64,000 bases of DNA from Pseudanabaena frigida. Its GTDB lineage: Bacteria; Cyanobacteriota; Cyanobacteriia; Pseudanabaenales; Pseudanabaenaceae. A program made the position numbers and the translations under genes. Under the pieces are notes generated by a model that saw only the letters and a list, made by a program, of their open reading frames with translations, ran no database searches and was not told where the DNA came from. Each line of letters begins with the position of its first letter. Positions within the stretch are counted from its first letter, which is position 1. The stretch is taken from positions 1 through 64,000 of the forward strand of contig QBML01000006.1 in the NCBI GenBank assembly GCA_003242085.1. Reading direction: 5' to 3'. Below are positions 1-64,000 of the stretch, piece by piece.

Positions 1-12
1 GTTTTTTCCTGT

Positions 13-3000
13 TCACTTGCTTTCTTTTTTATACCATTCCCTCTTGATCACTACCAGATTTAGTAATGTTTGTAGGGCTGCAATCCGATCGCTTAGTTTT
101 TCTCGTTCTTCTTTTTCTGGACGGGTGATGGGGATGATGGCAAGTCCAGATTCTAAAAGGGTTTTGGCTTGTTCGAGGTTGCCTTCTGCGGCTTCTAGTT
201 CGGCGAGTTCGATGCAGGCGGGGAGGCTGATTTTTTGATTTAGGGACTTCTCGAAGTGTTCTTTGGCTTGTTGGATATTGTCAACTGCATGACGATAAAA
301 GCATCCAAATTGATAGTAGAAGCCCCCCTTTTTTTTAATGTCATATTGGATAGCTTTTTCAAAGTGATTTATAGCTTCGCTGTAGAAAGATATCCCTTTA
401 TCCTGATAGGACTGCGCCATAAGTAAATGGGCATAGCCATGTTTAGTATTTTGTAGCAGAATGCAGTTTAACTTTTCGATAGCTTCGTTAGGTTGGGTTG
501 GGTTGGTTAATAATAGTAATTTGGCATAACTAAGATTAGCAAAATCAATTGCTTTTGCTAAATTTGGGAATCGTTTGATTTTCTTCTTTTTTACACTAAT
601 AATGCGGTTATAAATTGTCTTAGCTTTATCAAAATCATTGTAATCACGAAAAAAATTGGCAGCATGGATGTAGTTTTGCCAGTTTTGCCATTTGTCTGTA
701 GGTAGGCTAGTTTCACTTATTTCCGTAGCTAAGTAGCGACAGGTAGTGTAGTCGAGATAGTCACGAAAATAGCCAAAAACTTGTCCAATAATTTGTGGAT
801 TATCTGGATAGTCTTTTAAAACAATATTGACTGCCGCATTGTATAGCTCATGATTAGGAGAAACATGATGATATAGAACAGGTAAGAAGCAAGTCCATAG
901 ACTCAAGTCTAGTTTGTTTTGCCTCATTATCCATTGCCATTGATTGCGTATAAGGGAGTCAGTATCGATACCGATACTCTTCTTATCAGTTCTACCAATC
1001 AAGGACAAGTACTGTGTGCGAACATCACTATTATCAGGATGGATATCAAGCCAAGATTGGGTTTGGATGATCGCTTGTTGTTGTTCTCGACTACCTAGTT
1101 GCGCCACTAATGACAAGTACTGTCTGCGAACTTCCCTATCATCAGGATGGGTATCAAGCCAAGATTGGGTTTGGACGAGCACTTGTTGCTGTTCTCGACT
1201 GTCTAATTGCGCCACTAATGACAAGTACTGTGTGCGAACTTCCCCATTGTCAGGATGAGCATCAAGCCAAGATTGAGTTTGGATGATTGCTTGTTGTTGT
1301 TGTTCTCGACTACCTAGTTGCGCAACTAGTGACAAGTAATGTCGGCGAACATGAGTATCATCAAGATGGGAAGTAAGCCAAGATTGAGTTTGGATGATTG
1401 CTTGTTGTTGTTGTTCTCGACTGCCTAGTTGAACCACCAATGCTAAGTACTTTGTGCGAACATACCAATCGTTAGTATGGTTGTCAAGCCAAGACTGGGT
1501 TTGGATAATCACTTGCTGTTGTTGTTCTAAGCTGCCTAGTTGGGCTACTAATGACATGTACCTTGTCCGAACTTCCCCATTATCAAAATTGGTATCAAGC
1601 CAAGATTGGGTTTGGATAATCGCTTGCTGTTGTTGTTCTTGACTACCTAGTTGCGCCACCAATGACAAGTACTGTGTGCGAACTTTCCCATTGTCAGCAT
1701 TGGTATCAAGCCAAGATTGGGTTTGGATAATCGCTTGTTGTTGTTGTTTCCGACTCCCAAATCTTTGAATGAAAGTCAACCAATGTATCCAGTCTGAAGA
1801 GCTTTGAGGTTGTGTCAGTAGAATTGAATTAATACACAATTGCTGTTGCTCAAGACAACCAAGTTTCTCATAGATCGATGCCCAAAAAACCCATTCACTG
1901 ATGGTATTCCACTGTTGAAGTAACTTAATATATTGAGAATGATTTTGGATGATTTCGCGAACTAGCTCTTGTGCAGCATTCTTTTCAACTAACTTTCTAA
2001 AGCTATGATTTATCCACCATTTCTGAGTTGTATTCATCGGCTCCAAGTGTGGAATGATCGCCTTTAGATAACGCTCTAGTAAAGGTTTGCGAGTGGATGT
2101 GTAGGGATGATTTCCTGAATCTTTTGGACGATATTCCAATTCCATTACAGTTTTAGCAATTAGTTCATGTACTGTAGTAAGTCCATCATGTCCGCTATAG
2201 GTTCTTGTATCAATAATCCCTTCTAATTCTGACAAAATCATCTTTTCTGACCAATCAGACTTAGGCAAACAGAGATGTAAGATCTCGAAAGGTACGATAA
2301 TCCCAAACTGAAAAAAGCTACACAAAACTCCAAAAGCCTGATAAATTGGCTTATTGTCTTGACTTGGTAAATCTTTTACAATACCTCTTAGCAACTCATC
2401 AAATGGCTTGCCTTCCGACAACTGCAACATCAGAACTAACATAATTGGCGAGTCAATTAGTTGCTGACGCTCTGCGATTGATTTTCCTGCCAAGTGACTC
2501 TGCACCTCTGGCAACGCCAAAATCCGCTCCTTTTCTACCACACTAGGCTTTGCTAAATCTAAACAAACCGTCTTATATTCCAATCCTTCCAACTCGTAGT
2601 GACGATCTTCATTCTGGCGAGTTGTTCCAATTAGAGTTAAGGGAAATAAAAACTCATTCTGTTTCAACTCCTCCAAAAACGAGTCATCGCGAAACAAATC
2701 ATCAGCAATTACATAAAAATGCTTCCCGCCTGACTCTTCAGAAAACTCCCGCAACTGCTCCAGCCACCCCACTTGGTTTTGGCTCTTCTTATAAAATACT
2801 CGCTTACCTTGACAAAACAACTCATGGGCTAACCAGCGTAATAACGCCGTCTTACCCGCCCCTGGTTCACCCCGAATCAACATCAATGAAATGCCATAAT
2901 CCTCAGAGAGTTTTAGCGCTTTCTCCAGTGCTTCTCCCTGCTGGTCACGTTCCACATAATTTTTTTGAAACAACATCGACCAATTTGCCGCCCGCAACTT

Positions 3001-3879
3001 CAAAATCTGGGTGCGAGCCTGATTATTAGCCACCTTTGCCGCAATCAACTCAAAAAAAGCAGCATCCAAAATCTCATAATCTGAACGCAATTTCGCGATC
3101 GCATTTTGTAATTTATCCGAGCAATCTGCCTCAATCTTCCCTGTCGATGGATAAGTTACCAACGTAATCTCACCACCTGACTTTAAAACAACAGGCTCTT
3201 GTCCCGATCCTCCTAGCTCATCATCAATTACCTTATTTAGTTGCGGCGTTCGCACTCGACCATTAGCACTGGGCGATTTCAAAGCCTTAATCACAGCAGC
3301 AGTAAATAAACTGTAATCCTCACCCTCATAGGCTTTCTCATGACTGCGGCAAGCCGTCGCTAAAAAGTAGTTGCGATCGCTAGACCGAAAAGCACCAAGA
3401 GCGCTAGAAATTTGACTTTTTTCTAACAAGCTTCCACTATGGCAACAATCAAGCAAAACCACCAAGCTGCTAAAATTTGCATTCAAAATTAAGCCATTCA
3501 AATCCTCTAAGGCAATTCCAGCCGAGGCAACATTCTCAGACGTACAATCCGACGTAATCAGATAGCCTTTCTTCTGCCCCAACTTAGTTACTTGAGCGCC
3601 ATGACCACTGAAATAGATTAGCGCCTCATTACTCCCCACCTTTTCAAAAAAATCAGTAATTTCTTTTCCTAAATCCTCGCCTTTGAGATCAGCCTCTGCC
3701 ATCTCATAGCATTGTTTTTCGCCATTCCACTGAGATGGTAAACGGGTAACCTCTACAAAGTCCCCATGTGCTTCTAATATTTGCGCGATCGCCTCTGCGT
3801 CTTCGACTGGCTTCTCTAAATCACCAAACCCCGATCCACCATATTTTTGGATGCCAATCACAAGTGCGTATCTGGTCAT
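13..3879 (-). CDS. Caspase-like peptidase / P-loop NTPase / tandem-repeat protein (NLR-like conflict protein)
   Basis: A 1288-residue multidomain protein. Residues 1-240 form a caspase-like (peptidase C14) domain: IGIQKYG near the start, catalytic His93 in YFSGHGA and Cys146 in LLDCCHSGS. A STAND/AAA-like NTPase follows, with Walker A GEPGAGKT at about 337-344, Walker B FYVIADD at about 388-394 and a possible sensor in GTTRQNE. Residues about 708-961 are seven near-identical 36-37-residue repeats (QQQQAIIQTQSWLD...LSLVAQLGS). The C-terminus looks like divergent TPR helices. No signal peptide or membrane segment is seen, so it is probably cytosolic. The architecture matches bacterial NLR-like regulated effectors, in which a repeat sensor and NTPase switch control a caspase effector; that role is inferred. 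It is divergent from the Trypco1-like gene at 4015, with 135 bp between the two starts. The peptidase substrate is unknown. Confidence 0.85.
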   Translation of the reverse strand: MTRYALVIGIQKYGGSGFGDLEKPVEDAEAIAQILEAHGDFVEVTRLPSQWNGEKQCYEMAEADLKGEDLGKEITDFFEKVGSNEALIYFSGHGAQVTKLGQKKGYLITSDCTSENVASAGIALEDLNGLILNANFSSLVVLLDCCHSGSLLEKSQISSALGAFRSSDRNYFLATACRSHEKAYEGEDYSLFTAAVIKALKSPSANGRVRTPQLNKVIDDELGGSGQEPVVLKSGGEITLVTYPSTGKIEADCSDKLQNAIAKLRSDYEILDAAFFELIAAKVANNQARTQILKLRAANWSMLFQKNYVERDQQGEALEKALKLSEDYGISLMLIRGEPGAGKTALLRWLAHELFCQGKRVFYKKSQNQVGWLEQLREFSEESGGKHFYVIADDLFRDDSFLEELKQNEFLFPLTLIGTTRQNEDRHYELEGLEYKTVCLDLAKPSVVEKERILALPEVQSHLAGKSIAERQQLIDSPIMLVLMLQLSEGKPFDELLRGIVKDLPSQDNKPIYQAFGVLCSFFQFGIIVPFEILHLCLPKSDWSEKMILSELEGIIDTRTYSGHDGLTTVHELIAKTVMELEYRPKDSGNHPYTSTRKPLLERYLKAIIPHLEPMNTTQKWWINHSFRKLVEKNAAQELVREIIQNHSQYIKLLQQWNTISEWVFWASIYEKLGCLEQQQLCINSILLTQPQSSSDWIHWLTFIQRFGSRKQQQQAIIQTQSWLDTNADNGKVRTQYLSLVAQLGSQEQQQQAIIQTQSWLDTNFDNGEVRTRYMSLVAQLGSLEQQQQVIIQTQSWLDNHTNDWYVRTKYLALVVQLGSREQQQQAIIQTQSWLTSHLDDTHVRRHYLSLVAQLGSREQQQQAIIQTQSWLDAHPDNGEVRTQYLSLVAQLDSREQQQVLVQTQSWLDTHPDDREVRRQYLSLVAQLGSREQQQAIIQTQSWLDIHPDNSDVRTQYLSLIGRTDKKSIGIDTDSLIRNQWQWIMRQNKLDLSLWTCFLPVLYHHVSPNHELYNAAVNIVLKDYPDNPQIIGQVFGYFRDYLDYTTCRYLATEISETSLPTDKWQNWQNYIHAANFFRDYNDFDKAKTIYNRIISVKKKKIKRFPNLAKAIDFANLSYAKLLLLTNPTQPNEAIEKLNCILLQNTKHGYAHLLMAQSYQDKGISFYSEAINHFEKAIQYDIKKKGGFYYQFGCFYRHAVDNIQQAKEHFEKSLNQKISLPACIELAELEAAEGNLEQAKTLLESGLAIIPITRPEKEEREKLSDRIAALQTLLNLVVIKREWYKKESK
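999..1757 (-). repeat. In-frame tandem repeat array of about 111 bp, 7 units
   Basis: Seven consecutive units of 111 or 108 bp lie inside the caspase-NTPase gene. Each encodes QQQ(Q)AIIQTQSWLD, a variable stretch of about 9 residues, then VR.QYLSLVAQLGSRE. Two units have lost one Gln codon. The DNA is strongly conserved between units, so slippage or recombination could change copy number without breaking the frame. The variable residues cluster at one place in each unit, as expected for a solenoid with one variable face. Confidence 0.9.
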
Positions 3880-4014
3880 TCGATCACAACTATGGAAAGA
3901 AAAATTAGCCTACCTTAAATAATTATATCTACAAAGATTAGCTGAGTATAATAATTACGTCTATTTCCTAAAAACTGCTATTTTCTCTTAATTTCAACAT
4001 TACACGGTGTCACA

Positions 4015-4401
4015 ATGTCTGAACTCCAACGACTCTTAATCGAAGAAAATGGTAAAACCGTTGAGATCTTTGTTGAAGCTCCAACTGTTCCTGCAATTCC
4101 TAACTCTACCAACACAGGTAAACGCCCTGGAGAAAAAGGCGCAACCGATGAAGTCTTACTCAAAATGTCTGAAGTTCAATCCAAAATTCAAACCTACGCC
4201 AATTTTGCGATCGGCGCATTTCAACATCTCGGTTCCGCCGAAGTCGAAGAAATCACCCTCAAATTCGGCATCAAACTTGGTGGTAAAACTGGCATCATTT
4301 TTACTGAAGGCTCCGCAGAAGGCAGTATGGAAATATCTGTAAAATGCAAATTCCCCACACCTGGTGTTGAAAAGGATATAAATCCTATTAAAAAGGAATA
4401 A
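4015..4401 (+). CDS. Trypco1-like (CU044_2847 family) small protein
   Basis: A 128-residue protein without signal peptide or membrane segment. It resembles the trypsin-co-occurring domain 1 (Trypco1, CU044_2847) family. The N-terminus (LLIEENGKTVEIFVEAP) looks like a short beta-rich domain. A helical segment follows (MSEVQSKIQTYANFAIGAF), and then EEITLKFGIKLGGKTGIIF and a final strand. Members of this family are reported next to trypsin-like or caspase-like peptidases in NTP-dependent conflict systems. Here the caspase-NTPase gene lies divergently 135 bp away, which fits. It may be an adaptor, a regulator or a peptidase target. The family call rests on recognised sequence pattern only. ATG start; no clear Shine-Dalgarno. 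Confidence 0.65.
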   Translation: MSELQRLLIEENGKTVEIFVEAPTVPAIPNSTNTGKRPGEKGATDEVLLKMSEVQSKIQTYANFAIGAFQHLGSAEVEEITLKFGIKLGGKTGIIFTEGSAEGSMEISVKCKFPTPGVEKDINPIKKE

Positions 4402-4589
4402 ATAAAACTGATATCTTTGACCAGTTTGGAGGACTAAAGAATGAAGCTATTTCATTCTCCTACGAGATCGCTGGAAAATAATTTCACTTTAAGGTCATCA
4501 ACTAGAGCTTGAGGATAGGAATTAATAGGAAAAAGGCGATCGCCTACATTCTCTAATCTCTAGCAAGAAACAAGAATTTGAGAACATTT

Positions 4590-5693
4590 TTAAATCCATC
4601 CATTCACCATTGCTAGATGCAGAGCCTGAAAACGAGTCCTTGCCTTAAGCTTAGTCAGAATATTATTGATATGGAACTTGACTGTGCTTTCGCTAATAAT
4701 CAACTGTTGAGCAATATCCCGATCGCGTAATCCTTGAGTTAATAATTGCATCATCTCTAATTCACGTTCAGATAGAGGATTCGCTTTCTTCCCAAAGGGA
4801 ATGGCGATCGCGATTTGTAACTCCGTGGGATGAATATCGATCGCACCACCCAAACTGGAAACGATCAAAAATAATTCACTAAATAGCGATCGCAGCCAGT
4901 TTTGCGAATCAGGAATTTGGTTAGTGGTTTTCGCGACGATCGCCTCTAGAGAGATCGCCATATCGCTATAAATCAAGCGGCAATAAGCGCCCCCAATTTG
5001 ATTGAGAATTTCTGCTGCCCTCAAAAATACATACTCAATCGTCAGATTTAGACTTCTCTCCGTACCCACCAAAGTCAACCGATTGGAATTTAAAATATGG
5101 GCTAGGCGATCGGATAGAGAAGCTTGCTCGACTGCCTGATTTTGATGCAAATTTTGCCAAGTTTGCTTCTCTTGTTGATGTTTGAAGGCGCTATCAATAG
5201 CGATCGCCGCGATCGTACAGAGTATCCGCAGGAACTCTAGAAATTCAGGTGGCATTTCATGATGACTAAATGCTGCTAAAACACCGACAACCCTGCTTTT
5301 GATTTCCAAAGGATAGCCCGCAAAACCGCGAATATTATTGGTGATTGCCCAATTGCGATCGCCGACCCAAGGCTCAGATGCCAGATTATTACTTAAAAAC
5401 GAAACTCGATTTTGGGCGATTTTTCCGACCTTATACGCACCCATTGGCACTCTGGCAAATCTGCCATCAATGCGCGTATACATCCCCGACGAGGCTACTA
5501 ACTTAAGCGAGGAACGCTCTGGCTCTAGCAACCACACCCGCGCAAACGCACAATCAAATCGCTCAACAATACCATCGGTGACTCGATGCGCGATCGCCTC
5601 TGGATCTAAGCACCCAGAAAAAGTTTCGGCAATTTCTGTTCCCCGATGTAAATCGAATAAAAGTTTGGTTGGATCGAGTAACTCAGTCATCAA
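4590..5693 (-). CDS. GAF-domain LuxR-family transcriptional regulator
   Basis: A 367-residue protein. Residues about 15-175 look like a GAF sensory domain (CAFARVWLLEPE, GFAGYPLEIKSRVVGVLAAF). The C-terminal 60 residues are a LuxR/NarL helix-turn-helix: LSERELEMMQLLTQGL, then DIAQQLIISESTVKFHINN. There is no receiver domain, so control is probably through a ligand or protein bound to the GAF domain rather than by phosphotransfer. Two ATG codons stand in tandem at the start; either could be used. It is a single gene, convergent with the small Trypco1-like gene. Target genes cannot be told from the sequence. The 188 bp between 4401 and 4590 hold no convincing gene. Confidence 0.8.
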   Translation of the reverse strand: MMTELLDPTKLLFDLHRGTEIAETFSGCLDPEAIAHRVTDGIVERFDCAFARVWLLEPERSSLKLVASSGMYTRIDGRFARVPMGAYKVGKIAQNRVSFLSNNLASEPWVGDRNWAITNNIRGFAGYPLEIKSRVVGVLAAFSHHEMPPEFLEFLRILCTIAAIAIDSAFKHQQEKQTWQNLHQNQAVEQASLSDRLAHILNSNRLTLVGTERSLNLTIEYVFLRAAEILNQIGGAYCRLIYSDMAISLEAIVAKTTNQIPDSQNWLRSLFSELFLIVSSLGGAIDIHPTELQIAIAIPFGKKANPLSERELEMMQLLTQGLRDRDIAQQLIISESTVKFHINNILTKLKARTRFQALHLAMVNGWI

Positions 5694-5769
5694 ACCTAAC
5701 GCTTACATACAAAGAACTTATCGAGTTTTAGCACTTGCAATAAATCTGTCGTCCTTTAGCTAAGACATA

Positions 5770-5820
5770 CAACCCCAAAGAGAGTTGCAACGCTTTGCGC
5801 CGCAACTCTCTTTGGGGTTG
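5770..5820. repeat. Palindrome, 19-bp perfect arms
   Basis: Arms 5770-5788 and 5802-5820 are perfect complements (CAACCCCAAAG...). The loop contains GCTTTGC. Flanks are also inverted: GCTAAGACATAC on the left, TTTTGTCCTAGC on the right. It belongs to the dispersed palindrome family of this window and lies between the LuxR start and the DUF4335 gene. Confidence 0.85.
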
Positions 5821-5920
5821 TGATTTTGTCCTAGCATAACTAACGATAGTTAAAAAACTCTACCTATCAATTGATCCGTAGATTGCTAGATGTCTGTGTA
5901 TCGGAAGTTACGAAAGCTCT

Positions 5921-5963
5921 AAAACATTAAAGAGCCTTGCATTGCAAGGCTCTTTAATGTTTT
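5921..5963 (-). terminator. Rho-independent-like terminator after the DUF4335 gene
   Basis: Perfect 20-bp arms 5921-5940 and 5944-5963 with a 3-nt loop, reaching the stop codon of the minus-strand DUF4335 gene. The A/T-rich outer arms supply U tracts in either direction. Confidence 0.7.
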
Positions 5964-6691
5964 TAGTTTCGGGTAGAGCTAGGAGTCGGTGAACTCTCAG
6001 GACTAGCGGATCTAGTGGGACTAGGTGAACTCTCGGGACTAGCGGATCTAGTAGGAGTCGCTGAACTTTCAGGACTAGAGGAACTAGTGGGACTTGTAGG
6101 GGGAGTTGATACCTTGGGTTTGGGTACTGTTTGGACTGGAACAGGCTGAGATGGTTTTGGTGATGGTTTTGGAATGGGAATAAAATACAAAACCGTAGCA
6201 GCGATCGCCAAACTCACAACTCCAGCGATCGCTGGAACTGCCTGATTATTTAACTGAGACAGCGATCTATAGTCAGCAATCTGCGTTACTAACTTTAAAT
6301 CAGGTAAAGTTGTCGGATCGCAACATAACCGATCTAAGCTTTCCATCAGGTCAAAAAGCTGAATCGTATTTAATTTAATTTGGAGCTGTTTGGGATTATT
6401 CGCATCAGCTTCATTAAGTAGGACTGAGAGCACATGGATATGTTTTCCCTCTGGCTCCAGACGCACCTGTTTTTCAGGAATCATCAAAGCAGTATTACTT
6501 TTTAAAGCTTGAGCATAAGCACCCACGACTTTTACCAGTGAGTTGAGGAGTTCTAGCCCGCCAACAATTGGTTCAGCGTGATGATTAAAGCGACAGCCAA
6601 AACTGGACAAAATTGAAAGAACGTCACCACCAGTACTAATACCCTCAATCTGTAAAGTACAGCTTGGTAAACTATAGCTACGCTGAATCAT
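5963..6691 (-). CDS. DUF4335 domain protein with membrane segment and Ser/Pro-rich tail
   Basis: A 242-residue cyanobacterial conserved protein. The N-terminal 140 residues (RSYSLPSCTLQIEG, LSSFGCRFNHHAEPIVGG) match the DUF4335 family. One hydrophobic segment at about 154-172 (AIAGVVSLAIAATVLYFIPI) would anchor it. The tail is Pro/Ser/Thr-rich and ends in three 12-residue repeats of the type SPESSPSPTRSA. Function is unknown. Its start overlaps the stop of the upstream DUF3038 gene by one base (TAATG), so the two are almost certainly translationally coupled. These families are typically found together in cyanobacteria, which suggests a shared complex. Confidence 0.8.
   Translation of the reverse strand: MIQRSYSLPSCTLQIEGISTGGDVLSILSSFGCRFNHHAEPIVGGLELLNSLVKVVGAYAQALKSNTALMIPEKQVRLEPEGKHIHVLSVLLNEADANNPKQLQIKLNTIQLFDLMESLDRLCCDPTTLPDLKLVTQIADYRSLSQLNNQAVPAIAGVVSLAIAATVLYFIPIPKPSPKPSQPVPVQTVPKPKVSTPPTSPTSSSSPESSATPTRSASPESSPSPTRSASPESSPTPSSTRN
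5991..6098 (-). repeat. 36-bp tandem repeat in the DUF4335 tail
   Basis: GAACTYTC recurs at 5991, 6027 and 6063, an exact 36-bp period, encoding the SPESS.(S/T)PTRSA units. The third unit is more diverged. Confidence 0.8.
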
Positions 6692-7278
6692 TAGGCGATC
6701 GCTCCATCAAACAGACTATTCCAAAGACGAAATTCACCAGCTACGCCACTGCATAACAATAGGCGCGTTAATAAGTGCAACGCTAACTCGCGAATTTCTG
6801 TGTTACTGAGCGGTGACGGCGATCGCATCCGACCGATGTATAACGATGTGAAGCGATCGATATAATTTTCTAAAAAAGCTTGGTTTTGCTGTAACCCTAA
6901 CGCCTCGATCTTATTCTCAACGATCTGCTGATGGGTACTAATCAATAAGCGCAAGCCAGTATCTAACTGTTTTGCTAAAGTGCACACGATCTTTACCAGA
7001 GCCTTTAGCTCATCCCAGCTTAGACTTGTACGCTGATAGTTGCGTCGAAGGGGATTAGTATTTCTCAGACGCCAGAAAGCAACACGACTAGGAATCGTTT
7101 TTTCTAAGTTTAGCTGTTCGATTAAAACAAGCATTACCTCAACTGCTTCTAAATCCAGCGCCTCGATCGCTAGGAGCAGATGGTCGATATCAGTTCGGAC
7201 ACTGCGGGGACAACCCCTAACAAAGTCTTTAGGAACGTGTAAATCGAGATTCACAGAAGCCGAAGTATTTAACTGCAT
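6691..7278 (-). CDS. DUF3038 domain protein
   Basis: A 195-residue, mostly helical soluble protein matching the cyanobacterial DUF3038 family (CPRSVRTDIDHLLLAIEALD, then FWRLRNTNPLRR). Biochemical function is unknown. It is the first gene of a two-gene operon with DUF4335 (1-bp TAATG overlap). It lies about 100 bp downstream of rpsD on the same strand, so read-through from the ribosomal protein gene is possible. Confidence 0.8.
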   Translation of the reverse strand: MQLNTSASVNLDLHVPKDFVRGCPRSVRTDIDHLLLAIEALDLEAVEVMLVLIEQLNLEKTIPSRVAFWRLRNTNPLRRNYQRTSLSWDELKALVKIVCTLAKQLDTGLRLLISTHQQIVENKIEALGLQQNQAFLENYIDRFTSLYIGRMRSPSPLSNTEIRELALHLLTRLLLCSGVAGEFRLWNSLFDGAIA

Positions 7279-7376
7279 AATTCGCAGTGAAGTTGAACCT
7301 AATAGAGTTTACCCAGTTGGAAGGCGTTCAGCTACAAGCCTAAAACAAAGAATGCCCGTAGCTGATAGCTTCAACC

Positions 7377-7985
7377 TTAAGCTTGGCGTGAGTAGTACTC
7401 AATAACCAGCAGTTCGTTCACTTGCAAGGCAACCCATTCGCGTTCGACAACGCCATTCACCTTACCAGTCATCTTTGCCTTGTCAAATTCTAAATGGCTA
7501 GGAATGTTAGATAGACCGGGGAATTCGAGGTTACGCTCGACGATCTTTTTCGATTTTTCGTTATCTTTAACGCTAATTACTTCACCAGGGCGGCAACCAT
7601 AACTAGGAATAGTCACGCTCTTACCATTAATGGTGATATGTCCGTGATTTACCAGTTGACGTGCAGCAGGGATCGTCGGTGCAAATCCCATGCGGAAAAC
7701 TGTATTGTCTAGACGCATTTCTAGCAATTGTAGCAATACTAAACCTGTAGAACCTTTAACTCGTCTGGCTCGACGCACATAGCGCAGCATTTGAGTTTCA
7801 GTTAGACCGTAGTTAAAGCGTAATTTTTGCTTTTCTTCAAGACGCACCGCATATTCAGAGCGCTTTTTACGATCTTGACCATGCATTCCGGGTGGATAAG
7901 CGTGCTTAGGTTGTTTGCGACTTAGACCGGGAAGCTCTCCGAGTCTTCTGACGATTCTGAGGCGCGGACCTCTATAACGGGACAT
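7377..7985 (-). CDS. rpsD: 30S ribosomal protein S4
   Basis: A 202-residue full-length S4, the primary 16S rRNA-binding protein that nucleates 30S assembly. Family hallmarks are the start [20 protein letters not shown], the [14 protein letters not shown] segment, and the S4 RNA-binding domain around residues 90-155 ([20 protein letters not shown], then [12 protein letters not shown]). A Shine-Dalgarno GGAAGGAG lies just upstream of the ATG. It stands alone rather than in a large ribosomal operon, the usual cyanobacterial arrangement. Certain. Confidence 0.98.
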
Positions 7986-8092
7986 AGCTCCTTCCTTGTT
8001 ACTGTTGAAAACTTGACAGCCTATCTAGTATATGACAATTCTGCTAAAAATCTTGATTAAATTATGCAAAGTAGCTAGGCGCAATTAAATAT

Positions 8093-8147
8093 AAAACCCA
8101 AAAGCCTGTGGCGCACGCTGCGCGTGCGCCACAGGCTTTTGGGTTTT
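8093..8147. repeat. Palindrome, 26-bp perfect arms, GC-TGC-GC apex
   Basis: Arms 8093-8118 and 8122-8147 pair perfectly around a 3-nt loop. Outer ends are AAAACCCAAAAG / CTTTTGGGTTTT. With the next palindrome it fills most of the 351 bp between rpsD and the SLOG gene, where I see no other gene. The rpsD promoter must lie here too. Confidence 0.95.
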
Positions 8148-8171
8148 AATTATGTCCATATACGTAAGTTC

Positions 8172-8248
8172 AGCAATTCTCAAAACCAATTTTCGGGTTG
8201 GTAGTGTCTTCGGCGCTACCAACCCGAAAATTGGTTTTGAGAATTGCT
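8172..8248. repeat. Palindrome, 33-bp perfect arms, AGCAATTCTC ends
   Basis: Arms 8172-8204 and 8216-8248 are perfect complements around an 11-nt loop. The outer 10 bp AGCAATTCTC / GAGAATTGCT are the same as the ends of the composite element at 20153-20434, so this is probably a small member of that mobile family. Confidence 0.95.
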
Positions 8249-8336
8249 ATCTTTTGAGCTTGTAGTTTGCTTCGCTAGGGTCTAAGTGATATTGTGTAAA
8301 TGTTCGTTCAGTAAGTAGTAAACGAGAGGGATTTGT

Positions 8337-8840
8337 TTGACTCAGTCAATTAATCTACCCAAGCTAGACGACTTTTTGCAGGAGCTTGCGACGATCCAGC
8401 AGCAAGGCTCAAAGCGGATCGCGTTTTTAGGTTCCCGCCATGTGCCATTGACTCACCAACTGCTGATCGAACTGCTCAGCTATGCTTTAGCACTATCTGG
8501 CAACAGTATTATTACCTCTGGTGCAACAGGTACTAATTTTGCAGCAATCCGAGGAGCTTTGCGGGCTGACCCCAATTTGTTGACTGTAATTTTGCCTCAA
8601 AGTTTAGATCGACAGCCTTATGAATCTCGCGAGCAGCTAGAAAATGTCATTCATTTGATCGAGCATAGCGAGAATGACACGTTGTCCTTGGCAGAGGCAA
8701 GTACTCTGTGTAACCAAGAAATCATCTCTAAATGTCAGCAACTGATTTGCTTTGCGTTTCATGGTAGTGAGACTTTATTGCAGACCTGCCAAGATGCTGA
8801 AGAACAGCGTAAGGTTGTGACCCTGTTTTATTTTGACTAA
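8337..8840 (+). CDS. DprA/SLOG-like Rossmann-fold protein
   Basis: A 167-residue soluble protein. KRIAFLGSRHVPLTHQ followed by IITSGATGTNFAAIRGAL is the nucleotide-binding signature of the SLOG superfamily (DprA/Smf, LOG, MoCo carrier). Homologues in cyanobacteria are usually labelled DNA recombination-mediator protein A. It is much shorter than true DprA and has no extra DNA-binding domain, so a role in natural transformation is only a possibility. The start is TTG at 8337, preceded by GAGAGGG six bases upstream; no ATG is available near the conserved N-terminus. Confidence 0.65.
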   Translation: MTQSINLPKLDDFLQELATIQQQGSKRIAFLGSRHVPLTHQLLIELLSYALALSGNSIITSGATGTNFAAIRGALRADPNLLTVILPQSLDRQPYESREQLENVIHLIEHSENDTLSLAEASTLCNQEIISKCQQLICFAFHGSETLLQTCQDAEEQRKVVTLFYFD

Positions 8841-8909
8841 AGAATATGAAAGATTGCTTACATGGCACTTTTGATATTTTTCTTATGGAATTGTTTAGAA
8901 ACGAAGATT

Positions 8910-9458
8910 ATGAGTAAGACGATTAAAGGCAAAGTGTTTGTCTTAGATGACAATATTGATACTGACCAGATTATTCCTGCGGAATATCTCACGCTTGTCC
9001 CTTCAAAGCCCGATGAATACGAAAAGCTTGGTAGCTATGCCATGATCGGCTTACCCGATCGCTACGATCGCTTTATTGCTGAAGGCGAAAGCAAGACTAT
9101 TTATTCAATTATTGTGGCGGGTGAAAACTTTGGTTGCGGCTCTTCAAGAGAACATGCACCAATTGCCCTTGGTGCAGCGGGACTAGATGCAGTTGTCGCT
9201 CAGTCCTATGCCAGAATTTTCTTTCGTAACTGTACGGCAACGGGTGAGCTATATCCTTGGGAGTCGGTCGATCGCCTAGTGGATTGCTTTAAGACTGGTG
9301 AAGAAGCGACGATTGATTTTGATAATAATGTCATTATTAATGAGACCACTGGCAAAACCTTTGTTCTGAAATCTCTTGGTGATGTACGTCCTGTAATTGA
9401 TGCTGGTGGTTTGTTTGATTATGCTCGCCAGACGGGCATGATTCCTACTCGCGTGTAA
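8910..9458 (+). CDS. leuD: 3-isopropylmalate dehydratase small subunit, plant-type
   Basis: Small subunit of isopropylmalate isomerase, which with LeuC converts 2- to 3-isopropylmalate in leucine synthesis. About 182 residues. Conserved motifs are DDNIDTDQIIPAEYLTLVP, ENFGCGSSREHAP (substrate loop) and AQSYARIFFRN. The sequence is closer to plant plastid IPMI small subunits (YEKLGSYAMIGLP, VIDAGGLFDYARQTGMIP) than to the longer enterobacterial LeuD. I choose ATG 8910 because the family begins at this point; an in-frame ATG at 8862 would add 16 hydrophobic residues not seen in the family. The leuC partner is not in this window. Confidence 0.92.
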   Translation: MSKTIKGKVFVLDDNIDTDQIIPAEYLTLVPSKPDEYEKLGSYAMIGLPDRYDRFIAEGESKTIYSIIVAGENFGCGSSREHAPIALGAAGLDAVVAQSYARIFFRNCTATGELYPWESVDRLVDCFKTGEEATIDFDNNVIINETTGKTFVLKSLGDVRPVIDAGGLFDYARQTGMIPTRV

Positions 9459-9462
9459 AAAT

Positions 9463-9834
9463 ATGTCCTATCACATTCGCATTCACGATCGCCAAAATGA
9501 TAAGGTTTACGAAGCCGATATCAAAGGAGATCGCTATATTCTCGAATCCTTAGAATCACAGGGAATTGATTTACCGTTTTCTTGTCTGAACGGTGCTTGT
9601 ACTGCTTGCGCGATGCGAGTTAAGTCTGGGAAAATCGATCAACATGAAGTAATTGGTTTATCCAAGACTTTGCAAGAAGAAGGTTACGCGCTAATTTGTT
9701 CGGGTTATGCGCTCTCAGATTTGGATCTAGAAACCCAAGATGAAGATGAGGTATACCAGTTACAGTTTGGACGATTTTTTGCAAAGCGTAAGCGCAACTG
9801 GTTTCAATTTGCCCTACCTATCGATCATGACTAA
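9463..9834 (+). CDS. [2Fe-2S] ferredoxin, FdC2-like
   Basis: A 123-residue plant-type ferredoxin. Cluster ligands are visible in CLNGACTACAMRV (CX4CX2C) and a fourth Cys in ALICSGYA. A C-terminal extension of about 25 residues (DEDEVYQLQFGRFFAKR) after the usual end is typical of FdC2, an alternative ferredoxin conserved in cyanobacteria and plastids whose electron partner is not fully settled. It starts 4 bp after the leuD stop, so the two are probably co-transcribed; leuD's partner enzyme also carries an Fe-S cluster, but a functional link is inference. Confidence 0.82.
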   Translation: MSYHIRIHDRQNDKVYEADIKGDRYILESLESQGIDLPFSCLNGACTACAMRVKSGKIDQHEVIGLSKTLQEEGYALICSGYALSDLDLETQDEDEVYQLQFGRFFAKRKRNWFQFALPIDHD

Positions 9835-9925
9835 ATCAGATAAAAAGTAGAGGTCTACTTGCTGGGTTGAGAATTCATACGCATCTTTGAGCAATATCCA
9901 CAATGCCTGCATTTGCCAAAATGGT

Positions 9926-10525
9926 ATGCATCGATCTATGAATTCTAAAACAGGAAAAAAAGAAAAAGATTTGGCAACCAAATCTTCGGCGCGCCCGTTG
10001 ATATTTGTTGGGATCTTGGTAATTTTTTTGATAATCGCCAATATTGCGATCGCCTTTACACAGCCAAGCGATCGGGTTAATGGCGAACTGTGGATTATTA
10101 ATCGGGTTGTTAGTGGTCAGACCGTTGAAGCCTCAGTTGTAAATAATCCGAATATGACCGTGCAAAGAGTACGGTTACTAGGACTAAGCGCGCCCCTTAA
10201 GGAACAATCTCCTTGGGGCGATCGCGCCCGTCAGCGTCTGTCCGATCTCATTAAAGAGCAGAAGGTAATTCTAGAGTTTGATGTGAAGCAGAAGGATAAC
10301 TCTGATCGCCTGCTTGCTTATATTTGGAAAGATAATTTGTTGGTTAATCAATATTTAGTGGCGGAGGGTTTAGCGATCGCCGATCCCTATCCACCTAATT
10401 CTAAATACGATGCAAGAATTAGCCGTGCTCAATCAAAGGCGAGATTGCAAGAGCTAGGAATTTGGGACACCCAAAATCCATTACGCCTCAGTCCTAGAGA
10501 CTTTCGCCGCCAACTAGGCAATTAA
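9926..10525 (+). CDS. Membrane-anchored staphylococcal-nuclease-like protein
   Basis: About 199 residues. A Lys-rich N-terminus precedes a single hydrophobic segment (PLIFVGILVIFLIIANIAIA), so the rest is probably anchored outside the membrane. The body resembles the SNase (thermonuclease) fold: RVVSGQTVEA, RVRLLGLSAP, WGDRARQRLSDLI, then LLAYIWKDNLLVNQYLVAEG. The SNase active-site Arg/Glu/Arg set is only partly obvious, so nuclease activity is not assured. The start is uncertain: TTG 9887, ATG 9926 and ATG 9938 are all in frame and none has a strong Shine-Dalgarno; all keep the membrane segment. Confidence 0.7.
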   Translation: MHRSMNSKTGKKEKDLATKSSARPLIFVGILVIFLIIANIAIAFTQPSDRVNGELWIINRVVSGQTVEASVVNNPNMTVQRVRLLGLSAPLKEQSPWGDRARQRLSDLIKEQKVILEFDVKQKDNSDRLLAYIWKDNLLVNQYLVAEGLAIADPYPPNSKYDARISRAQSKARLQELGIWDTQNPLRLSPRDFRRQLGN

Positions 10526-10547
10526 CAACGCTTTGCGCTCAAATCCA

Positions 10548-10604
10548 AACCCAGAAAATTTTTAAAAGTGTTGCTTCGCAACACTTTTAAAAATTTTCTG
10601 GGTT
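10548..10604. repeat. Palindrome, 27-bp perfect arms, GC-TTC-GC apex
   Basis: Arms 10548-10574 and 10578-10604, 3-nt loop TTC. Outer end AACCCAGAAAATT. The stem closely resembles that of the palindrome at 11551. It lies between two convergent genes and may also end transcription. Confidence 0.95.
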
Positions 10605-10618
10605 CGTTTGATCGGTAT

Positions 10619-10665
10619 TTGCGTAAATATCAAGTATCGCGTAGCGATACTTGATATTTACGCAA
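10619..10665. repeat. Palindrome, 22-bp perfect arms, GC-GTA-GC apex
   Basis: Arms 10619-10640 and 10644-10665 around GTA. It ends 3 bp from the stop of the minus-strand pentapeptide gene and could terminate it. Confidence 0.93.
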
Positions 10666-10667
10666 AT

Positions 10668-11132
10668 TCACTTGACTTCAGCGAGACTGTAATTAGTCCC
10701 AGTGAAATCAGCGCCTACTATTTGGGCATTCTTAAAATTGGTATTGTTAATATTTGCCCAGCGTAAATTTGCATGAACTAGCGAAGCGTTAGTGAAATTT
10801 GCACTCTTTAAATTAGTGCTATTGAAAATAGCATTGGGCGCAAAAGCTTTAGTGAAATTAGTATTCTCCAGTTGTGCGCCTGTTAGGTCTGCACCTTCAA
10901 GGTTTGCTCTTGTGAGATTTGCACCTCTCAAGTTTGCTCCCATTAGTGATGCGCCAATTAAATGTGCTCCCCGTAAATCTGCCCCTGCTAGATTTGCGTT
11001 AGTCAGATCGCACCCCGCACATTGCTTGGTTTGAAGTAGTTGTTTTACTTCTCCAAGATTATAAGCTGCCACAGGATACGCCCACAAAACCCCACCTAAA
11101 ACCATCAAACCAGCGATTAATTTAGTTTTCAT
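10668..11132 (-). CDS. Secreted pentapeptide-repeat protein
   Basis: About 154 residues. A signal peptide (MKTKLIAGLMVLGGVLWAYPVAA) is followed by a short linker with two Cys (CAGCDL) and about twenty A(D/N)LXX pentapeptide units (ANLAGADLRGAHLIGASL...), which build a right-handed quadrilateral beta-helix. Probably periplasmic or thylakoid-lumenal. The role of such proteins is mostly unknown. I choose ATG 11132 because GGAGG lies just upstream and the signal peptide begins there; an upstream in-frame ATG at 11165 would put a charged stretch in front of it. Confidence 0.85.
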   Translation of the reverse strand: MKTKLIAGLMVLGGVLWAYPVAAYNLGEVKQLLQTKQCAGCDLTNANLAGADLRGAHLIGASLMGANLRGANLTRANLEGADLTGAQLENTNFTKAFAPNAIFNSTNLKSANFTNASLVHANLRWANINNTNFKNAQIVGADFTGTNYSLAEVK

Positions 11133-11441
11133 TTTGCCCTCCTCTCTCTGAGGAATGCGATACATTAATCATCGCTTTAATTGATAGTTATGTCCTCATA
11201 CATTTGTAGTATTTGCTACTAAAAATATGCGCTTTTATAGAAGTGACAAATTCATGTGTTCATTGGTGATTAAGAAAGTTGAAAGTCATATATGGAAAGG
11301 AATTAAATAATAACCAACTAAAGACTTAATAATATTTTTAGTGCTAATTACTGTAGGTAAAAATACTTTTTGGATAGCTTTTGTGCCCTGTTACTATCTA
11401 GATTTTTTAATAAAGTTATATTAATTTAAAAATACTTAAGT

Positions 11442-11494
11442 AAACCCAAAAGATGAGATGCTGCGCGAAGCGCGGCATCTCATCTTTTGGGTTT
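11442..11494. repeat. Palindrome, 25-bp arms with one T.G pair, GC-GAA-GC apex
   Basis: Arms 11442-11466 and 11470-11494 around GAA, one wobble pair near the tip. Outer ends AAACCCAAAAG / CTTTTGGGTTT, then GATTTGTACTA on the right as in other family members. The 493-bp gap 11166-11658 holds this and the next palindrome; I see no gene in it. Confidence 0.93.
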
Positions 11495-11550
11495 TGATTT
11501 GTACTAATACAATTGGCTAGAGCTATACAGCCTGTTTAGGCTTCATGTAG

Positions 11551-11605
11551 CCCAAGAAATTTTTTGAAAGTGTTGCGAAGCAACACTTTCAAAAAATTTC
11601 TTGGG
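11551..11605. repeat. Palindrome, 26-bp perfect arms, GC-GAA-GC apex
   Basis: Arms 11551-11576 and 11580-11605. Outer end CCCAAGAAATTTTTT; the stem is a near copy of that at 10548-10604. Right flank contains GCGCAAAGCGCTG. Confidence 0.95.
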
Positions 11606-11658
11606 TTTTGAGAAAGCGCAAAGCGCTGTACCAAGCAATACATGACTGATTTAGGCGA

Positions 11659-12225
11659 TTAGCCCACTTTGCTAATAGGTTCACATGCCTCATAAATAAC
11701 ATCTGAACGCATCGCATATTTTATGCCTCGGCGCACAGGACATCCTTCATGGCGTACTTTGTGCTGAAAGATCGCAACCATTCCACATTTGGGGATGATA
11801 GTTTGTTCAATCTGCTCTTGAAATCGTGTTTCTCCGCCTTCAAAATCGTCATTGAAATATATGAGAACGGTAAGCAAAGTGATTTGAGTCTCGCTCGGAC
11901 GATACCAATGATCCATATGCGGCTCAAATTTCTGTCCTACTCGATAGCGATACATTCTCAGGCGTTCATTGAGACCGACTAACTTAAGTGTATTAATTTG
12001 TTTCGGTAGATGAAGGTATAGACGGCGAAATAATTCCTCAGCGATTTCGGGGTCGTCCTTCATAACACGGTCTTGATCTCGATAGAGCGGATTATTGGTA
12101 GCCAGATTTGGGGATGACCTTTCAATAAACTCTATAAAGCGATCGCATTCTTCTTTTGTATAAACATTTTCTACTAACCAAAGTAAAAGTTCGTTCTCAA
12201 AGCGCATGGGGATTTGCAATGACAT
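11659..12225 (-). CDS. 2-oxoglutarate/Fe(II) oxygenase, prolyl-4-hydroxylase type
   Basis: A 188-residue single-domain dioxygenase. The metal triad is visible as HMD in FEPHMDHWYRP (about residues 103-105) and a distal His in VRHEGCPVRRG (about 158). The Lys/Arg that binds 2-oxoglutarate is in GIKYAMRSDVIYE. The core FNDDFEGGETRF is typical of the P4Hc family, which hydroxylates proline or other residues in proteins or small molecules. Substrate unknown. No signal peptide. It is divergent from miaA and stands alone. Confidence 0.88.
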   Translation of the reverse strand: MSLQIPMRFENELLLWLVENVYTKEECDRFIEFIERSSPNLATNNPLYRDQDRVMKDDPEIAEELFRRLYLHLPKQINTLKLVGLNERLRMYRYRVGQKFEPHMDHWYRPSETQITLLTVLIYFNDDFEGGETRFQEQIEQTIIPKCGMVAIFQHKVRHEGCPVRRGIKYAMRSDVIYEACEPISKVG

Positions 12226-12312
12226 ACCAGTTTACAGGTTAGGTAATTTAGAGTTACGGCTTTAGACTAATCTTGTAGCTAGCTGGAGCTTTAATTTTAG
12301 GCTGAAATACTA

Positions 12313-13221
12313 ATGGATTCTATTGGTTTAATTGTGATTTTAGGGGCAACTGCTACGGGGAAAACTAGTCTGGCGATCGCCCTTGCGAAACATCTAAATT
12401 CACCAATTTTAAGCGCTGATTCGCGACAAGTTTATCGTCATTTTGATATTGGTACGGCGAAACCGACGATGGAAGAACGTCAAGGCGTACCCCATTACTT
12501 GATTGATATTATTGAGCCCGATCGAACTTTGACATTGGCGGATTATCAAGATCGGGCGCAAACTTTAATCGCTAAATTTCATGCTGAAGGCATTACCCCA
12601 ATTTTAGTTGGTGGCTCAGGTTTGTATATTAAGGCAATTACCGCAGGGCTAAAAATTCCTAGAGTCGCGCCGCAGCCTGAATTGCGATCGCAACTTGAGG
12701 AACTAGGCCAGAATTATTGCTATCAGATTTTGCAGCAGGTAGATCCTGTGGGAGCTACCAAAATTCATGCTAACGATCGATTAAGAACTTTGCGATCGCT
12801 AGAGGTCTTTTATGTAACAGGTCAATCGCTTTCAGCGCAGCAGTACGAGCAGCCTCCTAGCTACCCAATTGTGCAGATTGGTTTGGACTGCGATGATCTG
12901 GATACTTATCGAAAGTTAGTTAGCGATCGCACTGAGCAGATGATCGAGAATGGTTGGCTGGATGAAATTCGTGATTTGCAGAAGCGTTATGGAAAGGACT
13001 TACCGCTTTTAAAAACTTTGGGTTATGGTGAGATGTCCGATTATTTAGATAATAAAACCGATCTGGACACTGCCAAATCCCTTACAGTAATTCACACCTG
13101 TCAATTTGCTAAACGCCAGAGAACATGGTTTCGCGGTTCGGGAAATGGAGCTTTACCGATTTATTGGTTGCCATCAGGAAGTACTTGGGAAGATGCGATC
13201 GGCATTTTATCGCTATATTGA
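12313..13221 (+). CDS. miaA: tRNA dimethylallyltransferase
   Basis: A 302-residue enzyme that adds an isopentenyl group to A37 of tRNAs reading UNN codons. The P-loop GATATGKTSLAIALA is at about residues 11-25, followed by ILSADSRQVYR (catalytic Asp), FDIGTAKPT, and GGSGLYIKA. The tRNA-binding C-terminal half carries GYGEM and FAKRQRTWFRG. Length is normal. Its last 9 bp overlap the end of the convergent AraC-type gene. Confidence 0.97.
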   Translation: MDSIGLIVILGATATGKTSLAIALAKHLNSPILSADSRQVYRHFDIGTAKPTMEERQGVPHYLIDIIEPDRTLTLADYQDRAQTLIAKFHAEGITPILVGGSGLYIKAITAGLKIPRVAPQPELRSQLEELGQNYCYQILQQVDPVGATKIHANDRLRTLRSLEVFYVTGQSLSAQQYEQPPSYPIVQIGLDCDDLDTYRKLVSDRTEQMIENGWLDEIRDLQKRYGKDLPLLKTLGYGEMSDYLDNKTDLDTAKSLTVIHTCQFAKRQRTWFRGSGNGALPIYWLPSGSTWEDAIGILSLY

Positions 13222-14196
13222 ACCAACAGTCTCTCTGGTAGATTCTCGTAGTCTCTCGACATCGCGCATCGGTGGTGTACCAAAGAGCCGTTTGTATTCT
13301 CGGTTGAAATGGGAGGAGTCATCATAACCCACACGGTAGGCGGCACTGGTAGCATCAAGGTTTTTTCCTAGCATCAAACGGCGAGCTTCCTGAAGCCGCA
13401 GTTGCTTCTGGAACTGCAAAGGACTCATGGCAGTAACAGACTTAAAATGGTGGTGGAAGCTCGAAACACTCATGCCAAGTTCTCGTGCAATATTTTCAAT
13501 CCGTAGTGGCTGATTAAAGTCCTTACGAAGGCGATCGACGGCTCTAGCAATTTGGTGGGTATTGCCATCCAAAACAGCAATATGACAGAGGCGACTACCT
13601 TGATCTCCCATCAGGAGTCGGTAAATGATTTCCCTTGCGATCATGGGTGCGAGTATATGAGCTTCAGCAGGAGAATCTATCAGTCTGACCAGTCGTACCA
13701 CAGCGTCCAGAAGATTTACATCTAATGGACTTACGTCAAGTGCTTTTACATTAGTACGACTTTGCGGTGAGGGATGCCCTGCTTCTACCATGACTGAGCC
13801 AACGAGGGCAGGGTCGAGATCGAGGCGAAGACTAAGGTAAGGTTTCGCCTTAGATGCTTCTAGAATCTCGCTGACAATCGGCAGTTCGACTGTCGCCAGC
13901 AGATAATGCATCGGGTCGTACTGATAGCGATCGCTGCCTAGCAGAATTTCCTTGCTGCCTTGAGCAATTACACAAAAGGCAGGGATCGAGACACTGTGAA
14001 TGCATTCCGAAGGTGAGGAGGCGCGGTTGAAGTGCAGTCCTTTCAGTGTCTCAATCTTCCCATCATGATGAATAGCCTGTGCAATCCGCTCCGTCAGTTC
14101 GTCTCTATAGGCTTGTGCTCTGTCCGTCTCACGCTTTGTCTGTTGATCGTTCACTAAATTCATATCAGACTTGGCTCCCGTTCTGACAGCATTCAT
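13213..14196 (-). CDS. AraC-family transcriptional regulator with AraC_N domain
   Basis: About 327 residues. An N-terminal cupin-like AraC_N domain (HSVSIPAFCVIAQGSKEILLG, YDPMHYLLATVELP) precedes a C-terminal double helix-turn-helix: NIARELGMSVSSFHHHFK, then AYRVGYDDSSHFNREYKRLFG. This subfamily usually lies next to the oxidoreductase gene it controls, and here an aldo/keto reductase is divergent. A large inverted repeat in the shared intergenic region is a likely operator. Start ATG 14196; ATG 14163 has the better Shine-Dalgarno (GGGAG) and may be the real one. The effector is unknown. Confidence 0.88.
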   Translation of the reverse strand: MNAVRTGAKSDMNLVNDQQTKRETDRAQAYRDELTERIAQAIHHDGKIETLKGLHFNRASSPSECIHSVSIPAFCVIAQGSKEILLGSDRYQYDPMHYLLATVELPIVSEILEASKAKPYLSLRLDLDPALVGSVMVEAGHPSPQSRTNVKALDVSPLDVNLLDAVVRLVRLIDSPAEAHILAPMIAREIIYRLLMGDQGSRLCHIAVLDGNTHQIARAVDRLRKDFNQPLRIENIARELGMSVSSFHHHFKSVTAMSPLQFQKQLRLQEARRLMLGKNLDATSAAYRVGYDDSSHFNREYKRLFGTPPMRDVERLRESTRETVGSI

Positions 14197-14233
14197 TTTT
14201 AAGATTTGCAGGATCGTACAACTATCTTAGACG

Positions 14234-15387
<1,154 letters not shown>

Positions 15388-15403
15388 GTCTGTTACTAAA
15401 ACC

Positions 15404-15436
15404 AAAAAAGAGGGGGCGCTAAGCCCCCTCTTTTTT
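15404..15436. terminator. Bidirectional terminator between aldo/keto reductase and pilC
   Basis: Arms 15404-15417 and 15423-15436 (AAAAAAGAGGGGGC / GCCCCCTCTTTTTT) with a 5-nt loop. The A and T tracts allow termination on both strands, as fits two convergent genes. Confidence 0.93.
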
Positions 15437-15450
15437 AGAAAGATTTGTGA

Positions 15451-16662
15451 TTACTTGATCTTGTCCATAATCGAGAAGATCGGTAAGTACATACCGACAA
15501 TAATCGAACCGACCATACCGCCGAGTACAACGATCATCAGAGGTTCCATCAAACTTGTTAAAGCCTTAACCGCTTCCTCAACTTCATTTTCATAGAAGTC
15601 AGCGACTTTCATCAACATCTTATCGATTTCACCAGTTTCTTCACCGATACTGACCATTTGTAGTGCCATGACTGGAAAAACTTCTGTTTTTTCCATTGCA
15701 GGCGCGATTTGCCCACCTTCTCTTACAGCATTTCGAGCTGAGTCGATCGCATTAGTGATTACCAGATTACCTGCGGTCTCTGCCGTAATTTCGAGCGAAG
15801 CTAAAATTGGTACACCCGCACGTGATAGTGAGCCAAAAGTCCGCGCAAAACGAGCAACCGCAGTCTTAATTACTAGATCGCCAAACAAAGGTAGTTTCAA
15901 GAACACACCATCAAAATATAGCTTGCCAGCAGGAGTAGCATAAATACGTTTGTAAGCAAATCCAATCCCAAAGAACAGAGCCGGAAGAATTAATATTTTC
16001 TCGCTCTTTAAAAAGTTACTGATATTTACCAATATTTGGGTAAAAGCTGGCAACTCACCACCTAAGCTCTTAAATACGCCATCAAAGGTGGGAATGATGA
16101 AAATACACATCGCTAAGAAAATAATCACAGCGATCGAAGAAACGACGATTGGATAAGTCATGGCTGACTTGATCTGGTTGGTTAAGCGTGCCGAGTCTTC
16201 CAGTAATGTTGCAAGACGAGCTAAAACATCATCTAGCACACCACCCGTTTCACCAGCCTGTACCATCGCGCAGTACAACTTATCAAATACTTTCGGGTGC
16301 TTACGCAGAGCATCGGAAAAGTTAGTACCTTGCTGTACATCATCTAGAACTTCAGTAAGAGCAATTTTGAGCCTAGGATTGGCACATTGATCGCACATTA
16401 CCCCCAGTCCTCGCACCATCGATACACCCGCATTGACCAAGGTAGCTAGTTGTCGTGAAAACAAAGCTAAATCCTTGACTGACACCTTTTTCATCGTAAA
16501 GGCGGCGAAATCAAAACCACCCTTTACCTCTTTGATATCCTGAACATAAAAGCCTTTTTGTTTCCAAGTTTCACGCGCTTCTTTGAGTGATACAGCGACC
16601 ATTGTCTGCTGCACAGCCTTGCCTTTCGGGTCTTTTAAATTTCCTTGAAACTTTGCCATCAT
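15451..16662 (-). CDS. pilC: Type IV pilus inner-membrane platform protein PilC
   Basis: A 403-residue polytopic inner-membrane protein of the type II secretion F family, the platform on which PilB and PilT act. Two T2SSF domains are seen: one from about residue 65 (LALFSRQLATLVNAGVSMVR) and one from about 270 (FARTFGSLSRAGVPILASLE). Membrane segments include IVVSSIAVIIFLAMCIFIIP and the C-terminal PLMIVVLGGMVGSIIVGMYL. It is last in the pilB-pilT-pilC run, 40 bp after pilT. It starts with tandem ATGs. Needed for twitching motility and DNA uptake in cyanobacteria. Confidence 0.96.
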   Translation of the reverse strand: MMAKFQGNLKDPKGKAVQQTMVAVSLKEARETWKQKGFYVQDIKEVKGGFDFAAFTMKKVSVKDLALFSRQLATLVNAGVSMVRGLGVMCDQCANPRLKIALTEVLDDVQQGTNFSDALRKHPKVFDKLYCAMVQAGETGGVLDDVLARLATLLEDSARLTNQIKSAMTYPIVVSSIAVIIFLAMCIFIIPTFDGVFKSLGGELPAFTQILVNISNFLKSEKILILPALFFGIGFAYKRIYATPAGKLYFDGVFLKLPLFGDLVIKTAVARFARTFGSLSRAGVPILASLEITAETAGNLVITNAIDSARNAVREGGQIAPAMEKTEVFPVMALQMVSIGEETGEIDKMLMKVADFYENEVEEAVKALTSLMEPLMIVVLGGMVGSIIVGMYLPIFSIMDKIK

Positions 16663-16702
16663 TGCACCTCTTTATAAAAAATTACAGGTAAAAAATCAAA
16701 GG

Positions 16703-17863
16703 CTATCCACTGATCGATCGCGAACGTACCATGTCGGGAGATCTTAAGTCTCCTGTTGCTTTGCGTTTCATCACTGGCGCAGGATTTGGTCCAACTACAC
16801 GCAATAATTCCTCAGGGCGTGAAGTCTTAGACATTGCTGCTTCAAAAGTAATATCGCCATCCATGTATAACTTTGCTAAAACCGATTCAAGGGTTTGCAT
16901 AGATTCTTTACCACCAGTTTGAATAAAGCCATACATCTGCGCGGTTTTACCCTCACGGATTAGGTTAGATATCGCAGGCGTTACTACCATGATTTCCTGT
17001 GCCATCACTCGTCCAAACTGTCCTGGTTGAGGATTATGGCGTTGCACCAAGGTCTGGCTCAATACTGCGACGAGAGAGTTAGAAAGTTGCACCCGAATTT
17101 GACCTTGTTGCTCTGGGGGGAACACATCCACCATCCGATCTACAGTTTGGGAGGCGGAACTGGTATGTAATGTCCCAAATACAAGGTGACCTGTTTCGGC
17201 TGCGGATACGGCTAACTGAATTGTTTCTAAGTCGCGCATTTCACCTACGAGAATTACGTCAGGATCTTCGCGCAGAGCCGCTTTTAGTGCATTAGCAAAG
17301 GTTTTTGTGTCTTCTCCAACTTGACGCTGGTGGATTACACTTTTGACTGATTCATAAACAAATTCAATGGGATCTTCAACCGTGAGAATATGTTCAGCGC
17401 GGGTTTTGTTGATCGTTTGGATCATCGCTGCCAAAGTAGTTGTTTTTCCCGAACCTGTTGGGCCTGTAACTAGAACCAGCCCACGCGGCTTTTCGCTAAG
17501 TTCTCGGACAATTGGTGGCAGATTCAGATCGTCCATATCAGGAATTTTGGAAGAAAGCGCTCGTAAGCAAGCTGCATAAGTTCCTCGATCTTTATAAACG
17601 TTAACTCGGAATCTAGCTAGACCTTTTACCCCATAGGAGCAATCTAGCTCCCAGTTTTGCTCTAGGTTTTTACGTTGGTTATTGTTGAGCATCGCAAAAA
17701 TCAAACGCTGACATTCTTCAGGAGTCAGAGGATCGCGATCGGTGCGGGTGAGGTGACCATTAATGCGGATGTAAGGGGGAAGACCTGCGGAAATATGAAG
17801 GTCAGAACCTTTACGTTCTACGACTTCCTCCATCAAATCTTCGATGATGTAGTCCATTACCAT
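16703..17863 (-). CDS. pilT: Type IV pilus retraction ATPase PilT
   Basis: A 386-residue hexameric ATPase that depolymerises the pilus. Motifs: Walker A GPTGSGKTTTLAAM at about 131-144, Asp box near EDPIEFVYE, Walker B LVGEMRDLETI, His box GTLHTSSASQTVDR. The AIRNLIRE-like motif of PilT appears as AISNLIREGKTAQM, separating it from PilB. It lies 118 bp downstream of pilB and 40 bp upstream of pilC, in one likely operon. Length and sequence are standard for cyanobacterial PilT1. Confidence 0.97.
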   Translation of the reverse strand: MVMDYIIEDLMEEVVERKGSDLHISAGLPPYIRINGHLTRTDRDPLTPEECQRLIFAMLNNNQRKNLEQNWELDCSYGVKGLARFRVNVYKDRGTYAACLRALSSKIPDMDDLNLPPIVRELSEKPRGLVLVTGPTGSGKTTTLAAMIQTINKTRAEHILTVEDPIEFVYESVKSVIHQRQVGEDTKTFANALKAALREDPDVILVGEMRDLETIQLAVSAAETGHLVFGTLHTSSASQTVDRMVDVFPPEQQGQIRVQLSNSLVAVLSQTLVQRHNPQPGQFGRVMAQEIMVVTPAISNLIREGKTAQMYGFIQTGGKESMQTLESVLAKLYMDGDITFEAAMSKTSRPEELLRVVGPNPAPVMKRKATGDLRSPDMVRSRSISG

Positions 17864-17940
17864 AGCGGGCTATTCTCCTGATCAAATCCTAATAAATGCA
17901 TAGTTCCCTAAATAGCGATCGAAACAAGCTAGCGATCGCA

Positions 17941-17965
17941 ATAGGCGGCACTTTGCGCCGCCTAT
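17941..17965. terminator. Short hairpin between pilB and pilT
   Basis: Perfect 9-bp arms ATAGGCGGC / GCCGCCTAT with a 7-nt loop in the 118-bp pilB-pilT spacer. No T tract of note, so it may be an attenuator or RNA-stability element. Confidence 0.5.
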
Positions 17966-17981
17966 CTCAATTTCCCAGAAC

Positions 17982-19994
17982 CTAAAAACTTCTAGGCGTG
18001 GTGCAATATGGACATTCAACTGTTTCGGGGGTGAGCATAGCATCACAGTTGTCACATTCAAGTCCTTTTCCGCGTCGGGCGCGTTCTTCGGCTTCTCGTC
18101 CTTTGTCGGTGTAGACTACTCGGAGCACTTCGTCGAGGGTAGTTGCACCTTCTCTAACGAGATCGAAGGCGTATGCCATTAAGGTTTTCATGCCCTCTTG
18201 CACGGCGATCTCTTTGATTACCTCGGTGGTTGCACCTTTGTTAATCGCGCTTTGGAGACGCTCGGTCATTTTCATGATCTCGTATACGCCAGCTCTGCCC
18301 TTGTATCCCGAGCCGCTACATTTTGGACATACGCGTTGACCGGGAAGCATGGCTTCGCGGTTGACGATGTTAGCGCGATAGAAAGTTCTTTCGAGGTCGC
18401 TACTGGGCAACCCGAAGCGATCCAATTCTTCTTGGCTGGGGTTGTAGGGGATGCGGCAGTTGTCGCAGATTCGACGGAGTAGACGTTGAGCGAGGACTCC
18501 AATGATGGCGGTACTTGCCATAAATGGTTCTACGCCCATTTCTTCGAGACGGGCAATACTGCTAGGTGCGTCGTTGGTGTGTAGTGTCGTTAGAACTAAG
18601 TGACCTGTTAGCGCTGCCTCGATCGCTGTTTTCGCAGTTTCAGCATCTCGCGTTTCGCCGACAAGGATTACGTCAGGATCTTGTCGTAAGAACGCACGCA
18701 GAATACTGGCAAAGGTCATACCTTTTTCCCGCAGTACTTGGCATTGAGTTAGGCCTGGTAAGTTATATTCAACGGGATCTTCCGCCGTACTGATGTTGAT
18801 ACCAGGATCATTACATTCAGCAAGAGTTGAGTATAGGGTGGTAGTTTTGCCTGAACCTGTAGGACCTGTAACTAGAATTAAGCCATAGGGTCGTTTGGCA
18901 AAGCTTTGCATCAGTTCCAAGCTTTCTGGATCGCTAATCAGTTTGTTGAGACCAAGTTGGGTATTGGAGTTATCCAGAATCCGCAAAACTACTTTTTCAC
19001 CATTTTGGGTGGGGCAAGTATTGACGCGAAAATCTACCCGCCGACCTTGGAAGTTGCGTTTGAGCTTACCGTCTTGAGGAACGCGCTTTTCGGCAATATT
19101 GAGGTTTGAGATAATCTTAAAGCGCGAGATTACGGCATTGACGATGTTACGCGGTAAGCGTTTGCCCTCACTCAGGAAGAAGTATTCGCGCAATACACCA
19201 TCTTTACGAAGACGGATGCATAAGTCTTTTTCTTGTGGTTCGATGTGAATATCTGAGCATCCTTCTTTAAGGGCTTTGACCAGAATTTTATCGACAAGGC
19301 TAATAATAGGGGCGGAATTCTCGCCACCCACCATGAGTTCATCACCTTGATCTGCATCAGCCATATCTTCGCCAAAGACATCATCTTTGACTTGGAGATC
19401 TTCGTCGCTGATTGCTCCTTCAGCTTTGGAACTCTTGTTAATTTGAAACTGGACAATATTGTCAAAGGTACGATGAAAGTCCTCACGGGCAATCACTCGC
19501 TTGACGACTGTAATGTTTTTAAGTAGCCGTGCAATCTCATTTTGGACTTTATAGCTGTCGGGTGAAACTACTGCAAGCGTGATGCTGTTTTCTGTCTTGA
19601 CTAGAGGTAGCATCTCGCAATCTCGACAACTTGCAATTGGGATGATGTTGGAGTCAAGTAAAGCACTAAGAGCGGCAATGTCAAATTTATCAACTTCAAC
19701 ATCTGGATCTATGGGTTCGATGCCATAGAGAACGCGCAGTTCAAAAAGTTGTTGGCGTTTGTAATAGCGGGTAATGTCTGGGGCGAGTTGTTGCCCCAGT
19801 ATTTGCTCTAGGGCACTGAGAAATGGAACATTTTGTTCTTGGCTATCTTTGACAGCGCGATCGAATTGGTCGGTAGTGGCATGTCCTGCTTGAATCAGTT
19901 TGCTCTCGAAGGGGGTTCGACCTCCTCGTTTGGCAAGAGCTTTAGTTTTGTTTCTGCTTGCTGCGGTGGTTGGCGCTTGATCTGATGTATTCAT
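17982..19994 (-). CDS. pilB: Type IV pilus assembly ATPase PilB
   Basis: A 670-residue ATPase that powers pilus extension. An N-terminal MshEN/GspE domain (about 30-190) precedes the ATPase core: Walker A GPTGSGKTTTLYST at about 377-390, Walker B VGETRDAETAK, His box TTLHTNDAPSS, and the tetracysteine zinc site CDNC...CPKC. After the core is a second C-terminal zinc-ribbon-like segment (CDNC...CPYC) following a basic linker. First gene of the pilB-pilT-pilC run. It probably has its promoter in the 453-bp upstream gap, most of which is the repeat element at 20153-20434. Confidence 0.97.
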   Translation of the reverse strand: MNTSDQAPTTAASRNKTKALAKRGGRTPFESKLIQAGHATTDQFDRAVKDSQEQNVPFLSALEQILGQQLAPDITRYYKRQQLFELRVLYGIEPIDPDVEVDKFDIAALSALLDSNIIPIASCRDCEMLPLVKTENSITLAVVSPDSYKVQNEIARLLKNITVVKRVIAREDFHRTFDNIVQFQINKSSKAEGAISDEDLQVKDDVFGEDMADADQGDELMVGGENSAPIISLVDKILVKALKEGCSDIHIEPQEKDLCIRLRKDGVLREYFFLSEGKRLPRNIVNAVISRFKIISNLNIAEKRVPQDGKLKRNFQGRRVDFRVNTCPTQNGEKVVLRILDNSNTQLGLNKLISDPESLELMQSFAKRPYGLILVTGPTGSGKTTTLYSTLAECNDPGINISTAEDPVEYNLPGLTQCQVLREKGMTFASILRAFLRQDPDVILVGETRDAETAKTAIEAALTGHLVLTTLHTNDAPSSIARLEEMGVEPFMASTAIIGVLAQRLLRRICDNCRIPYNPSQEELDRFGLPSSDLERTFYRANIVNREAMLPGQRVCPKCSGSGYKGRAGVYEIMKMTERLQSAINKGATTEVIKEIAVQEGMKTLMAYAFDLVREGATTLDEVLRVVYTDKGREAEERARRGKGLECDNCDAMLTPETVECPYCTTPRSF

Positions 19995-20152
19995 AGCCCA
20001 AGAGTTCCTAAGAGTTCATTACCTAAGTAAGGCGATCATAGCTGTTTGCATAACTATATTGGGAAAAAATAGCATAACTATTTGACAGTTTTTACAAAAC
20101 AAAAAATTTTATAGCGATTGTATAGGAGTGTGATGCATTCCTATGCGATCGC

Positions 20153-20434
20153 CAGCAATTCTCATTATAAAAGTCAGTTTTTTGAAAGCTAGCCTACGGT
20201 TGACTTTCAAAAAACCGATTTTGTTGTTTTTAGCGCCGTAGGTAATGTGAGTTCGGGATAATTTAAAACGGGCTTTGAGAGAGGGTTTGCGTAGCAAACC
20301 CTCTCTCAAAGCCCAGAAGCAAAAGCATTGCGTAGCAATGCTTTTGCTTCTGGGCTTATAAAATTTGTAAGCTTAACCCGAACTCACGTTAGGTAATAAA
20401 GACAACCAAATCAGTTTTATAACGAGAATTGCTG
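20153..20434. mobile_element. Composite MITE-like element A with nested inverted repeats
   Basis: Outer 20-bp inverted ends CAGCAATTCTC(A/G)TTATAAAA at 20153-20172 and 20415-20434. An inner pair carries GTGAGTTCGGGWTAA (about 20246 and 20375-20393). Inside lie two perfect hairpins: 20270-20314 (21-bp arms, loop GTA) and 20311-20355 (21-bp arms, loop GTA), which share the GCCC between them. A weaker hairpin lies at about 20180-20216. There is no transposase, so it would be non-autonomous. It is related to the element at 39291-39560. Confidence 0.85.
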
Positions 20435-20447
20435 CACGATCGCACTT

Positions 20448-22481
20448 TTAAAATTTAATAGATTGCCAACGGATTTTGGGGCTTTGAGCTAATAATTTCG
20501 CGATCTCGATCGCCCCTTGTTTATTCAAATGACTTGGGTCGGAAAAAAGCTCTGCCTGATTTTGAATTACGTGGGAGATATCGAGATAGGTGAAACCCTC
20601 ACGCAGCGATAGTTCTTGCATACGCTGATTGAAAGTAGCCTCGTAGCTACTGCGAATCGCATCAAGATATGATGTGTGTAATGGCATGTTCACGACCAAA
20701 AGTTCGATATTATTACGACGGCAAAAATCTATGACATTGGCAAAGGCATCAAATTGTGAGCCACTGATATCAAAATTGCGATAGTCGAGATCGTAGTCTC
20801 CAGGAACTTGGGGAAATTTTTGGAAATAAGTATTTGGGTCGAAGGTAACATCAAAAGCAACAAACCCTTTGCTATCGAGAGCCGTGACTGTATTTGGCAT
20901 CGTTGCGGCGATTAAGGATTCGCTATTGCTGAGTACATGTGTATTTCGATCGAAGCTCTTAACTACAGAATTGCGTACTTCTTGGCGCTTAGTGGAAGTG
21001 GCAAAAAGTATGTTTACTGCTTGGGTGATTGGGGTTGATGGTTTGCTATCAGTTGTATTGTTAGTCGAGAGGAGATTATTAAGATCGTTATTTTTGAGGG
21101 TTGCTTGTAATTGTTTATAGCCAGTCGATGCAGTGATTTCGTCATAGGTAATGTCACTGCGACTGCTATTAAAAGCCCTCAATCCATCAGCCCAAACAAT
21201 CATGCGTGGTAGTTGAGGGCGTGACAGGATTTGGGTGATTTGAAGGTTTACAACCTTAGCAGTTGCTCCGTCAATACCAAGATTAAAAACACTGATGCCT
21301 TTGTAGCCTTTACCAATCAATGCTTTTTCTAATGTGTTGGGGTCAATGCCTCTTAAAGCTCTAGAGCTGCCAACAATCAGTACGTCTGGCGATCGCTGTT
21401 TGTTGGCGATCTGCCAATCAAGAAGTGCTAATTTCTCATTAAATAGGGCAATGTTAAAATTCAAAGCAGGTTTATTGGGAATCCCTTTTTCGGGAGAGAT
21501 TTCTTGAAGATTAATTTTGGGATCGGCTACTACAAGTTTGGTGGGTTCATTGGGCTGGGCGTAATAACTGAGCGAACGATCGATCGCGATGGTTGTACCA
21601 ATGCCGATCGCTAAACTTGCTATGCAAACTGGCATAGAGAGCGTTTTAGGATAAGTTGGAGAAGTTTGTCCGAGCCATTTAAACTGCAAAAGAGCTTGAC
21701 CGAAGGTTCCAACATATTCACCTAGTTTTTGCCAATATGTAGGCTCATTCGCTTCTTGATCAAAGGTTTCATTATTGAGATCTTGTGGTTCTTCGAGAGG
21801 AGATAGTTCTGAATTGGAACTTGGCAATCCGATCGCTAACAAATCAATTTCAAATGACCAACTAGGTTTCTTTTGACCAATTACTCGACTCGAAACCGTG
21901 ACCGATTGAAAATATTCTGCTGAATGCAGCGATCGCAATGTGTTTAACATTGGTAATGCCATCTCTGCCTGTAGGATCGCGCTACGAGTTTCACATAGTA
22001 AGTTTAGGCAATTGTTCTGCAAGAGCAACTTCAACTTTGATTGAGCAAGTTTGGGATCTTGGCGAAAGTTGTTAAGTAAGTCAGCGATAACTTCGGCAGC
22101 AACGAATGCTGACTGCGCGATCGGTAAATCTACACCTAATGCCCACGAACTACCATGCAATTTGAGACGATAGATTCCTTCGGCAAATAAAATTGAACTC
22201 TCAAGATTCTGCGTACTTGGGGCGATCGCCTCTAAAATTTTGATCGCACATTCTGCCTCACGATCTTGACTGTAGATATATAAGCAATCCCCTTTTTGCT
22301 TAGTATGTGAAAGTTTTAGACCTAGCAATCCTTCTGGTAAGACGCTGACTGGCTCTTGATCTCGATTTAATGTCAGATTTTCATTAACTGCGTTCAACCG
22401 ACTCATCTCCAAACTGGAATCTGTGCTTGAGTCGGTTGATGGTGGGTTCACATCTTTGGTGTCTAAGGATGTTATTTCCAT
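20448..22481 (-). CDS. Membrane protein with SGNH-hydrolase-like C-terminal domain
   Basis: A 677-residue protein of no named family that I recognise. The N-terminal 270 residues look soluble and variable. A hydrophobic segment at about 285-305 (PVCIASLAIGIGTTIAIDRS) anchors a C-terminal domain of about 350 residues that resembles SGNH/GDSL hydrolases: VLIVGSSRALRGI (block I, about 370), VFNLGIDGA (Asn/Gly block) and DPSHLNKQGA (Asp-x-x-His, about 649). Such domains de-esterify or transfer acetyl groups on polysaccharides or peptidoglycan, but the substrate here is unknown. It lies between a minor pilin gene and pilB on the same strand, which hints at a surface role. Confidence 0.6.
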   Translation of the reverse strand: MEITSLDTKDVNPPSTDSSTDSSLEMSRLNAVNENLTLNRDQEPVSVLPEGLLGLKLSHTKQKGDCLYIYSQDREAECAIKILEAIAPSTQNLESSILFAEGIYRLKLHGSSWALGVDLPIAQSAFVAAEVIADLLNNFRQDPKLAQSKLKLLLQNNCLNLLCETRSAILQAEMALPMLNTLRSLHSAEYFQSVTVSSRVIGQKKPSWSFEIDLLAIGLPSSNSELSPLEEPQDLNNETFDQEANEPTYWQKLGEYVGTFGQALLQFKWLGQTSPTYPKTLSMPVCIASLAIGIGTTIAIDRSLSYYAQPNEPTKLVVADPKINLQEISPEKGIPNKPALNFNIALFNEKLALLDWQIANKQRSPDVLIVGSSRALRGIDPNTLEKALIGKGYKGISVFNLGIDGATAKVVNLQITQILSRPQLPRMIVWADGLRAFNSSRSDITYDEITASTGYKQLQATLKNNDLNNLLSTNNTTDSKPSTPITQAVNILFATSTKRQEVRNSVVKSFDRNTHVLSNSESLIAATMPNTVTALDSKGFVAFDVTFDPNTYFQKFPQVPGDYDLDYRNFDISGSQFDAFANVIDFCRRNNIELLVVNMPLHTSYLDAIRSSYEATFNQRMQELSLREGFTYLDISHVIQNQAELFSDPSHLNKQGAIEIAKLLAQSPKIRWQSIKF

Positions 22482-22665
22482 TTTGTATTGAGTGGTCGGC
22501 AGGATGAAAATTTTGCTACAAGGTTAGCACGGCGACTTCACGACGAGACAAAAAATTGTTTTTAAAAGCTTTTTACAACAAATTTTTTACAACTAAAGCA
22601 AGGAATTTTTGCCACCTAATCCTTTCGGCAGTTGCTGAGAAAAAATGCCCCCAAGTTATATAGGA

Positions 22666-22709
22666 GCTTCGACTACGCTCAGCTAACGTTGGCTGAGCGT
22701 AGTCGAAGC
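22666..22709. repeat. Palindrome GCTTCGACTACGCTCAGC, 18-bp perfect arms
   Basis: Arms 22666-22683 and 22692-22709. The CTTCGACTACGCTCAG sequence is a dispersed repeat seen in cyanobacterial genomes, and differs from the GC-N3-GC family. The 306-bp gap 22482-22787 holds nothing else that I can support. Confidence 0.85.
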
Positions 22710-22787
22710 CACAGGTACTTCAATTAATATCAAGTCCCTTACTCTATTTGTTGTAATTGATTTAGATGAGATGATATCGCTCAAGTA

Positions 22788-23384
22788 TTAAGACTGATTA
22801 CAATCTAAATTTTCAACAAAACGCATTGAACCAAGGATTGTCGAAACGATGACACATTTGCGGCGATCGCTAATTCTTGATGCAAAAGTAATTCTACCTA
22901 GCTCGCCGATACCGTTTGGGTTACCTTTTGCATCAAATTGTACGCGATAAACATCTGGTTCGGGAATTGATGAGAGTTTTGTGAAGGTTGTGCGCGGCTC
23001 AATTTCGTTATTGTCAACAATTCTTACGCCACGATCGAAGTTTTCCCAAGGTAAATTATTCCAGTAGGCAAGATCTGTACTTTCTAAGATAGGAGCTTTA
23101 TGCACCGAATATTGAGCGATATTGTCAGTATTTCTAAAACTTGCTTGCCAAGTCAGTTGAGTGCGTTTGGCATTACTTTGTGCTAGTCGTAAAGCACTAA
23201 AAGCTCGGCTCTGAGCTGAGTTAAGACTTTGATTGGCACTAAAACTTAACCATGATGGTGCGGCGATCGCTGATAGTATTCCCACCACCATCAAAACAAC
23301 TAAAATCTCTAGAAGTGTGAATCCCCACATTTGGCGATATTGCCCAAAGCTTTTAAGAAACCGTCCTTTTCTGGGTGTCGGCAT
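22788..23384 (-). CDS. Prepilin-like protein (GspH/FimT-type minor pilin)
   Basis: A 198-residue protein with a class III prepilin signal: a basic leader, then WGFTLLEILVVLMVVGILSA, cleaved before the Phe, with Glu at position 5 of the mature protein. The rest fits the GspH/FimT group (AQSRAFSALRLAQSNAKRTQ, a beta-rich middle and a Cys pair CVIVST...NLDCNQS near the end). Probably a minor pilin that primes pilus assembly. It is upstream of the SGNH gene and pilB on the same strand. Confidence 0.85.
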   Translation of the reverse strand: MPTPRKGRFLKSFGQYRQMWGFTLLEILVVLMVVGILSAIAAPSWLSFSANQSLNSAQSRAFSALRLAQSNAKRTQLTWQASFRNTDNIAQYSVHKAPILESTDLAYWNNLPWENFDRGVRIVDNNEIEPRTTFTKLSSIPEPDVYRVQFDAKGNPNGIGELGRITFASRISDRRKCVIVSTILGSMRFVENLDCNQS

Positions 23385-23481
23385 AATATCTTTTAATTCT
23401 TAAATAAGTTTCATGTATACGATCTGATTGTAATATTAATATGTGATTAAAGGCGATATTTAACCGATTAAAAAATTTAAT

Positions 23482-23520
23482 AAAAAAGGAGAAGGGTGCA
23501 GAGTGCCCCTCTCCTTTTTT
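23482..23520. terminator. Terminator-like hairpin
   Basis: AAAAAAGGAGA...TCTCCTTTTTT arms with one mismatch below a GGG/CCC stem, ending in T6. It lies about 100 bp upstream of the pilin start, in the 483-bp gap 23385-23867; no gene convincingly uses it. Otherwise I see only an imperfect GCGAAGC-tipped hairpin near 23772-23800 in this gap. Confidence 0.55.
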
Positions 23521-23867
23521 ATTCCAATTAGTTTTTGGATAATTCCTAAATCCCGTAATTTTTCTGGCTAATACTGGTTAGTAACTCAGATAGTTAATAC
23601 CTTCAACGTTTTCTAAATTTATATATAGTTTGCATTAGATTGGGATGGGTGATTTGGAGAACTATAATTTACTGCGATCGAATTATTTCCATAGGCTCTA
23701 GCCGTTCTATCCTCTTACGAGTTATCTTTGAAGCTATTATTTTGAATTTTGGTAGTAAGCAAAAAGCTCGGATGGGTGGAGCGAAGCGCCCCCACCCGAA
23801 CTCTAAAATCCTGCCATCTTTAGCACTATCCCAATTTTTATAAGAAATAACTAAATAAGAAATATTT

Positions 23868-24839
23868 ATGCAAGTACCAGCTTGTCCATTAAATGAAGAT
23901 GTTCGTGTCGCCTCCTTGCGATCGCTAAATATTCTAGATACAAATCCAGAGGAACGGTTCGATCGCTTAACCAGATTAGCTAAGCGACTATTTGGAGTGC
24001 CGATCGCTTTGGTCAGCTTAATCGATGTGAACCGCCAATGGTTTAAGTCTTCTCAAGGACTTGAACTGTCTGAGACATCACGAGACATATCCTTTTGTGG
24101 TCATGCCATCCTAGGTGATGACATTCTAATTATTCCTGATGCCACACTGGATGATAGGTTTTATGACAATCCTCTAGTTATAGACGAACCAAATATCCGA
24201 TTTTATGCTGGAGTTCCACTCGTTATTCCTAATGGAAGTAAAGTTGGTACGCTATGTTTGCTAGATCGAGATCCTCGGACGCTTAATGATGAAGATCTAG
24301 AGTTGTTGCGTGACCTTGCTCGTATGGCTGAACAGGAGCTTGCAGCTGTGCAACTGGCAACAATAGATGAGTTAACCCAGATCTCTAATCGACGTGGGTT
24401 TATTGCTCTAGCTTTACATGCTCTAAATCTATGTAAGCGACTGAATAAACCCGCTTCTCTATTCTTTTTCGATCTAGATCGATTTAAAGAGATTAACGAT
24501 CGCTATGGACATGCAGAAGGCGATCGCGCTTTGATTGGCTTCAGTAAAATTTTGAAGGAATCTTTTCGGGAATCAGATGTAATCGGTAGGCTTGGTGGCG
24601 ATGAGTTTGTGGTTCTATTGACAAATGCCGATCGAGCGGAAAGTAAATTGATTTTGCAGCGCCTCGATCGGATAAGAGCAGACTTTAATCAAAAGGCAAA
24701 CCGTGGTTATGATATTCTTTGTAGTGTCGGGATGATTGAGTTTGATGCAAATCGGCATCAATCAGTGGAAGATCTTTTGCAAGATGGCGATCGGCTGATG
24801 TACGCGCAGAAACAAAGTAAACGAACAAAAGTTCTTTAA
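23868..24839 (+). CDS. GAF-GGDEF diguanylate cyclase
   Basis: A 323-residue cytosolic protein. The N-terminal GAF domain (about 25-160) is of the type CPLNEDVRVASLRSL...SFCGHAIL, common in signalling proteins. The GGDEF domain begins at about 165 (ATIDELTQISNRRGF), with FFFDLDRFKEINDRYGH and the active-site loop RLGGDEFVVLL. An inhibitory I-site RxxD (RESD) lies five residues before GGDEF, so product feedback is expected. It should make c-di-GMP, a second messenger that controls motility and attachment in cyanobacteria. Monocistronic, about 480 bp from the pilin gene on the other strand. Confidence 0.93.
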   Translation: MQVPACPLNEDVRVASLRSLNILDTNPEERFDRLTRLAKRLFGVPIALVSLIDVNRQWFKSSQGLELSETSRDISFCGHAILGDDILIIPDATLDDRFYDNPLVIDEPNIRFYAGVPLVIPNGSKVGTLCLLDRDPRTLNDEDLELLRDLARMAEQELAAVQLATIDELTQISNRRGFIALALHALNLCKRLNKPASLFFFDLDRFKEINDRYGHAEGDRALIGFSKILKESFRESDVIGRLGGDEFVVLLTNADRAESKLILQRLDRIRADFNQKANRGYDILCSVGMIEFDANRHQSVEDLLQDGDRLMYAQKQSKRTKVL

Positions 24840-24877
24840 ATAGAACGAACTCAGTTGTGCTCTGGTTCCCTACTAAT

Positions 24878-25182
24878 TTTTAATTTAGGAAGTTTCATTA
24901 GCGGCGATCCTAAGCTTCGCATATCAATATCTAATTCACTAACAAAGAGCGTCTATAGCTTGTCGAAAAAACGACTACTATCTTCATGGGGCGAAAGAGG
25001 ACACATAATCTCTAAAGCACCATTAACTTAATGGAATAAAGCTGAATGTTGATTGTCAATATCTGCAAGTAAGCGTTCATAAGTTTCCCAGCTAACTCCA
25101 TTTTCGATGGCGATCCTAATTTCGCAATTAACATATCAGTAATTGCGATTTAGGTAGGTTTAGTTTGAGTTTTAGCAACCAT
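24878..25182 (-). pseudogene. Degenerate Uma2-family (DUF820) endonuclease
   Basis: Reading the minus strand from ATG 25182 gives MVAKTQTKPT, a stop, and then, after a frame change, RIAIENGVSWETYERLLADI, a stop, VNGALEIMCPLSPHEDSSRF, a stop and LDIDMRSLGSPLMKLPKL. This follows the Uma2 family (G.SWETYE.LLAD, G.LEIM.PL..HE, LDID...GS), which has a PD-(D/E)XK-like fold and is abundant in cyanobacteria. At least three stops and one frameshift separate the pieces, and the C-terminal catalytic part is gone. It fills about half of the 629-bp gap 24840-25468. Confidence 0.75.
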
Positions 25183-25282
25183 CAATTTTTTATCTATCGT
25201 CCTTTCAGGTTATACAAATTTCCTAGACTCTGCTTGGTTTTGGCTAGGTAGTCATCTTATAGAGCTTTGCGCTCCCTAAACT

Positions 25283-25335
25283 AAGAAACATCTTGAAAGC
25301 TACCGTGAAGCAGCAGTACTTTCAAGATGTTTCTT
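25283..25335. repeat. Palindrome, 17-bp perfect arms
   Basis: Arms 25283-25299 and 25319-25335 (AAGAAACATCTTGAAAG). The tip is degenerate around GTGAAGCAGCAG. Left flank has GCTTTGCGCTC; right flank GGTTCGTTTGAGCGGTA nearly matches the right flank of the palindrome at 10548. Confidence 0.85.
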
Positions 25336-25468
25336 GTGGTTCGTTTGAGCGGTAATTGCTATATGTTTTTATATTAGTCTTTTTCTAGATTTAATCAAAA
25401 TGGCGATAGCGATGGAAAAGTCTGACAGGTTATAGTAGCTTCTGGCAAGCAAATCTAAGGCAAATTCC

Positions 25469-26710
25469 ATGAATGCTGAGTACTTACGATGGCGATCGCA
25501 ATTTATACGAAAGAGATTACAGATAGTCACAGCGATCGCGTCAATCTGCATTTTAAGTTTCATGACATGGATTGAGCTTTTGGGGAATAAGGGAGATATT
25601 CCACTCAAAAGCAACACCACCATTGTGTTGGATTTGGCGATCGAAGTTTTACTGATTGGATCTTTCTTCCTATTGCGATCGCGCTTTGCAACACCTTTTA
25701 TTTATCCACTTTTTTTGCTCGTTCCTATTTCCATAACTTTTACTATGCAGCTTAATGCTTCATCAGTAGGAATTTCTGCGCCATTTTTCGTGCCTTGGGT
25801 ATTGGTATTTGTTGCTCATGCAACTCTTATACCTGTGTGCTGGCATCTACATTTAGTTGTCCAACTGAGTACCCTTGGTAATTACTTTTTGATTAATACT
25901 TTAATGGGTTACAGTTTGAGCGATATATTCGCAGTTGATCGGCAACTAATCACAGGGAAATTGATTATGCCAGTTTCGATCATCTTTCTCTTTGTCAATT
26001 GGATATGTATCATGGGTAATGTTTCCGTCTATTTGTACGAGCGTTTGCAACAAAGTGAATTTGTAGCGCGAAAGGAACTAGAAGAACAAAAAGAATGCTC
26101 TGAAAGACTTCTCCTAAACGTTTTACCTCAGTCGATCGCCGATCGCTTGAAATTAGAATCCGATCTCATTGCTGATAATTTCCAAGAGGTTAGTGTTCTA
26201 TTCGCTGATATTGTCGGCTTTACTTTGCTTGCTGCCAAGATTCCGCCTGAAGAAGTAGTGGGCTTTCTCAATCAAATCTTTTCTCGATTTGATGTCATCG
26301 CAGAACGTTACGGACTTGAAAAAATTAAGACTATTGGCGATGCTTATATGGCAGTGGCGGGGTTGCCTTTTGCCCATGTCGATCATGCCCAAGCCGCAAT
26401 TGAAATGGCGCTCGCTATGCAAAATGATTTAGCTCTTTTCAATCAGGAGTACCACCAAAACCTCAAAATTCGTATCGGTATTAGTTCAGGGCCAGTAGTT
26501 GCGGGGGTGATTGGCATCAAGAAGTTTACTTACGATCTTTGGGGTGATACCGTCAATACCGCCAGCCGTATGGAATCGCATGGGATTGCAGGCTGCATCC
26601 AAGTTTCTGAAAGTACCTACCAATATTTGTGCGATCGCTATCTGTTTGAAGTACGCGATCGTGTCGCGATCAAAGGAAAAGGTGAAATGACAACCTATAT
26701 TTTAAAATAG
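25469..26710 (+). CDS. Membrane-bound class III adenylate cyclase
   Basis: A 413-residue protein. About five or six membrane segments fill residues 15-195, followed by a short coiled linker and LLLNVLPQSIADRLK. The class III cyclase domain spans about 225-400. Metal-binding Asp residues are in VLFADIVGFT and TIGDAYMAV. The substrate-specifying Lys (EKIKTIGD) and Asp (YDLWGDTVNTASRME) indicate ATP rather than GTP, so the product should be cAMP. The transition-state Asn/Arg pair NTASR is present. This is the CHASE-less, membrane-sensor form common in cyanobacteria; the input signal is unknown. Confidence 0.93.
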   Translation: MNAEYLRWRSQFIRKRLQIVTAIASICILSFMTWIELLGNKGDIPLKSNTTIVLDLAIEVLLIGSFFLLRSRFATPFIYPLFLLVPISITFTMQLNASSVGISAPFFVPWVLVFVAHATLIPVCWHLHLVVQLSTLGNYFLINTLMGYSLSDIFAVDRQLITGKLIMPVSIIFLFVNWICIMGNVSVYLYERLQQSEFVARKELEEQKECSERLLLNVLPQSIADRLKLESDLIADNFQEVSVLFADIVGFTLLAAKIPPEEVVGFLNQIFSRFDVIAERYGLEKIKTIGDAYMAVAGLPFAHVDHAQAAIEMALAMQNDLALFNQEYHQNLKIRIGISSGPVVAGVIGIKKFTYDLWGDTVNTASRMESHGIAGCIQVSESTYQYLCDRYLFEVRDRVAIKGKGEMTTYILK

Positions 26711-26737
26711 AACTTTACAGCAAGTACTAAGTAAATG

Positions 26738-26794
26738 AACCGAGAAGGATTTTAAGAGCGTTGCTTTGCAACGCTCTTAAAATCCTTCTCGGTT
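26738..26794. repeat. Palindrome, 27-bp perfect arms, GC-TTT-GC apex
   Basis: Arms 26738-26764 and 26768-26794; outer end AACCGAGAAGG. Right flank GGGCGCAAAGCGTTGC resembles that at 11606. It lies just after the cyclase gene and could terminate it. Confidence 0.95.
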
Positions 26795-26848
26795 TGGGTT
26801 TGGGCGCAAAGCGTTGCAACTGTTATTCTAAGATTTGGTAATGTTAGG

Positions 26849-26883
26849 CTAGGATGGGCGTCGAGAAGAGCCGCCCATCCTAG
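26849..26883 (-). terminator. Hairpin after the 26891 gene
   Basis: 12-bp arms CTAGGATGGGCG / CGCCCATCCTAG, 11-nt loop, 8 bp beyond the end of the minus-strand gene. Confidence 0.6.
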
Positions 26884-26890
26884 TCCTCGA

Positions 26891-27742
26891 TCAATTCGGA
26901 GGCTGAAAAAGATTGCCGAAGTCTAGTTTTGGTTTGCGTGAAGCCATGAAGTTATTCGTTTCATCATCCAATTGCTTGGCAATTTCTGCGTTACTTTTTG
27001 ATGGTGCTGCCGATGACTGCATCATATTGAGTTTGAAGGTGACCTGTTTGACGATGAGTTGCTGAGTGTCGATATCAATGTCAAACTTGACTTTTCGATC
27101 GCCAAGAATTTTTGCTAGTTCATTGTTCACTAGAGATTCTGCTGTACTTTCAATCGGTTGATTGAGTAAGTTGCGATCGCTAAACAAATTCTCCTTGAGC
27201 AAGTCTTCTAGATGCTTATACTGTAATAGTTTAGCCAAGTTCTGGGCGATCGCCGATGCATCAGAACCAATAACCTGTGTTAAAGCATTTTGCCAATCAA
27301 ACTTTGAGCTTACACGCTGAATTAGTGAGTTTACTTCTGATTTACGTAGTTGGGCATTCTCAACCATAGGGATAATCGACAAAATTGTCTCTGGCAAATC
27401 CAGATTTTGATTTGGCTGAAACTTCTGAACGTATGCACTGAGAGTATTAAGAACTTGATTTTCTAGCGTCTGTCGCCATTGATTAACATTTTGAACTAGT
27501 GCATCGGTGCTTGATTCCACAATAGAAGTTGCAACATCTTCTACTTTAAATCGATCTGCAACTTGTTGACTGAGAGTTTCAAATTGTTCAGGAGCAATTG
27601 CTATGGTTCCTTGCTTCTGTTGAAATGTCAAAATCGAGTTAGCGATCGCAAGGACTTCCTCACGAGAATTAAGTGTTTCAAACTTCTTGGCATAGGCTTT
27701 GACACTTTCTATTAGCAATTGTTCTGTATCAATATCACTCAT
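26891..27742 (-). CDS. Conserved hypothetical protein, helical
   Basis: About 283 residues, a soluble and mostly helical protein that I do not recognise. It contains repeated segments with similar hydrophobic spacing around QVADRFKVEDVATSIVES and QRVSSKFDWQNALTQVIG, which could be two copies of one domain. The tail is charged and ends in LDFGNLFQPPN. No signal peptide, membrane segment or catalytic motif is evident. I take ATG 27742 as the start (MSDIDTEQLL); an upstream in-frame ATG at 27808 would add a hydrophobic 22-residue stretch that could be a leader but lacks a ribosome site. Confidence 0.6.
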   Translation of the reverse strand: MSDIDTEQLLIESVKAYAKKFETLNSREEVLAIANSILTFQQKQGTIAIAPEQFETLSQQVADRFKVEDVATSIVESSTDALVQNVNQWRQTLENQVLNTLSAYVQKFQPNQNLDLPETILSIIPMVENAQLRKSEVNSLIQRVSSKFDWQNALTQVIGSDASAIAQNLAKLLQYKHLEDLLKENLFSDRNLLNQPIESTAESLVNNELAKILGDRKVKFDIDIDTQQLIVKQVTFKLNMMQSSAAPSKSNAEIAKQLDDETNNFMASRKPKLDFGNLFQPPN

Positions 27743-27830
27743 GGGACATTTTTTTCGCAGATGTAGCTCGGTGAATGATATCAAAAAAAGAATAGCGTAG
27801 CAATGCAAGTTTAGCCTAGGACATAAAATC

Positions 27831-27873
27831 CAAATAAAGAAAGGCGGTGCTTCGCGCCGCCTTTCTTTATTTG
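27831..27873. repeat. Palindrome, about 20-bp arms, GC-TTC-GC apex
   Basis: Arms 27831-27850 and 27854-27873, one T.G pair near the tip. Left flank CCTAGGACATAAAATC matches the outer ends of sister elements. It ends 4 bp from the gap stop codon and probably terminates that gene. Confidence 0.92.
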
Positions 27874-27876
27874 GGT

Positions 27877-28941
<1,065 letters not shown>

Positions 28942-29065
28942 CTAACCCAAGTTCTATAGTCTAAAAACTCCAAAATCTGGATATGTCAGGGTTTGAATAT
29001 AAATATAGCGATCCCCAACCATAGTATCGGAAATATCTCATTCAATTAGGGACGTACAGTAAAGT

Positions 29066-29122
29066 AAAGAACCAGATTTTTGGTGGCGCGGCTTTGCCGC
29101 GCCACCAAAAATCTGGTTCTTT
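29066..29122. repeat. Palindrome, 27-bp perfect arms, GC-TTT-GC apex
   Basis: Arms 29066-29092 and 29096-29122 around TTT; outer end AAAGAACCAGAT. It lies in the 324-bp gap between gap1 and the 29227 gene, divergent promoters on both sides; I see nothing else there. Confidence 0.96.
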
Positions 29123-29226
29123 ATTAAATTGCAGAAACATTAGTACTTTAGTTAAGCATTAGTTTAAAGGGAAATTGTTTAGTTTAAAGTTGGTACATCT
29201 TAATTTTTTGGATTAGGGTTACTTAT

Positions 29227-29787
29227 ATGAGTTTTTTTAATAATGCTTACTTTCTGAAAACCCAGCAGCCGATCGCTAAAGTGCAAGAAAAACTTGGACA
29301 AACTGAGCGGATTCCTAATTCAGGCTGGCTCATTTGTGATTTTGGCGATAGCTACATTGATGGAGTATTTGAGGGAGAAGAATATCTCACCCAAGCGCTT
29401 TCAGAAGAATTTGGTGAGGTGATTTTCATTGCGATCGATACTAGTAACGATCAATTAGATTATGAGCATTCTCTAGATGGTGTGATTTTGCGGAAACTGG
29501 CTTGGCTTTCCGATGGCTGCCAATCTACTTGGATGTGTGTAGAAGGCGAAATGGAAGATTGGGAACTAACTTCAGTCTTTTCTGCGGATAATTTAAATCG
29601 TACTAGAGAAATGATTCGCTACGATGAGAATCTACAATTGTTGCCTGCTGATGAAATGGAGGTCAAAGAGCAAGAGTTGCAAACTATCTGGCAGAATCAT
29701 CAGTACATGCTTAACGGTCAATTGCCCTTGGGCGATGCCACTCTAGGTATGGTAATTCAGAAATATTTCTTTGATATTGAAATATAA
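29227..29787 (+). CDS. Hypothetical protein
   Basis: A 186-residue acidic, soluble protein that I do not recognise. It is Trp- and Glu-rich, with a central FGEVIFIAIDTSNDQLDYEH and WMCVEGEMEDWELTS. No signal peptide or membrane segment. It begins at ATG 29227 without a clear Shine-Dalgarno. A degenerate member of the palindrome family (about 29790-29842, TTTGGGTTTT on the right) follows its stop. Codon use with HIP1 sites looks native. Confidence 0.6.
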   Translation: MSFFNNAYFLKTQQPIAKVQEKLGQTERIPNSGWLICDFGDSYIDGVFEGEEYLTQALSEEFGEVIFIAIDTSNDQLDYEHSLDGVILRKLAWLSDGCQSTWMCVEGEMEDWELTSVFSADNLNRTREMIRYDENLQLLPADEMEVKEQELQTIWQNHQYMLNGQLPLGDATLGMVIQKYFFDIEI

Positions 29788-29903
29788 AATCCAAGGATTG
29801 TGAGGTGTAGCTTCGTGCTGGCTCACACTCTTTGGGTTTTACGCAAAATCGCGTTAAAGTAGTCCTACATCTAAATATTCAGTCTATTAGGATGACAAAG
29901 ATT

Positions 29904-30668
29904 ATGTCTCGTTTACCCCTTACTTTAGCAACCGCCTTTAGCCGCCGCAACGCTCTCAAGATTATTAGCGGTCTTCACAACTTCGATCGCAACTCCGTGA
30001 AAATGGTCGTGCAAGCAGCCGATCGCGGTGGTGCAACATTTGTGGATATCGCGGCTGATGCTGAACTCATTGCGATCACTAAGGCTAATTGCTCCTTGCC
30101 TGTTTGTGTTTCCGCAGTTGAAGCACACAAATTGGCAGAAGCAGTTGCTAATGGCGCAGATCTAGTTGAAATCGGTAACTACGATAGCTTCTATGCTCAA
30201 GGTCGTGTATTTACCGCCGATGAAATCATTGCTTTGACCGCAGAAACCAGAGCATTACTGCCCCACACTGCAATTTCTGTCACCGTTCCCCATACCTTGC
30301 CACTCGATGAGCAAGTCACCCTCGCTGAGAAACTCGAAGCGATCGGTGCGGACATCATCCAAACTGAAGGTGGTACAAGCTCGGCTCCAATCCATGCAGG
30401 TGTCCTTGGTGCGATCGAAAAGGCATCGCCTACCCTTGCTGCTGCCCATGCCATCAGCCGCGCAGTTTCTATCCCCGTAATGTGTGCTTCTGGCTTGAGC
30501 AATATCACTGCACCAATGGCGATCGCTGCTGGCGCATCTGGTGTTGGTGTTGGTTCCGCAGTTAACCAATTGAATGATGTTGTTTCGATGATTGCGACTG
30601 TTCGCTCTCTTAGAGAATCATTGGGAGAAGCGATTGACAGTAATGTTGCTAATCAGGCGATCGTATAA
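29904..30668 (+). CDS. ycf23: Ycf23 / DUF561 family TIM-barrel-like protein
   Basis: About 254 residues. It matches Ycf23 (DUF561), a family found in cyanobacteria and in red-algal plastid genomes, probably a TIM barrel: ALKIISGLHNFD, GGATFVDIAAD, VCVSAVE, GADLVEIGNYD, IIQTEGGTSS, and the phosphate-binding-like GASGVGVGSAVNQ. The reaction is not known. ATG 29904 is chosen because AGGA lies 11 bases upstream and the conserved sequence starts here; in-frame ATGs at 29892 and 29832 are alternatives. Confidence 0.85.
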   Translation: MSRLPLTLATAFSRRNALKIISGLHNFDRNSVKMVVQAADRGGATFVDIAADAELIAITKANCSLPVCVSAVEAHKLAEAVANGADLVEIGNYDSFYAQGRVFTADEIIALTAETRALLPHTAISVTVPHTLPLDEQVTLAEKLEAIGADIIQTEGGTSSAPIHAGVLGAIEKASPTLAAAHAISRAVSIPVMCASGLSNITAPMAIAAGASGVGVGSAVNQLNDVVSMIATVRSLRESLGEAIDSNVANQAIV

Positions 30669-30770
30669 TTAACTAGTTATCAATTCTTAGCAAGCAAAAT
30701 TTCTAAACCCAAAGGTTGATCGTCCCAAATTTCCTAAAAGTTGGTGCGATCAATCTTTCGCAAACAAGAT

Positions 30771-31199
30771 TCAATTTCCCTCGTTACCAAAATGTTGCTG
30801 TAAAAAATCTTTGGCAGTCATTATTTTAATTTCTTGGTACTCTTCCAAAACTAATAAATCTTGATCGCCAGTAATAATCACATTAGCTTTAGCAGCGATC
30901 GCTGTAGCCAAAACGATATTATCATCTGGATCTCGTAGTTCAGGAACAAATAGTTCTTCAATCGGATATAAAACTACTGACTCCTTAACAAGGCTTATTG
31001 CAGAAGAACTCGTTAAATTTAGAACCTCTAACTTTGGCTGAATTTTCTTCTTATTAAATGTCCTTTCTAATTCATTTAATAATTTTTCAGACATACCAAT
31101 AGTTAATAAGTTCCGTTGTTGCAATATGATGATTTCGTCAGGAATGCCGCCCCAAATAATAGCTGACACCCAAATATTTGTATCTAAAACTACTTTCAT
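30771..31199 (-). CDS. PIN-domain toxin (COG1569-type)
   Basis: A 142-residue PIN-fold ribonuclease. Acidic active-site residues are visible in VVLDTNIWVSA (Asp), LLNELERTF (Glu), RDPDDNIVLATAI (Asp) and VIITGDQDLL (Asp). It belongs to the group labelled putative toxin-antitoxin component, PIN family, which cleaves RNA when freed from its partner. Its ATG overlaps the stop of the antitoxin gene by 4 bp (ATGA), a normal arrangement for coupled toxin-antitoxin operons. Confidence 0.88.
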   Translation of the reverse strand: MKVVLDTNIWVSAIIWGGIPDEIIILQQRNLLTIGMSEKLLNELERTFNKKKIQPKLEVLNLTSSSAISLVKESVVLYPIEELFVPELRDPDDNIVLATAIAAKANVIITGDQDLLVLEEYQEIKIMTAKDFLQQHFGNEGN

Positions 31200-31453
31200 C
31201 TTGATGTATTCTTGCGTACTTCTCTCACAATTTCACAAATTTCTTCGGTTGTAAGAGGATTAGGATCTTCTCCAACTTCGGCTCTCCTTTTTCTTAATTC
31301 ATCCCAGCTAATTTTTGGTACTTTTTTGAGGGTAATTGTATTTTCTGTTGTGACAACCAAATATTGGTCACCACTGGAGAACTGCTCACGAAGTTCTAAG
31401 GGGATTTGTATATTTCCTTCGGGGGTTAAGTTAATAGTAATTGTTTTTTGCAT
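31196..31453 (-). CDS. AbrB/MazE-like antitoxin
   Basis: About 85 residues. The N-terminus MQKTITINLTPEGNIQIP followed by LELREQFSSGDQY is a swapped-hairpin AbrB/SpoVT DNA-binding domain. The C-terminal tail (RKRRAEVGEDPNPLTTEEI) would bind and block the PIN toxin. The pair is expected to repress its own promoter. ATG 31453 is chosen because the domain starts at once; ATG 31474 is also in frame. Confidence 0.85.
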   Translation of the reverse strand: MQKTITINLTPEGNIQIPLELREQFSSGDQYLVVTTENTITLKKVPKISWDELRKRRAEVGEDPNPLTTEEICEIVREVRKNTSR

Positions 31454-31529
31454 TGTAGGTAACCGCCTGTCCAATTAGTTGCTCCAAGTACGAGATATTT
31501 GCTGGAGTCATTACTATTATCCTCTAAGG

Positions 31530-32840
31530 CTACTTTAAGTAGCCCGTACTGTATAGAAACTTTTCCAAAGAAGTAAAGAATTCTTCGCGATCGCTTTCTT
31601 GGTAAATTTTTCTAACTTGCTCCAAACCGTCATCACCTTCATCCAACATATATTTATCTGCCAAATAAGCGGCTAGTGTGCTTCTCAATAAATAAGGATC
31701 GTGTGTAGTACTAAGATTTTTCGATATTCCTTCCATGTCTTTTCTAATTTCTGACTGGAATAGCCTCGTCACATCCAGAAACTCTCCATTATGAAAGTGG
31801 AAGATCCGCAAAGGTTTAACTGATCCCTTAAATCTTGTATCCTCGCTAATAAACTCAATGTCTCCATTATTGTCGAGATCTTTCAAGTGAGGTCTGCTAC
31901 GAAAAAAGTATTCTGATTCATTAGAAATAAATTTTCCATTATCAGAATCGTAATAATAAATTAAATAGATCGAGCAACATTTGTTGCCTCTCGTAAATGA
32001 TTGAAGTATAACCTCAGGTATGCTTTCTTTCTCTAAAGCTTGTATTTGTAAAGTAATTGAAATGCGATGAGAACGATGGTCATTATCTATTAGTGTATCC
32101 AAAATTAGTCTATCATCTTTAAAAATCTGTAAGTTAATATTGCTAATAAAATTATTAGATAAATCAACACCAGATCTAAATGAATTTACTGCTTTTATAT
32201 TATCTAAACTTGAGGTTTGCTTGAATTCATAGTCTATTCGCTCTAATGGAGATAAAAGTAATGATGACGAGAGTAAAAAATTGTCGTCTATTTTTCCTTG
32301 ATAACAATTGTATTCTTGATTGTATTTATAGATTAGATTAGATTTACCGTCGGATGCAATAACTTCTACTTCCCCATCATTATCAATATCTCTAACATCA
32401 AAATATCTGTATAAAAAAAGCGATAAAGTATCTTTCCCTGCACCAATGTATTCGAGATCATGAGAATATTCAAAGTTATCATGAAAAATTTTCTTTGCAA
32501 ATAAAAGTTTATTGTTGCGGTAAATTTTAAACTTTTTTTGATTTATTCTCTGAAGGTCTGATGTTTTCGATTCTAAGAAGTTACTTTCCAGAAAAGAGTA
32601 TTCAGCTATAACATTTCCAGATCTTGTAATTCTCTGCACAAATGTTTTGCCTTCAAAAGACGGAGTGTTTTCTATTTCTAGCGGAATTGAAGAACAATTG
32701 ACAGATTTTGTCTCTTGTTGCACAGGAGTAGTTTTTATTATTGAGACATTAGGAGCAATATTACCTTGAGGATTGTTTTGTCCCGTCAAAATAATCGATA
32801 GCACAAGAGAAAATATTGAGAGAACTATATAATTTCTCAT
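31530..32840 (-). CDS. Secreted hypothetical protein with FG-GAP/VCBS-like motifs
   Basis: A 436-residue protein with an N-terminal hydrophobic leader (YIVLSIFSLVLSIILTGQ), so probably exported. The body is beta-rich and contains two Ca-binding-like loops typical of FG-GAP/VCBS repeats, FDVRDIDNDGEVEVIAS and LKDLDNNGDIEFISED. The rest is unlike any family I know. The coding sequence is AT-rich with few HIP1 sites compared with its neighbours, which may point to recent gain. It stands alone upstream (in transcription terms) of the toxin-antitoxin pair. Confidence 0.65.
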   Translation of the reverse strand: MRNYIVLSIFSLVLSIILTGQNNPQGNIAPNVSIIKTTPVQQETKSVNCSSIPLEIENTPSFEGKTFVQRITRSGNVIAEYSFLESNFLESKTSDLQRINQKKFKIYRNNKLLFAKKIFHDNFEYSHDLEYIGAGKDTLSLFLYRYFDVRDIDNDGEVEVIASDGKSNLIYKYNQEYNCYQGKIDDNFLLSSSLLLSPLERIDYEFKQTSSLDNIKAVNSFRSGVDLSNNFISNINLQIFKDDRLILDTLIDNDHRSHRISITLQIQALEKESIPEVILQSFTRGNKCCSIYLIYYYDSDNGKFISNESEYFFRSRPHLKDLDNNGDIEFISEDTRFKGSVKPLRIFHFHNGEFLDVTRLFQSEIRKDMEGISKNLSTTHDPYLLRSTLAAYLADKYMLDEGDDGLEQVRKIYQESDREEFFTSLEKFLYSTGYLK

Positions 32841-33093
32841 AAATTAACCCTCTCAAAATTCCCTTTATTGTTTTTGATAATGAACTCCAAACCCAAAATT
32901 TAGTCAATGCGAAATCGTATTAAAATCTCTACATCAACAATTGCAAAGTAAATCTTCTCCAACTATGATCGCAAAGCATTCACTGCAAAGACATAATTAA
33001 GTTAGCATAGCTAGAAATTTTCAAAATCTATACAATTTATTTGTCTTTCTCAAGGAATGATCGCTGCTAACTACCCTCTCCTTTGAAACTGCC

Positions 33094-34155
33094 ATGTCAG
33101 CATTGCGTTCAATTATCTGTTCTACCCAAGGAGCGATCGATCTCCAAATTAATGGAGCATTAGGAATTCCCTTTAACGATTTAAATCGCGATCGCGCTGC
33201 TAAGTTACCAGAAATTTGTCGATTTCTCTATCAACAGGGGCTTGATGGATTTTTGCCTACTCTCGTTACTGCCTCTATTGAACAGTTCCATCGATCGCTA
33301 TTCTTCCTAGCTGAAGCGATCGCCGAGCAAAAGCAAAATCCTAATCCCTACGAAGCCAAAATTTTAGGTGTCCATCTTGAAGGCCCCTTTCTGCATCCCG
33401 ACAAACGTGGCGCGCATCCGCAACAACATCTATTACCGCTTAATCTCGATACATTACGGCAGGTATTAGGTGAATACACCGACATTATTAAACTTGTCAC
33501 CCTCGCACCTGAACTCGATCCTTCAGGAGAAACTATCCAGTATTTACGCGATCGCCATATTATCGTCAGCCTAGGTCACTCTACGGCAAATGCAGAACAA
33601 ACGAGAACAGCGATCGCTCAAGGGGCAACGATGGTCACTCATGCCTTTAATGCCATGCCGAGTTTGCATCATCGCGATGTGGGGCTATTGGGAGAAGCGA
33701 TTTTAAGCGATCGGGTTTGGTGCGGATTAATCGCTGATAGTGTTCATGTCTCGCCCGAAATGATCAAACTGCTCTATCGGATGAAAAAACAGATTTTTCT
33801 GGTTAGTGATGCCCTTGCACCCCTTGGTTTACCCGATGGCACTTATCCTTGGGACGATCGCCAGATTACAATTCAAAATGGTACAGCGAGATTACCTGAT
33901 GGCACGCTTTCAGGTACGACACTGCCTCTGATTCATGCTGTCAATAATCTGGTTCAGTGGAATGTTTGTACAGCATCGGAGGCAATTAATTTAGCGATCG
34001 ATATGCCGCGTTATGCAATGAATCTCGCGATCGATCCTGATGCGCCAGTAAGGCTAACTTGGATTCAGCAATCTTTTTCTTGTCAAGTTCAGGAGATCCC
34101 CATATATCCCAGTATTAGATCAGTTCGTCATTTTTTATCTTGTGAAGTCCATTGA
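33094..34155 (+). CDS. nagA: N-acetylglucosamine-6-phosphate deacetylase
   Basis: A 353-residue amidohydrolase that removes the acetyl group from GlcNAc-6-phosphate, feeding amino-sugar recycling. Motifs: GVHLEGPFLHPDKRGAH (metal Glu), SLGHSTANAEQ and VTHAFNAMPSLHHRD (metal His), and the catalytic Asp in LVSDALAPLG. It is slightly shorter than the E. coli enzyme but complete. It ends 8 bp before the stop of the convergent TetR gene. No nagB lies nearby. Confidence 0.94.
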   Translation: MSALRSIICSTQGAIDLQINGALGIPFNDLNRDRAAKLPEICRFLYQQGLDGFLPTLVTASIEQFHRSLFFLAEAIAEQKQNPNPYEAKILGVHLEGPFLHPDKRGAHPQQHLLPLNLDTLRQVLGEYTDIIKLVTLAPELDPSGETIQYLRDRHIIVSLGHSTANAEQTRTAIAQGATMVTHAFNAMPSLHHRDVGLLGEAILSDRVWCGLIADSVHVSPEMIKLLYRMKKQIFLVSDALAPLGLPDGTYPWDDRQITIQNGTARLPDGTLSGTTLPLIHAVNNLVQWNVCTASEAINLAIDMPRYAMNLAIDPDAPVRLTWIQQSFSCQVQEIPIYPSIRSVRHFLSCEVH

Positions 34156-34163
34156 TAAAGAAC

Positions 34164-34739
34164 CTAAAAAATCAATCTTAGGGCACGGCGAACATATGCT
34201 TCCCAAGATTCTGTGGTGGGCGGAAAGATCATAGCGTAAAGCATAATTCCACTCATCGTATCGAAAACCAATCCCGAATCTAAGTCTTGTGGAACCTCAT
34301 TTCTAGATTTTGCCCGTTCGATGACAATATCAAAAGCTTCTCGGCGCGGTTGTAAGTACTTTTTCCAATAAATCTGAGCAAACTCTGAATTACTGGATGC
34401 ACTACTAATAATCATGGAAACAGTTTGTCTTCCCAATGGATTTAGAGAAATTTGAGCAGCATTCTCAATGAGCTTATCAATATCACTTGTCAGATTGCCC
34501 GTATCAGGAATTAATACTTCTTCGCGTATGCTCTCAATGGCATCCGCTATCAACTCCGCTTTACTACTATATCGACGATAAATAGTTGTTTTGCCAACCA
34601 CTGCACGGGAGGCGATCGCCTCAATACTTATCCCATCGAAACCTACTTCACCCAGTAATTCTAAAGCTGCTTGCAGAATTGCCTGATGAGATTTATCACT
34701 GCGAGGTCTTCCTAGTGATTTTTTTTTACCATCATTCAT
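34164..34739 (-). CDS. TetR-family transcriptional regulator
   Basis: A 191-residue regulator. The N-terminal helix-turn-helix is clear: ILQAALELLGEVGFDGISIE, then AIASRAVVGKTTIYRRYSSK. The C-terminal ligand domain is of the TetR_C_11-like type (LGRQTVSMIISSASSNSEF). It is divergent from the Coq4-like gene with only 48 bp between the start codons, and a perfect 10-bp-arm inverted repeat lies in that gap. It therefore very likely represses itself and the neighbour in response to an unknown ligand. Confidence 0.9.
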   Translation of the reverse strand: MNDGKKKSLGRPRSDKSHQAILQAALELLGEVGFDGISIEAIASRAVVGKTTIYRRYSSKAELIADAIESIREEVLIPDTGNLTSDIDKLIENAAQISLNPLGRQTVSMIISSASSNSEFAQIYWKKYLQPRREAFDIVIERAKSRNEVPQDLDSGLVFDTMSGIMLYAMIFPPTTESWEAYVRRALRLIF

Positions 34740-34750
34740 AAGTGTTATTA

Positions 34751-34782
34751 TTATTTACGAAACGATGTCGTATCGTAAATAA
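34751..34782. promoter_or_regulatory. TetR operator candidate
   Basis: Arms TTATTTACGA (34751-34760) and TCGTAAATAA (34773-34782) are perfect complements around 12 bp that contain a further ACGA/TCGT pair. Centred in the 48-bp space between the divergent TetR and Coq4-like starts, where it would overlap both promoters. Confidence 0.75.
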
Positions 34783-34787
34783 AATCC

Positions 34788-35276
34788 ATGAATAAAACGC
34801 CTCAATACAAAAACAAAAATAGCACCCAAACTCTCCGTGAAGGCTTGGAGGAATATTACGCAATCAACCTTCATCTCACACCTCCCGATAGTCAGCCACC
34901 TGAATTTGCCAAAATTTTGCTTGCCCATGATGTCGGTCATGTCATTTATGGCTGTGACACTGGTATGTATGATGAGCTAAAGATCTTGCCCTTATTTTGG
35001 TGGACAAGCGAATGTACTTTTCAAAAATTCCGTGAGATGAGAAAAACTCCTGCTGTTGATGTGATGTATGACGACATGATTCAAGAACATGGGGTGCTTT
35101 GGCTGTATGGCAGTATTTTGAAAGTTCTACCTCCACTTATTCCAGAATTAATTTCAATTTGGTTTAAGACTCATAACCGCAATAAACGATTGCCTTTTTT
35201 AGAATTTCATCCTTTACTGGATCGAACGCTTCTCGATATCCGACAAGAGTTCGATCTGCTGCCACTCATTCATTAA
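34788..35276 (+). CDS. Coq4-like protein with HDxxH-x11-E motif
   Basis: A 162-residue soluble protein. [17 protein letters not shown] fits the zinc motif HDxxH(x)11E of Coq4, which is needed for ubiquinone synthesis and has been linked to C1 decarboxylation. The surrounding [12 protein letters not shown] and the later helices agree with a Coq4-type fold. Cyanobacteria make plastoquinone rather than ubiquinone, so the substrate is open. It is controlled, by position, by the divergent TetR. The last 4 bp overlap the convergent accD stop. Confidence 0.6.
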
Positions 35277-36247
35277 ACCTCAGAGGCTAAGCTTGCCTCA
35301 GACACAATATCAATTCCCGATTTAACAGCACCATTAAGATGGCGATCGCTAGCAATATCAGCTTGTGGTTGGTGCATTTTTAAAATCATGGCAAGACTTT
35401 GCTTGAGCTTAGTTCTTAGTACAACCGCATCCACAAAACCATGATCGAGTAAATATTCCGACGATTGGAAACCATCGGGAATTTTTTGCTTAAGGGTTTG
35501 CTCGATGACACGCTTACCAGTAAAACCAATCAAAGCTTTTGGTTCAGCCAAAATCAGATCACCAAGCATTGCAAAACTTGCAGTTACGCCGCCCGTTGTA
35601 GGATTGGTTAAAACTGGGATATAGAGTAAATTCGCCTGACGATGGCGCTCCAATGCCGCCGAAGTCTTAGCCATCTGCATTAAACTCAAAATTCCCTCCT
35701 GCATCCGCGCCCCACCAGAAGCACAGAATATTAATGCAGGAAAACGTTTGGCGGTAGCAGTTTCGAGCATACGGGTGATTTTTTCACCCACTACCGATCC
35801 CATACTGCCACCCATAAAACGAAAATCCATTACAGCAAGCGCAGCATCACAACCATCAATCTTGCCAGTGCCAGTAATTACCCCATCACTTAAGCCTGTT
35901 TTTTGCTTGTATTCTTTGATGCGATCAATATATGGCTTACGATCTTTAAAACCTAATGGGTCGCAGGATGTCAAATCCGCATCCATTTCTTGCCATGTTC
36001 CTGAATCAATCAGTTGAGCAATACGCTCGTAAGCATTAACCTGATTATGGTAACCACATTCAGGACAAACCATCAAATTAGTCTTTAAGTCCTTTACATA
36101 CGTCAAAGCACCACAACTAGAACATTTGTGCCACAAACCATCAGGAATTTCCCGTTCTTGAGATTCTTGATTTAGAGTAGGAGTTTTGCGGTGATATGCT
36201 TCACTTGCACGGGAGCGTGTTTCAGCAAACCAATCAAACAGTGACAT
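35273..36247 (-). CDS. accD: Acetyl-CoA carboxylase carboxyltransferase subunit beta
   Basis: A 324-residue subunit that with AccA transfers carboxyl from carboxybiotin to acetyl-CoA, the first step of fatty-acid synthesis. An N-terminal four-Cys zinc ribbon (CSSCG...CPECGY, about 42-65) is followed by the crotonase-like core: [34 protein letters not shown], and [16 protein letters not shown]. The C-terminus has a variable tail. Monocistronic as usual in cyanobacteria. Confidence 0.97.
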
Positions 36248-36358
36248 AGCGGCTCACAGTTCACAGGACAGATAGTCATCAATTTCTATAAGATGATGAC
36301 TGTAACAAAGAATACAACTATAACTCTGTAATCATACAGCGGTTTGCGCTTCAGGGAA

Positions 36359-36417
36359 AACTAGTTTTAAAACTGATGGGTGCGACTGAGCTGCGCTCAT
36401 CAGTTTTAAAACTAGTT
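36359..36417 (-). terminator. Palindrome at the dnaK 3' end
   Basis: 20-bp perfect arms 36359-36378 and 36398-36417 (AACTAGTTTTAAAACTGATG), loop of 19 nt with a small inner stem. The right arm reaches the dnaK stop codon. It would act as terminator or mRNA 3' guard. Confidence 0.75.
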
Positions 36418-38278
36418 ATTCCAACGTATCGCCGCCCGATTTTTGCTTAACCCTTTCAACTTGAGAATACTTTTCAACCGTTTGAGTTACCTCAAATAGT
36501 GACTGCTGTAAAGGCTTAATCGCAATTTGTAAATCTTCGTAGGTTGCTTCTTCAGATTCATATAAATTCTTAAGTGCCTCCATATTTCTGAGTGTAGGTT
36601 CACGCAAACTTTGAGTGATGACTGATGGCCCATTGTCTCTAAGAATTTCTTCAACGGTGCGGATTAAATTGGATGCTTGATTTCGCATATTGGCAAGTTC
36701 ACGACGTGCAGAGTCTTCGTCGGAGTAAACTTCAGCCTCCATCCGCATTCTCTCGATTTCACTAGGACTCAAGCCACCTGTATTAGTAATACTAATGCTC
36801 TGCTCTACTCCCGTATCAATATCTCGCGCGGACACCTTCAGAATACCGTTAGCATCAATATCAAAGGAGACTTCGATCTGAGGAATACCGCGCGGCGCAG
36901 GACGAATGCCCTCTAACTCGAACTTGCCGAGGCTCTTGTTATCCTTAGCCATCGCCCGTTCGCCCTGTAGAACATGGATTTCAACCGCAGATTGGTTGTC
37001 AACGGCGGTCGAGAAAATTTGTGATTTACTTGTGGGGATCGTGGTATTACGTTCTAAGTTTTTGGTGAATACGCCACCTTGGGTTTCGAGTCCGATCGAA
37101 AGCGGAATTACGTCTAGTAATAGCAGATCCTTGACTTCACCGCCTAAGATCCCTGCCTGTACGGCTGCACCGATCGCTACAGCTTCATCGGGGTTAACTG
37201 ATTGATCGGGTTTTTTGCCATCAAAGAATCTTGATATCGCTTCTTGTACTGAAGGAATACGGGTTGAACCACCAACCAAAATAATGCGATTTATTTCTTT
37301 AGGTAATAATCCTGCATCTTTTAATGCTTGGGCGGTCGGCTCAAGAGTTGCTTTTACTAGAGGTGCGGTAATTTCATCAAACTTGGCGCGGGTAAAATCT
37401 AGCTCAATGGTCTTTGGCCCTGTCTCATCCGCGGCGATAAAGGGCAAGCTGATTAAAGTTGAGGGAGCGCTAGATAGTTCGATTTTGGCTTTTTCCGCAG
37501 CTTCCTTGAGGCGTTGTAAAGCAGTTTTGTCCGCTGATAAATCGATACCTTCTTTTTGTTTAAAGTCAGCAACTAGCCAGTCTACAATCATTGCGTCAAA
37601 ATCATCTCCACCAAGGTGATTATTCCCTGACGTAGCTTTAACTTCAAAAATGCCATCGCCTAGTTGCAGCACGGATACATCGAACGTACCGCCGCCAAGG
37701 TCAAATACTAAAACAATCTGATCTTGATCTTGCTTGTCCAATCCATAGGCAAGAGCAGCAGCAGTTGGCTCATTGACAATCCGTAACACTTCCATGCCTG
37801 AAATTGCCCCAGCGTCTTTTGTTGCTTGGCGCTGAGTATCAGTGAAATAAGCGGGTACAGTAATGACGGCTTGGGTCACTTCTTCGCCTAGATAGTTTTC
37901 AGCATCTTGCTTAAGCTTTTGCAAGATCATTGCTGAAATTTCTTGGGGTGTGTAAGTCTTATCGCCGATTTGCACATCGACAGTTTCGTCTTTACCTTTG
38001 ACCGCAGTATAAGGAACACGGCGGCGCTCGGCTTCGGTTTCTGACCAGCTACGACCAATAAAGCGCTTAATACTATAAACAGTATTAACTGAGTTAGTAA
38101 CGGATTGACGCTTAGCAACTTGCCCAACGATCCGCTCGCTACTGTCCTTGACAAAAGCGACAATACTCGGCGTAGTACGCCCCCCTTCCGCGCTAGAGAT
38201 GACAACAGGCTTGCCACCTTCTAGCACCGAAACACAACTATTTGTCGTACCAAGGTCGATTCCAATTACTTTCGACAT
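36416..38278 (-). CDS. dnaK: Chaperone DnaK (Hsp70)
   Basis: A 620-residue Hsp70. The ATPase domain shows [34 protein letters not shown] and [17 protein letters not shown]. The substrate domain starts at about 390 ([19 protein letters not shown]). The C-terminal tail is short ([10 protein letters not shown]) and lacks the EEVD-like or EVKD tail of E. coli DnaK; cyanobacteria have several paralogues with different ends. It is 115 bp downstream of grpE on the same strand. No CIRCE-type operator is seen in that spacer. Confidence 0.97.
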
Positions 38279-38354
38279 AATCGCCAGTTCCGTTAAAAGC
38301 TTTTCTAAAAGTTTAGCTTACTGATTTTCAGAATAATGTACCCTAAGAATGCAT

Positions 38355-38384
38355 TTCAAGATGCAATCGCGATCGCATCTTGAA
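38355..38384. repeat. HIP1-centred palindrome between grpE and dnaK
   Basis: TTCAAGATGC... and its complement with one mismatch, centred on CGCGATCGC. In the 115-bp grpE-dnaK spacer; it could attenuate read-through and set the ratio of the two chaperones. Confidence 0.6.
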
Positions 38385-38393
38385 TGATTTAGA

Positions 38394-39146
38394 TTAGCTA
38401 GATTCTCCAGAATCATCGCTAGGGACATTTTCGGGTGATGCACTATCGCCATCAATTTTACCTGAAGATACCTTAACCAGCGAATGACGTAAGACGCGAT
38501 CATCACTAACTAGGTAGCCTGGGCGCAGTTCTTCAGTAATTATGCCTTCGTCATATTCAGTCGAAGGTTCCTGCATAATTGCTTCATGGAAATTTGGATC
38601 AAATTCTTGACCGACACACTCCATCCTCGCTACGCCAGTTTCTTTCAGGCATTTCAGTAATTGTTTGTAAACTGACTGATAACTTTTGTGAATTGAAGCT
38701 TCACCATCTGTCTTCGGTGAAATCTGCAACTGGGCGCGCTCAAAGTCATCAACTACAGGCAATATTTTTTTGAGAATTTTGCCTGTAATCGTACCTTCTT
38801 GCTCTTCCTTATCACGCTCAGTACGCTTGCGAAAATTCTCGAAATCGGCATATAGACGCAAGTATTGTTGCTTGCGATCATCTAACTGCTCTTTGAGGGC
38901 TGTTGACTCAGCGATCAAACCATTAATTTTTTCAAGTGTTGCGGCTGCGGCTGCATTGGCTTTACTAGTTTCGGGCTTAGGACTATCTGTGGTGACAGAT
39001 GGCTGAGCACCATTAGCTTTTGCCTCCTCTTGATTTGCGATTTGATTCAAGTCTTCAGTTGCAAGTTGTTGTAACCGTGACTCAAGAACCTCATCATCTT
39101 CATCGATGAGGTCGTCAGAACTTAATATGTTTTCTTCTTCGATCAT
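38394..39146 (-). CDS. grpE: Nucleotide exchange factor GrpE
   Basis: A 250-residue partner that releases ADP from DnaK. The N-terminal 85 residues are acidic and low in complexity. A long coiled coil follows (INGLIAESTALKEQLDDRKQ), then the conserved head DFENFRKRTERDKEEQEG, LPVVDDFERA, and ECVGQEFDPNFHEAIMQEPS. The C-terminal beta domain reads ILRPGYLVSDDRVLRHSLV-like. The first gene of a grpE-dnaK unit. Upstream is the composite repeat at 39291-39560. Confidence 0.96.
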   Translation of the reverse strand: MIEEENILSSDDLIDEDDEVLESRLQQLATEDLNQIANQEEAKANGAQPSVTTDSPKPETSKANAAAAATLEKINGLIAESTALKEQLDDRKQQYLRLYADFENFRKRTERDKEEQEGTITGKILKKILPVVDDFERAQLQISPKTDGEASIHKSYQSVYKQLLKCLKETGVARMECVGQEFDPNFHEAIMQEPSTEYDEGIITEELRPGYLVSDDRVLRHSLVKVSSGKIDGDSASPENVPSDDSGESS

Positions 39147-39290
39147 TGCGTTAATACTCTTTTCGCGCTTTTCAGACTAGCAGTTAATTGATAAGAGTTG
39201 ACATTTGAGTGTTAGTTTTGACGATTTTTTGCCAATCACAACGATTTTACTCTTTATCTGGGTCAACGTAAATTCGATCTTGAGTGTTTC

Positions 39291-39560
39291 CGCAATTCTC
39301 ATTGTGAAACTGATTTTGTTATTTCTAGTGCCTACGGCGTTGAAAACGACTTTTGAAAGCCAGTCTAAGGCTGGCTTTTTTCTCAGTTTTGATCTGCCCA
39401 AAAATTACTTAACCTCAGTTCGGGTTAATTTCAAACTAGCTCCTAGAGAGGGTTCGCGCCGCGAACCCTCTCTAGGAGCTAAAACAGTAAAAACCTCGCG
39501 AAGCGAGGTTTTTACTGTTTTAGCTTTTAAAATTTTGTAGTTTATCCCGAACTCACGTTA
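39291..39560. mobile_element. Composite MITE-like element B, related to element A
   Basis: The left end GCAATTCTCATTGTGAAACTGATTT matches, inverted, the right end of element A. An inner inverted pair carries CAGTTCGGGTTAA (about 39415-39427) and TTTATCCCGAACTCACGTTA (about 39541-39560). Two perfect hairpins lie inside: 39437-39481 (21-bp arms, loop GCC) and 39477-39525 (23-bp arms, loop GAA), sharing AGCTA. The matching outer right end GAGAATTGC is not seen. Occupies most of the 433-bp gap upstream of grpE. Confidence 0.82.
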
Positions 39561-39579
39561 CTTAGAGATCGCCGCAATT

Positions 39580-41508
39580 TTAAAGACCACAATTGAGAGT
39601 TGATTTTGTAGAATTACCACCGTCAGTTGTGCTGCCAGAGGCTAAGGAACAAAAATATTTACGAGTATTAGGAGCAAGATTTACAACATTTGTGAAATCT
39701 GCCGACTCGATGCTGCCGATATTTTCGACGATCGTGTTGCGAAAATTTGCACCATTAAGGCTTGTGCCTGCTAACTCGACCAAAATTAGCTTGGCGGCAG
39801 TCAGGTTTGCTGTACTTAGATTTACGTTTGAAAGATTGGTTAAGTGCATCTCAGCCGATCGCAAATCTGCTAAAGATAAATCTGCCCCTTCTAAAATGGC
39901 ATCACTAAGATTTGCCGCGCTTAAGTTGCTTTCTCGGAGATTTGCTTTACCTAGATTCGCTTTACGTAGGTTCGCTAAAACTAAGTTTGCGCCGTTTAGA
40001 TTTGCTGAAGTGAAATCAGCTTCGCTAAGATTGCTCTTCATTAATTCCACTTTTTGCAAAATTGCTGAGACTAGCTTTGCTTGAAACAAGTTAACGCGCA
40101 ATAAATTAGCCTGAGTTAAATTTGCTTCCGAAAGATTAGAAAATGATAGATTTGCGTCAGTTAGGTTGGCATTGGTAAGATCTGCTCCTCTTAAATCGAC
40201 TTTAACGATTTTTACACCAGTTAAATTTGCGTTTTTTAGAACTATCTGTCTTAAGTCAATACGTTCTATAACTGAGCCACTCAGATTAATATTTTTAAAA
40301 TCTTGCGCCTGTAAACGCTGGCCTGGAGAGCCTATCAACTGAATATAGCGAAAATCTCGCTGACCTTCAGCGTATTTAGTAAGTAAGCTTGCGGCTGTAG
40401 TCGGGATTAATTTTGGAGTTGGTGAAACACTGGGAGATGGGGAATTGGTTGGTGTTGGAGTACTTACAGTCGTAGTTTCAGAAGCTTTAGTGACTATAGG
40501 TTGAGGCGGTAATTGATTTTTTTTTAACAACCAAACAATGCCACTAACAATAGCTAATACAACTATTCCAAATAATAAAAATGACTGAGTGGTAATTCCA
40601 GATTTTGAGTTGCGTTTTTTTGCTTCAGGCTGTTTGTTCTGTTCTTTACCGTGACAGCGGCGGATCAAGCGATCGCATAGCTCGCGAGTTTCATCATCAG
40701 GGATATTCGCGATCGACTGAAACACAGGTGATAACTCAGGTTCTTGGAAATCGTTTTGTCTAAAAATCAAATTTTTGTTGTCTTCATGGAAGGTTTCCCA
40801 AAGATTAGGCTGACTGGCTAGAGCCCGAAGCGATAAGGATATTACCTCAAAGGAAAATTCATCCAGCCGATCGCCAAAGTCCTTAGGCGATCGCATCGGT
40901 GGTTGATAGTTGGGATGCCCTACCTCAAGGGGTGGAGCTCCTTGCAATGCTGGAACATACATACCGTCATAGTCAACCAGTTTCAGTTCGCCCTGATTGT
41001 CTACCATGATGTTCCCATGCTGTAGATCGCCATGAGCGATGCCCTCCTGTTGTAAATCTTTTTGCAGCTGCTTTAATTGCCGATCTAAACGCAACAAAAC
41101 CTGAGAATCATCAATGTATTCGCCAATATATCTATCTAGTTCCGATCCTTCTACCCAATCCATTTTTAGGACTGGATACCATTCTCCTTTCACCAAAATT
41201 CCTTGAGCTAGATATTCAAAATCAACTAGATAAGGTATTTTGTGATGGCTTAAATATTCACTAATTAATCTATAGCGTTGTTGAACATCTGATTGCGGTA
41301 TGCGTGTAAAGCAGCGTACAGCCCAAGAGCGATTCCCATTGGTTAGTTTGTAGACAGTAGCAAAGTTTCCCGACCATAGCAAAACCCTTCCCCGCGAATT
41401 TTTAGCCGTATTTGCTTGTTTAAGTTCAGAATCAGCAAAGCACAGTTGCGGATTTTGCACCGCAATTGTGAAATCAATATTTAACGGCCAAGTCTGGATA
41501 TCTATCAT
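39580..41508 (-). CDS. Ser/Thr-kinase-like protein with membrane segment and pentapeptide repeats
   Basis: A 642-residue protein. Residues about 40-290 form a compact kinase-like domain: a P-loop-like VLLWSGNFATVYKL, a Lys in RSWAVRCF, the catalytic loop IAHGDLQHGNIMVD (about 157-170) and VDYDGMYVP in place of DFG. This is the lineage with HGDL/DYDG found in TerY-P-like kinases. One membrane segment at about 305-325 (LLFGIVVLAIVSGIVWLL) and a Pro/Thr/Ser linker precede about forty pentapeptides (ANLTGVKIVKVDLRGADL...) to the end, which should be outside the cytosol. The start overlaps the phosphatase gene by 4 bp (ATGA). Confidence 0.85.
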   Translation of the reverse strand: MIDIQTWPLNIDFTIAVQNPQLCFADSELKQANTAKNSRGRVLLWSGNFATVYKLTNGNRSWAVRCFTRIPQSDVQQRYRLISEYLSHHKIPYLVDFEYLAQGILVKGEWYPVLKMDWVEGSELDRYIGEYIDDSQVLLRLDRQLKQLQKDLQQEGIAHGDLQHGNIMVDNQGELKLVDYDGMYVPALQGAPPLEVGHPNYQPPMRSPKDFGDRLDEFSFEVISLSLRALASQPNLWETFHEDNKNLIFRQNDFQEPELSPVFQSIANIPDDETRELCDRLIRRCHGKEQNKQPEAKKRNSKSGITTQSFLLFGIVVLAIVSGIVWLLKKNQLPPQPIVTKASETTTVSTPTPTNSPSPSVSPTPKLIPTTAASLLTKYAEGQRDFRYIQLIGSPGQRLQAQDFKNINLSGSVIERIDLRQIVLKNANLTGVKIVKVDLRGADLTNANLTDANLSFSNLSEANLTQANLLRVNLFQAKLVSAILQKVELMKSNLSEADFTSANLNGANLVLANLRKANLGKANLRESNLSAANLSDAILEGADLSLADLRSAEMHLTNLSNVNLSTANLTAAKLILVELAGTSLNGANFRNTIVENIGSIESADFTNVVNLAPNTRKYFCSLASGSTTDGGNSTKSTLNCGL

Positions 41509-42473
41509 GGCTCACAACGAATTTTGGTGGCATCCTGAATTTCTAGGCATAGCAGCGTTGTATCATCATTGGCAATTTCATACTGCTCTCGTGATGCTGT
41601 CACCCATTCCGCAAACAATTCCTGAGAAGTAAGCTCATCCAATTTTACCCAAGGATTTTGATTTACTTCCAATTGCTTAAAAATCCAGCAGGCGATCGCA
41701 TCGGTAGCTAGATAAAAGCGATCGCAATGTTTTGCATCCCCATGAATTTGCGAAATATTAATATTTGCTGCCTTAACATTGGTTCCAATCAGCCTTGGAC
41801 GATTGTTAAATTCATGACTTTTTTGTAAAGGAAAGCTTGTTTGTAAACAGCGATCGCGCACCATAAATAAACAAGAATCTCCCACGGCAAGAGATTTCCA
41901 GCTTAAATCTGCAAAAACTTCTAGACTGACAAAAGTGGCAAAAGCTCCCTCTCCAGACTTACGTTTGGCAAACCAAGACAAATTTTGGTGTGTCAACCAT
42001 TGCTGCCAAGACGTTTGCAATGGCAATAGCCAATTTGCGGCACAAGCATAGACTTCTTGCCAAGGCAAATCGCGATCCACAAAAGCTTTAACTAACTCCC
42101 GCGCCCATTCCCGCGAGAAGGAAGACTCAGTTGCCCCATCAGATAGGGCGATCGATACCATCGGATTTCGCTCTGCATAATGCCAAATGTCTTCACATTC
42201 GACAAACGCATTGCCTGCTTTTTGAACTGAAAAACTTTGGATAAGAGCAATGCCAAAATCTAATTTTTTTGTTTCTAAAGTTTTTGGAGTGGTCTTAACG
42301 GGCAAATTGTATAAGTTTTGATCGCTATATTTCTGAGTATTTAAGCAGATCGCCTTAAAGCCAGAATTTGCATACCCATAGGGAGAATGCAGTTCAGAAA
42401 AAGTATTAGGGCAAAAAGTTCTAAACACAGTATCTGTAGCGATCGGTAATTCGATCGGCAAATTTAAGGTCAC
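41505..42473 (-). CDS. PP2C-like protein phosphatase
   Basis: A 322-residue protein with a PP2C-type fold. VSIALSDGATESSFSREWA (about 105-123) replaces the usual DGxGG motif. GAFATFVSLEVF, KSLAVGDSCLFMVRD and NDDTTLLCLEIQD are the later PP2C strands with their metal Asp residues. The N-terminal 90 residues are not part of the domain. It overlaps the kinase gene by 4 bp, so kinase and phosphatase are made together and probably act on one target. Similar dyads, with a VWA protein, occur in TerY-P systems; no VWA gene is seen here. Confidence 0.82.
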   Translation of the reverse strand: MTLNLPIELPIATDTVFRTFCPNTFSELHSPYGYANSGFKAICLNTQKYSDQNLYNLPVKTTPKTLETKKLDFGIALIQSFSVQKAGNAFVECEDIWHYAERNPMVSIALSDGATESSFSREWARELVKAFVDRDLPWQEVYACAANWLLPLQTSWQQWLTHQNLSWFAKRKSGEGAFATFVSLEVFADLSWKSLAVGDSCLFMVRDRCLQTSFPLQKSHEFNNRPRLIGTNVKAANINISQIHGDAKHCDRFYLATDAIACWIFKQLEVNQNPWVKLDELTSQELFAEWVTASREQYEIANDDTTLLCLEIQDATKIRCEP

Positions 42474-42496
42474 ACCTTAGCACATTAACCTAATAG

Positions 42497-42520
42497 AAAA
42501 GCCGCCTTATGGCGGCTTTT
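42497..42520. terminator. Terminator hairpin between phosphatase and ycf54
   Basis: AAAAGCCGCC / GGCGGCTTTT, 4-nt loop, A and T tracts on both sides. Confidence 0.85.
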
Positions 42521-42532
42521 CTTCTACATAAA

Positions 42533-42559
42533 GATAAAGTTGGCCAAGCCAACTTTATC
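42533..42559 (-). terminator. Hairpin at the ycf54 3' end
   Basis: 12-bp perfect arms GATAAAGTTGGC / GCCAACTTTATC, loop CAA, touching the ycf54 stop. With the previous hairpin it makes a tandem terminator in front of the phosphatase-kinase pair. Confidence 0.75.
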
Positions 42560-42900
42560 TATGCAAACGCTAAAGAAGCTAAAGGCTGAGGAATAGAGGC
42601 ACTAGGCGCTGAAAATTCACCTGTCACCACGAACTCAAGTCTTAACTTCAGCCAACGCATTGTATTTGGATCGGTTGTAACGATCGCCGCCGCAGGTTGG
42701 GGAATTTGCTTTTTAATGCTTGCCATCTCAGGTGCTTCCAAAAAAGCAGGCTGCTCGATCAACCAAAAATTAATTTCCATATTGCGAGCCTCAAAATTGC
42801 GCCGACGCTCCGATAGCGTCTCACCCAAAGGTTTTCCTTCGTCTTCACACAAATACTTACGGCTAGCAGCCACGAAATAATATTGCTGGGACTCTGACAT
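42559..42900 (-). CDS. ycf54: Ycf54, accessory subunit of Mg-protoporphyrin monomethyl ester cyclase
   Basis: About 113 residues, DUF2488. It matches Ycf54: SQQYYFVAASRKYLCEDEGK, INFWLIEQPAFLEAPEMA, QPAAAIVTTDPNTMRWLKLR and FVVTGEFSAP. In cyanobacteria and plants (LCAA/CGL78) it is needed for the oxidative cyclase that forms ring E of chlorophyll. ATG 42900 is chosen because the family begins here; the in-frame codon at 42939 adds 13 basic residues. It lies between the HAD gene and the kinase-phosphatase pair, all on the minus strand. Confidence 0.93.
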   Translation of the reverse strand: MSESQQYYFVAASRKYLCEDEGKPLGETLSERRRNFEARNMEINFWLIEQPAFLEAPEMASIKKQIPQPAAAIVTTDPNTMRWLKLRLEFVVTGEFSAPSASIPQPLASLAFA

Positions 42901-42957
42901 AAATTTTTTTCTTAACAAGGTAATAGCTTGTAAAGCCAAATCTATGTTAGCGCTTAT

Positions 42958-43761
42958 TTAACTTATCGAACTTTGCAATAGATTAAGCTGTGGCGTTAGC
43001 TCTAGAACATTATTCAAAACAAGATCGGCACCATTTTCCTTGAGCAAAGCTGTATAGCGATCGCGCAAAGTTTCACTGACATGGGGAGGAATTACGCCAA
43101 CAGCAATATATTGATAACTAGGATCGAAGTCTCGCGCCTTTACTACCGTCAGCATATCTGCCACCGTATCCCCCACATACACGATCGCCGTTGCAGCATT
43201 ACCATGCTTAAGCTCGATTTGCTTCGTCGCTAATAATAGCCCTGTGGGATCGGGCTTACCCGCAGCGTCCTCCATCGCTATTAGCACGGGCTCATTAATA
43301 TTTAGCCGCTTTAGTACATAACCAGCCGAAGCTCTCGTCGCCCCACTAAAAAAGCCCCAGCCAATGCCTGCGATCGACAACTCCTGAAAATATTTCGTGG
43401 TTGCAATCAGAGGCTCCGTCGCAATATAGCCATCTGACCAGTCAGGATTACTACCCCGATAACGACTTTGAAAAAAATTAACAATCTCCTCATAGGATGC
43501 TCGAATTTCTTTCCCTAGACTTTGAAAATATCGCTTAATTAGTTCCTGTGAAGCTTCCCAGTCATTATTCCAGATCCCTTCAGCTTTTAACTCGTCGATT
43601 TCTTCAGGGGTAGGACGATAAGCCGTATTTGTAAAATGTTCAACGGTATCGGCTAATGCTCGTCGATAGGAACCCGATACATCACGAATCACGCCATCAA
43701 TATCAAAGACAAAAATACTTTTGTTTAATAGTTTTGAGTCAACTTTAGAGGTTTCAATCAT
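42958..43761 (-). CDS. HAD-superfamily hydrolase, TIGR01548-like
   Basis: About 267 residues. HAD motif I is FVFDIDGVIRDVSG (nucleophile and acid/base Asp), motif II is GFFSGATRAS, motif III Lys is in EDAAGKPDPTGLL and motif IV is IVYVGDTVADMLTV. It matches the cyanobacterial TIGR01548 HAD group, whose substrate is not known. I take ATG 43761; the upstream TTG at 43773 is less likely. It is divergent from PSRP-3, only 60 bp away. Confidence 0.87.
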   Translation of the reverse strand: MIETSKVDSKLLNKSIFVFDIDGVIRDVSGSYRRALADTVEHFTNTAYRPTPEEIDELKAEGIWNNDWEASQELIKRYFQSLGKEIRASYEEIVNFFQSRYRGSNPDWSDGYIATEPLIATTKYFQELSIAGIGWGFFSGATRASAGYVLKRLNINEPVLIAMEDAAGKPDPTGLLLATKQIELKHGNAATAIVYVGDTVADMLTVVKARDFDPSYQYIAVGVIPPHVSETLRDRYTALLKENGADLVLNNVLELTPQLNLLQSSIS

Positions 43762-43821
43762 GTTATAGTGCAAGATCGCTACTTTAATATGTAATTTAAC
43801 TTTTCTTGGAGGTAGGTAGCA

Positions 43822-44121
43822 TTGTCCCAGTTTATTCTAAAAATCTTATGGTTAGAGAATAACGTAGCTCTTGCCGTCGATCAAGTCGTTGGCAAAGGTT
43901 TCAGCCCTCTCACCAAGTATTTCTTCTGGCCCCGTGATGATGCTTGGGATCAACTTAAAACAGAAATGGAAAGCAAGCCTTGGATTGCCGATCAGGATCG
44001 GATTGAGATTTTAAATAAGGCAACCGAAGTAATTAATTACTGGCAGCAAGAGGGCAAAAACCGCCCTATGACTGAAGCTCAAGGTAAATTCCCTGATGTC
44101 ATATTTACTGGTAGTAACTAG
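43822..44121 (+). CDS. ycf65: 30S ribosomal protein PSRP-3 (Ycf65/cS23)
   Basis: A 99-residue protein of the small ribosomal subunit found in cyanobacteria and plastids: [37 protein letters not shown], and [19 protein letters not shown]. The start is TTG at 43822, fixed by a strong Shine-Dalgarno GGAGGT at 43808-43813, eight bases upstream. A perfect terminator follows. Confidence 0.95.
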
Positions 44122-44140
44122 TAATTATTTCGAAAACAAA

Positions 44141-44177
44141 AATAAAGGCAGTGTTTATAATTAACACTGCCTTTATT
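44141..44177. terminator. Bidirectional terminator between ycf65 and psbC
   Basis: 15-bp arms AATAAAGGCAGTGTT / AACACTGCCTTTATT (44141-44155, 44163-44177), 7-nt loop, followed by T-rich sequence. Serves both convergent genes. Confidence 0.92.
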
Positions 44178-44208
44178 TTATTAAGAGGTGCTTAGCCCTC
44201 TTAATTGA

Positions 44209-45600
44209 CTACTTATCGAGTGCAGGCATCGAGAGTACAGCTTCAGACTCACGGTCAATACCCTTTTCAAAGCCAGCAACAGCCGCGCGAGCACGACCAG
44301 CGTGCCATAGGTGACCAACTAAGAACATGAAGGACAATACGAAGTGAGAGGTAGACAACCAAGAACGAGGAGATACAAAGTTTACCGCGTTGATTTCAGT
44401 AATAACACCACCAACTGAGTTCAAAGAACCCAAAGGAGCGTGAGTCATGTACTCAGCAGCGCGACGTACTTGCCAAGGCTGAACGTCATTCTTGAGTTTG
44501 TCGATATCTAATCCGCTAGGACCACGAAGAGGCTCTAACCAAGGACCACGGAAATCCCAGAAACGCATGGTTTCACCACCAAAGATGATTTCTCCTGAAG
44601 GAGAACGCATGAGGTACTTACCTAGACCAGTTGGACCTTGAGAAGTTGCAATGTTTGCACCCAACTTTTGGTCGCGAACGAGGTATGTGAAAGCTTGAGA
44701 CTGAGAAGCTTCAGCGCCAGTAGGACCAAAGAACTCACTAGGATAAACAGTATTGTTAAACCATACGAAGCAAGTAGCAATAAAAGCCATCAAGCTCAAA
44801 GCACCAAGGCTGTAGGAGAGATATGCTTCACCAGACCAGACCAAAGCACGTCTTGCCCAGCCGAAGGGTTTGGTTAGAATATGCCAGATACCACCACTAA
44901 TGCAGATTAAACCGATCCAAATATGTCCGCCAACTACGTCTTCGAGGTTGTCAACACCAACGATGTTGCCTTCGCCGCCAAAGGGTGAGTTTAGCAAATA
45001 GCCAAAGATGACAACAGGGTTAATCGTAGGGTTGGTGATTACACGTACATCGCCACCACCAGGTGCCCATGTATCATAGAGACCGCCAAAGAACATTGCC
45101 TTGAATACGAGAAGGAGTGCACCAAAGCCCAACAAAATCAGGTGATACCCGATGATGTTAGTCATTTGGTTTTTGTCTTTCCAGTCGTAACCAAAGAAAG
45201 AAGAATAGTTTTCTAAAACTTCAGGTCCGCGCAATGCATGGTATATACCACCAAAGCCAAGTACAGCCGAAGAAATGAGGTGCAAAACGCCAACTACGAA
45301 GTATGGGAATACATCAACAACTTCTCCACCAGCGCCAACACCCCAACCTTGAGTTGCGAGGTGAGGTAGTAGGATGAAGCCCTGCTCGTACATTGGTTTT
45401 TCGGGAACAAAATGAGCGACTTCAAACAAAGTCATCGCGCCAGCCCAGAATACAATCAAACCAGCATGAGCAACGTGAGCGCCCAGCAGTTTGCCAGAAA
45501 GGTTAATGAGTCGAGCATTACCAGACCACCAAGCAAATCCTGATGAATCTTGCGTACGCCCACCCACTCCTAGCGAGTTTAAGTTAATGGTCGTCGTCAC
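44209..45600 (-). CDS. psbC: Photosystem II CP43 chlorophyll-binding protein
   Basis: A 463-residue inner antenna of photosystem II with six membrane helices, binding about 13 chlorophylls, and with a large lumenal loop between helices 5 and 6 that contributes Glu and Arg near the Mn4CaO5 cluster ([14 protein letters not shown]). The core [20 protein letters not shown] and [19 protein letters not shown] are canonical. The start is GTG, as in many psbC genes, with GGAG about 12 bases upstream. It does not overlap psbD; the spacer is 217 bp. Confidence 0.99.
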
Positions 45601-45654
45601 GAGAGGTTATCTCCAGAAAAAAAATTTATGAGTTTAAAGTGCAAATAATTTTTA

Positions 45655-45754
45655 AGCTATCAGTTATCAGGTTGTTAGCTGCTAACTTTTAGAAGTTTGA
45701 TGAAACTCATCATAATCCAAAAACTAGTAGAACCGTACTGATATCTGATAGCTA
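45655..45754. mobile_element. 100-bp element with 16-bp inverted ends in the psbD-psbC spacer
   Basis: Left end AGCTATCAGTTATCAG (45655-45670) and right end CTGATATCTGATAGCT (45739-45754) are inverted copies with one mismatch. There is no coding sequence inside. It looks like a very short MITE or its relic. Confidence 0.6.
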
Positions 45755-45772
45755 AATTTTGTGATTGTTCTA

Positions 45773-45804
45773 AAAATTGCTTACAACGATCTGTAAGCAA
45801 TTTT
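45773..45804 (-). terminator. Stem-loop just after psbD
   Basis: 12-bp arms AAAATTGCTTAC (45773-45784) and GTAAGCAATTTT (45793-45804), 8-nt loop, starting 13 bp after the psbD stop on the minus strand, followed by a short AT-rich tract. It could stop or process the psbD transcript before psbC. Confidence 0.65.
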
Positions 45805-45817
45805 CAAATTTGCAAGC

Positions 45818-46885
45818 TTATAGTGCGTTACCGCGAGGTAAGACTTCTTCAGGGAAAATGAATTTTTCGGCAGGTTGGTCTTGAGGAGCCATCCAAGCAC
45901 GAATACCTTCGTTCAAGAGTAAGTTCTTGGTATAGAAAGTTTCAAATTCAGGATCTTCTGCAGCGCGGACTTCTTGTGATACGAAATCATAAGCACGCAA
46001 ATTCAATGCTAGTCCGACGATACCAACACTGCTGAACCATAGTCCAGTTACAGGTACGAACAACATGAAGAAGTGCAACCAACGCTTGTTGGAGAATGCA
46101 ATACCGAAGATTTGGCTCCAAAAGCGATTAGCTGTAACCATGGAGTAGGTTTCTTCAGATTGGGTTGGGTTAAAAGCTTTAAATGTGTTAGAGCTTGAGC
46201 CTTCACCATCTTCAAACAAGGTGTTTTCAACGGTTGCACCGTGAATAGCACAGAGCAATGCGCCACCGAGGATACCAGCTACACCCATCATGTGGAAGGG
46301 GTTTAGAGTCCAGTTGTGGAAACCTTGTAGGAACAAGATGAAGCGGAAAATGCCAGCTACGCCAAAGGTTGGGCCGAAGAACCAACCAGATTGACCCAAT
46401 GGGTACATTAAGAAAACGGATACGAATACAGCGATAGGCCCAGAGAAAGCGATCGCATTATAAGGACGAATACCGACTAGACGAGCGATTTCAAACTGAC
46501 GAAGCATAAAGCCAATCAGAGCAAAAGCGCCATGTAGTGCGAGGAATGTCCACAAACCGCCGATCTGACACCAACGAGTAAAGTCACCTTGAGCTTCAGG
46601 CCCCCACAATAGTAGTAGAGAATGTCCAACGCTGAGGGGAGGAGAAGATACTGCTACTGTCAGGATGTTGCAGCCTTCGAGGAAGCTAGATGCTAAACCG
46701 TGGCTATACCAAGAAGATACAAATGTGATACCTGTAAACCAGCCACCAATTGATAAAAATGCGGTGGGGAATAGCAACAAGCCACTCCAACCAATAAATA
46801 CGAATCTGTCGCGCTTTAGCCAGTCATCGAGGATATCAAACCATCCTCTTTCGACTTCTTGCGACCTACCCATTGCAATGGTCAT
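45818..46885 (-). CDS. psbD: Photosystem II reaction-centre protein D2
   Basis: A 355-residue D2 with five membrane helices. The redox Tyr is in [13 protein letters not shown]; the chlorophyll and iron His residues are in QGFHNW and NPFHMMGV; the QA region is [19 protein letters not shown]. The C-terminus [11 protein letters not shown] is canonical. It carries a two-residue insertion in the stromal DE loop ([12 protein letters not shown] against the usual GEGANTF or GEDSNTF). ATG start with AGGA about 14 bases upstream. The 448-bp upstream gap should hold its promoter. Confidence 0.99.
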
Positions 46886-47252
46886 AATCTTAAATCCTGC
46901 TTTAACTACGAGTATTTATATGGATTTCAAATCAGCTTAACACATCTTTACGTTTGGGTTCTTACAAAATAGTTAAAAACCTAAAATCGTTTACAAGTAA
47001 GGGTTTGAGCTAGCTTTACAAAGTATATGTACTTAGCGAAAAATCTTAAAAAAGTGTTAAGAAGACTTGCTTCTACCTTTTTTGGGATAGTTGCTAATAA
47101 ATTAATATATTAGTTAACAATATAGCAGCACTAAATCCAGTCATTTAAAAAATGCCTTTAAAGAGTAAAGACTGTTACTTACTATATGTATCAGATAACT
47201 AAGTATTTTTACTTATTAAGTATTAGTAATTAATTTAGGGATAGCTCATCAG

Positions 47253-47276
47253 AACAAGCGATCGCGATCGCTTGTT
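47253..47276 (+). terminator. Double-HIP1 hairpin with T tract
   Basis: 12-bp perfect arms AACAAGCGATCG / CGATCGCTTGTT directly followed by TTTTTC. It contains two overlapping GCGATCGC sites. It lies in the 448-bp gap between psbD and the 47334 gene, with no plus-strand gene before it. It may end antisense or upstream transcripts. I see no gene in the gap. Confidence 0.6.
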
Positions 47277-47333
47277 TTTCTTTAAAAATAGGGCAGTATC
47301 GGTTTATAGATTGACTAGCAGGAGGTAATCATA

Positions 47334-48032
47334 ATGATTGGGCAATCTAAACCAAAACAACCCGAAGTATTACAGCTAGATGATTGTCTGGATAATCGTT
47401 TAGTTGTAATACCATCTGCTCCTGAACGCCTCGACGAGATGGATGATGCAACTAAGTTACTTGCTAATTTGCCTGAAGAATATAATCCGTCGCTACAAAA
47501 GCCCCCAAAAGGTAGGCGATCGCTTTTACGTTGGTCTATCTATAGTCTGTTAGGACTTGGCATAGTCGGTTTATTTTTACCTTTTTTTCTCAACGAGCTA
47601 ACTGGTGGCTGTGCTAATAAAGCTAGGAGTTCAGAGGGAAAGACATATGTTGGGACTATGAATCGCGGGCAGCAAGCCTTTTGGACGGAAAATAGAACTT
47701 TCGGTAAATCAATTCCTGTTCTAGAGCTTGGGATACAAGAAGAAACCAGTAACTATAAATATGAGGTACAAAGTTTTAATTTTGTATCTTATCAATACGC
47801 TATTCCCAAGAATGACAAGGCAAAAAGTTTTGTCGGTGCAGTGTTTGTACTACCCGAACACTCTCAAGAAGATATCCAAACAGTAAATAAAACTCAATCG
47901 GTCAAACAACAACTGGCAACTTTCACAATTCTCTGTGAGTCACCTAAAACTGGAGTAAAAACTAAATTACCTAAACCTTTTCTCAACAATGGCAAGCCCA
48001 CCTGCGCCGAAGGTACTGCTTTTGTTAACTAA
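47334..48032 (+). CDS. Type IV pilin-like G/H family protein
   Basis: A 232-residue protein. A cytosolic N-terminus of about 65 residues precedes one membrane helix (SIYSLLGLGIVGLFLPFFLN), and the outer part GKTYVGTMNRGQQAFWTEN continues into a Pilin_GH-type domain with two Cys in the last third. It lacks a canonical prepilin leader, so it is an anchored pilin-like domain rather than a polymerising pilin. AGGAGG lies 8 bases upstream of the ATG. First of four same-strand genes. Confidence 0.75.
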   Translation: MIGQSKPKQPEVLQLDDCLDNRLVVIPSAPERLDEMDDATKLLANLPEEYNPSLQKPPKGRRSLLRWSIYSLLGLGIVGLFLPFFLNELTGGCANKARSSEGKTYVGTMNRGQQAFWTENRTFGKSIPVLELGIQEETSNYKYEVQSFNFVSYQYAIPKNDKAKSFVGAVFVLPEHSQEDIQTVNKTQSVKQQLATFTILCESPKTGVKTKLPKPFLNNGKPTCAEGTAFVN

Positions 48033-48061
48033 TTTATAAGAATTTACAAGGGAAATTACCA

Positions 48062-48994
48062 ATGATTAATTATGTAAATTACCGCTATCAAGACTTTGAT
48101 AATCATTCATTTCAGAATGAATTTAGATTGGGTGGTGATAATTATGCAGATTTCACTGGCTCAAGATTAAAGAGTTGTGATTTTTGCGGTGCAAATCTGG
48201 TTGATGCCGATTTCTCGGAAACAGCGATCGGGCGAGATGACAAAATCTTCCAATCGCAAATCACACAAATGGTGTTGCACATCATCATAGGTATCCCTGT
48301 CGGCTTTATGACATGGTGGGTGAATCAAGAGGTTTTGGGCTGTGGTATTGGACAAACGATCGATCCCTATGGATGGTTAACTAATCCGTTTACTTGGATA
48401 TTTGCTTTTGCAACGATGGCAACTATGTCCAAAAGGTGGCTCTTCTTAAGATATATGGCACTAATTGGCTTGATGGTATTTGTCGCTATGATTAGTAGTC
48501 AAGCTGCTGGCGTGGTCGGGGTTTGTTTACTGTTAGTAGCTTTTGGATTGGCTATCTTTGGTATATATTTAGGCTATAAAAAAGGCTCGATCGCCGTGGG
48601 AACGATCTGGATGACGGTTGGTATATCATCTGCAATTTCGGCGGGATGTAGTTGGTTGGAATATCAAGAAATTCATTACGCAATTTTGTTTGCGATCTTG
48701 ACGATTATTCCAGCGATTTTGGCTACTAGAGCATTTAATCTCCACTTTGCTAAGGTTAAGCTATCGGCAATGACTTCTTTCAACGGCGCAGATATAACCA
48801 ATGCTCGATTTGTGAATGCGGTTTTAGAGAATTGCGATTTTTTAGGGGCAAATTTAGGAGGTGTGGATTGGCATGGTGCAACCTTTAAAAATTGCAAGTT
48901 TCCTAAAGGTTTTTCTAGGGATGAACAAGCAGTTATCGCGGATGCTCCTGATAGTAATCTATCAATTGAAAAATTGACTGCGAATAAACTTTGA
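48062..48994 (+). CDS. Membrane protein flanked by pentapeptide segments
   Basis: A 310-residue protein. Pentapeptide-like units at the N-terminus (ADFTGSRLKSCDFCGANL) and C-terminus (NGADITNARFVNAVLENCDF) enclose about six membrane helices (about 70-225). The two pentapeptide pieces would lie on the same side if the helix number is even and could join into one beta-helix. Function unknown. It starts 30 bp after the pilin-like gene. Confidence 0.7.
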   Translation: MINYVNYRYQDFDNHSFQNEFRLGGDNYADFTGSRLKSCDFCGANLVDADFSETAIGRDDKIFQSQITQMVLHIIIGIPVGFMTWWVNQEVLGCGIGQTIDPYGWLTNPFTWIFAFATMATMSKRWLFLRYMALIGLMVFVAMISSQAAGVVGVCLLLVAFGLAIFGIYLGYKKGSIAVGTIWMTVGISSAISAGCSWLEYQEIHYAILFAILTIIPAILATRAFNLHFAKVKLSAMTSFNGADITNARFVNAVLENCDFLGANLGGVDWHGATFKNCKFPKGFSRDEQAVIADAPDSNLSIEKLTANKL

Positions 48995-49029
48995 ATAAAT
49001 AGATATAAGTAAAACTATTAATTTGAATA

Positions 49030-49806
49030 ATGCCAGAAGTACCTGATGTCATCAAAGGAATATCGATCCTAGTCTTTATATTTGTCCCGATTGAAAAAGT
49101 ATTAGCAGTTCATCAACAAAAACTATTCCGTGAAGGTTGGTTTACAGATATTTGTTATTATTTCTCAGGCTATTTTATTGGTCATAGCACAACAAAATTA
49201 TTGATCGTATTTGCATTGCTCAGTCAAAGATCCATACCAATACTATCTAGCTTTGTCGGTCAACAATCCCTTGTTTTACAAGTTACCGTTGCCATATTTA
49301 TTGGCGATCTTAGTTTTTACATCATTCATCGTCTAATGCATACTGTACCTTGGTTATGGCAGTTTCATACCATCCATCATAGTTCTACTCATATTGACTG
49401 GCTGGCAACTGTACGGGTACATCCATTCGAGCAGATTTTGACGAAGGCTTGTCAAATGATTCCACTGTACTGGCTGGGATTTTCTACTGAGGCTTTGGCA
49501 ATTTATGCAATTTTCTCCAGCGCGATCGCCTTTTTTATTCATGCCAATATTAGCGTCAGATTTCCAATTTTAAAATGGATTATTGCCACACCTGAATTCC
49601 ATCATTGGCATCACGATCGCCATCCTCAACTATATGCTCAAAATCTGGCAGTGCAGTTACCTATTCTTGACTATATATTCGGTACTTGGCATATGCCCGA
49701 TCGTGAGTTCCCCAAGCAATATGGAACAGAATTAAATACTAAGACTAATTATTTTAATTATTTAATTTATCCATTTAATCATCTATTTAAAAATAAGAGA
49801 AACTAA
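49030..49806 (+). CDS. Fatty-acid hydroxylase / sterol-desaturase superfamily protein
   Basis: A 258-residue membrane di-iron enzyme. Four or so membrane helices and the His boxes are clear: HRLMH, HTIHHSS and EFHHWHH. The family oxidises lipids, carotenoids or sterols; the closest guess is a lipid hydroxylase, but the substrate cannot be told. Its stop overlaps the ATG of the rhodanese gene by one base (TAATG). Confidence 0.88.
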   Translation: MPEVPDVIKGISILVFIFVPIEKVLAVHQQKLFREGWFTDICYYFSGYFIGHSTTKLLIVFALLSQRSIPILSSFVGQQSLVLQVTVAIFIGDLSFYIIHRLMHTVPWLWQFHTIHHSSTHIDWLATVRVHPFEQILTKACQMIPLYWLGFSTEALAIYAIFSSAIAFFIHANISVRFPILKWIIATPEFHHWHHDRHPQLYAQNLAVQLPILDYIFGTWHMPDREFPKQYGTELNTKTNYFNYLIYPFNHLFKNKRN

Positions 49807-50345
49807 TGGATTCAAAAGTAGAGCAATTATCAATCAATAATGTTAAAGAATTTGTATCTAAGCGCAGATATCTGGTTCCTTTAGCGTTAGTTAGTGCCAT
49901 GCTCATAGCTAGTGCTGGAACTTTGAGTATCATTGCTTATCAGCATCAAATGAGTTTGCCTGTCTATTTACAGAGTTTTAGTACGCCACAAATTTCGGTA
50001 GAGGCTTTGGCGAGTGGCAAACTTAAATCTATAGTTTTAATTGATGTGCGATCGCCTGAGGAATATCAAGAGGATCGCATCGGCAATAGTGAGCTTGTGC
50101 CATTGGTGGAAATTGAAGGAGCTACTGGCATTCAACAAGTTCAGAATATTTTGGAACGCTCCGAAAAAGTACATCAAACTAAGCCAACGCTCATTTTGTA
50201 CTGTACTTCGGGTATGCGATCGATCGCGGCAAATAAGTATCTTCGAGATCGCGGCTATCAGGCTTTAACTCTGACAGGTGGCATCACTGCTTGGCGCAAA
50301 CAATTTACGCGATCGCAGGATTTGCAGATTTTATCAACCAAATAA
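49806..50345 (+). CDS. Membrane-anchored rhodanese-like protein
   Basis: A 179-residue protein. One N-terminal membrane helix (YLVPLALVSAMLIASAGTLS) is followed by a rhodanese domain: IVLIDVRSPEEYQEDRIGNS, then the active-site loop YCTSGMRS with catalytic Cys, and LTGGITAWRK. It is probably a sulfurtransferase or persulfide carrier facing the lumen or periplasm. Translationally coupled to the di-iron hydroxylase gene by the 1-bp overlap. Confidence 0.87.
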   Translation: MDSKVEQLSINNVKEFVSKRRYLVPLALVSAMLIASAGTLSIIAYQHQMSLPVYLQSFSTPQISVEALASGKLKSIVLIDVRSPEEYQEDRIGNSELVPLVEIEGATGIQQVQNILERSEKVHQTKPTLILYCTSGMRSIAANKYLRDRGYQALTLTGGITAWRKQFTRSQDLQILSTK

Positions 50346-50347
50346 AA

Positions 50348-50369
50348 AAGCGCCATATTGATGACGCTT
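50348..50369 (+). terminator. Terminator after the rhodanese gene
   Basis: AAGCGCCAT / ATGACGCTT arms with one mismatch, 4-nt loop, then a T-rich run, 3 bp past the stop codon. Confidence 0.7.
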
Positions 50370-50389
50370 CTTAGTTTTTTCTTTTTAAG

Positions 50390-50463
50390 TCGGGATGATA
50401 GGATTCGAACCTACGGCATCCTGCTCCCAAAGCAGGCGCGCTACCAAGCTGCGCTACATCCCG
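50390..50463 (-). tRNA. tRNA-Pro (anticodon UGG)
   Basis: 74 nt. Acceptor CGGGATG / CATCCCG, anticodon arm CCTGC-TTTGGGA-GCAGG with anticodon TGG, and T arm with GGTTCGAATCC. Discriminator A; CCA is not encoded. UGG can read all CCN codons with suitable modification. It lies alone between two convergent regions. Confidence 0.97.
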
Positions 50464-50576
50464 TTGCGAATATCTATGTTACTACACAAAGCGTTAAATT
50501 TATTAAATTTGTTTTAAATAAACCCAAATTATTTTTTGTCACTCTTGAAAAGAAGCTATGTCGATCTTTTTGCGTT

Positions 50577-51905
50577 TTAAACTTTTAAATCCGCTTGCAA
50601 AAAGTCGATAAATTGGTGGGCGGTGCGTCCTGATTGACCATTATTACGTGTTGCCCATTGCAAAGCTCGAAAATTGAGATCGTCATCTAGCAAATCAATA
50701 CCAGCACGCTTGGCGAGGTGATGCACAATTTTGAGGTAGATTTCTTGATCGGCTTGTAGGAATGTCAGAGTTAATCCAAAGCGATCGCTTAGAGATAACT
50801 TTTCCTGCATCGTGTCCCAAGGATTGACTTCTTTACTATCGCTGAGATCTCTGAGGCTGGGGCGATCGCTAAAATATTCGCGCAGTAGATGGCGGCGGTT
50901 GGAAGTTGCATAAACCAATAAATTGTTTGATTGTGCGGAAAGGTTTCCTTCTAAAACGACCTTGAGCGCTTTATAATCTTCGCTTTCTTCCTCAAATGAC
51001 AAGTCATCCACAAAAATAATGAACTTCTGCGGAACCTTTCGCAAAATATCGGCAATAATCGGCAAATCCTTAAGATCGTGCTTGGCAACTTCGACTAGAC
51101 GTAAGCCGCGATCGCGATAGGCATACATCAATGACTTAACCATCGAAGATTTGCCCGTACCACGACTACCATATAGCAATACATGTAGAGCGTTATAACC
51201 TGCCAAAAAAGCTTCAGTATTTTTGTAAAGAGTTTGACGCTGTGATTCGTAACCAATTAGATCGGACAATTGCACGAGATCGGGGTAAGCGATTCCCTCT
51301 AAATGTCCTCTGCTCCAACGGAATGCATCGTAATCGGTAAATATGCCCGTGCCTGAATGCCTATAGTAATCGGCTAATTCGGGTAAGAGTTGCGTCCAGT
51401 CATCGGTTGTTTGGAATTTAATAATCAGCGATCGCTTAGCTTCTGAAAGCTTCGACATATTACTGGCGGATAATTGCCAAGCGACTGAGCGATCGCCAAA
51501 AGATTGAATGAGATCGATTAGTTTATCTCCGCCCCAAAGACTCAGCTCTTCTAAAACTTGTAGGTCGTGTTTAGCGGCGATGATTAGGGAAGAAGGCAAT
51601 AAATCGAGATTTATCGTTTGAGCTTGCTGACTAAAAGGATTGTCTGAGGTCAAGATCTGTAAAATCACATAATCCCTCCAGTTATAGCCTGTAGCAGCAA
51701 TCTCCCTAAACCATTTACCATAGGCAAATAAGTAACTAAGTCGGCGCGAACTATTTTCATGCCCATCTAGTGCATAGTTGGCTAGGCTCTTCAATAGCTT
51801 TACATAGGCTTCCCATGCGTTTTGCTCTAATACATTTTGATAAAGCAGTAATGAGGCTATCCTCACTTGCATTGAGTAAATTGATTGTCGAGTCTCGTCA
51901 AGCAT
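50577..51905 (-). CDS. DUF815-family AAA ATPase
   Basis: A 442-residue protein. The C-terminal half is a P-loop ATPase of the DUF815 type: Walker A LLYGSRGTGKSSMVKS (about 243-258), Walker B FIIFVDDLSFEE, and sensor VYATSNRRHLLREY. The N-terminal 190 residues are helical and specific to this family. DUF815 proteins are widespread but of unknown role. Possibly co-transcribed with the small gene upstream at 51943. Confidence 0.87.
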   Translation of the reverse strand: MLDETRQSIYSMQVRIASLLLYQNVLEQNAWEAYVKLLKSLANYALDGHENSSRRLSYLFAYGKWFREIAATGYNWRDYVILQILTSDNPFSQQAQTINLDLLPSSLIIAAKHDLQVLEELSLWGGDKLIDLIQSFGDRSVAWQLSASNMSKLSEAKRSLIIKFQTTDDWTQLLPELADYYRHSGTGIFTDYDAFRWSRGHLEGIAYPDLVQLSDLIGYESQRQTLYKNTEAFLAGYNALHVLLYGSRGTGKSSMVKSLMYAYRDRGLRLVEVAKHDLKDLPIIADILRKVPQKFIIFVDDLSFEEESEDYKALKVVLEGNLSAQSNNLLVYATSNRRHLLREYFSDRPSLRDLSDSKEVNPWDTMQEKLSLSDRFGLTLTFLQADQEIYLKIVHHLAKRAGIDLLDDDLNFRALQWATRNNGQSGRTAHQFIDFLQADLKV

Positions 51906-51942
51906 AGGTGATTAAGTTCGATATGTTTGCAATGCTAAAACC

Positions 51943-52227
51943 TTACAAATAATCTTGAAATTCTTCCCATGTTATCTCTTGTTGGATGTAGTTAGGGCGA
52001 TTTGGTTGATAAGGTGCTGAAAGGCGATCGATGGTCAAAATTTCGGCGCGATCGCTTATCACGGGTACATCAGGATCGAAGGCTGTTGATCGCATTAATG
52101 AACTAGAAAAACCTTTAAAAATCATTACTTCATCTAGTTCATCGTCGATTTTTAACTTTACTAGTAATACTTCTTGAGGATTTTGGCTGCTATAAGTTTC
52201 TAGCTGTTGACCCTGATTTGCGGACAT
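51943..52227 (-). CDS. Small conserved cyanobacterial protein (DUF7734-like)
   Basis: A 94-residue protein. Its middle, EVLLVKLKIDDELDEVMIFK, then GFSSSLMRSTAFDPDVPV, AEILTIDRLSAPYQP, and YIQQEITWEEFQDYL resemble a small family conserved in cyanobacteria and plant plastids without known function. No signal peptide. It lies 37 bp upstream of the DUF815 ATPase and probably shares its transcript. Confidence 0.7.
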   Translation of the reverse strand: MSANQGQQLETYSSQNPQEVLLVKLKIDDELDEVMIFKGFSSSLMRSTAFDPDVPVISDRAEILTIDRLSAPYQPNRPNYIQQEITWEEFQDYL

Positions 52228-52465
52228 ATTTTTAGTGCACGATTAGACATAGCATTTCTAAATGATATATGAGAGCATTCCACTTCACTTGGTCAACATA
52301 GTCACATAGCTGAGCGAAGTAGAATCTCACACCTAATTAGAGAAAAGAAAGAGACACATGAAACTTCTTCAAAACCAGAAATTAGCAATTGTATAAAGAG
52401 TGTGATTCTGCTCTACATGAAACTTAGTTAGTAGTGATAATGTCAACAGAAATAAATTGACTCAA

Positions 52466-54043
52466 ATGAATTTATATATGCTCAAGCCCCGATCGCTCAA
52501 ACTATTGCTCCAAGCATTACCTATCGCTATTCCGATCGCTCTTGTTGTCAGCCCCTCAGTTAACTCAGAGGCGATCGCCCAAACCACCTTTGGACAAACA
52601 GGGCAAGATGGCGATCGCGGTCGAACTGGGCGTAGCGGCAGAGATGGTCAAGACATCAAAATTATTGTTGAGGGAAAACCAGTCACCTATGATCTCTCTG
52701 GCACAGTTGGAGAAGATGGTGAAGATGGAACTACAGGGCGATCGGCTAGTAGTTGCGAACAGCCCTATCGTCCAGAATACTCAGTGGTTGGAGCATCTGG
52801 CGGTCGCGGTGGGGATGGAGGTAACGGTGGACGTGGAGGTAATGGAGGTAATGCCACTATTTTCTATACCAATATTGCCGCACTTCAGCAATTAGAAATC
52901 CGTAATGCTGGTGGCAAGGGTGGCAGAAATGGGCGTGGTGAGATCGGTGGTAAGGGTTGCGAATGTCAAGAAACCGACTGGCGTATTAAATACTGTACGT
53001 TAGAAACTGAACGCCGACCCTTTAACGATGCCAAAGCCTCATGGGAACATGATTCCCGAGAGACTCGACTTTGTGGACGTTCCAGTGATGGATTTGAACT
53101 TAATTTTGAGCGATCGTACTCCAAGGTTTCCGAATATCGTAAAGATGATTGGCTCTATCGGCGCACTAACAAAGGAGTCACCAGAATAGATTATTACACC
53201 TGTCAACGCGGGCAAGATGGGGAAACCAGCGATAACGGACGCAACGGCGCAACAGGTATCTACGGAAAAGTTACGCTAGTACCACGTTTAGATATTCCTG
53301 CGGAAATTACCAGCGATCGCGCAGCAATTGCCACAGCGATCGGCAAAAAAGTGGGACTAATCAAAAATATTTGGGTCGAGAGAAGTGGCTTGTCGCGCTT
53401 ATTGCGATCGACTTCTGATGTTGCGGATACTTATACATATCTCAAAGATACGGCGCGACTATTCTATCGATTTGATTGGGCAGCCCAAGAAACACCTCAA
53501 GCCTTAGGAGTCGATCGCGTCGAGATAGGCGCTACGGTGAACGTTCGCAATGAAACTGCCGAAATCCAATATCAGATCCCTGGAACTTTGGAATATCAAG
53601 TTACCCCTGATAATAATCTCCAAGTAGTTAAGATTACGGGTGGCTTCGATCCTGCTCGCGTCAGTGCTTTTCAGTTGCAAAAGATTTCAGGTGTCGGCAC
53701 TGAAAATCAGTTAATTCTGAGCGATCGCGGCAATGTTCGCGAATTACTGAAAGACGCGCAAATCGAGGTGCAATGTTTGAGCAAACAATCGGCAACTGGT
53801 GTAGTCGCGAACGACTATGTTAAACGCCGCAGCGTTACCTTCAAAATCCCACCAAAATTTGCGCCTAGTGATGGGGCGATCGTTAACGGTAATACTTACA
53901 CCTTACCTGTGGGGCGGTACTGCTCCCCTTGGCTACGAGCCGACAATAACGCCATTTATGAAGTTAAGATCAACCAAACCACCAAAAGCGGTGCAAAATA
54001 CGATCAAGCCCTCAAATCCGAGTTTGTTGTTGGTAAAAATTAA
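52466..54043 (+). CDS. Secreted protein with collagen-like and Gly-rich repeats
   Basis: About 525 residues. A signal peptide (PRSLKLLLQALPIAIPIALV...EAIAQ) is followed by collagen-like GXX units (GQTGQDGDRGRTGRSGRDGQ) and, after a spacer, GGRGGDGGNGGRGGNGGN at about 112-130. A Cys-rich section lies in the middle, and another GQDGE...NGRNGATG piece at about 255-270. The C-terminal half looks beta-rich and has two late Cys. I do not recognise the whole. Probably an extracellular or surface protein. ATG 52466 or 52478 is likelier than TTG 52457. Confidence 0.7.
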   Translation: MNLYMLKPRSLKLLLQALPIAIPIALVVSPSVNSEAIAQTTFGQTGQDGDRGRTGRSGRDGQDIKIIVEGKPVTYDLSGTVGEDGEDGTTGRSASSCEQPYRPEYSVVGASGGRGGDGGNGGRGGNGGNATIFYTNIAALQQLEIRNAGGKGGRNGRGEIGGKGCECQETDWRIKYCTLETERRPFNDAKASWEHDSRETRLCGRSSDGFELNFERSYSKVSEYRKDDWLYRRTNKGVTRIDYYTCQRGQDGETSDNGRNGATGIYGKVTLVPRLDIPAEITSDRAAIATAIGKKVGLIKNIWVERSGLSRLLRSTSDVADTYTYLKDTARLFYRFDWAAQETPQALGVDRVEIGATVNVRNETAEIQYQIPGTLEYQVTPDNNLQVVKITGGFDPARVSAFQLQKISGVGTENQLILSDRGNVRELLKDAQIEVQCLSKQSATGVVANDYVKRRSVTFKIPPKFAPSDGAIVNGNTYTLPVGRYCSPWLRADNNAIYEVKINQTTKSGAKYDQALKSEFVVGKN

Positions 54044-54161
54044 TGGTTGCTCCCACAGGAATTACCGATGCCATTCGATGCCTGCGATAATTCTGGTTTT
54101 ATTGCCCCTTCTGTGAGATTCTGGTAACAATACCGACCATGCATAATCTGCAAAAGTGCTT

Positions 54162-54851
54162 ATGAGTTCGATTCGTGTTGTCCTGATTGAAGACCATGAC
54201 CTAACCCGCATGGGCATGAAAATTGCGTTACAACAGCAAGGAGAGCTTGTCTTTGTTGGTGAAGCAGCTACGGGTGCGGAAGGTGTAGCACTGGTAAATA
54301 GCCAACAACCTGATGTAGCGATCGTGGATTTGGGCTTACCTGATATGGATGGCGTGGAAGTAACACGCCAAATTAAGGCGGCAGCATCCGATGCGGGTAG
54401 AGCAACCAAAGTTTTAATCCTCACCCTTACTGATAGCCAAGAAACAGTATTAGCCGCTTTTGCCGCAGGTGCAGATTCTTACTGCATTAAAGATATTAGC
54501 TCAGAAAATCTCGTTCAAGCTCTGAAACTAACTGCTGAAGGCAACTCATGGATCGATCCTGCGATCGCTAGCATTGTATTGCAACAGGTACGCCGTAGAG
54601 AGGCAACGGTGGAAATCGATGCCGCCGAAGCAGATTACAAACAAGTCCTCGAAGCCACACCACTCACAGAACGAGAGTTGGAGGTCTTGTCTGAGATTGT
54701 TAATGGCAATAGTAATGCTGAGATTGCTGAGCGTCTTTACATCACCGTTGGGACAGTCAAAACCCATGTGCGGAATATTTTGAACAAGCTATGCGCTGAC
54801 GATCGCACACAGGCAGCAGTTCGTGCGCTCAGAGCAGGGCTAGTAAAGTAA
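54162..54851 (+). CDS. NarL/FixJ-family response regulator
   Basis: About 229 residues. An N-terminal receiver (IRVVLIEDHDLTRMGMKIAL, phospho-Asp in DVAIVDLGLPDMDG) is joined to a LuxR-type helix-turn-helix (LTERELEVLSEIVNGNSNAE, then IAERLYITVGTVKTHVRN). The usual conserved Lys loop is YCIKDIS. There is no sensor kinase gene next to it, so its partner is elsewhere. The start ATG 54162 begins the family sequence MSSIRVVLIED; GTG 54156 is in frame. It is 118 bp after the Gly-repeat gene. Confidence 0.92.
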   Translation: MSSIRVVLIEDHDLTRMGMKIALQQQGELVFVGEAATGAEGVALVNSQQPDVAIVDLGLPDMDGVEVTRQIKAAASDAGRATKVLILTLTDSQETVLAAFAAGADSYCIKDISSENLVQALKLTAEGNSWIDPAIASIVLQQVRRREATVEIDAAEADYKQVLEATPLTERELEVLSEIVNGNSNAEIAERLYITVGTVKTHVRNILNKLCADDRTQAAVRALRAGLVK

Positions 54852-54901
54852 AGTTTTTTAAAAGAGAGGACTTTGCCCCTTCCTTTAAAAAACTTTACTT
54901 T
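54845..54901 (+). terminator. Terminator of the response regulator
   Basis: 18-bp arms AAAGTAAAGTTTTTTAAA / TTTAAAAAACTTTACTTT with a 21-nt loop. The left arm covers the stop codon. Confidence 0.75.
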
Positions 54902-54950
54902 ATTTAAACCAGACTAGTTTTATATAGAAATGAAAGCTTTGCTTAGGATA

Positions 54951-55007
54951 TAAAACCCAAATAAATAGAGGTGGCGCGAAGCGCCACCTCTATTTATTTG
55001 GGTTTTA
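54951..55007. repeat. Palindrome, 27-bp perfect arms, GC-GAA-GC apex
   Basis: Arms 54951-54977 and 54981-55007 around GAA. Outer ends TAAAACCCAAATAAAT. Flanks GCTTAGGATA on the left and GTTTGTCCTAGCT on the right form a longer imperfect inverted repeat. The clearest full copy of the family. Confidence 0.96.
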
Positions 55008-55067
55008 GTTTGTCCTAGCTATCTCTTTTATTGCTATATATGGATGTACAGATTTTGAGGTGCATCC

Positions 55068-56945
55068 ATGGTCTTCTCGCTTTTGAGTGGTGTTGCCAAA
55101 ACATTAAATTTCGTCGCATCTAAGTTGAAAGACTTGGCTGATTGGATATCAAGGCGATCGCCTTCTAGCAAATATCCGCTACTGCCCCAGAACGATCCTG
55201 AAATAAAGCAGCGTCAATCGTTTCTAGATAATGCAAGGCAACTCTATCAATATAACTACACCTACATTGACTCGCTCCCACTGGTGGAAACAGTTCCCAC
55301 CAATGAGAGATTTTCTTTGTCTTGGGGATTGCTAGTTGGCAAGGCAGCAATCAAGGTTTTGCTGAATGAGCGGGCGAATCCATTGTTGTTGGAAGCGGGG
55401 AAACAAACCTCTAAGGCTAAGCAACAAGACTTCTCAAAACGTTTGCTGGAAGCTAGTGTAGCTCAGTCAGAATCTGCCCTATTGGAACTATTGGAAGATT
55501 TGCCAACGGTTTTAGAAACTCCACCCAGTGAATTAGAAGGGGTGAATATTGAAGAGTATAACAATTTGTTTTGGGTTATTCCTCTTCCCTCGATCAGTCA
55601 AAACTATACCAGTAATAAAGAATTCGCCAGATTGCGAGTTGCTGGGTTTAATCCCTTAGTGATTCAACGAATTACAGCCCTAGATGCAAGATTTCCTTTA
55701 ACTGAAGCGCAATTCCAGAAGGTTCTACCCAATGATTCTTTGGCTGTAGCAGGAGCCGAAGGTCGTTTGTATTTAGCCGATTATGCGGAACTAGAGGCGA
55801 TCGTTGGTGGCACATTTCCCACGGGAGAGCAGAAATATATCAATGCTCCTTTAGCGCTGTTTGCCATTCCTCAAGGGGAAAAGAGCCTGACTCCGATCGC
55901 CATTCAACTAGGACAAGACCCCAATACCCATCCCATCTTTTTGCACCAAGTCGGTGACGAACCAAACTGGTTAATTGCTAAAACTGTTGTTCAAATTGCC
56001 GATGCCAATCACCATCAACTGATTAGTCATTTGGGTAGAACTCATTTATTTGTCGAACCCTTTGTAATTGCTACTAATCGCCAACTTGCAAGCAATCATC
56101 CTTTGTATATCTTGCTGAAGCCACATTTTCAAGGGACTTTGGCAATTAATGACGCAGCACAGTCCAAACTGGTTAGCGCTGGTGGCGGTGTTGATAGTTT
56201 GCTAGCAGGTACGATTGAGAGTGCTCGCGCTGTTTCCGTACATGGGGTCAAAACCTATAAATTTGAAGATGCGCTGCTACCTAAAGCCCTGAAAAAACGT
56301 GGCGTTGACGATCCCAACTTATTGCCAGATTATCCCTATCGTGATGATGCTTTATTAGTTTGGGAAGCGATCGCTACTTGGGTGAAAAATTATCTATCAA
56401 TCTATTACTTCAATGATGAAGATGTGATTAGAGATACGGAACTGCAAGCATGGGCAAAGGAAATCATCGCTAATGATGGTGGTCGGGCGACTAGCTTCGG
56501 TGAAAATGGGCAGATTCGGACTTTATCCTATTTAGCTGATGCTTTGACTGCGGTGATCTTTACAGGTAGCGCTCAACATGCGGCGGTAAACTTCCCACAG
56601 GGTGATTTGATTGTTTATACGCCTGCGATTCCCTTGGCGGGTTATACGCCTGCACCAACTCAGACTACAGGTGCAACCGAAGCCGATTTCTTTTCACTCC
56701 TTCCGCCAATTGAGCAAGCTAAGGGACAATTGAAACTAACCTATATTCTCGGCTCAGTCTATTACACAACGCTGGGAGAATATGGTGATGGTTATTTCAC
56801 TGACGATCGCATTGAGAAGCCATTACGGGATTTTCAAGATAATTTGAAAGCGATCGAGTCAGAAATCAAGTCTCGCAACGAAAAACGAGTTGCAGATTAC
56901 AATTATTTGAAACCATCACGGATTCCTCAAAGTATCAATATCTAA
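55068..56945 (+). CDS. Lipoxygenase
   Basis: A 625-residue non-heme iron dioxygenase that peroxidises polyunsaturated fatty acids. Iron ligands can be seen: SHLGRTH (two His, about 321 and 326), AQHAAVNFPQ (His and Asn, about 503-507) and the C-terminal Ile625. HPLYILLKPHFQGTLAIND and LPDYPYRDDALLVWEAI are family-typical. It lacks the N-terminal PLAT domain of plant enzymes, as do most cyanobacterial ones. No signal peptide. It is followed 64 bp later by a cyclase-like gene and a TPM gene on the same strand. Confidence 0.95.
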   Translation: MVFSLLSGVAKTLNFVASKLKDLADWISRRSPSSKYPLLPQNDPEIKQRQSFLDNARQLYQYNYTYIDSLPLVETVPTNERFSLSWGLLVGKAAIKVLLNERANPLLLEAGKQTSKAKQQDFSKRLLEASVAQSESALLELLEDLPTVLETPPSELEGVNIEEYNNLFWVIPLPSISQNYTSNKEFARLRVAGFNPLVIQRITALDARFPLTEAQFQKVLPNDSLAVAGAEGRLYLADYAELEAIVGGTFPTGEQKYINAPLALFAIPQGEKSLTPIAIQLGQDPNTHPIFLHQVGDEPNWLIAKTVVQIADANHHQLISHLGRTHLFVEPFVIATNRQLASNHPLYILLKPHFQGTLAINDAAQSKLVSAGGGVDSLLAGTIESARAVSVHGVKTYKFEDALLPKALKKRGVDDPNLLPDYPYRDDALLVWEAIATWVKNYLSIYYFNDEDVIRDTELQAWAKEIIANDGGRATSFGENGQIRTLSYLADALTAVIFTGSAQHAAVNFPQGDLIVYTPAIPLAGYTPAPTQTTGATEADFFSLLPPIEQAKGQLKLTYILGSVYYTTLGEYGDGYFTDDRIEKPLRDFQDNLKAIESEIKSRNEKRVADYNYLKPSRIPQSINI

Positions 56946-56949
56946 AATT

Positions 56950-56982
56950 CTATTAGAGCCGAGCAAAGCTCGGCTCTAATAG
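56950..56982. repeat. Palindrome, 15-bp perfect arms, GC-AAA-GC apex
   Basis: Arms 56950-56964 and 56968-56982 around AAA, right after the lipoxygenase stop. It could be a terminator or a processing site between this gene and the next. Confidence 0.85.
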
Positions 56983-57009
56983 ATATGTACCTAAAACTGA
57001 CCAAGACTA

Positions 57010-58260
57010 ATGATAGAGAAGCTCAGCAAAAAACGTTACTCTACAAACCTGTTTGATGTCACTCAGGACATTATTGGTGCGTTACCGCTCAAATTGGTTG
57101 AGCAATGGCTGAGCAGCGACCAAACCTATGATGATGCGTTAAAACTCCTTGAGAGTCATAAAGTAAGAGGATATAGCGTATCTTCTGACTCAGTTGGGTT
57201 AACTAAGCTTTGTCAGCAAAAAGGATTGCTAGAAATTCTGGCAATCATCAATCAGCCGAAAAAGATTTTACATGGTTATGGGAAAGCGATTGGGGGTGAA
57301 AGCGTAGGGATTTGGGCGGCAGATAATACGCAGATGTTCTATCCAGATTCCATTGATGCGACAAAGCTTGTTTCGACATTGCTAACCATCCAAGATGCGA
57401 TCGCTCAAAGTTGCCAGATTAAGATCGGCATTGGTGCTCATTATGGCAGCTTCTATTCGATAAGTGGGGGTCTGTATGGAGCAGAGGCGGATGATATCGA
57501 GGATATTGCGGAGAATCATACAGGTGGCGGGGAGATCTTAATCAGTCAAGCAATATGCGATCGCTTACCCGCAAACCATAACTTTATCCTGAAGAAGCGC
57601 GATGATTTAGATACAGAGATTGGCAATATTTATCGAGTTTTGGATGGCGATCGCTTGTCAGGATTGCAGCCGCTTAATCAACGTTATCCAATTCCCTATT
57701 CTGAAGATTTTTATACTGATTTATTAGAATATGAAGATAGACTCACAGATCAGGATTTTGCTCACTATTTAACGGATAAATATATTCAGCACAAAGTCGT
57801 AGTGCTAATTGAGAGTAGAAGTGAAGAAGTAGAAACCCATGAAGTTTCCATGTTTAACCAGCTATCATTTTCAGCGCTAATGAAAGATGTTGGACTACGG
57901 TTATTAGATCCAAAAGATGCTGCGGAAATTAAGGTGGTTAGCTCCTTAGGCATTTATGTTTTTGATGAAGCTGATGCTGCGGTTAATTTTGCTCAAACCT
58001 TTCGTCAAGAGTTAGCAAAGCAAGATATTACCTGTCGAATTGGCATCGATCGAGGTGAAGTTCTCATTTTTAACCTGTCAGTTGGCACTAAAGATATTGC
58101 GGGAATGCCCGTAAATGTGGCTTCCAAAATGGCTCAAGATAAAGGCGAATTCGGAAAATTATATCTGAGTGCCACGATGCAAGATTTAGTTGATATAAGC
58201 GGATTTAACAAAATCAAGTACAACGTTTCTGGAGTGGAGATCACAACCTATGAAGGGTAG
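57010..58260 (+). CDS. Protein with two degenerate class III cyclase-like domains
   Basis: A 416-residue soluble protein. Two regions keep the later half of the class III nucleotidyl cyclase fold. First, about 95-210: GESVGIWA, IKIGIGAHYGSFYSISGGLY, GAEADDIEDIAEN, GGGEILISQAI. Second, about 265-405: ITCRIGIDRGEVLIFNLSVG, AGMPVNVASKMAQD. Neither has the pair of metal-binding Asp residues in the usual places, and the substrate Lys/Asp pair is missing, so cyclase activity is unlikely. It may sense a nucleotide or act as a regulatory pseudo-enzyme. Its end overlaps the TPM gene by 11 bp. Confidence 0.75.
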   Translation: MIEKLSKKRYSTNLFDVTQDIIGALPLKLVEQWLSSDQTYDDALKLLESHKVRGYSVSSDSVGLTKLCQQKGLLEILAIINQPKKILHGYGKAIGGESVGIWAADNTQMFYPDSIDATKLVSTLLTIQDAIAQSCQIKIGIGAHYGSFYSISGGLYGAEADDIEDIAENHTGGGEILISQAICDRLPANHNFILKKRDDLDTEIGNIYRVLDGDRLSGLQPLNQRYPIPYSEDFYTDLLEYEDRLTDQDFAHYLTDKYIQHKVVVLIESRSEEVETHEVSMFNQLSFSALMKDVGLRLLDPKDAAEIKVVSSLGIYVFDEADAAVNFAQTFRQELAKQDITCRIGIDRGEVLIFNLSVGTKDIAGMPVNVASKMAQDKGEFGKLYLSATMQDLVDISGFNKIKYNVSGVEITTYEG

Positions 58261-59944
58261 TTTAACTAAAATTATCTGTTTAATATTTTTGCTATGGGCA
58301 GTCCTATTACCCATAGATCCTCTATTCGCAATTCCTATTAGGGATATTCCCAATCCTAGAAGATTGAATGGAACTTGGGTTAGCGATGTTGCGAATATTT
58401 TAAGTGCAGAAACTGAATCGCGACTCAATCAAAGAATTTCGCAGTTAGCGGCTAACAACAGTTCAGAAATTGCGGTAGTGACAGTACCAGATACCTTGCC
58501 ATCAGCAACGGTTAAAGCCTATGCAACAGAATTATTTAATACTTGGGGCATTGGCAAGCGCGGTATTGATAATGGCGTATTATTTCTGATCTCAGCAAAC
58601 GAGCGAAGGATTGAAATAGAGACTGGTCGAGGGGTTTCACCATATATTAGCGATCGCCAAGTAGCACAAATTATCGAAGAGCAGATCAAGCCAGATTTTA
58701 AGCGTCAGAACTACGATCGCGGCATCATTAATGGTGTGGAGGAAATGGCGGGACGTTTAGAGAAAATTAATTTTTATCCTTTTCCATTTGTACCGATTTA
58801 TAGCAGTATTGGACTAGTGGGTGTAGCGATCGCTATTGGTGGACTGGTGTGGATTACCCTTAGAATTAAAGCATGGTGTCAAAAATTACCGACAGTAGAT
58901 AAATCTTTGCAGAATTCTGTAGTTTTCCAAGTGAAAATTCCCCAACTGGATAAAATTGCAGGTGGTGCGATGTGGACAACAGCGATTGGGCTATCTGCGA
59001 TCGCTATTAGCACTAATGCTTGGCTATTATCTCAGGAGATGTTAACCAGTCTGTTTGTCAATCCGATTAATCAATTTTTAGCGACATTATCGGTGAGTTT
59101 AATCATTGCATTAACTAGTATTCTCTTCTGGTTTAGCATCGAACAATATTGGCTAGCACAATTAACTCAAATTTTTCAAACTCCCATTCAACGCCATGAA
59201 TGGAATCAATTTAGAGCGGCAGTAATCGGAAAATTGGGGCTAGTTATCGTTATCCATTTCCCAGCTTTAGCAGTGGGATGGCTATTGCTAAGCACTTCAA
59301 TTTTGCTGACGATTCCCAGCCACCTTTTATTTGCGTTGACGAGTCTGATGCTGATGATTGGCTATCAAGCCATTCTGATGTACGTAGTTAACGATATGTC
59401 CCTTGATGACAAGCTAGCAAAGCAGCAATATTTTTGCCAAGCCTGCCGAACTTCCACGCATCGATTGGTTCCAGATCTAGCTAATCAATATTTGACCAAG
59501 CCAGAGTCAATGGCGGTTTCGCTTGGGAATGCAACCTATGAAATGTATTCTTGCGATCGCTGCTATCCCCAAACTCGCGATCGTAAGTATGTTTATTGCC
59601 AGCCAATCATTTTAAATGAAGATGCCGTTTGCCCGAAATGTAACTACCCAACTTTGATTGATGCAGAACTGAAACAATCTCGCAAACCCAAGAAATTTCC
59701 TAAAAAAGCTTCAAAAGATGCGATTAGCATACGCCAATGCCAAAACTGTTTTCATGAAGAACCTGTCTATCCATTTATCCCTACACCTGTAAGTTATTCC
59801 AGCGGTACAGACTATTACAGTTCTAGCGATTATAGTTCCAGTAGCTCTAGCTATGATTCCTATGATTATGGTAGTAGTTCTTCTTCTAGTAGTGATTTTG
59901 GAGGCGGTAGTAGCGATGGTGGCGGTGCAGGTAGCGATTGGTAA
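58250..59944 (+). CDS. TPM-domain membrane protein with Ser/Gly-rich tail
   Basis: A 564-residue protein. Signal peptide (about 1-28), then a TPM domain (about 38-175: WVSDVANILSAETESRLNQR, GIDNGVLFLISANERRIEIE, GRGVSPYISD). At least four membrane helices follow (about 180-385), then Cys pairs CQAC...CDRC and CPKC...CQNC that could bind zinc, and a Ser/Gly tail ending SSSDFGGGSSDGGGAGSDW, typical of YgcG-like proteins. TPM domains are linked to photosystem II repair (TLP18.3) and membrane protein quality control. The start overlaps the previous gene by 11 bp, so translation is coupled. Confidence 0.87.
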   Translation: MKGSLTKIICLIFLLWAVLLPIDPLFAIPIRDIPNPRRLNGTWVSDVANILSAETESRLNQRISQLAANNSSEIAVVTVPDTLPSATVKAYATELFNTWGIGKRGIDNGVLFLISANERRIEIETGRGVSPYISDRQVAQIIEEQIKPDFKRQNYDRGIINGVEEMAGRLEKINFYPFPFVPIYSSIGLVGVAIAIGGLVWITLRIKAWCQKLPTVDKSLQNSVVFQVKIPQLDKIAGGAMWTTAIGLSAIAISTNAWLLSQEMLTSLFVNPINQFLATLSVSLIIALTSILFWFSIEQYWLAQLTQIFQTPIQRHEWNQFRAAVIGKLGLVIVIHFPALAVGWLLLSTSILLTIPSHLLFALTSLMLMIGYQAILMYVVNDMSLDDKLAKQQYFCQACRTSTHRLVPDLANQYLTKPESMAVSLGNATYEMYSCDRCYPQTRDRKYVYCQPIILNEDAVCPKCNYPTLIDAELKQSRKPKKFPKKASKDAISIRQCQNCFHEEPVYPFIPTPVSYSSGTDYYSSSDYSSSSSSYDSYDYGSSSSSSSDFGGGSSDGGGAGSDW

Positions 59945-60015
59945 GGAATCAATGAGACGATCGATTATAATTAGCTACGCCTAGAGTTTCCTCCTCTGCA
60001 ATACATACCAAGCTT

Positions 60016-61161
60016 ATGCCAAGTCAATTGATTGTCGAAGGATGGCGGTTTTTACCTCACTCCTATTCCATTATCAACCAATTTCAATGTCTCGAAATCC
60101 TAAAGAGGCAGGAGATTCAACTTTTTCATTTAGATTCTCCACACTATAAAGATGATTGGGTTAACTATAACAATTTATTCAACCCAGCAGATAGTAGGGC
60201 ATTAGCAGAAATTAAGTCACCAGATCCCAATCAGATTGCTGATGTTACTTTACGAATAGAATTTCCTTTTCGTCTGGATTTATCTAATTCAAAACGTACA
60301 TATGTTTTCATGACCTCTGAGAAAGGATATGTTCCAAACTATAATTTGCAGTTGCAATGTTCTCTTGCAGAAGCGCATAGCAATTCTGAAGTTGTGTTGA
60401 TCACTCCCTCGAATTGGGCTAAGAGTGGACTCGTACGTAGTGGTGCGGATCCAAATAGAACTGTTATCATTCCACATGGAATCGATCCAACTATTTACAA
60501 ACCACTATCAGAAGAAGAAAGGATATTACTACGCAAACAACTCGGAATAGATGGCTTTATCTTTTTGAGTGTTGGCGCGATGAATGGTGCTAAACGTGCA
60601 GATTTAGTCCTAAAATCTTTTGCTAGAGTGTTAGAAAAATATCCAGATGCTAGATTAATACTCAAAGGTCTAGATAATATTCATAAAAGTAGAGATTGGC
60701 TAAATATGGCGAGGGGATTTCTGACAGATGCAGAAGCTTCGCGAGCTTTTAGCCGCTTGACCTATGTTGGAGATTCATTGCCTTTTCATGAAGTGGCTAA
60801 GTTATATCAAATAGCAGATGCTTATATAGCACCTTATTCAGCAGAAGGATTTTGCTTACCTGTATTGGAAGCCGCTGCTTGTGGTCTTCCTGTGATTTGT
60901 ACTAGAGGCGGTGCAACCGACGATTTTACTAACTCAGACTTTGCTTTACATATTGATAGTCAGATAATAGAAATTGCTGGTGACGATCCTGCAATTTGTC
61001 TAGAGCCGAATTTAGAAAGCTTGGTTTCTCTGATGCATTTAGTTATAGAACGAGATAGTTTTAGAAACTCTGCAAAAATCAATGGAGCTTCTTTTGTGCA
61101 TCAAAATTTTACTTGGAAACATGTAGTCGATCAGCTATTAAACGTTCTTGAATTGGTTTAA
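60016..61161 (+). CDS. Glycosyltransferase family 4-like
   Basis: A 381-residue GT-B fold enzyme. The C-terminal donor domain carries IIPHGIDPTIYKP, LSVGAMNGAKRADLVLKSFA, and the nucleotide-sugar motif SAEGFCLPVLEAAACGLPVI with both Glu residues. The acceptor is unknown; probably a polysaccharide or lipid. No membrane segment. It ends in a perfect 19-bp palindrome shared with the convergent lnt gene. Confidence 0.9.
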   Translation: MPSQLIVEGWRFLPHSYSIINQFQCLEILKRQEIQLFHLDSPHYKDDWVNYNNLFNPADSRALAEIKSPDPNQIADVTLRIEFPFRLDLSNSKRTYVFMTSEKGYVPNYNLQLQCSLAEAHSNSEVVLITPSNWAKSGLVRSGADPNRTVIIPHGIDPTIYKPLSEEERILLRKQLGIDGFIFLSVGAMNGAKRADLVLKSFARVLEKYPDARLILKGLDNIHKSRDWLNMARGFLTDAEASRAFSRLTYVGDSLPFHEVAKLYQIADAYIAPYSAEGFCLPVLEAAACGLPVICTRGGATDDFTNSDFALHIDSQIIEIAGDDPAICLEPNLESLVSLMHLVIERDSFRNSAKINGASFVHQNFTWKHVVDQLLNVLELV

Positions 61162-61163
61162 GT

Positions 61164-61216
61164 AAAACCGATAAAAGAATTGCGGCGCTACGCACCACAA
61201 TTCTTTTATCGGTTTT
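61164..61216. terminator. Palindrome between glycosyltransferase and lnt
   Basis: 19-bp perfect arms 61164-61182 and 61198-61216 (AAAACCGATAAAAGAATTG), inner tip CGGCGCTACGCACCA. It covers the lnt stop codon and probably serves both genes. The outer end AAAACC and the right flank GTTTGACTATAGC resemble the dispersed family. Confidence 0.8.
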
Positions 61217-62813
61217 GTTTGACTATAGCTATAGTGTAAATGGCAATGCTCACAACACAGAGCAAAGGTGTCAACCAATCTCCCCATAGTACATAGAGAG
61301 TTTTGGTAGTTCGTAAATAAACTGTCTCTGCATGGGTTTCATAGGTATTCACATCTGATAGCCAAACCGTCCGCCCATTGGGATCGACAAAGCCAGAGTA
61401 GCCTGTATTAGTTGCTCTCACTGCCCAGCGATCGCTTTCGATCGCTCTAGCCACATCTTGGGCATGGTGTTGAGCTGACATATAGGAGGCGAAATGAGCA
61501 TTATTAGAAGCAGATAGAATTAACTGACCACCTGCGGCGGTTTGAAAGCGAAAATTTGCTGGGTAAGCGGATTCATAACAAATACCAACGATAAAACGAC
61601 CCCAAGGAGTATCAACAAGTTGTTCGCTCGATCCTGCTTCTACCTCACCTCTAAGTGGTGATAAGCGTTTAATCAGACTTCCTAATATTGCTTTGAATGG
61701 AATATATTCACCTACAGGTACAAGCCGCACTTTGTCGTATTGACCAAGAATTTTACTCGAACCATCGATCAGAAACAGGCTGTTTGTATAGTTATTAGGG
61801 TCTTCAGTATTCGGATTACGAGTTTTGCCAAAACCACCTAGCCATACTGGAACGCGATATTTCTCAACCATGCGATCGAAGGGTTCGCGCCGAGGATCGT
61901 AATCGGGATAGAGAAAAGAAATCGCAGTTTCAGGCGTAACGATCATTTCTGTTCCTGACTGAGCTAGTTTTTCATAGCCTTTAGTGTAGTTATCAACCGC
62001 AATTTCCCACCCTCTTGGTTTTACGGTTAGTGCATTGGGAAAGTTGCCTTGAATAATACCTGCTTTAATTGCTTTTCCGTTGGTGCTCATCATGCGATCG
62101 CTTTGCATTTCCCATGCGCCATAACCAGCCATTACGATCAGCAGAAAAAATGCCGCGATCGCGTAGCGCCATTGTCTTGTAAATATCAGTACAGGTGCTG
62201 TTATTCCTTGCTTATGTTGATTCCATAGTGGAATGCGATCGCGCCAAGTTCTCTGCAATAGAGTTTCGGCTAATAATCCATTGACTGCAACGATTGCCGC
62301 AGTCATAGTTTGCTGACCAGAGAGACGACTGATTTGGAGCAATAATAAATCATGGGGACTCTGGGTATAGCCCAGCGCTGTCCAGTAGAGTGGTCCCCAA
62401 CTCCAGACAATTTCTAGACCACTAAACATTGCACAGGCAATAATTACCCGACTAGTCACATTTAGTCGTTGAGTTAGTAAAGACATGCCACCCGCCCATA
62501 AGCCTGATAATACTGCCCCCCATCCAGTAATCAGTAACCAAACAAGTGTGGCAATCAGAAAGCTATTCCACCAAGGCACACCCATCCATGTCATCGGATG
62601 CACACTTGTAATCCAAAACAGCGCCATGCCGTGATAGCAAAATCCCCACATCGCCCCCATTGCGATCGCCTCTTTAACTTTTAGCTTCTGAGCAAGCATC
62701 CAGAGCGGAATTAAGGCGATCCACGCTAGCCACCATTGACTAAAAGGATCTGGGGTTAGTCCCATCAGCACACCGCCAAGAGCTGCAAATAGGAGATTTC
62801 GGAAATTTCGCAT
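61206..62813 (-). CDS. lnt: Apolipoprotein N-acyltransferase
   Basis: About 535 residues. Seven or so N-terminal membrane helices precede a nitrilase-fold domain from about 240. The catalytic triad is visible: Glu in VTPETAISF (about 294), Lys in QYDKVRLVPVGEYIPF, and Cys in VGICYESAYP (about 410). It adds the third acyl chain to lipoproteins at the outer face of the inner membrane. ATG 62813 is preferred over TTG 62825, four codons upstream. Confidence 0.94.
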   Translation of the reverse strand: MRNFRNLLFAALGGVLMGLTPDPFSQWWLAWIALIPLWMLAQKLKVKEAIAMGAMWGFCYHGMALFWITSVHPMTWMGVPWWNSFLIATLVWLLITGWGAVLSGLWAGGMSLLTQRLNVTSRVIIACAMFSGLEIVWSWGPLYWTALGYTQSPHDLLLLQISRLSGQQTMTAAIVAVNGLLAETLLQRTWRDRIPLWNQHKQGITAPVLIFTRQWRYAIAAFFLLIVMAGYGAWEMQSDRMMSTNGKAIKAGIIQGNFPNALTVKPRGWEIAVDNYTKGYEKLAQSGTEMIVTPETAISFLYPDYDPRREPFDRMVEKYRVPVWLGGFGKTRNPNTEDPNNYTNSLFLIDGSSKILGQYDKVRLVPVGEYIPFKAILGSLIKRLSPLRGEVEAGSSEQLVDTPWGRFIVGICYESAYPANFRFQTAAGGQLILSASNNAHFASYMSAQHHAQDVARAIESDRWAVRATNTGYSGFVDPNGRTVWLSDVNTYETHAETVYLRTTKTLYVLWGDWLTPLLCVVSIAIYTIAIVKQNR

Positions 62814-62938
62814 AGCAAGCGCCAAAAGATTTTTGTATTGTTTTGTATTAAGATTCTACGATTTTCTGATTTGCTACAATGCAACTTCATTTGTTAAACT
62901 GATTCGAATTATCGTAACTACCATCAGTAATAATTTCT

Positions 62939-64000
62939 ATGACTGATATCAAATCCGAACTATTTGATAAAATTCGCCAGCAATTTGACAGCGCCCCATA
63001 TCCTAGAGTTCCACTCGATAAATCTCCTAAAGACAATCCTAATGAATTATATATTCATAACTTAGTAACTTCTTTCTATTTAAGGGATCAAAAAATTGTC
63101 GATACCAATGGGAAATTAATTCTAGACGCTGGATGTGGATCTGGATATAAGTCATTAGTTTTAGCTGAGGCAAATCCAGGGGCAAAAATAGTTGGGATAG
63201 ATATATCTGCTGAGTCAGTTAAGCTAGCAGAACAGCGCTTAAAATATCACAATTTTGATAATGTAGAATTTCATGTCTTATCAGTAGAAGATTTATCCAA
63301 ATTGAACTATCAATTTGATTATATAAATTGCGATGAGTTACTATATCTCTTTCCCGATCCTGCTGATGCTTTAAAATCAATGCGATCGGCATTGAAACCT
63401 GATGGAATCATTCGTAGTAACTTGCATAGTTCGCTCCAGAGATCTAGTATTTATCGCGCTCAACAAATGTTCACAATGATGGGTTTAATGGAAGATAATC
63501 CAGAAGAACTAGAGATAGAAGTTGTTGTTGAGACAATGCAAGCCTTGAAAGATGATGTCATGCTTAAAATTCAAACTTGGGACTCCAACTATACAAGCAA
63601 AGATAACAAGTCAGAAATCTTAATGAACCACTTGTTTCAGGGAGATAAGGGTTACACTATTCCTGAAATGTTTGCCGCCTTGAGACTGGCTAATTTAGAT
63701 TTTATCAGCATGGTAAACTGGCGCGAATGGGACTTTAGAGATCTATTCAAAGAACCAAATAATTTACCAGTTTTTTTGGCGATGGGCTTACCAGACATAT
63801 CGATAGAAGAACGCTTACGGATATACGAACTACTACAACCAGTTCATAGATTATTAGACTTTTGGTGTGGACATTCTCAACGACCTCAGAGCTTTTTGCC
63901 ATTTACTGAGTGGAGTAGTCTAGATTGGCAAAATGCAATAGTTCACCTTCATCCTCAATTAAAGACTGCTAAGCTTAGAGAAGACCTAATATCATGCATT
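62939..64000 (+). CDS. Class I SAM-dependent methyltransferase (3' truncated by window)
   Basis: An open frame of 354 codons from ATG 62939 runs off the window end. The SAM-binding site is ILDAGCGSGYKSLVLAEANP at about 60-79, then IVGIDISAESVKLAEQRL and CDELLYLFPDPADAL. The second half (after about 180) is not part of the core fold and may bind the substrate. The family includes protein and small-molecule methyltransferases with an extended C-terminal domain; the target is unknown. Divergent from lnt, 126 bp away. Confidence 0.85.
   Translation, partial: MTDIKSELFDKIRQQFDSAPYPRVPLDKSPKDNPNELYIHNLVTSFYLRDQKIVDTNGKLILDAGCGSGYKSLVLAEANPGAKIVGIDISAESVKLAEQRLKYHNFDNVEFHVLSVEDLSKLNYQFDYINCDELLYLFPDPADALKSMRSALKPDGIIRSNLHSSLQRSSIYRAQQMFTMMGLMEDNPEELEIEVVVETMQALKDDVMLKIQTWDSNYTSKDNKSEILMNHLFQGDKGYTIPEMFAALRLANLDFISMVNWREWDFRDLFKEPNNLPVFLAMGLPDISIEERLRIYELLQPVHRLLDFWCGHSQRPQSFLPFTEWSSLDWQNAIVHLHPQLKTAKLREDLISCI

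Follow-up and report, generated by a model that had tools for sequence, protein, structure and literature searches.

Twin hairpins of IS982-derived MITEs in Pseudanabaena are probably kept perfect by replicational rewriting of their arms

Replicational template switching, with its two signatures of arm homogenisation and spacer inversion, is known from phages, E. coli and yeast. At the inverted repeats of yeast, exact spacer inversion and arm homogenisation have been described as products of this process, and spacer inversion was seen only at arms over 9 bp, which was explained by an intermolecular switch (PMC8604942). RNA hairpins, too, have been proposed to arise and persist through template switching (PMC8794818), and small inversions of plastid genomes have been attributed to hairpins (Kelchner and Wendel 1996, as cited in PMC12371153).

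The hairpins that we describe here in Pseudanabaena resemble the quasipalindromes of the Ripley model, as studied in E. coli and yeast (PMC8604942, PMC8794818, PMC7202029), in arm homogenisation and exact spacer inversion, in a minimum arm length of about 10 bp, and in the preference for perfect arms and short spacers. Unlike those cases, they are found across several species of a single bacterial genus, with a density of about 26-38 hairpins per 100 kb, and their loop orientation is effectively randomised, near saturation, at 0.6% divergence. With the minute inversions at chloroplast hairpins (Kelchner and Wendel 1996, in the account given by PMC12371153) they share small loop inversions between inverted repeats, whereas here the organisms are free-living cyanobacteria, the loops mostly have 3 bases, and the arms change together as well.

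As mobile DNA, the element studied here is close to the IS982 family and its derived MITEs, with terminal repeats of the type AACGTGAGTTCGGG..., target duplications of 4-6 bp, multiple copies and no transposase of its own, but its interior consists of two overlapping perfect hairpins that share 5-6 bases. REP/REPIN sequences with their RAYT are likewise short intergenic palindromes in paired arrangement; however, they are mobilised by a Y1 transposase and have neither terminal inverted repeats (TIRs) nor target-site duplications (TSDs), and the DDE-type IS982 TIRs and the TSDs found here speak against such an assignment.

Elements A and B as IS982-type MITEs

The window, i.e. the whole stretch of 64,000 nucleotides of P. 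frigida DNA that was analysed, contains two such elements, A and B, with the following features:

39411..39559, + strand: element B, a 149-bp IS982-type MITE with terminal inverted repeats AACCTCAGTTCGGGTTAA / TTATCCCGAACTCACGTT, identical to the TIRs of autonomous IS982 elements
39407..39410: left target-site duplication of element B, ACTT
39560..39563: right target-site duplication of element B, ACTT
39437..39481: hairpin 1 of element B, 22-bp perfect arms, 1-nt centre
39477..39525: hairpin 2 of element B, 23-bp perfect arms, loop GAA at 39500-39502
39477..39481: AGCTA, the 5 bases common to hairpins 1 and 2 of element B
20244..20390, + strand: element A, 147 bp, the other subfamily of the same MITE
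20240-20243 and 20391-20394: target-site duplications of element A, AGGT
20270..20314: hairpin 1 of element A, 21-bp perfect arms, loop GTA
20309..20357: hairpin 2 of element A, 23-bp perfect arms, loop GTA

The first-pass annotation of this DNA had described a twin-hairpin plan common to A and B, and both hairpins were indeed located, with perfect arms, in each element; the paired difference that it gave for hairpin 1 (TTTGC/GCAAA in A, TTCGC/GCGAA in B) is also correct. Its overlap of four or five bases holds for B, where 5 are shared, but A shares 6 (AAGCCC). The interval 39291-39560, which it had treated as a unit, is too wide, since element B comprises only 39411-39559 plus the 4-bp target duplication, and we rejected 39291-39406 as element B sequence because it lies outside this duplication.

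The MITE is short (147-149 bp) and non-coding, with about 11 copies in the P. frigida genome and dozens in relatives. Its ends occur 11-13 times in the P. frigida genome and are present in 36 of the 97 genomes searched. Among 64 copies scored for target-site duplications, 28 have exactly 4 bp and about 11 more have 5 or 6 bp, the others being unreadable; two copies are truncated (L001, L022). Complete autonomous IS982 copies of 985 bp were found in related Pseudanabaena genomes (L217:476-1460 and L218:1436-2420), where ends identical to those of the MITE, AACGTGAGTTCGGG/CCCGAACTCACGTT, surround the IS982 transposase, and in G096 (L039) the stretch between MITE-type ends encodes a 297-aa IS982 transposase (NF033520, E 1.2e-73). 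A and B are thus non-autonomous copies of an IS982 insertion sequence of Pseudanabaena. The identical ends, together with the target-site duplications, suggest that both were once mobilised by an IS982 transposase through the terminal repeats that they share with the autonomous element. In the P. frigida genome no IS982 transposase exceeded the curated cut-off (best match 46 bits vs 130), and the copies there therefore look stranded without an autonomous partner, although a partner in the same genome is not a strict requirement for a MITE.

A and B represent two subfamilies of one element, each common to several species: A-type copies are present in G004, G014, G023 and G025, and B-type copies in G005, G012 and G022. 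In the orthologous spacer of G009 element B is absent and another hairpin stands in its place. A second MITE of 207 bp, with the same IS982 ends and an unrelated interior, was also noticed (L028:1499-1705 and L058).

Element A itself lies within another terminal-repeat element (window 20155-20432), a nested insertion. The ends of the enclosing element read GCAATTCTC[AG]TTATAAAA on both sides, with 6 matches in the P. frigida genome, and the sequence at 39291-39406 (GCAATTCTCATTGTGAAA...) resembles one of its ends. An Rfam scan of the window gave only IsrR and a tRNA at gathering score, and nothing at the MITE; the IsrR antisense RNA lies at 44997-45183 on the + strand (RF01419, 176.9 bits).

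Covariation of the stems and inversion of the loops

We aligned 60 MITE copies, 40 of A-type and 20 of B-type. In this alignment the homology of hairpin 2 between the subfamilies is plain from the consensuses, AGTAAAAGCCTTGC for A and AGTAAAAGCCTCGC for B, so that the 'entirely different' arms reported from the window reflect an impression gained from two diverged copies. Stem cells are paired in 99.1% of cases in subfamily A and in 97.6% in subfamily B. The covariation analysis that the first-pass annotation had proposed was strongly positive in both subfamilies. In the A-type copies 19 of 38 pairs have changed on both sides, as compared with a shuffled mean of 5.9, and in the B-type copies 9 pairs, as compared with 2.5; in neither subfamily did any of 500 shuffles reach the observed values. 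The A-type signal was lost when the partner was slid by one base. Of its 25 distinct compensated states, 15 are transversions, which cannot pass through G-U, and 10 are transitions.

The arm-to-arm comparison, suggested at the same time, gave for subfamily A a divergence of 9-13% between copies against a mismatch of 2-5% within copies, many of the mismatches falling on edge bases that are contested by both hairpins. Decayed stems at the same divergence, which had been named as evidence against maintenance of the stem, were found in a few copies, such as the second P. frigida B copy (L021/L002), which has mismatches in both hairpins; a few of them are to be expected if repair is probabilistic.

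We then compared hairpins of all families, not only those of MITEs, between the close genomes G023 and G025, which are 0.63% apart over 330 kb. In 44 of the 134 hairpins the loop, or an inner segment somewhat longer than the loop, is inverted between the two genomes, the outer arms having changed little or not at all. Among perfect hairpins with arms of at least 14 bp and 3-nt loops, the loop is exactly inverted in 30-31 of 52 (TAC<->GTA, TTC<->GAA), orientations being read from assemblies, of which that of G025 is a metagenome-assembled genome (MAG) whose orientation could be the assembler's choice in a mixed population. The value of 31/52 (60%, 95% CI 45-73%, at 0.5-0.6% divergence) is indistinguishable from full randomisation of loop orientation, and counts of this kind are not fully independent because the hairpins belong to repeat families.

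Inversion has an arm-length threshold. On arms of 7-10 bp, none of the 135 loops that could be scored as kept or inverted is inverted, while inversion at arms of 14-17 bp (palindromes of 31-37 bp) is as common as at longer ones (6/11). Perfect arms matter as well, with 41 of 100 perfect-arm hairpins inverted against 3 of 25 imperfect-arm ones (p = 0.009). The second pair, G021 (8 contigs) and G002 (1 contig), is 6.5% apart, and 40 of its 97 hairpins were set aside for gaps; arms of at least 14 bp with 3-nt loops gave 18 inverted and 12 same, and arms of 7-10 bp gave 0 inverted and 105 same. For perfect 3-nt-loop hairpins, exact spacer inversion amounted to 31/52 and 15/25. An E. coli control pair, MG1655 and REL606, had 1 hairpin of this class in 50 kb, too few to compare.

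Inversion is also seen in loops whose sequences are unrelated and whose lengths range from 1 to 7 bases, and at CC-closed tips, and several unrelated hairpin families show the phenomenon, in which arm length and perfection matter and sequence does not. The MITE transposase is consequently not responsible, and since perfect hairpins of all families in these genomes show the same inversion, it is a property of DNA shape, not of the MITE. Some inversions carry internal arm mismatches along (L158:19702, L164:3220).

Among the 2561 stem pairs of G023/G025, 20 single changes were counted and 10 pairs are compensated. From the flank divergence of 0.53% one would expect about 27 mutations and 0.02 compensated pairs, as opposed to the 30 events and 10 doubles observed. 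Stem mutations therefore arrive at the flank rate, a near-neutral supply, and about a third of them are found on both arms, as predicted by copying between arms and not by purifying selection. Together with the loop inversion of about half of the perfect hairpins at a divergence of 0.6%, this result from close genomes favours the second half of the earlier proposal of 'selection on, or active renewal of, the stem rather than its sequence'.

All 7 orthologous MITE pairs compared have one or two loop inversions; beyond these, they differ in one compensated pair, at columns 33/63, and in single bases at columns 67, 68 and 70, within the stretch that both hairpins share. Orthologous copies at fixed sites have changed in both arms (L088/L107). 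Column 68 belongs to both hairpins, and its base can be read together with its two partners, in the order hairpin-1 partner, shared base, hairpin-2 partner. Most copies have G-C-G here; T-C-G, T-A-G and T-A-T are found in the others, and the step between T-C-G and T-A-G separates the orthologues L085 and L050. The triples read as one substitution passing through three arms, in a putative order of steps.

Template switching as the proposed route, and its alternatives

Considering all the above results, we believe that these IS982 MITEs are best explained as having hairpins that are probably kept perfect by repeated replicational rewriting of their arms. The data suggest a copying process that rewrites one arm from the other and flips the loop, so that stems stay perfect while their sequence drifts; a function of the stems is probably not under selection. 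Template switching fits as the molecular route, by analogy, both signatures matching its known products. During replication of an inverted repeat whose arms reach about 11-14 bp or more, the nascent strand would change template, copy the other arm and then return. If it changed to the opposite parental strand, the loop would end up inverted, and a switch across a mutated pair would copy the mutation to the partner arm or remove it. Where two hairpins share bases, one substitution could spread through three arms.

Alternatively, selection might act on the stems in RNA form, as terminators, processing sites or stable leaders, with compensatory pairs arising by ordinary two-step mutation. The strong covariation in both subfamilies speaks for this, and the position of the hairpins in intergenic DNA, denser between convergent and tandem than between divergent genes, is terminator-like. 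However, the mutation supply of the stems equals that of the flanks (30 vs 27), which implies that little is removed by selection, and transversions, which have no G-U route, make up the majority of the distinct compensated changes in subfamily A, with 23 G-T and 13 A-C among 2338 cells. RNA selection does not predict exact loop inversion, and a consensus scan counting stems of up to 20 pairs found no intrinsic terminator (GC stem followed directly by a T run) in 39140-39640, the surroundings of element B. We thus regard RNA selection as unlikely, and it is not needed to explain the hairpins. Very improbable, in turn, is that the stems seem perfect only because the copies transposed recently. 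It is true that MITEs multiply in bursts and that numerous copies are almost identical, but the arms of subfamily A are 9-13% apart between copies, well above the mismatch within copies even with the contested edge bases included, the changes are paired, and fixed-site orthologues such as L088/L107 have changed in both arms.

Two further explanations concern the loops. Assemblers or amplification may pick an orientation at random at palindromes, which would give the near 50:50 ratio and to which a MAG such as G025, one genome of our best pair, could be prone. Against such an artefact, which we judge quite unlikely, arms of 14-17 bp invert equally often although their palindromes are far below the usual read length, inversion recurs between G021 and G002 with their 8 contigs and 1 contig, and the same events have been described in yeast strains (PMC8604942); moreover, a choice of loop cannot produce arm co-changes or copied mismatches. 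We likewise give little credence to a site-specific recombinase, or a cruciform-cutting enzyme, inverting the loops at GC-NNN-GC tips. The inversion rate is very high, and the tips of three-base loops are GC-closed in 48/52 cases in G025/G023 and in 55/59 in the P. frigida genome, where 35/59 are GNA or its complement; yet 1- to 7-base loops of unrelated sequence and CC-closed tips also invert, inverted tracts can reach beyond arm mismatches, and the co-change of the arms would be left unexplained.

Tips of the d(GCGAAGC) type are extraordinarily stable DNA mini-hairpins. The loop-tip bias fits a DNA hairpin as the active species of the rewriting process, or may come from common descent of the hairpin families.

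Compensatory stem changes are routinely accepted as proof that an RNA is functional. In Pseudanabaena a copying process at the DNA level appears to yield the same covariation signal in transposon debris, at many sites and with loop orientation as a direct read-out, which is a warning against claims made from covariation only in hairpin-rich genomes. Loop inversion also offers a natural assay of template switching. With 60% inverted (95% CI 45-73%) at 0.5-0.6% divergence, and assuming a symmetric two-state model, its rate exceeds that of substitution per base by a factor of at least about 100. At bases common to two hairpins, single substitutions are seen at successive steps through three arms.

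Hairpin load of the genomes

The window holds 23 hairpins of this class, as compared with 0 in each of five Markov shuffles, and GAGAGGGTT occurs 5 times with 0.42 expected. Extrapolation from the 26-38 hairpins per 100 kb gives about 1,500-2,000 per genome. Loss of SbcD or exonuclease VII was considered as the cause of this high number; both (SbcD, and the large subunit XseA) are present throughout the genus, so their absence does not explain the rate.

A bolder proposal, possible but doubtful, is that all perfect hairpins of Pseudanabaena, from an arm length of about 14 bp upwards, flip rapidly between two states, so often that cells of one culture would differ. Such flipping would be coupled to cruciforms or forks and would far outpace the rates of template switching known from measurements in E. 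coli or yeast; the large number of hairpins in the genome would be a by-product of this renewal.

Hairpins per kb amount to 2.3 between convergent, 1.4 between tandem and 0.8 between divergent genes in G023, and to 2.1, 2.0 and 0.2, respectively, in G021. This convergent and tandem excess may mean that some hairpins act as terminators or are tolerated there. Many perfect hairpins of other families, with arms of 23-28 bp and 3-nt loops, were observed as well, nearly all of them intergenic (e.g. window 8092-8148, 10548-10604, 26738-26794, 29065-29123 and 54951-55007).
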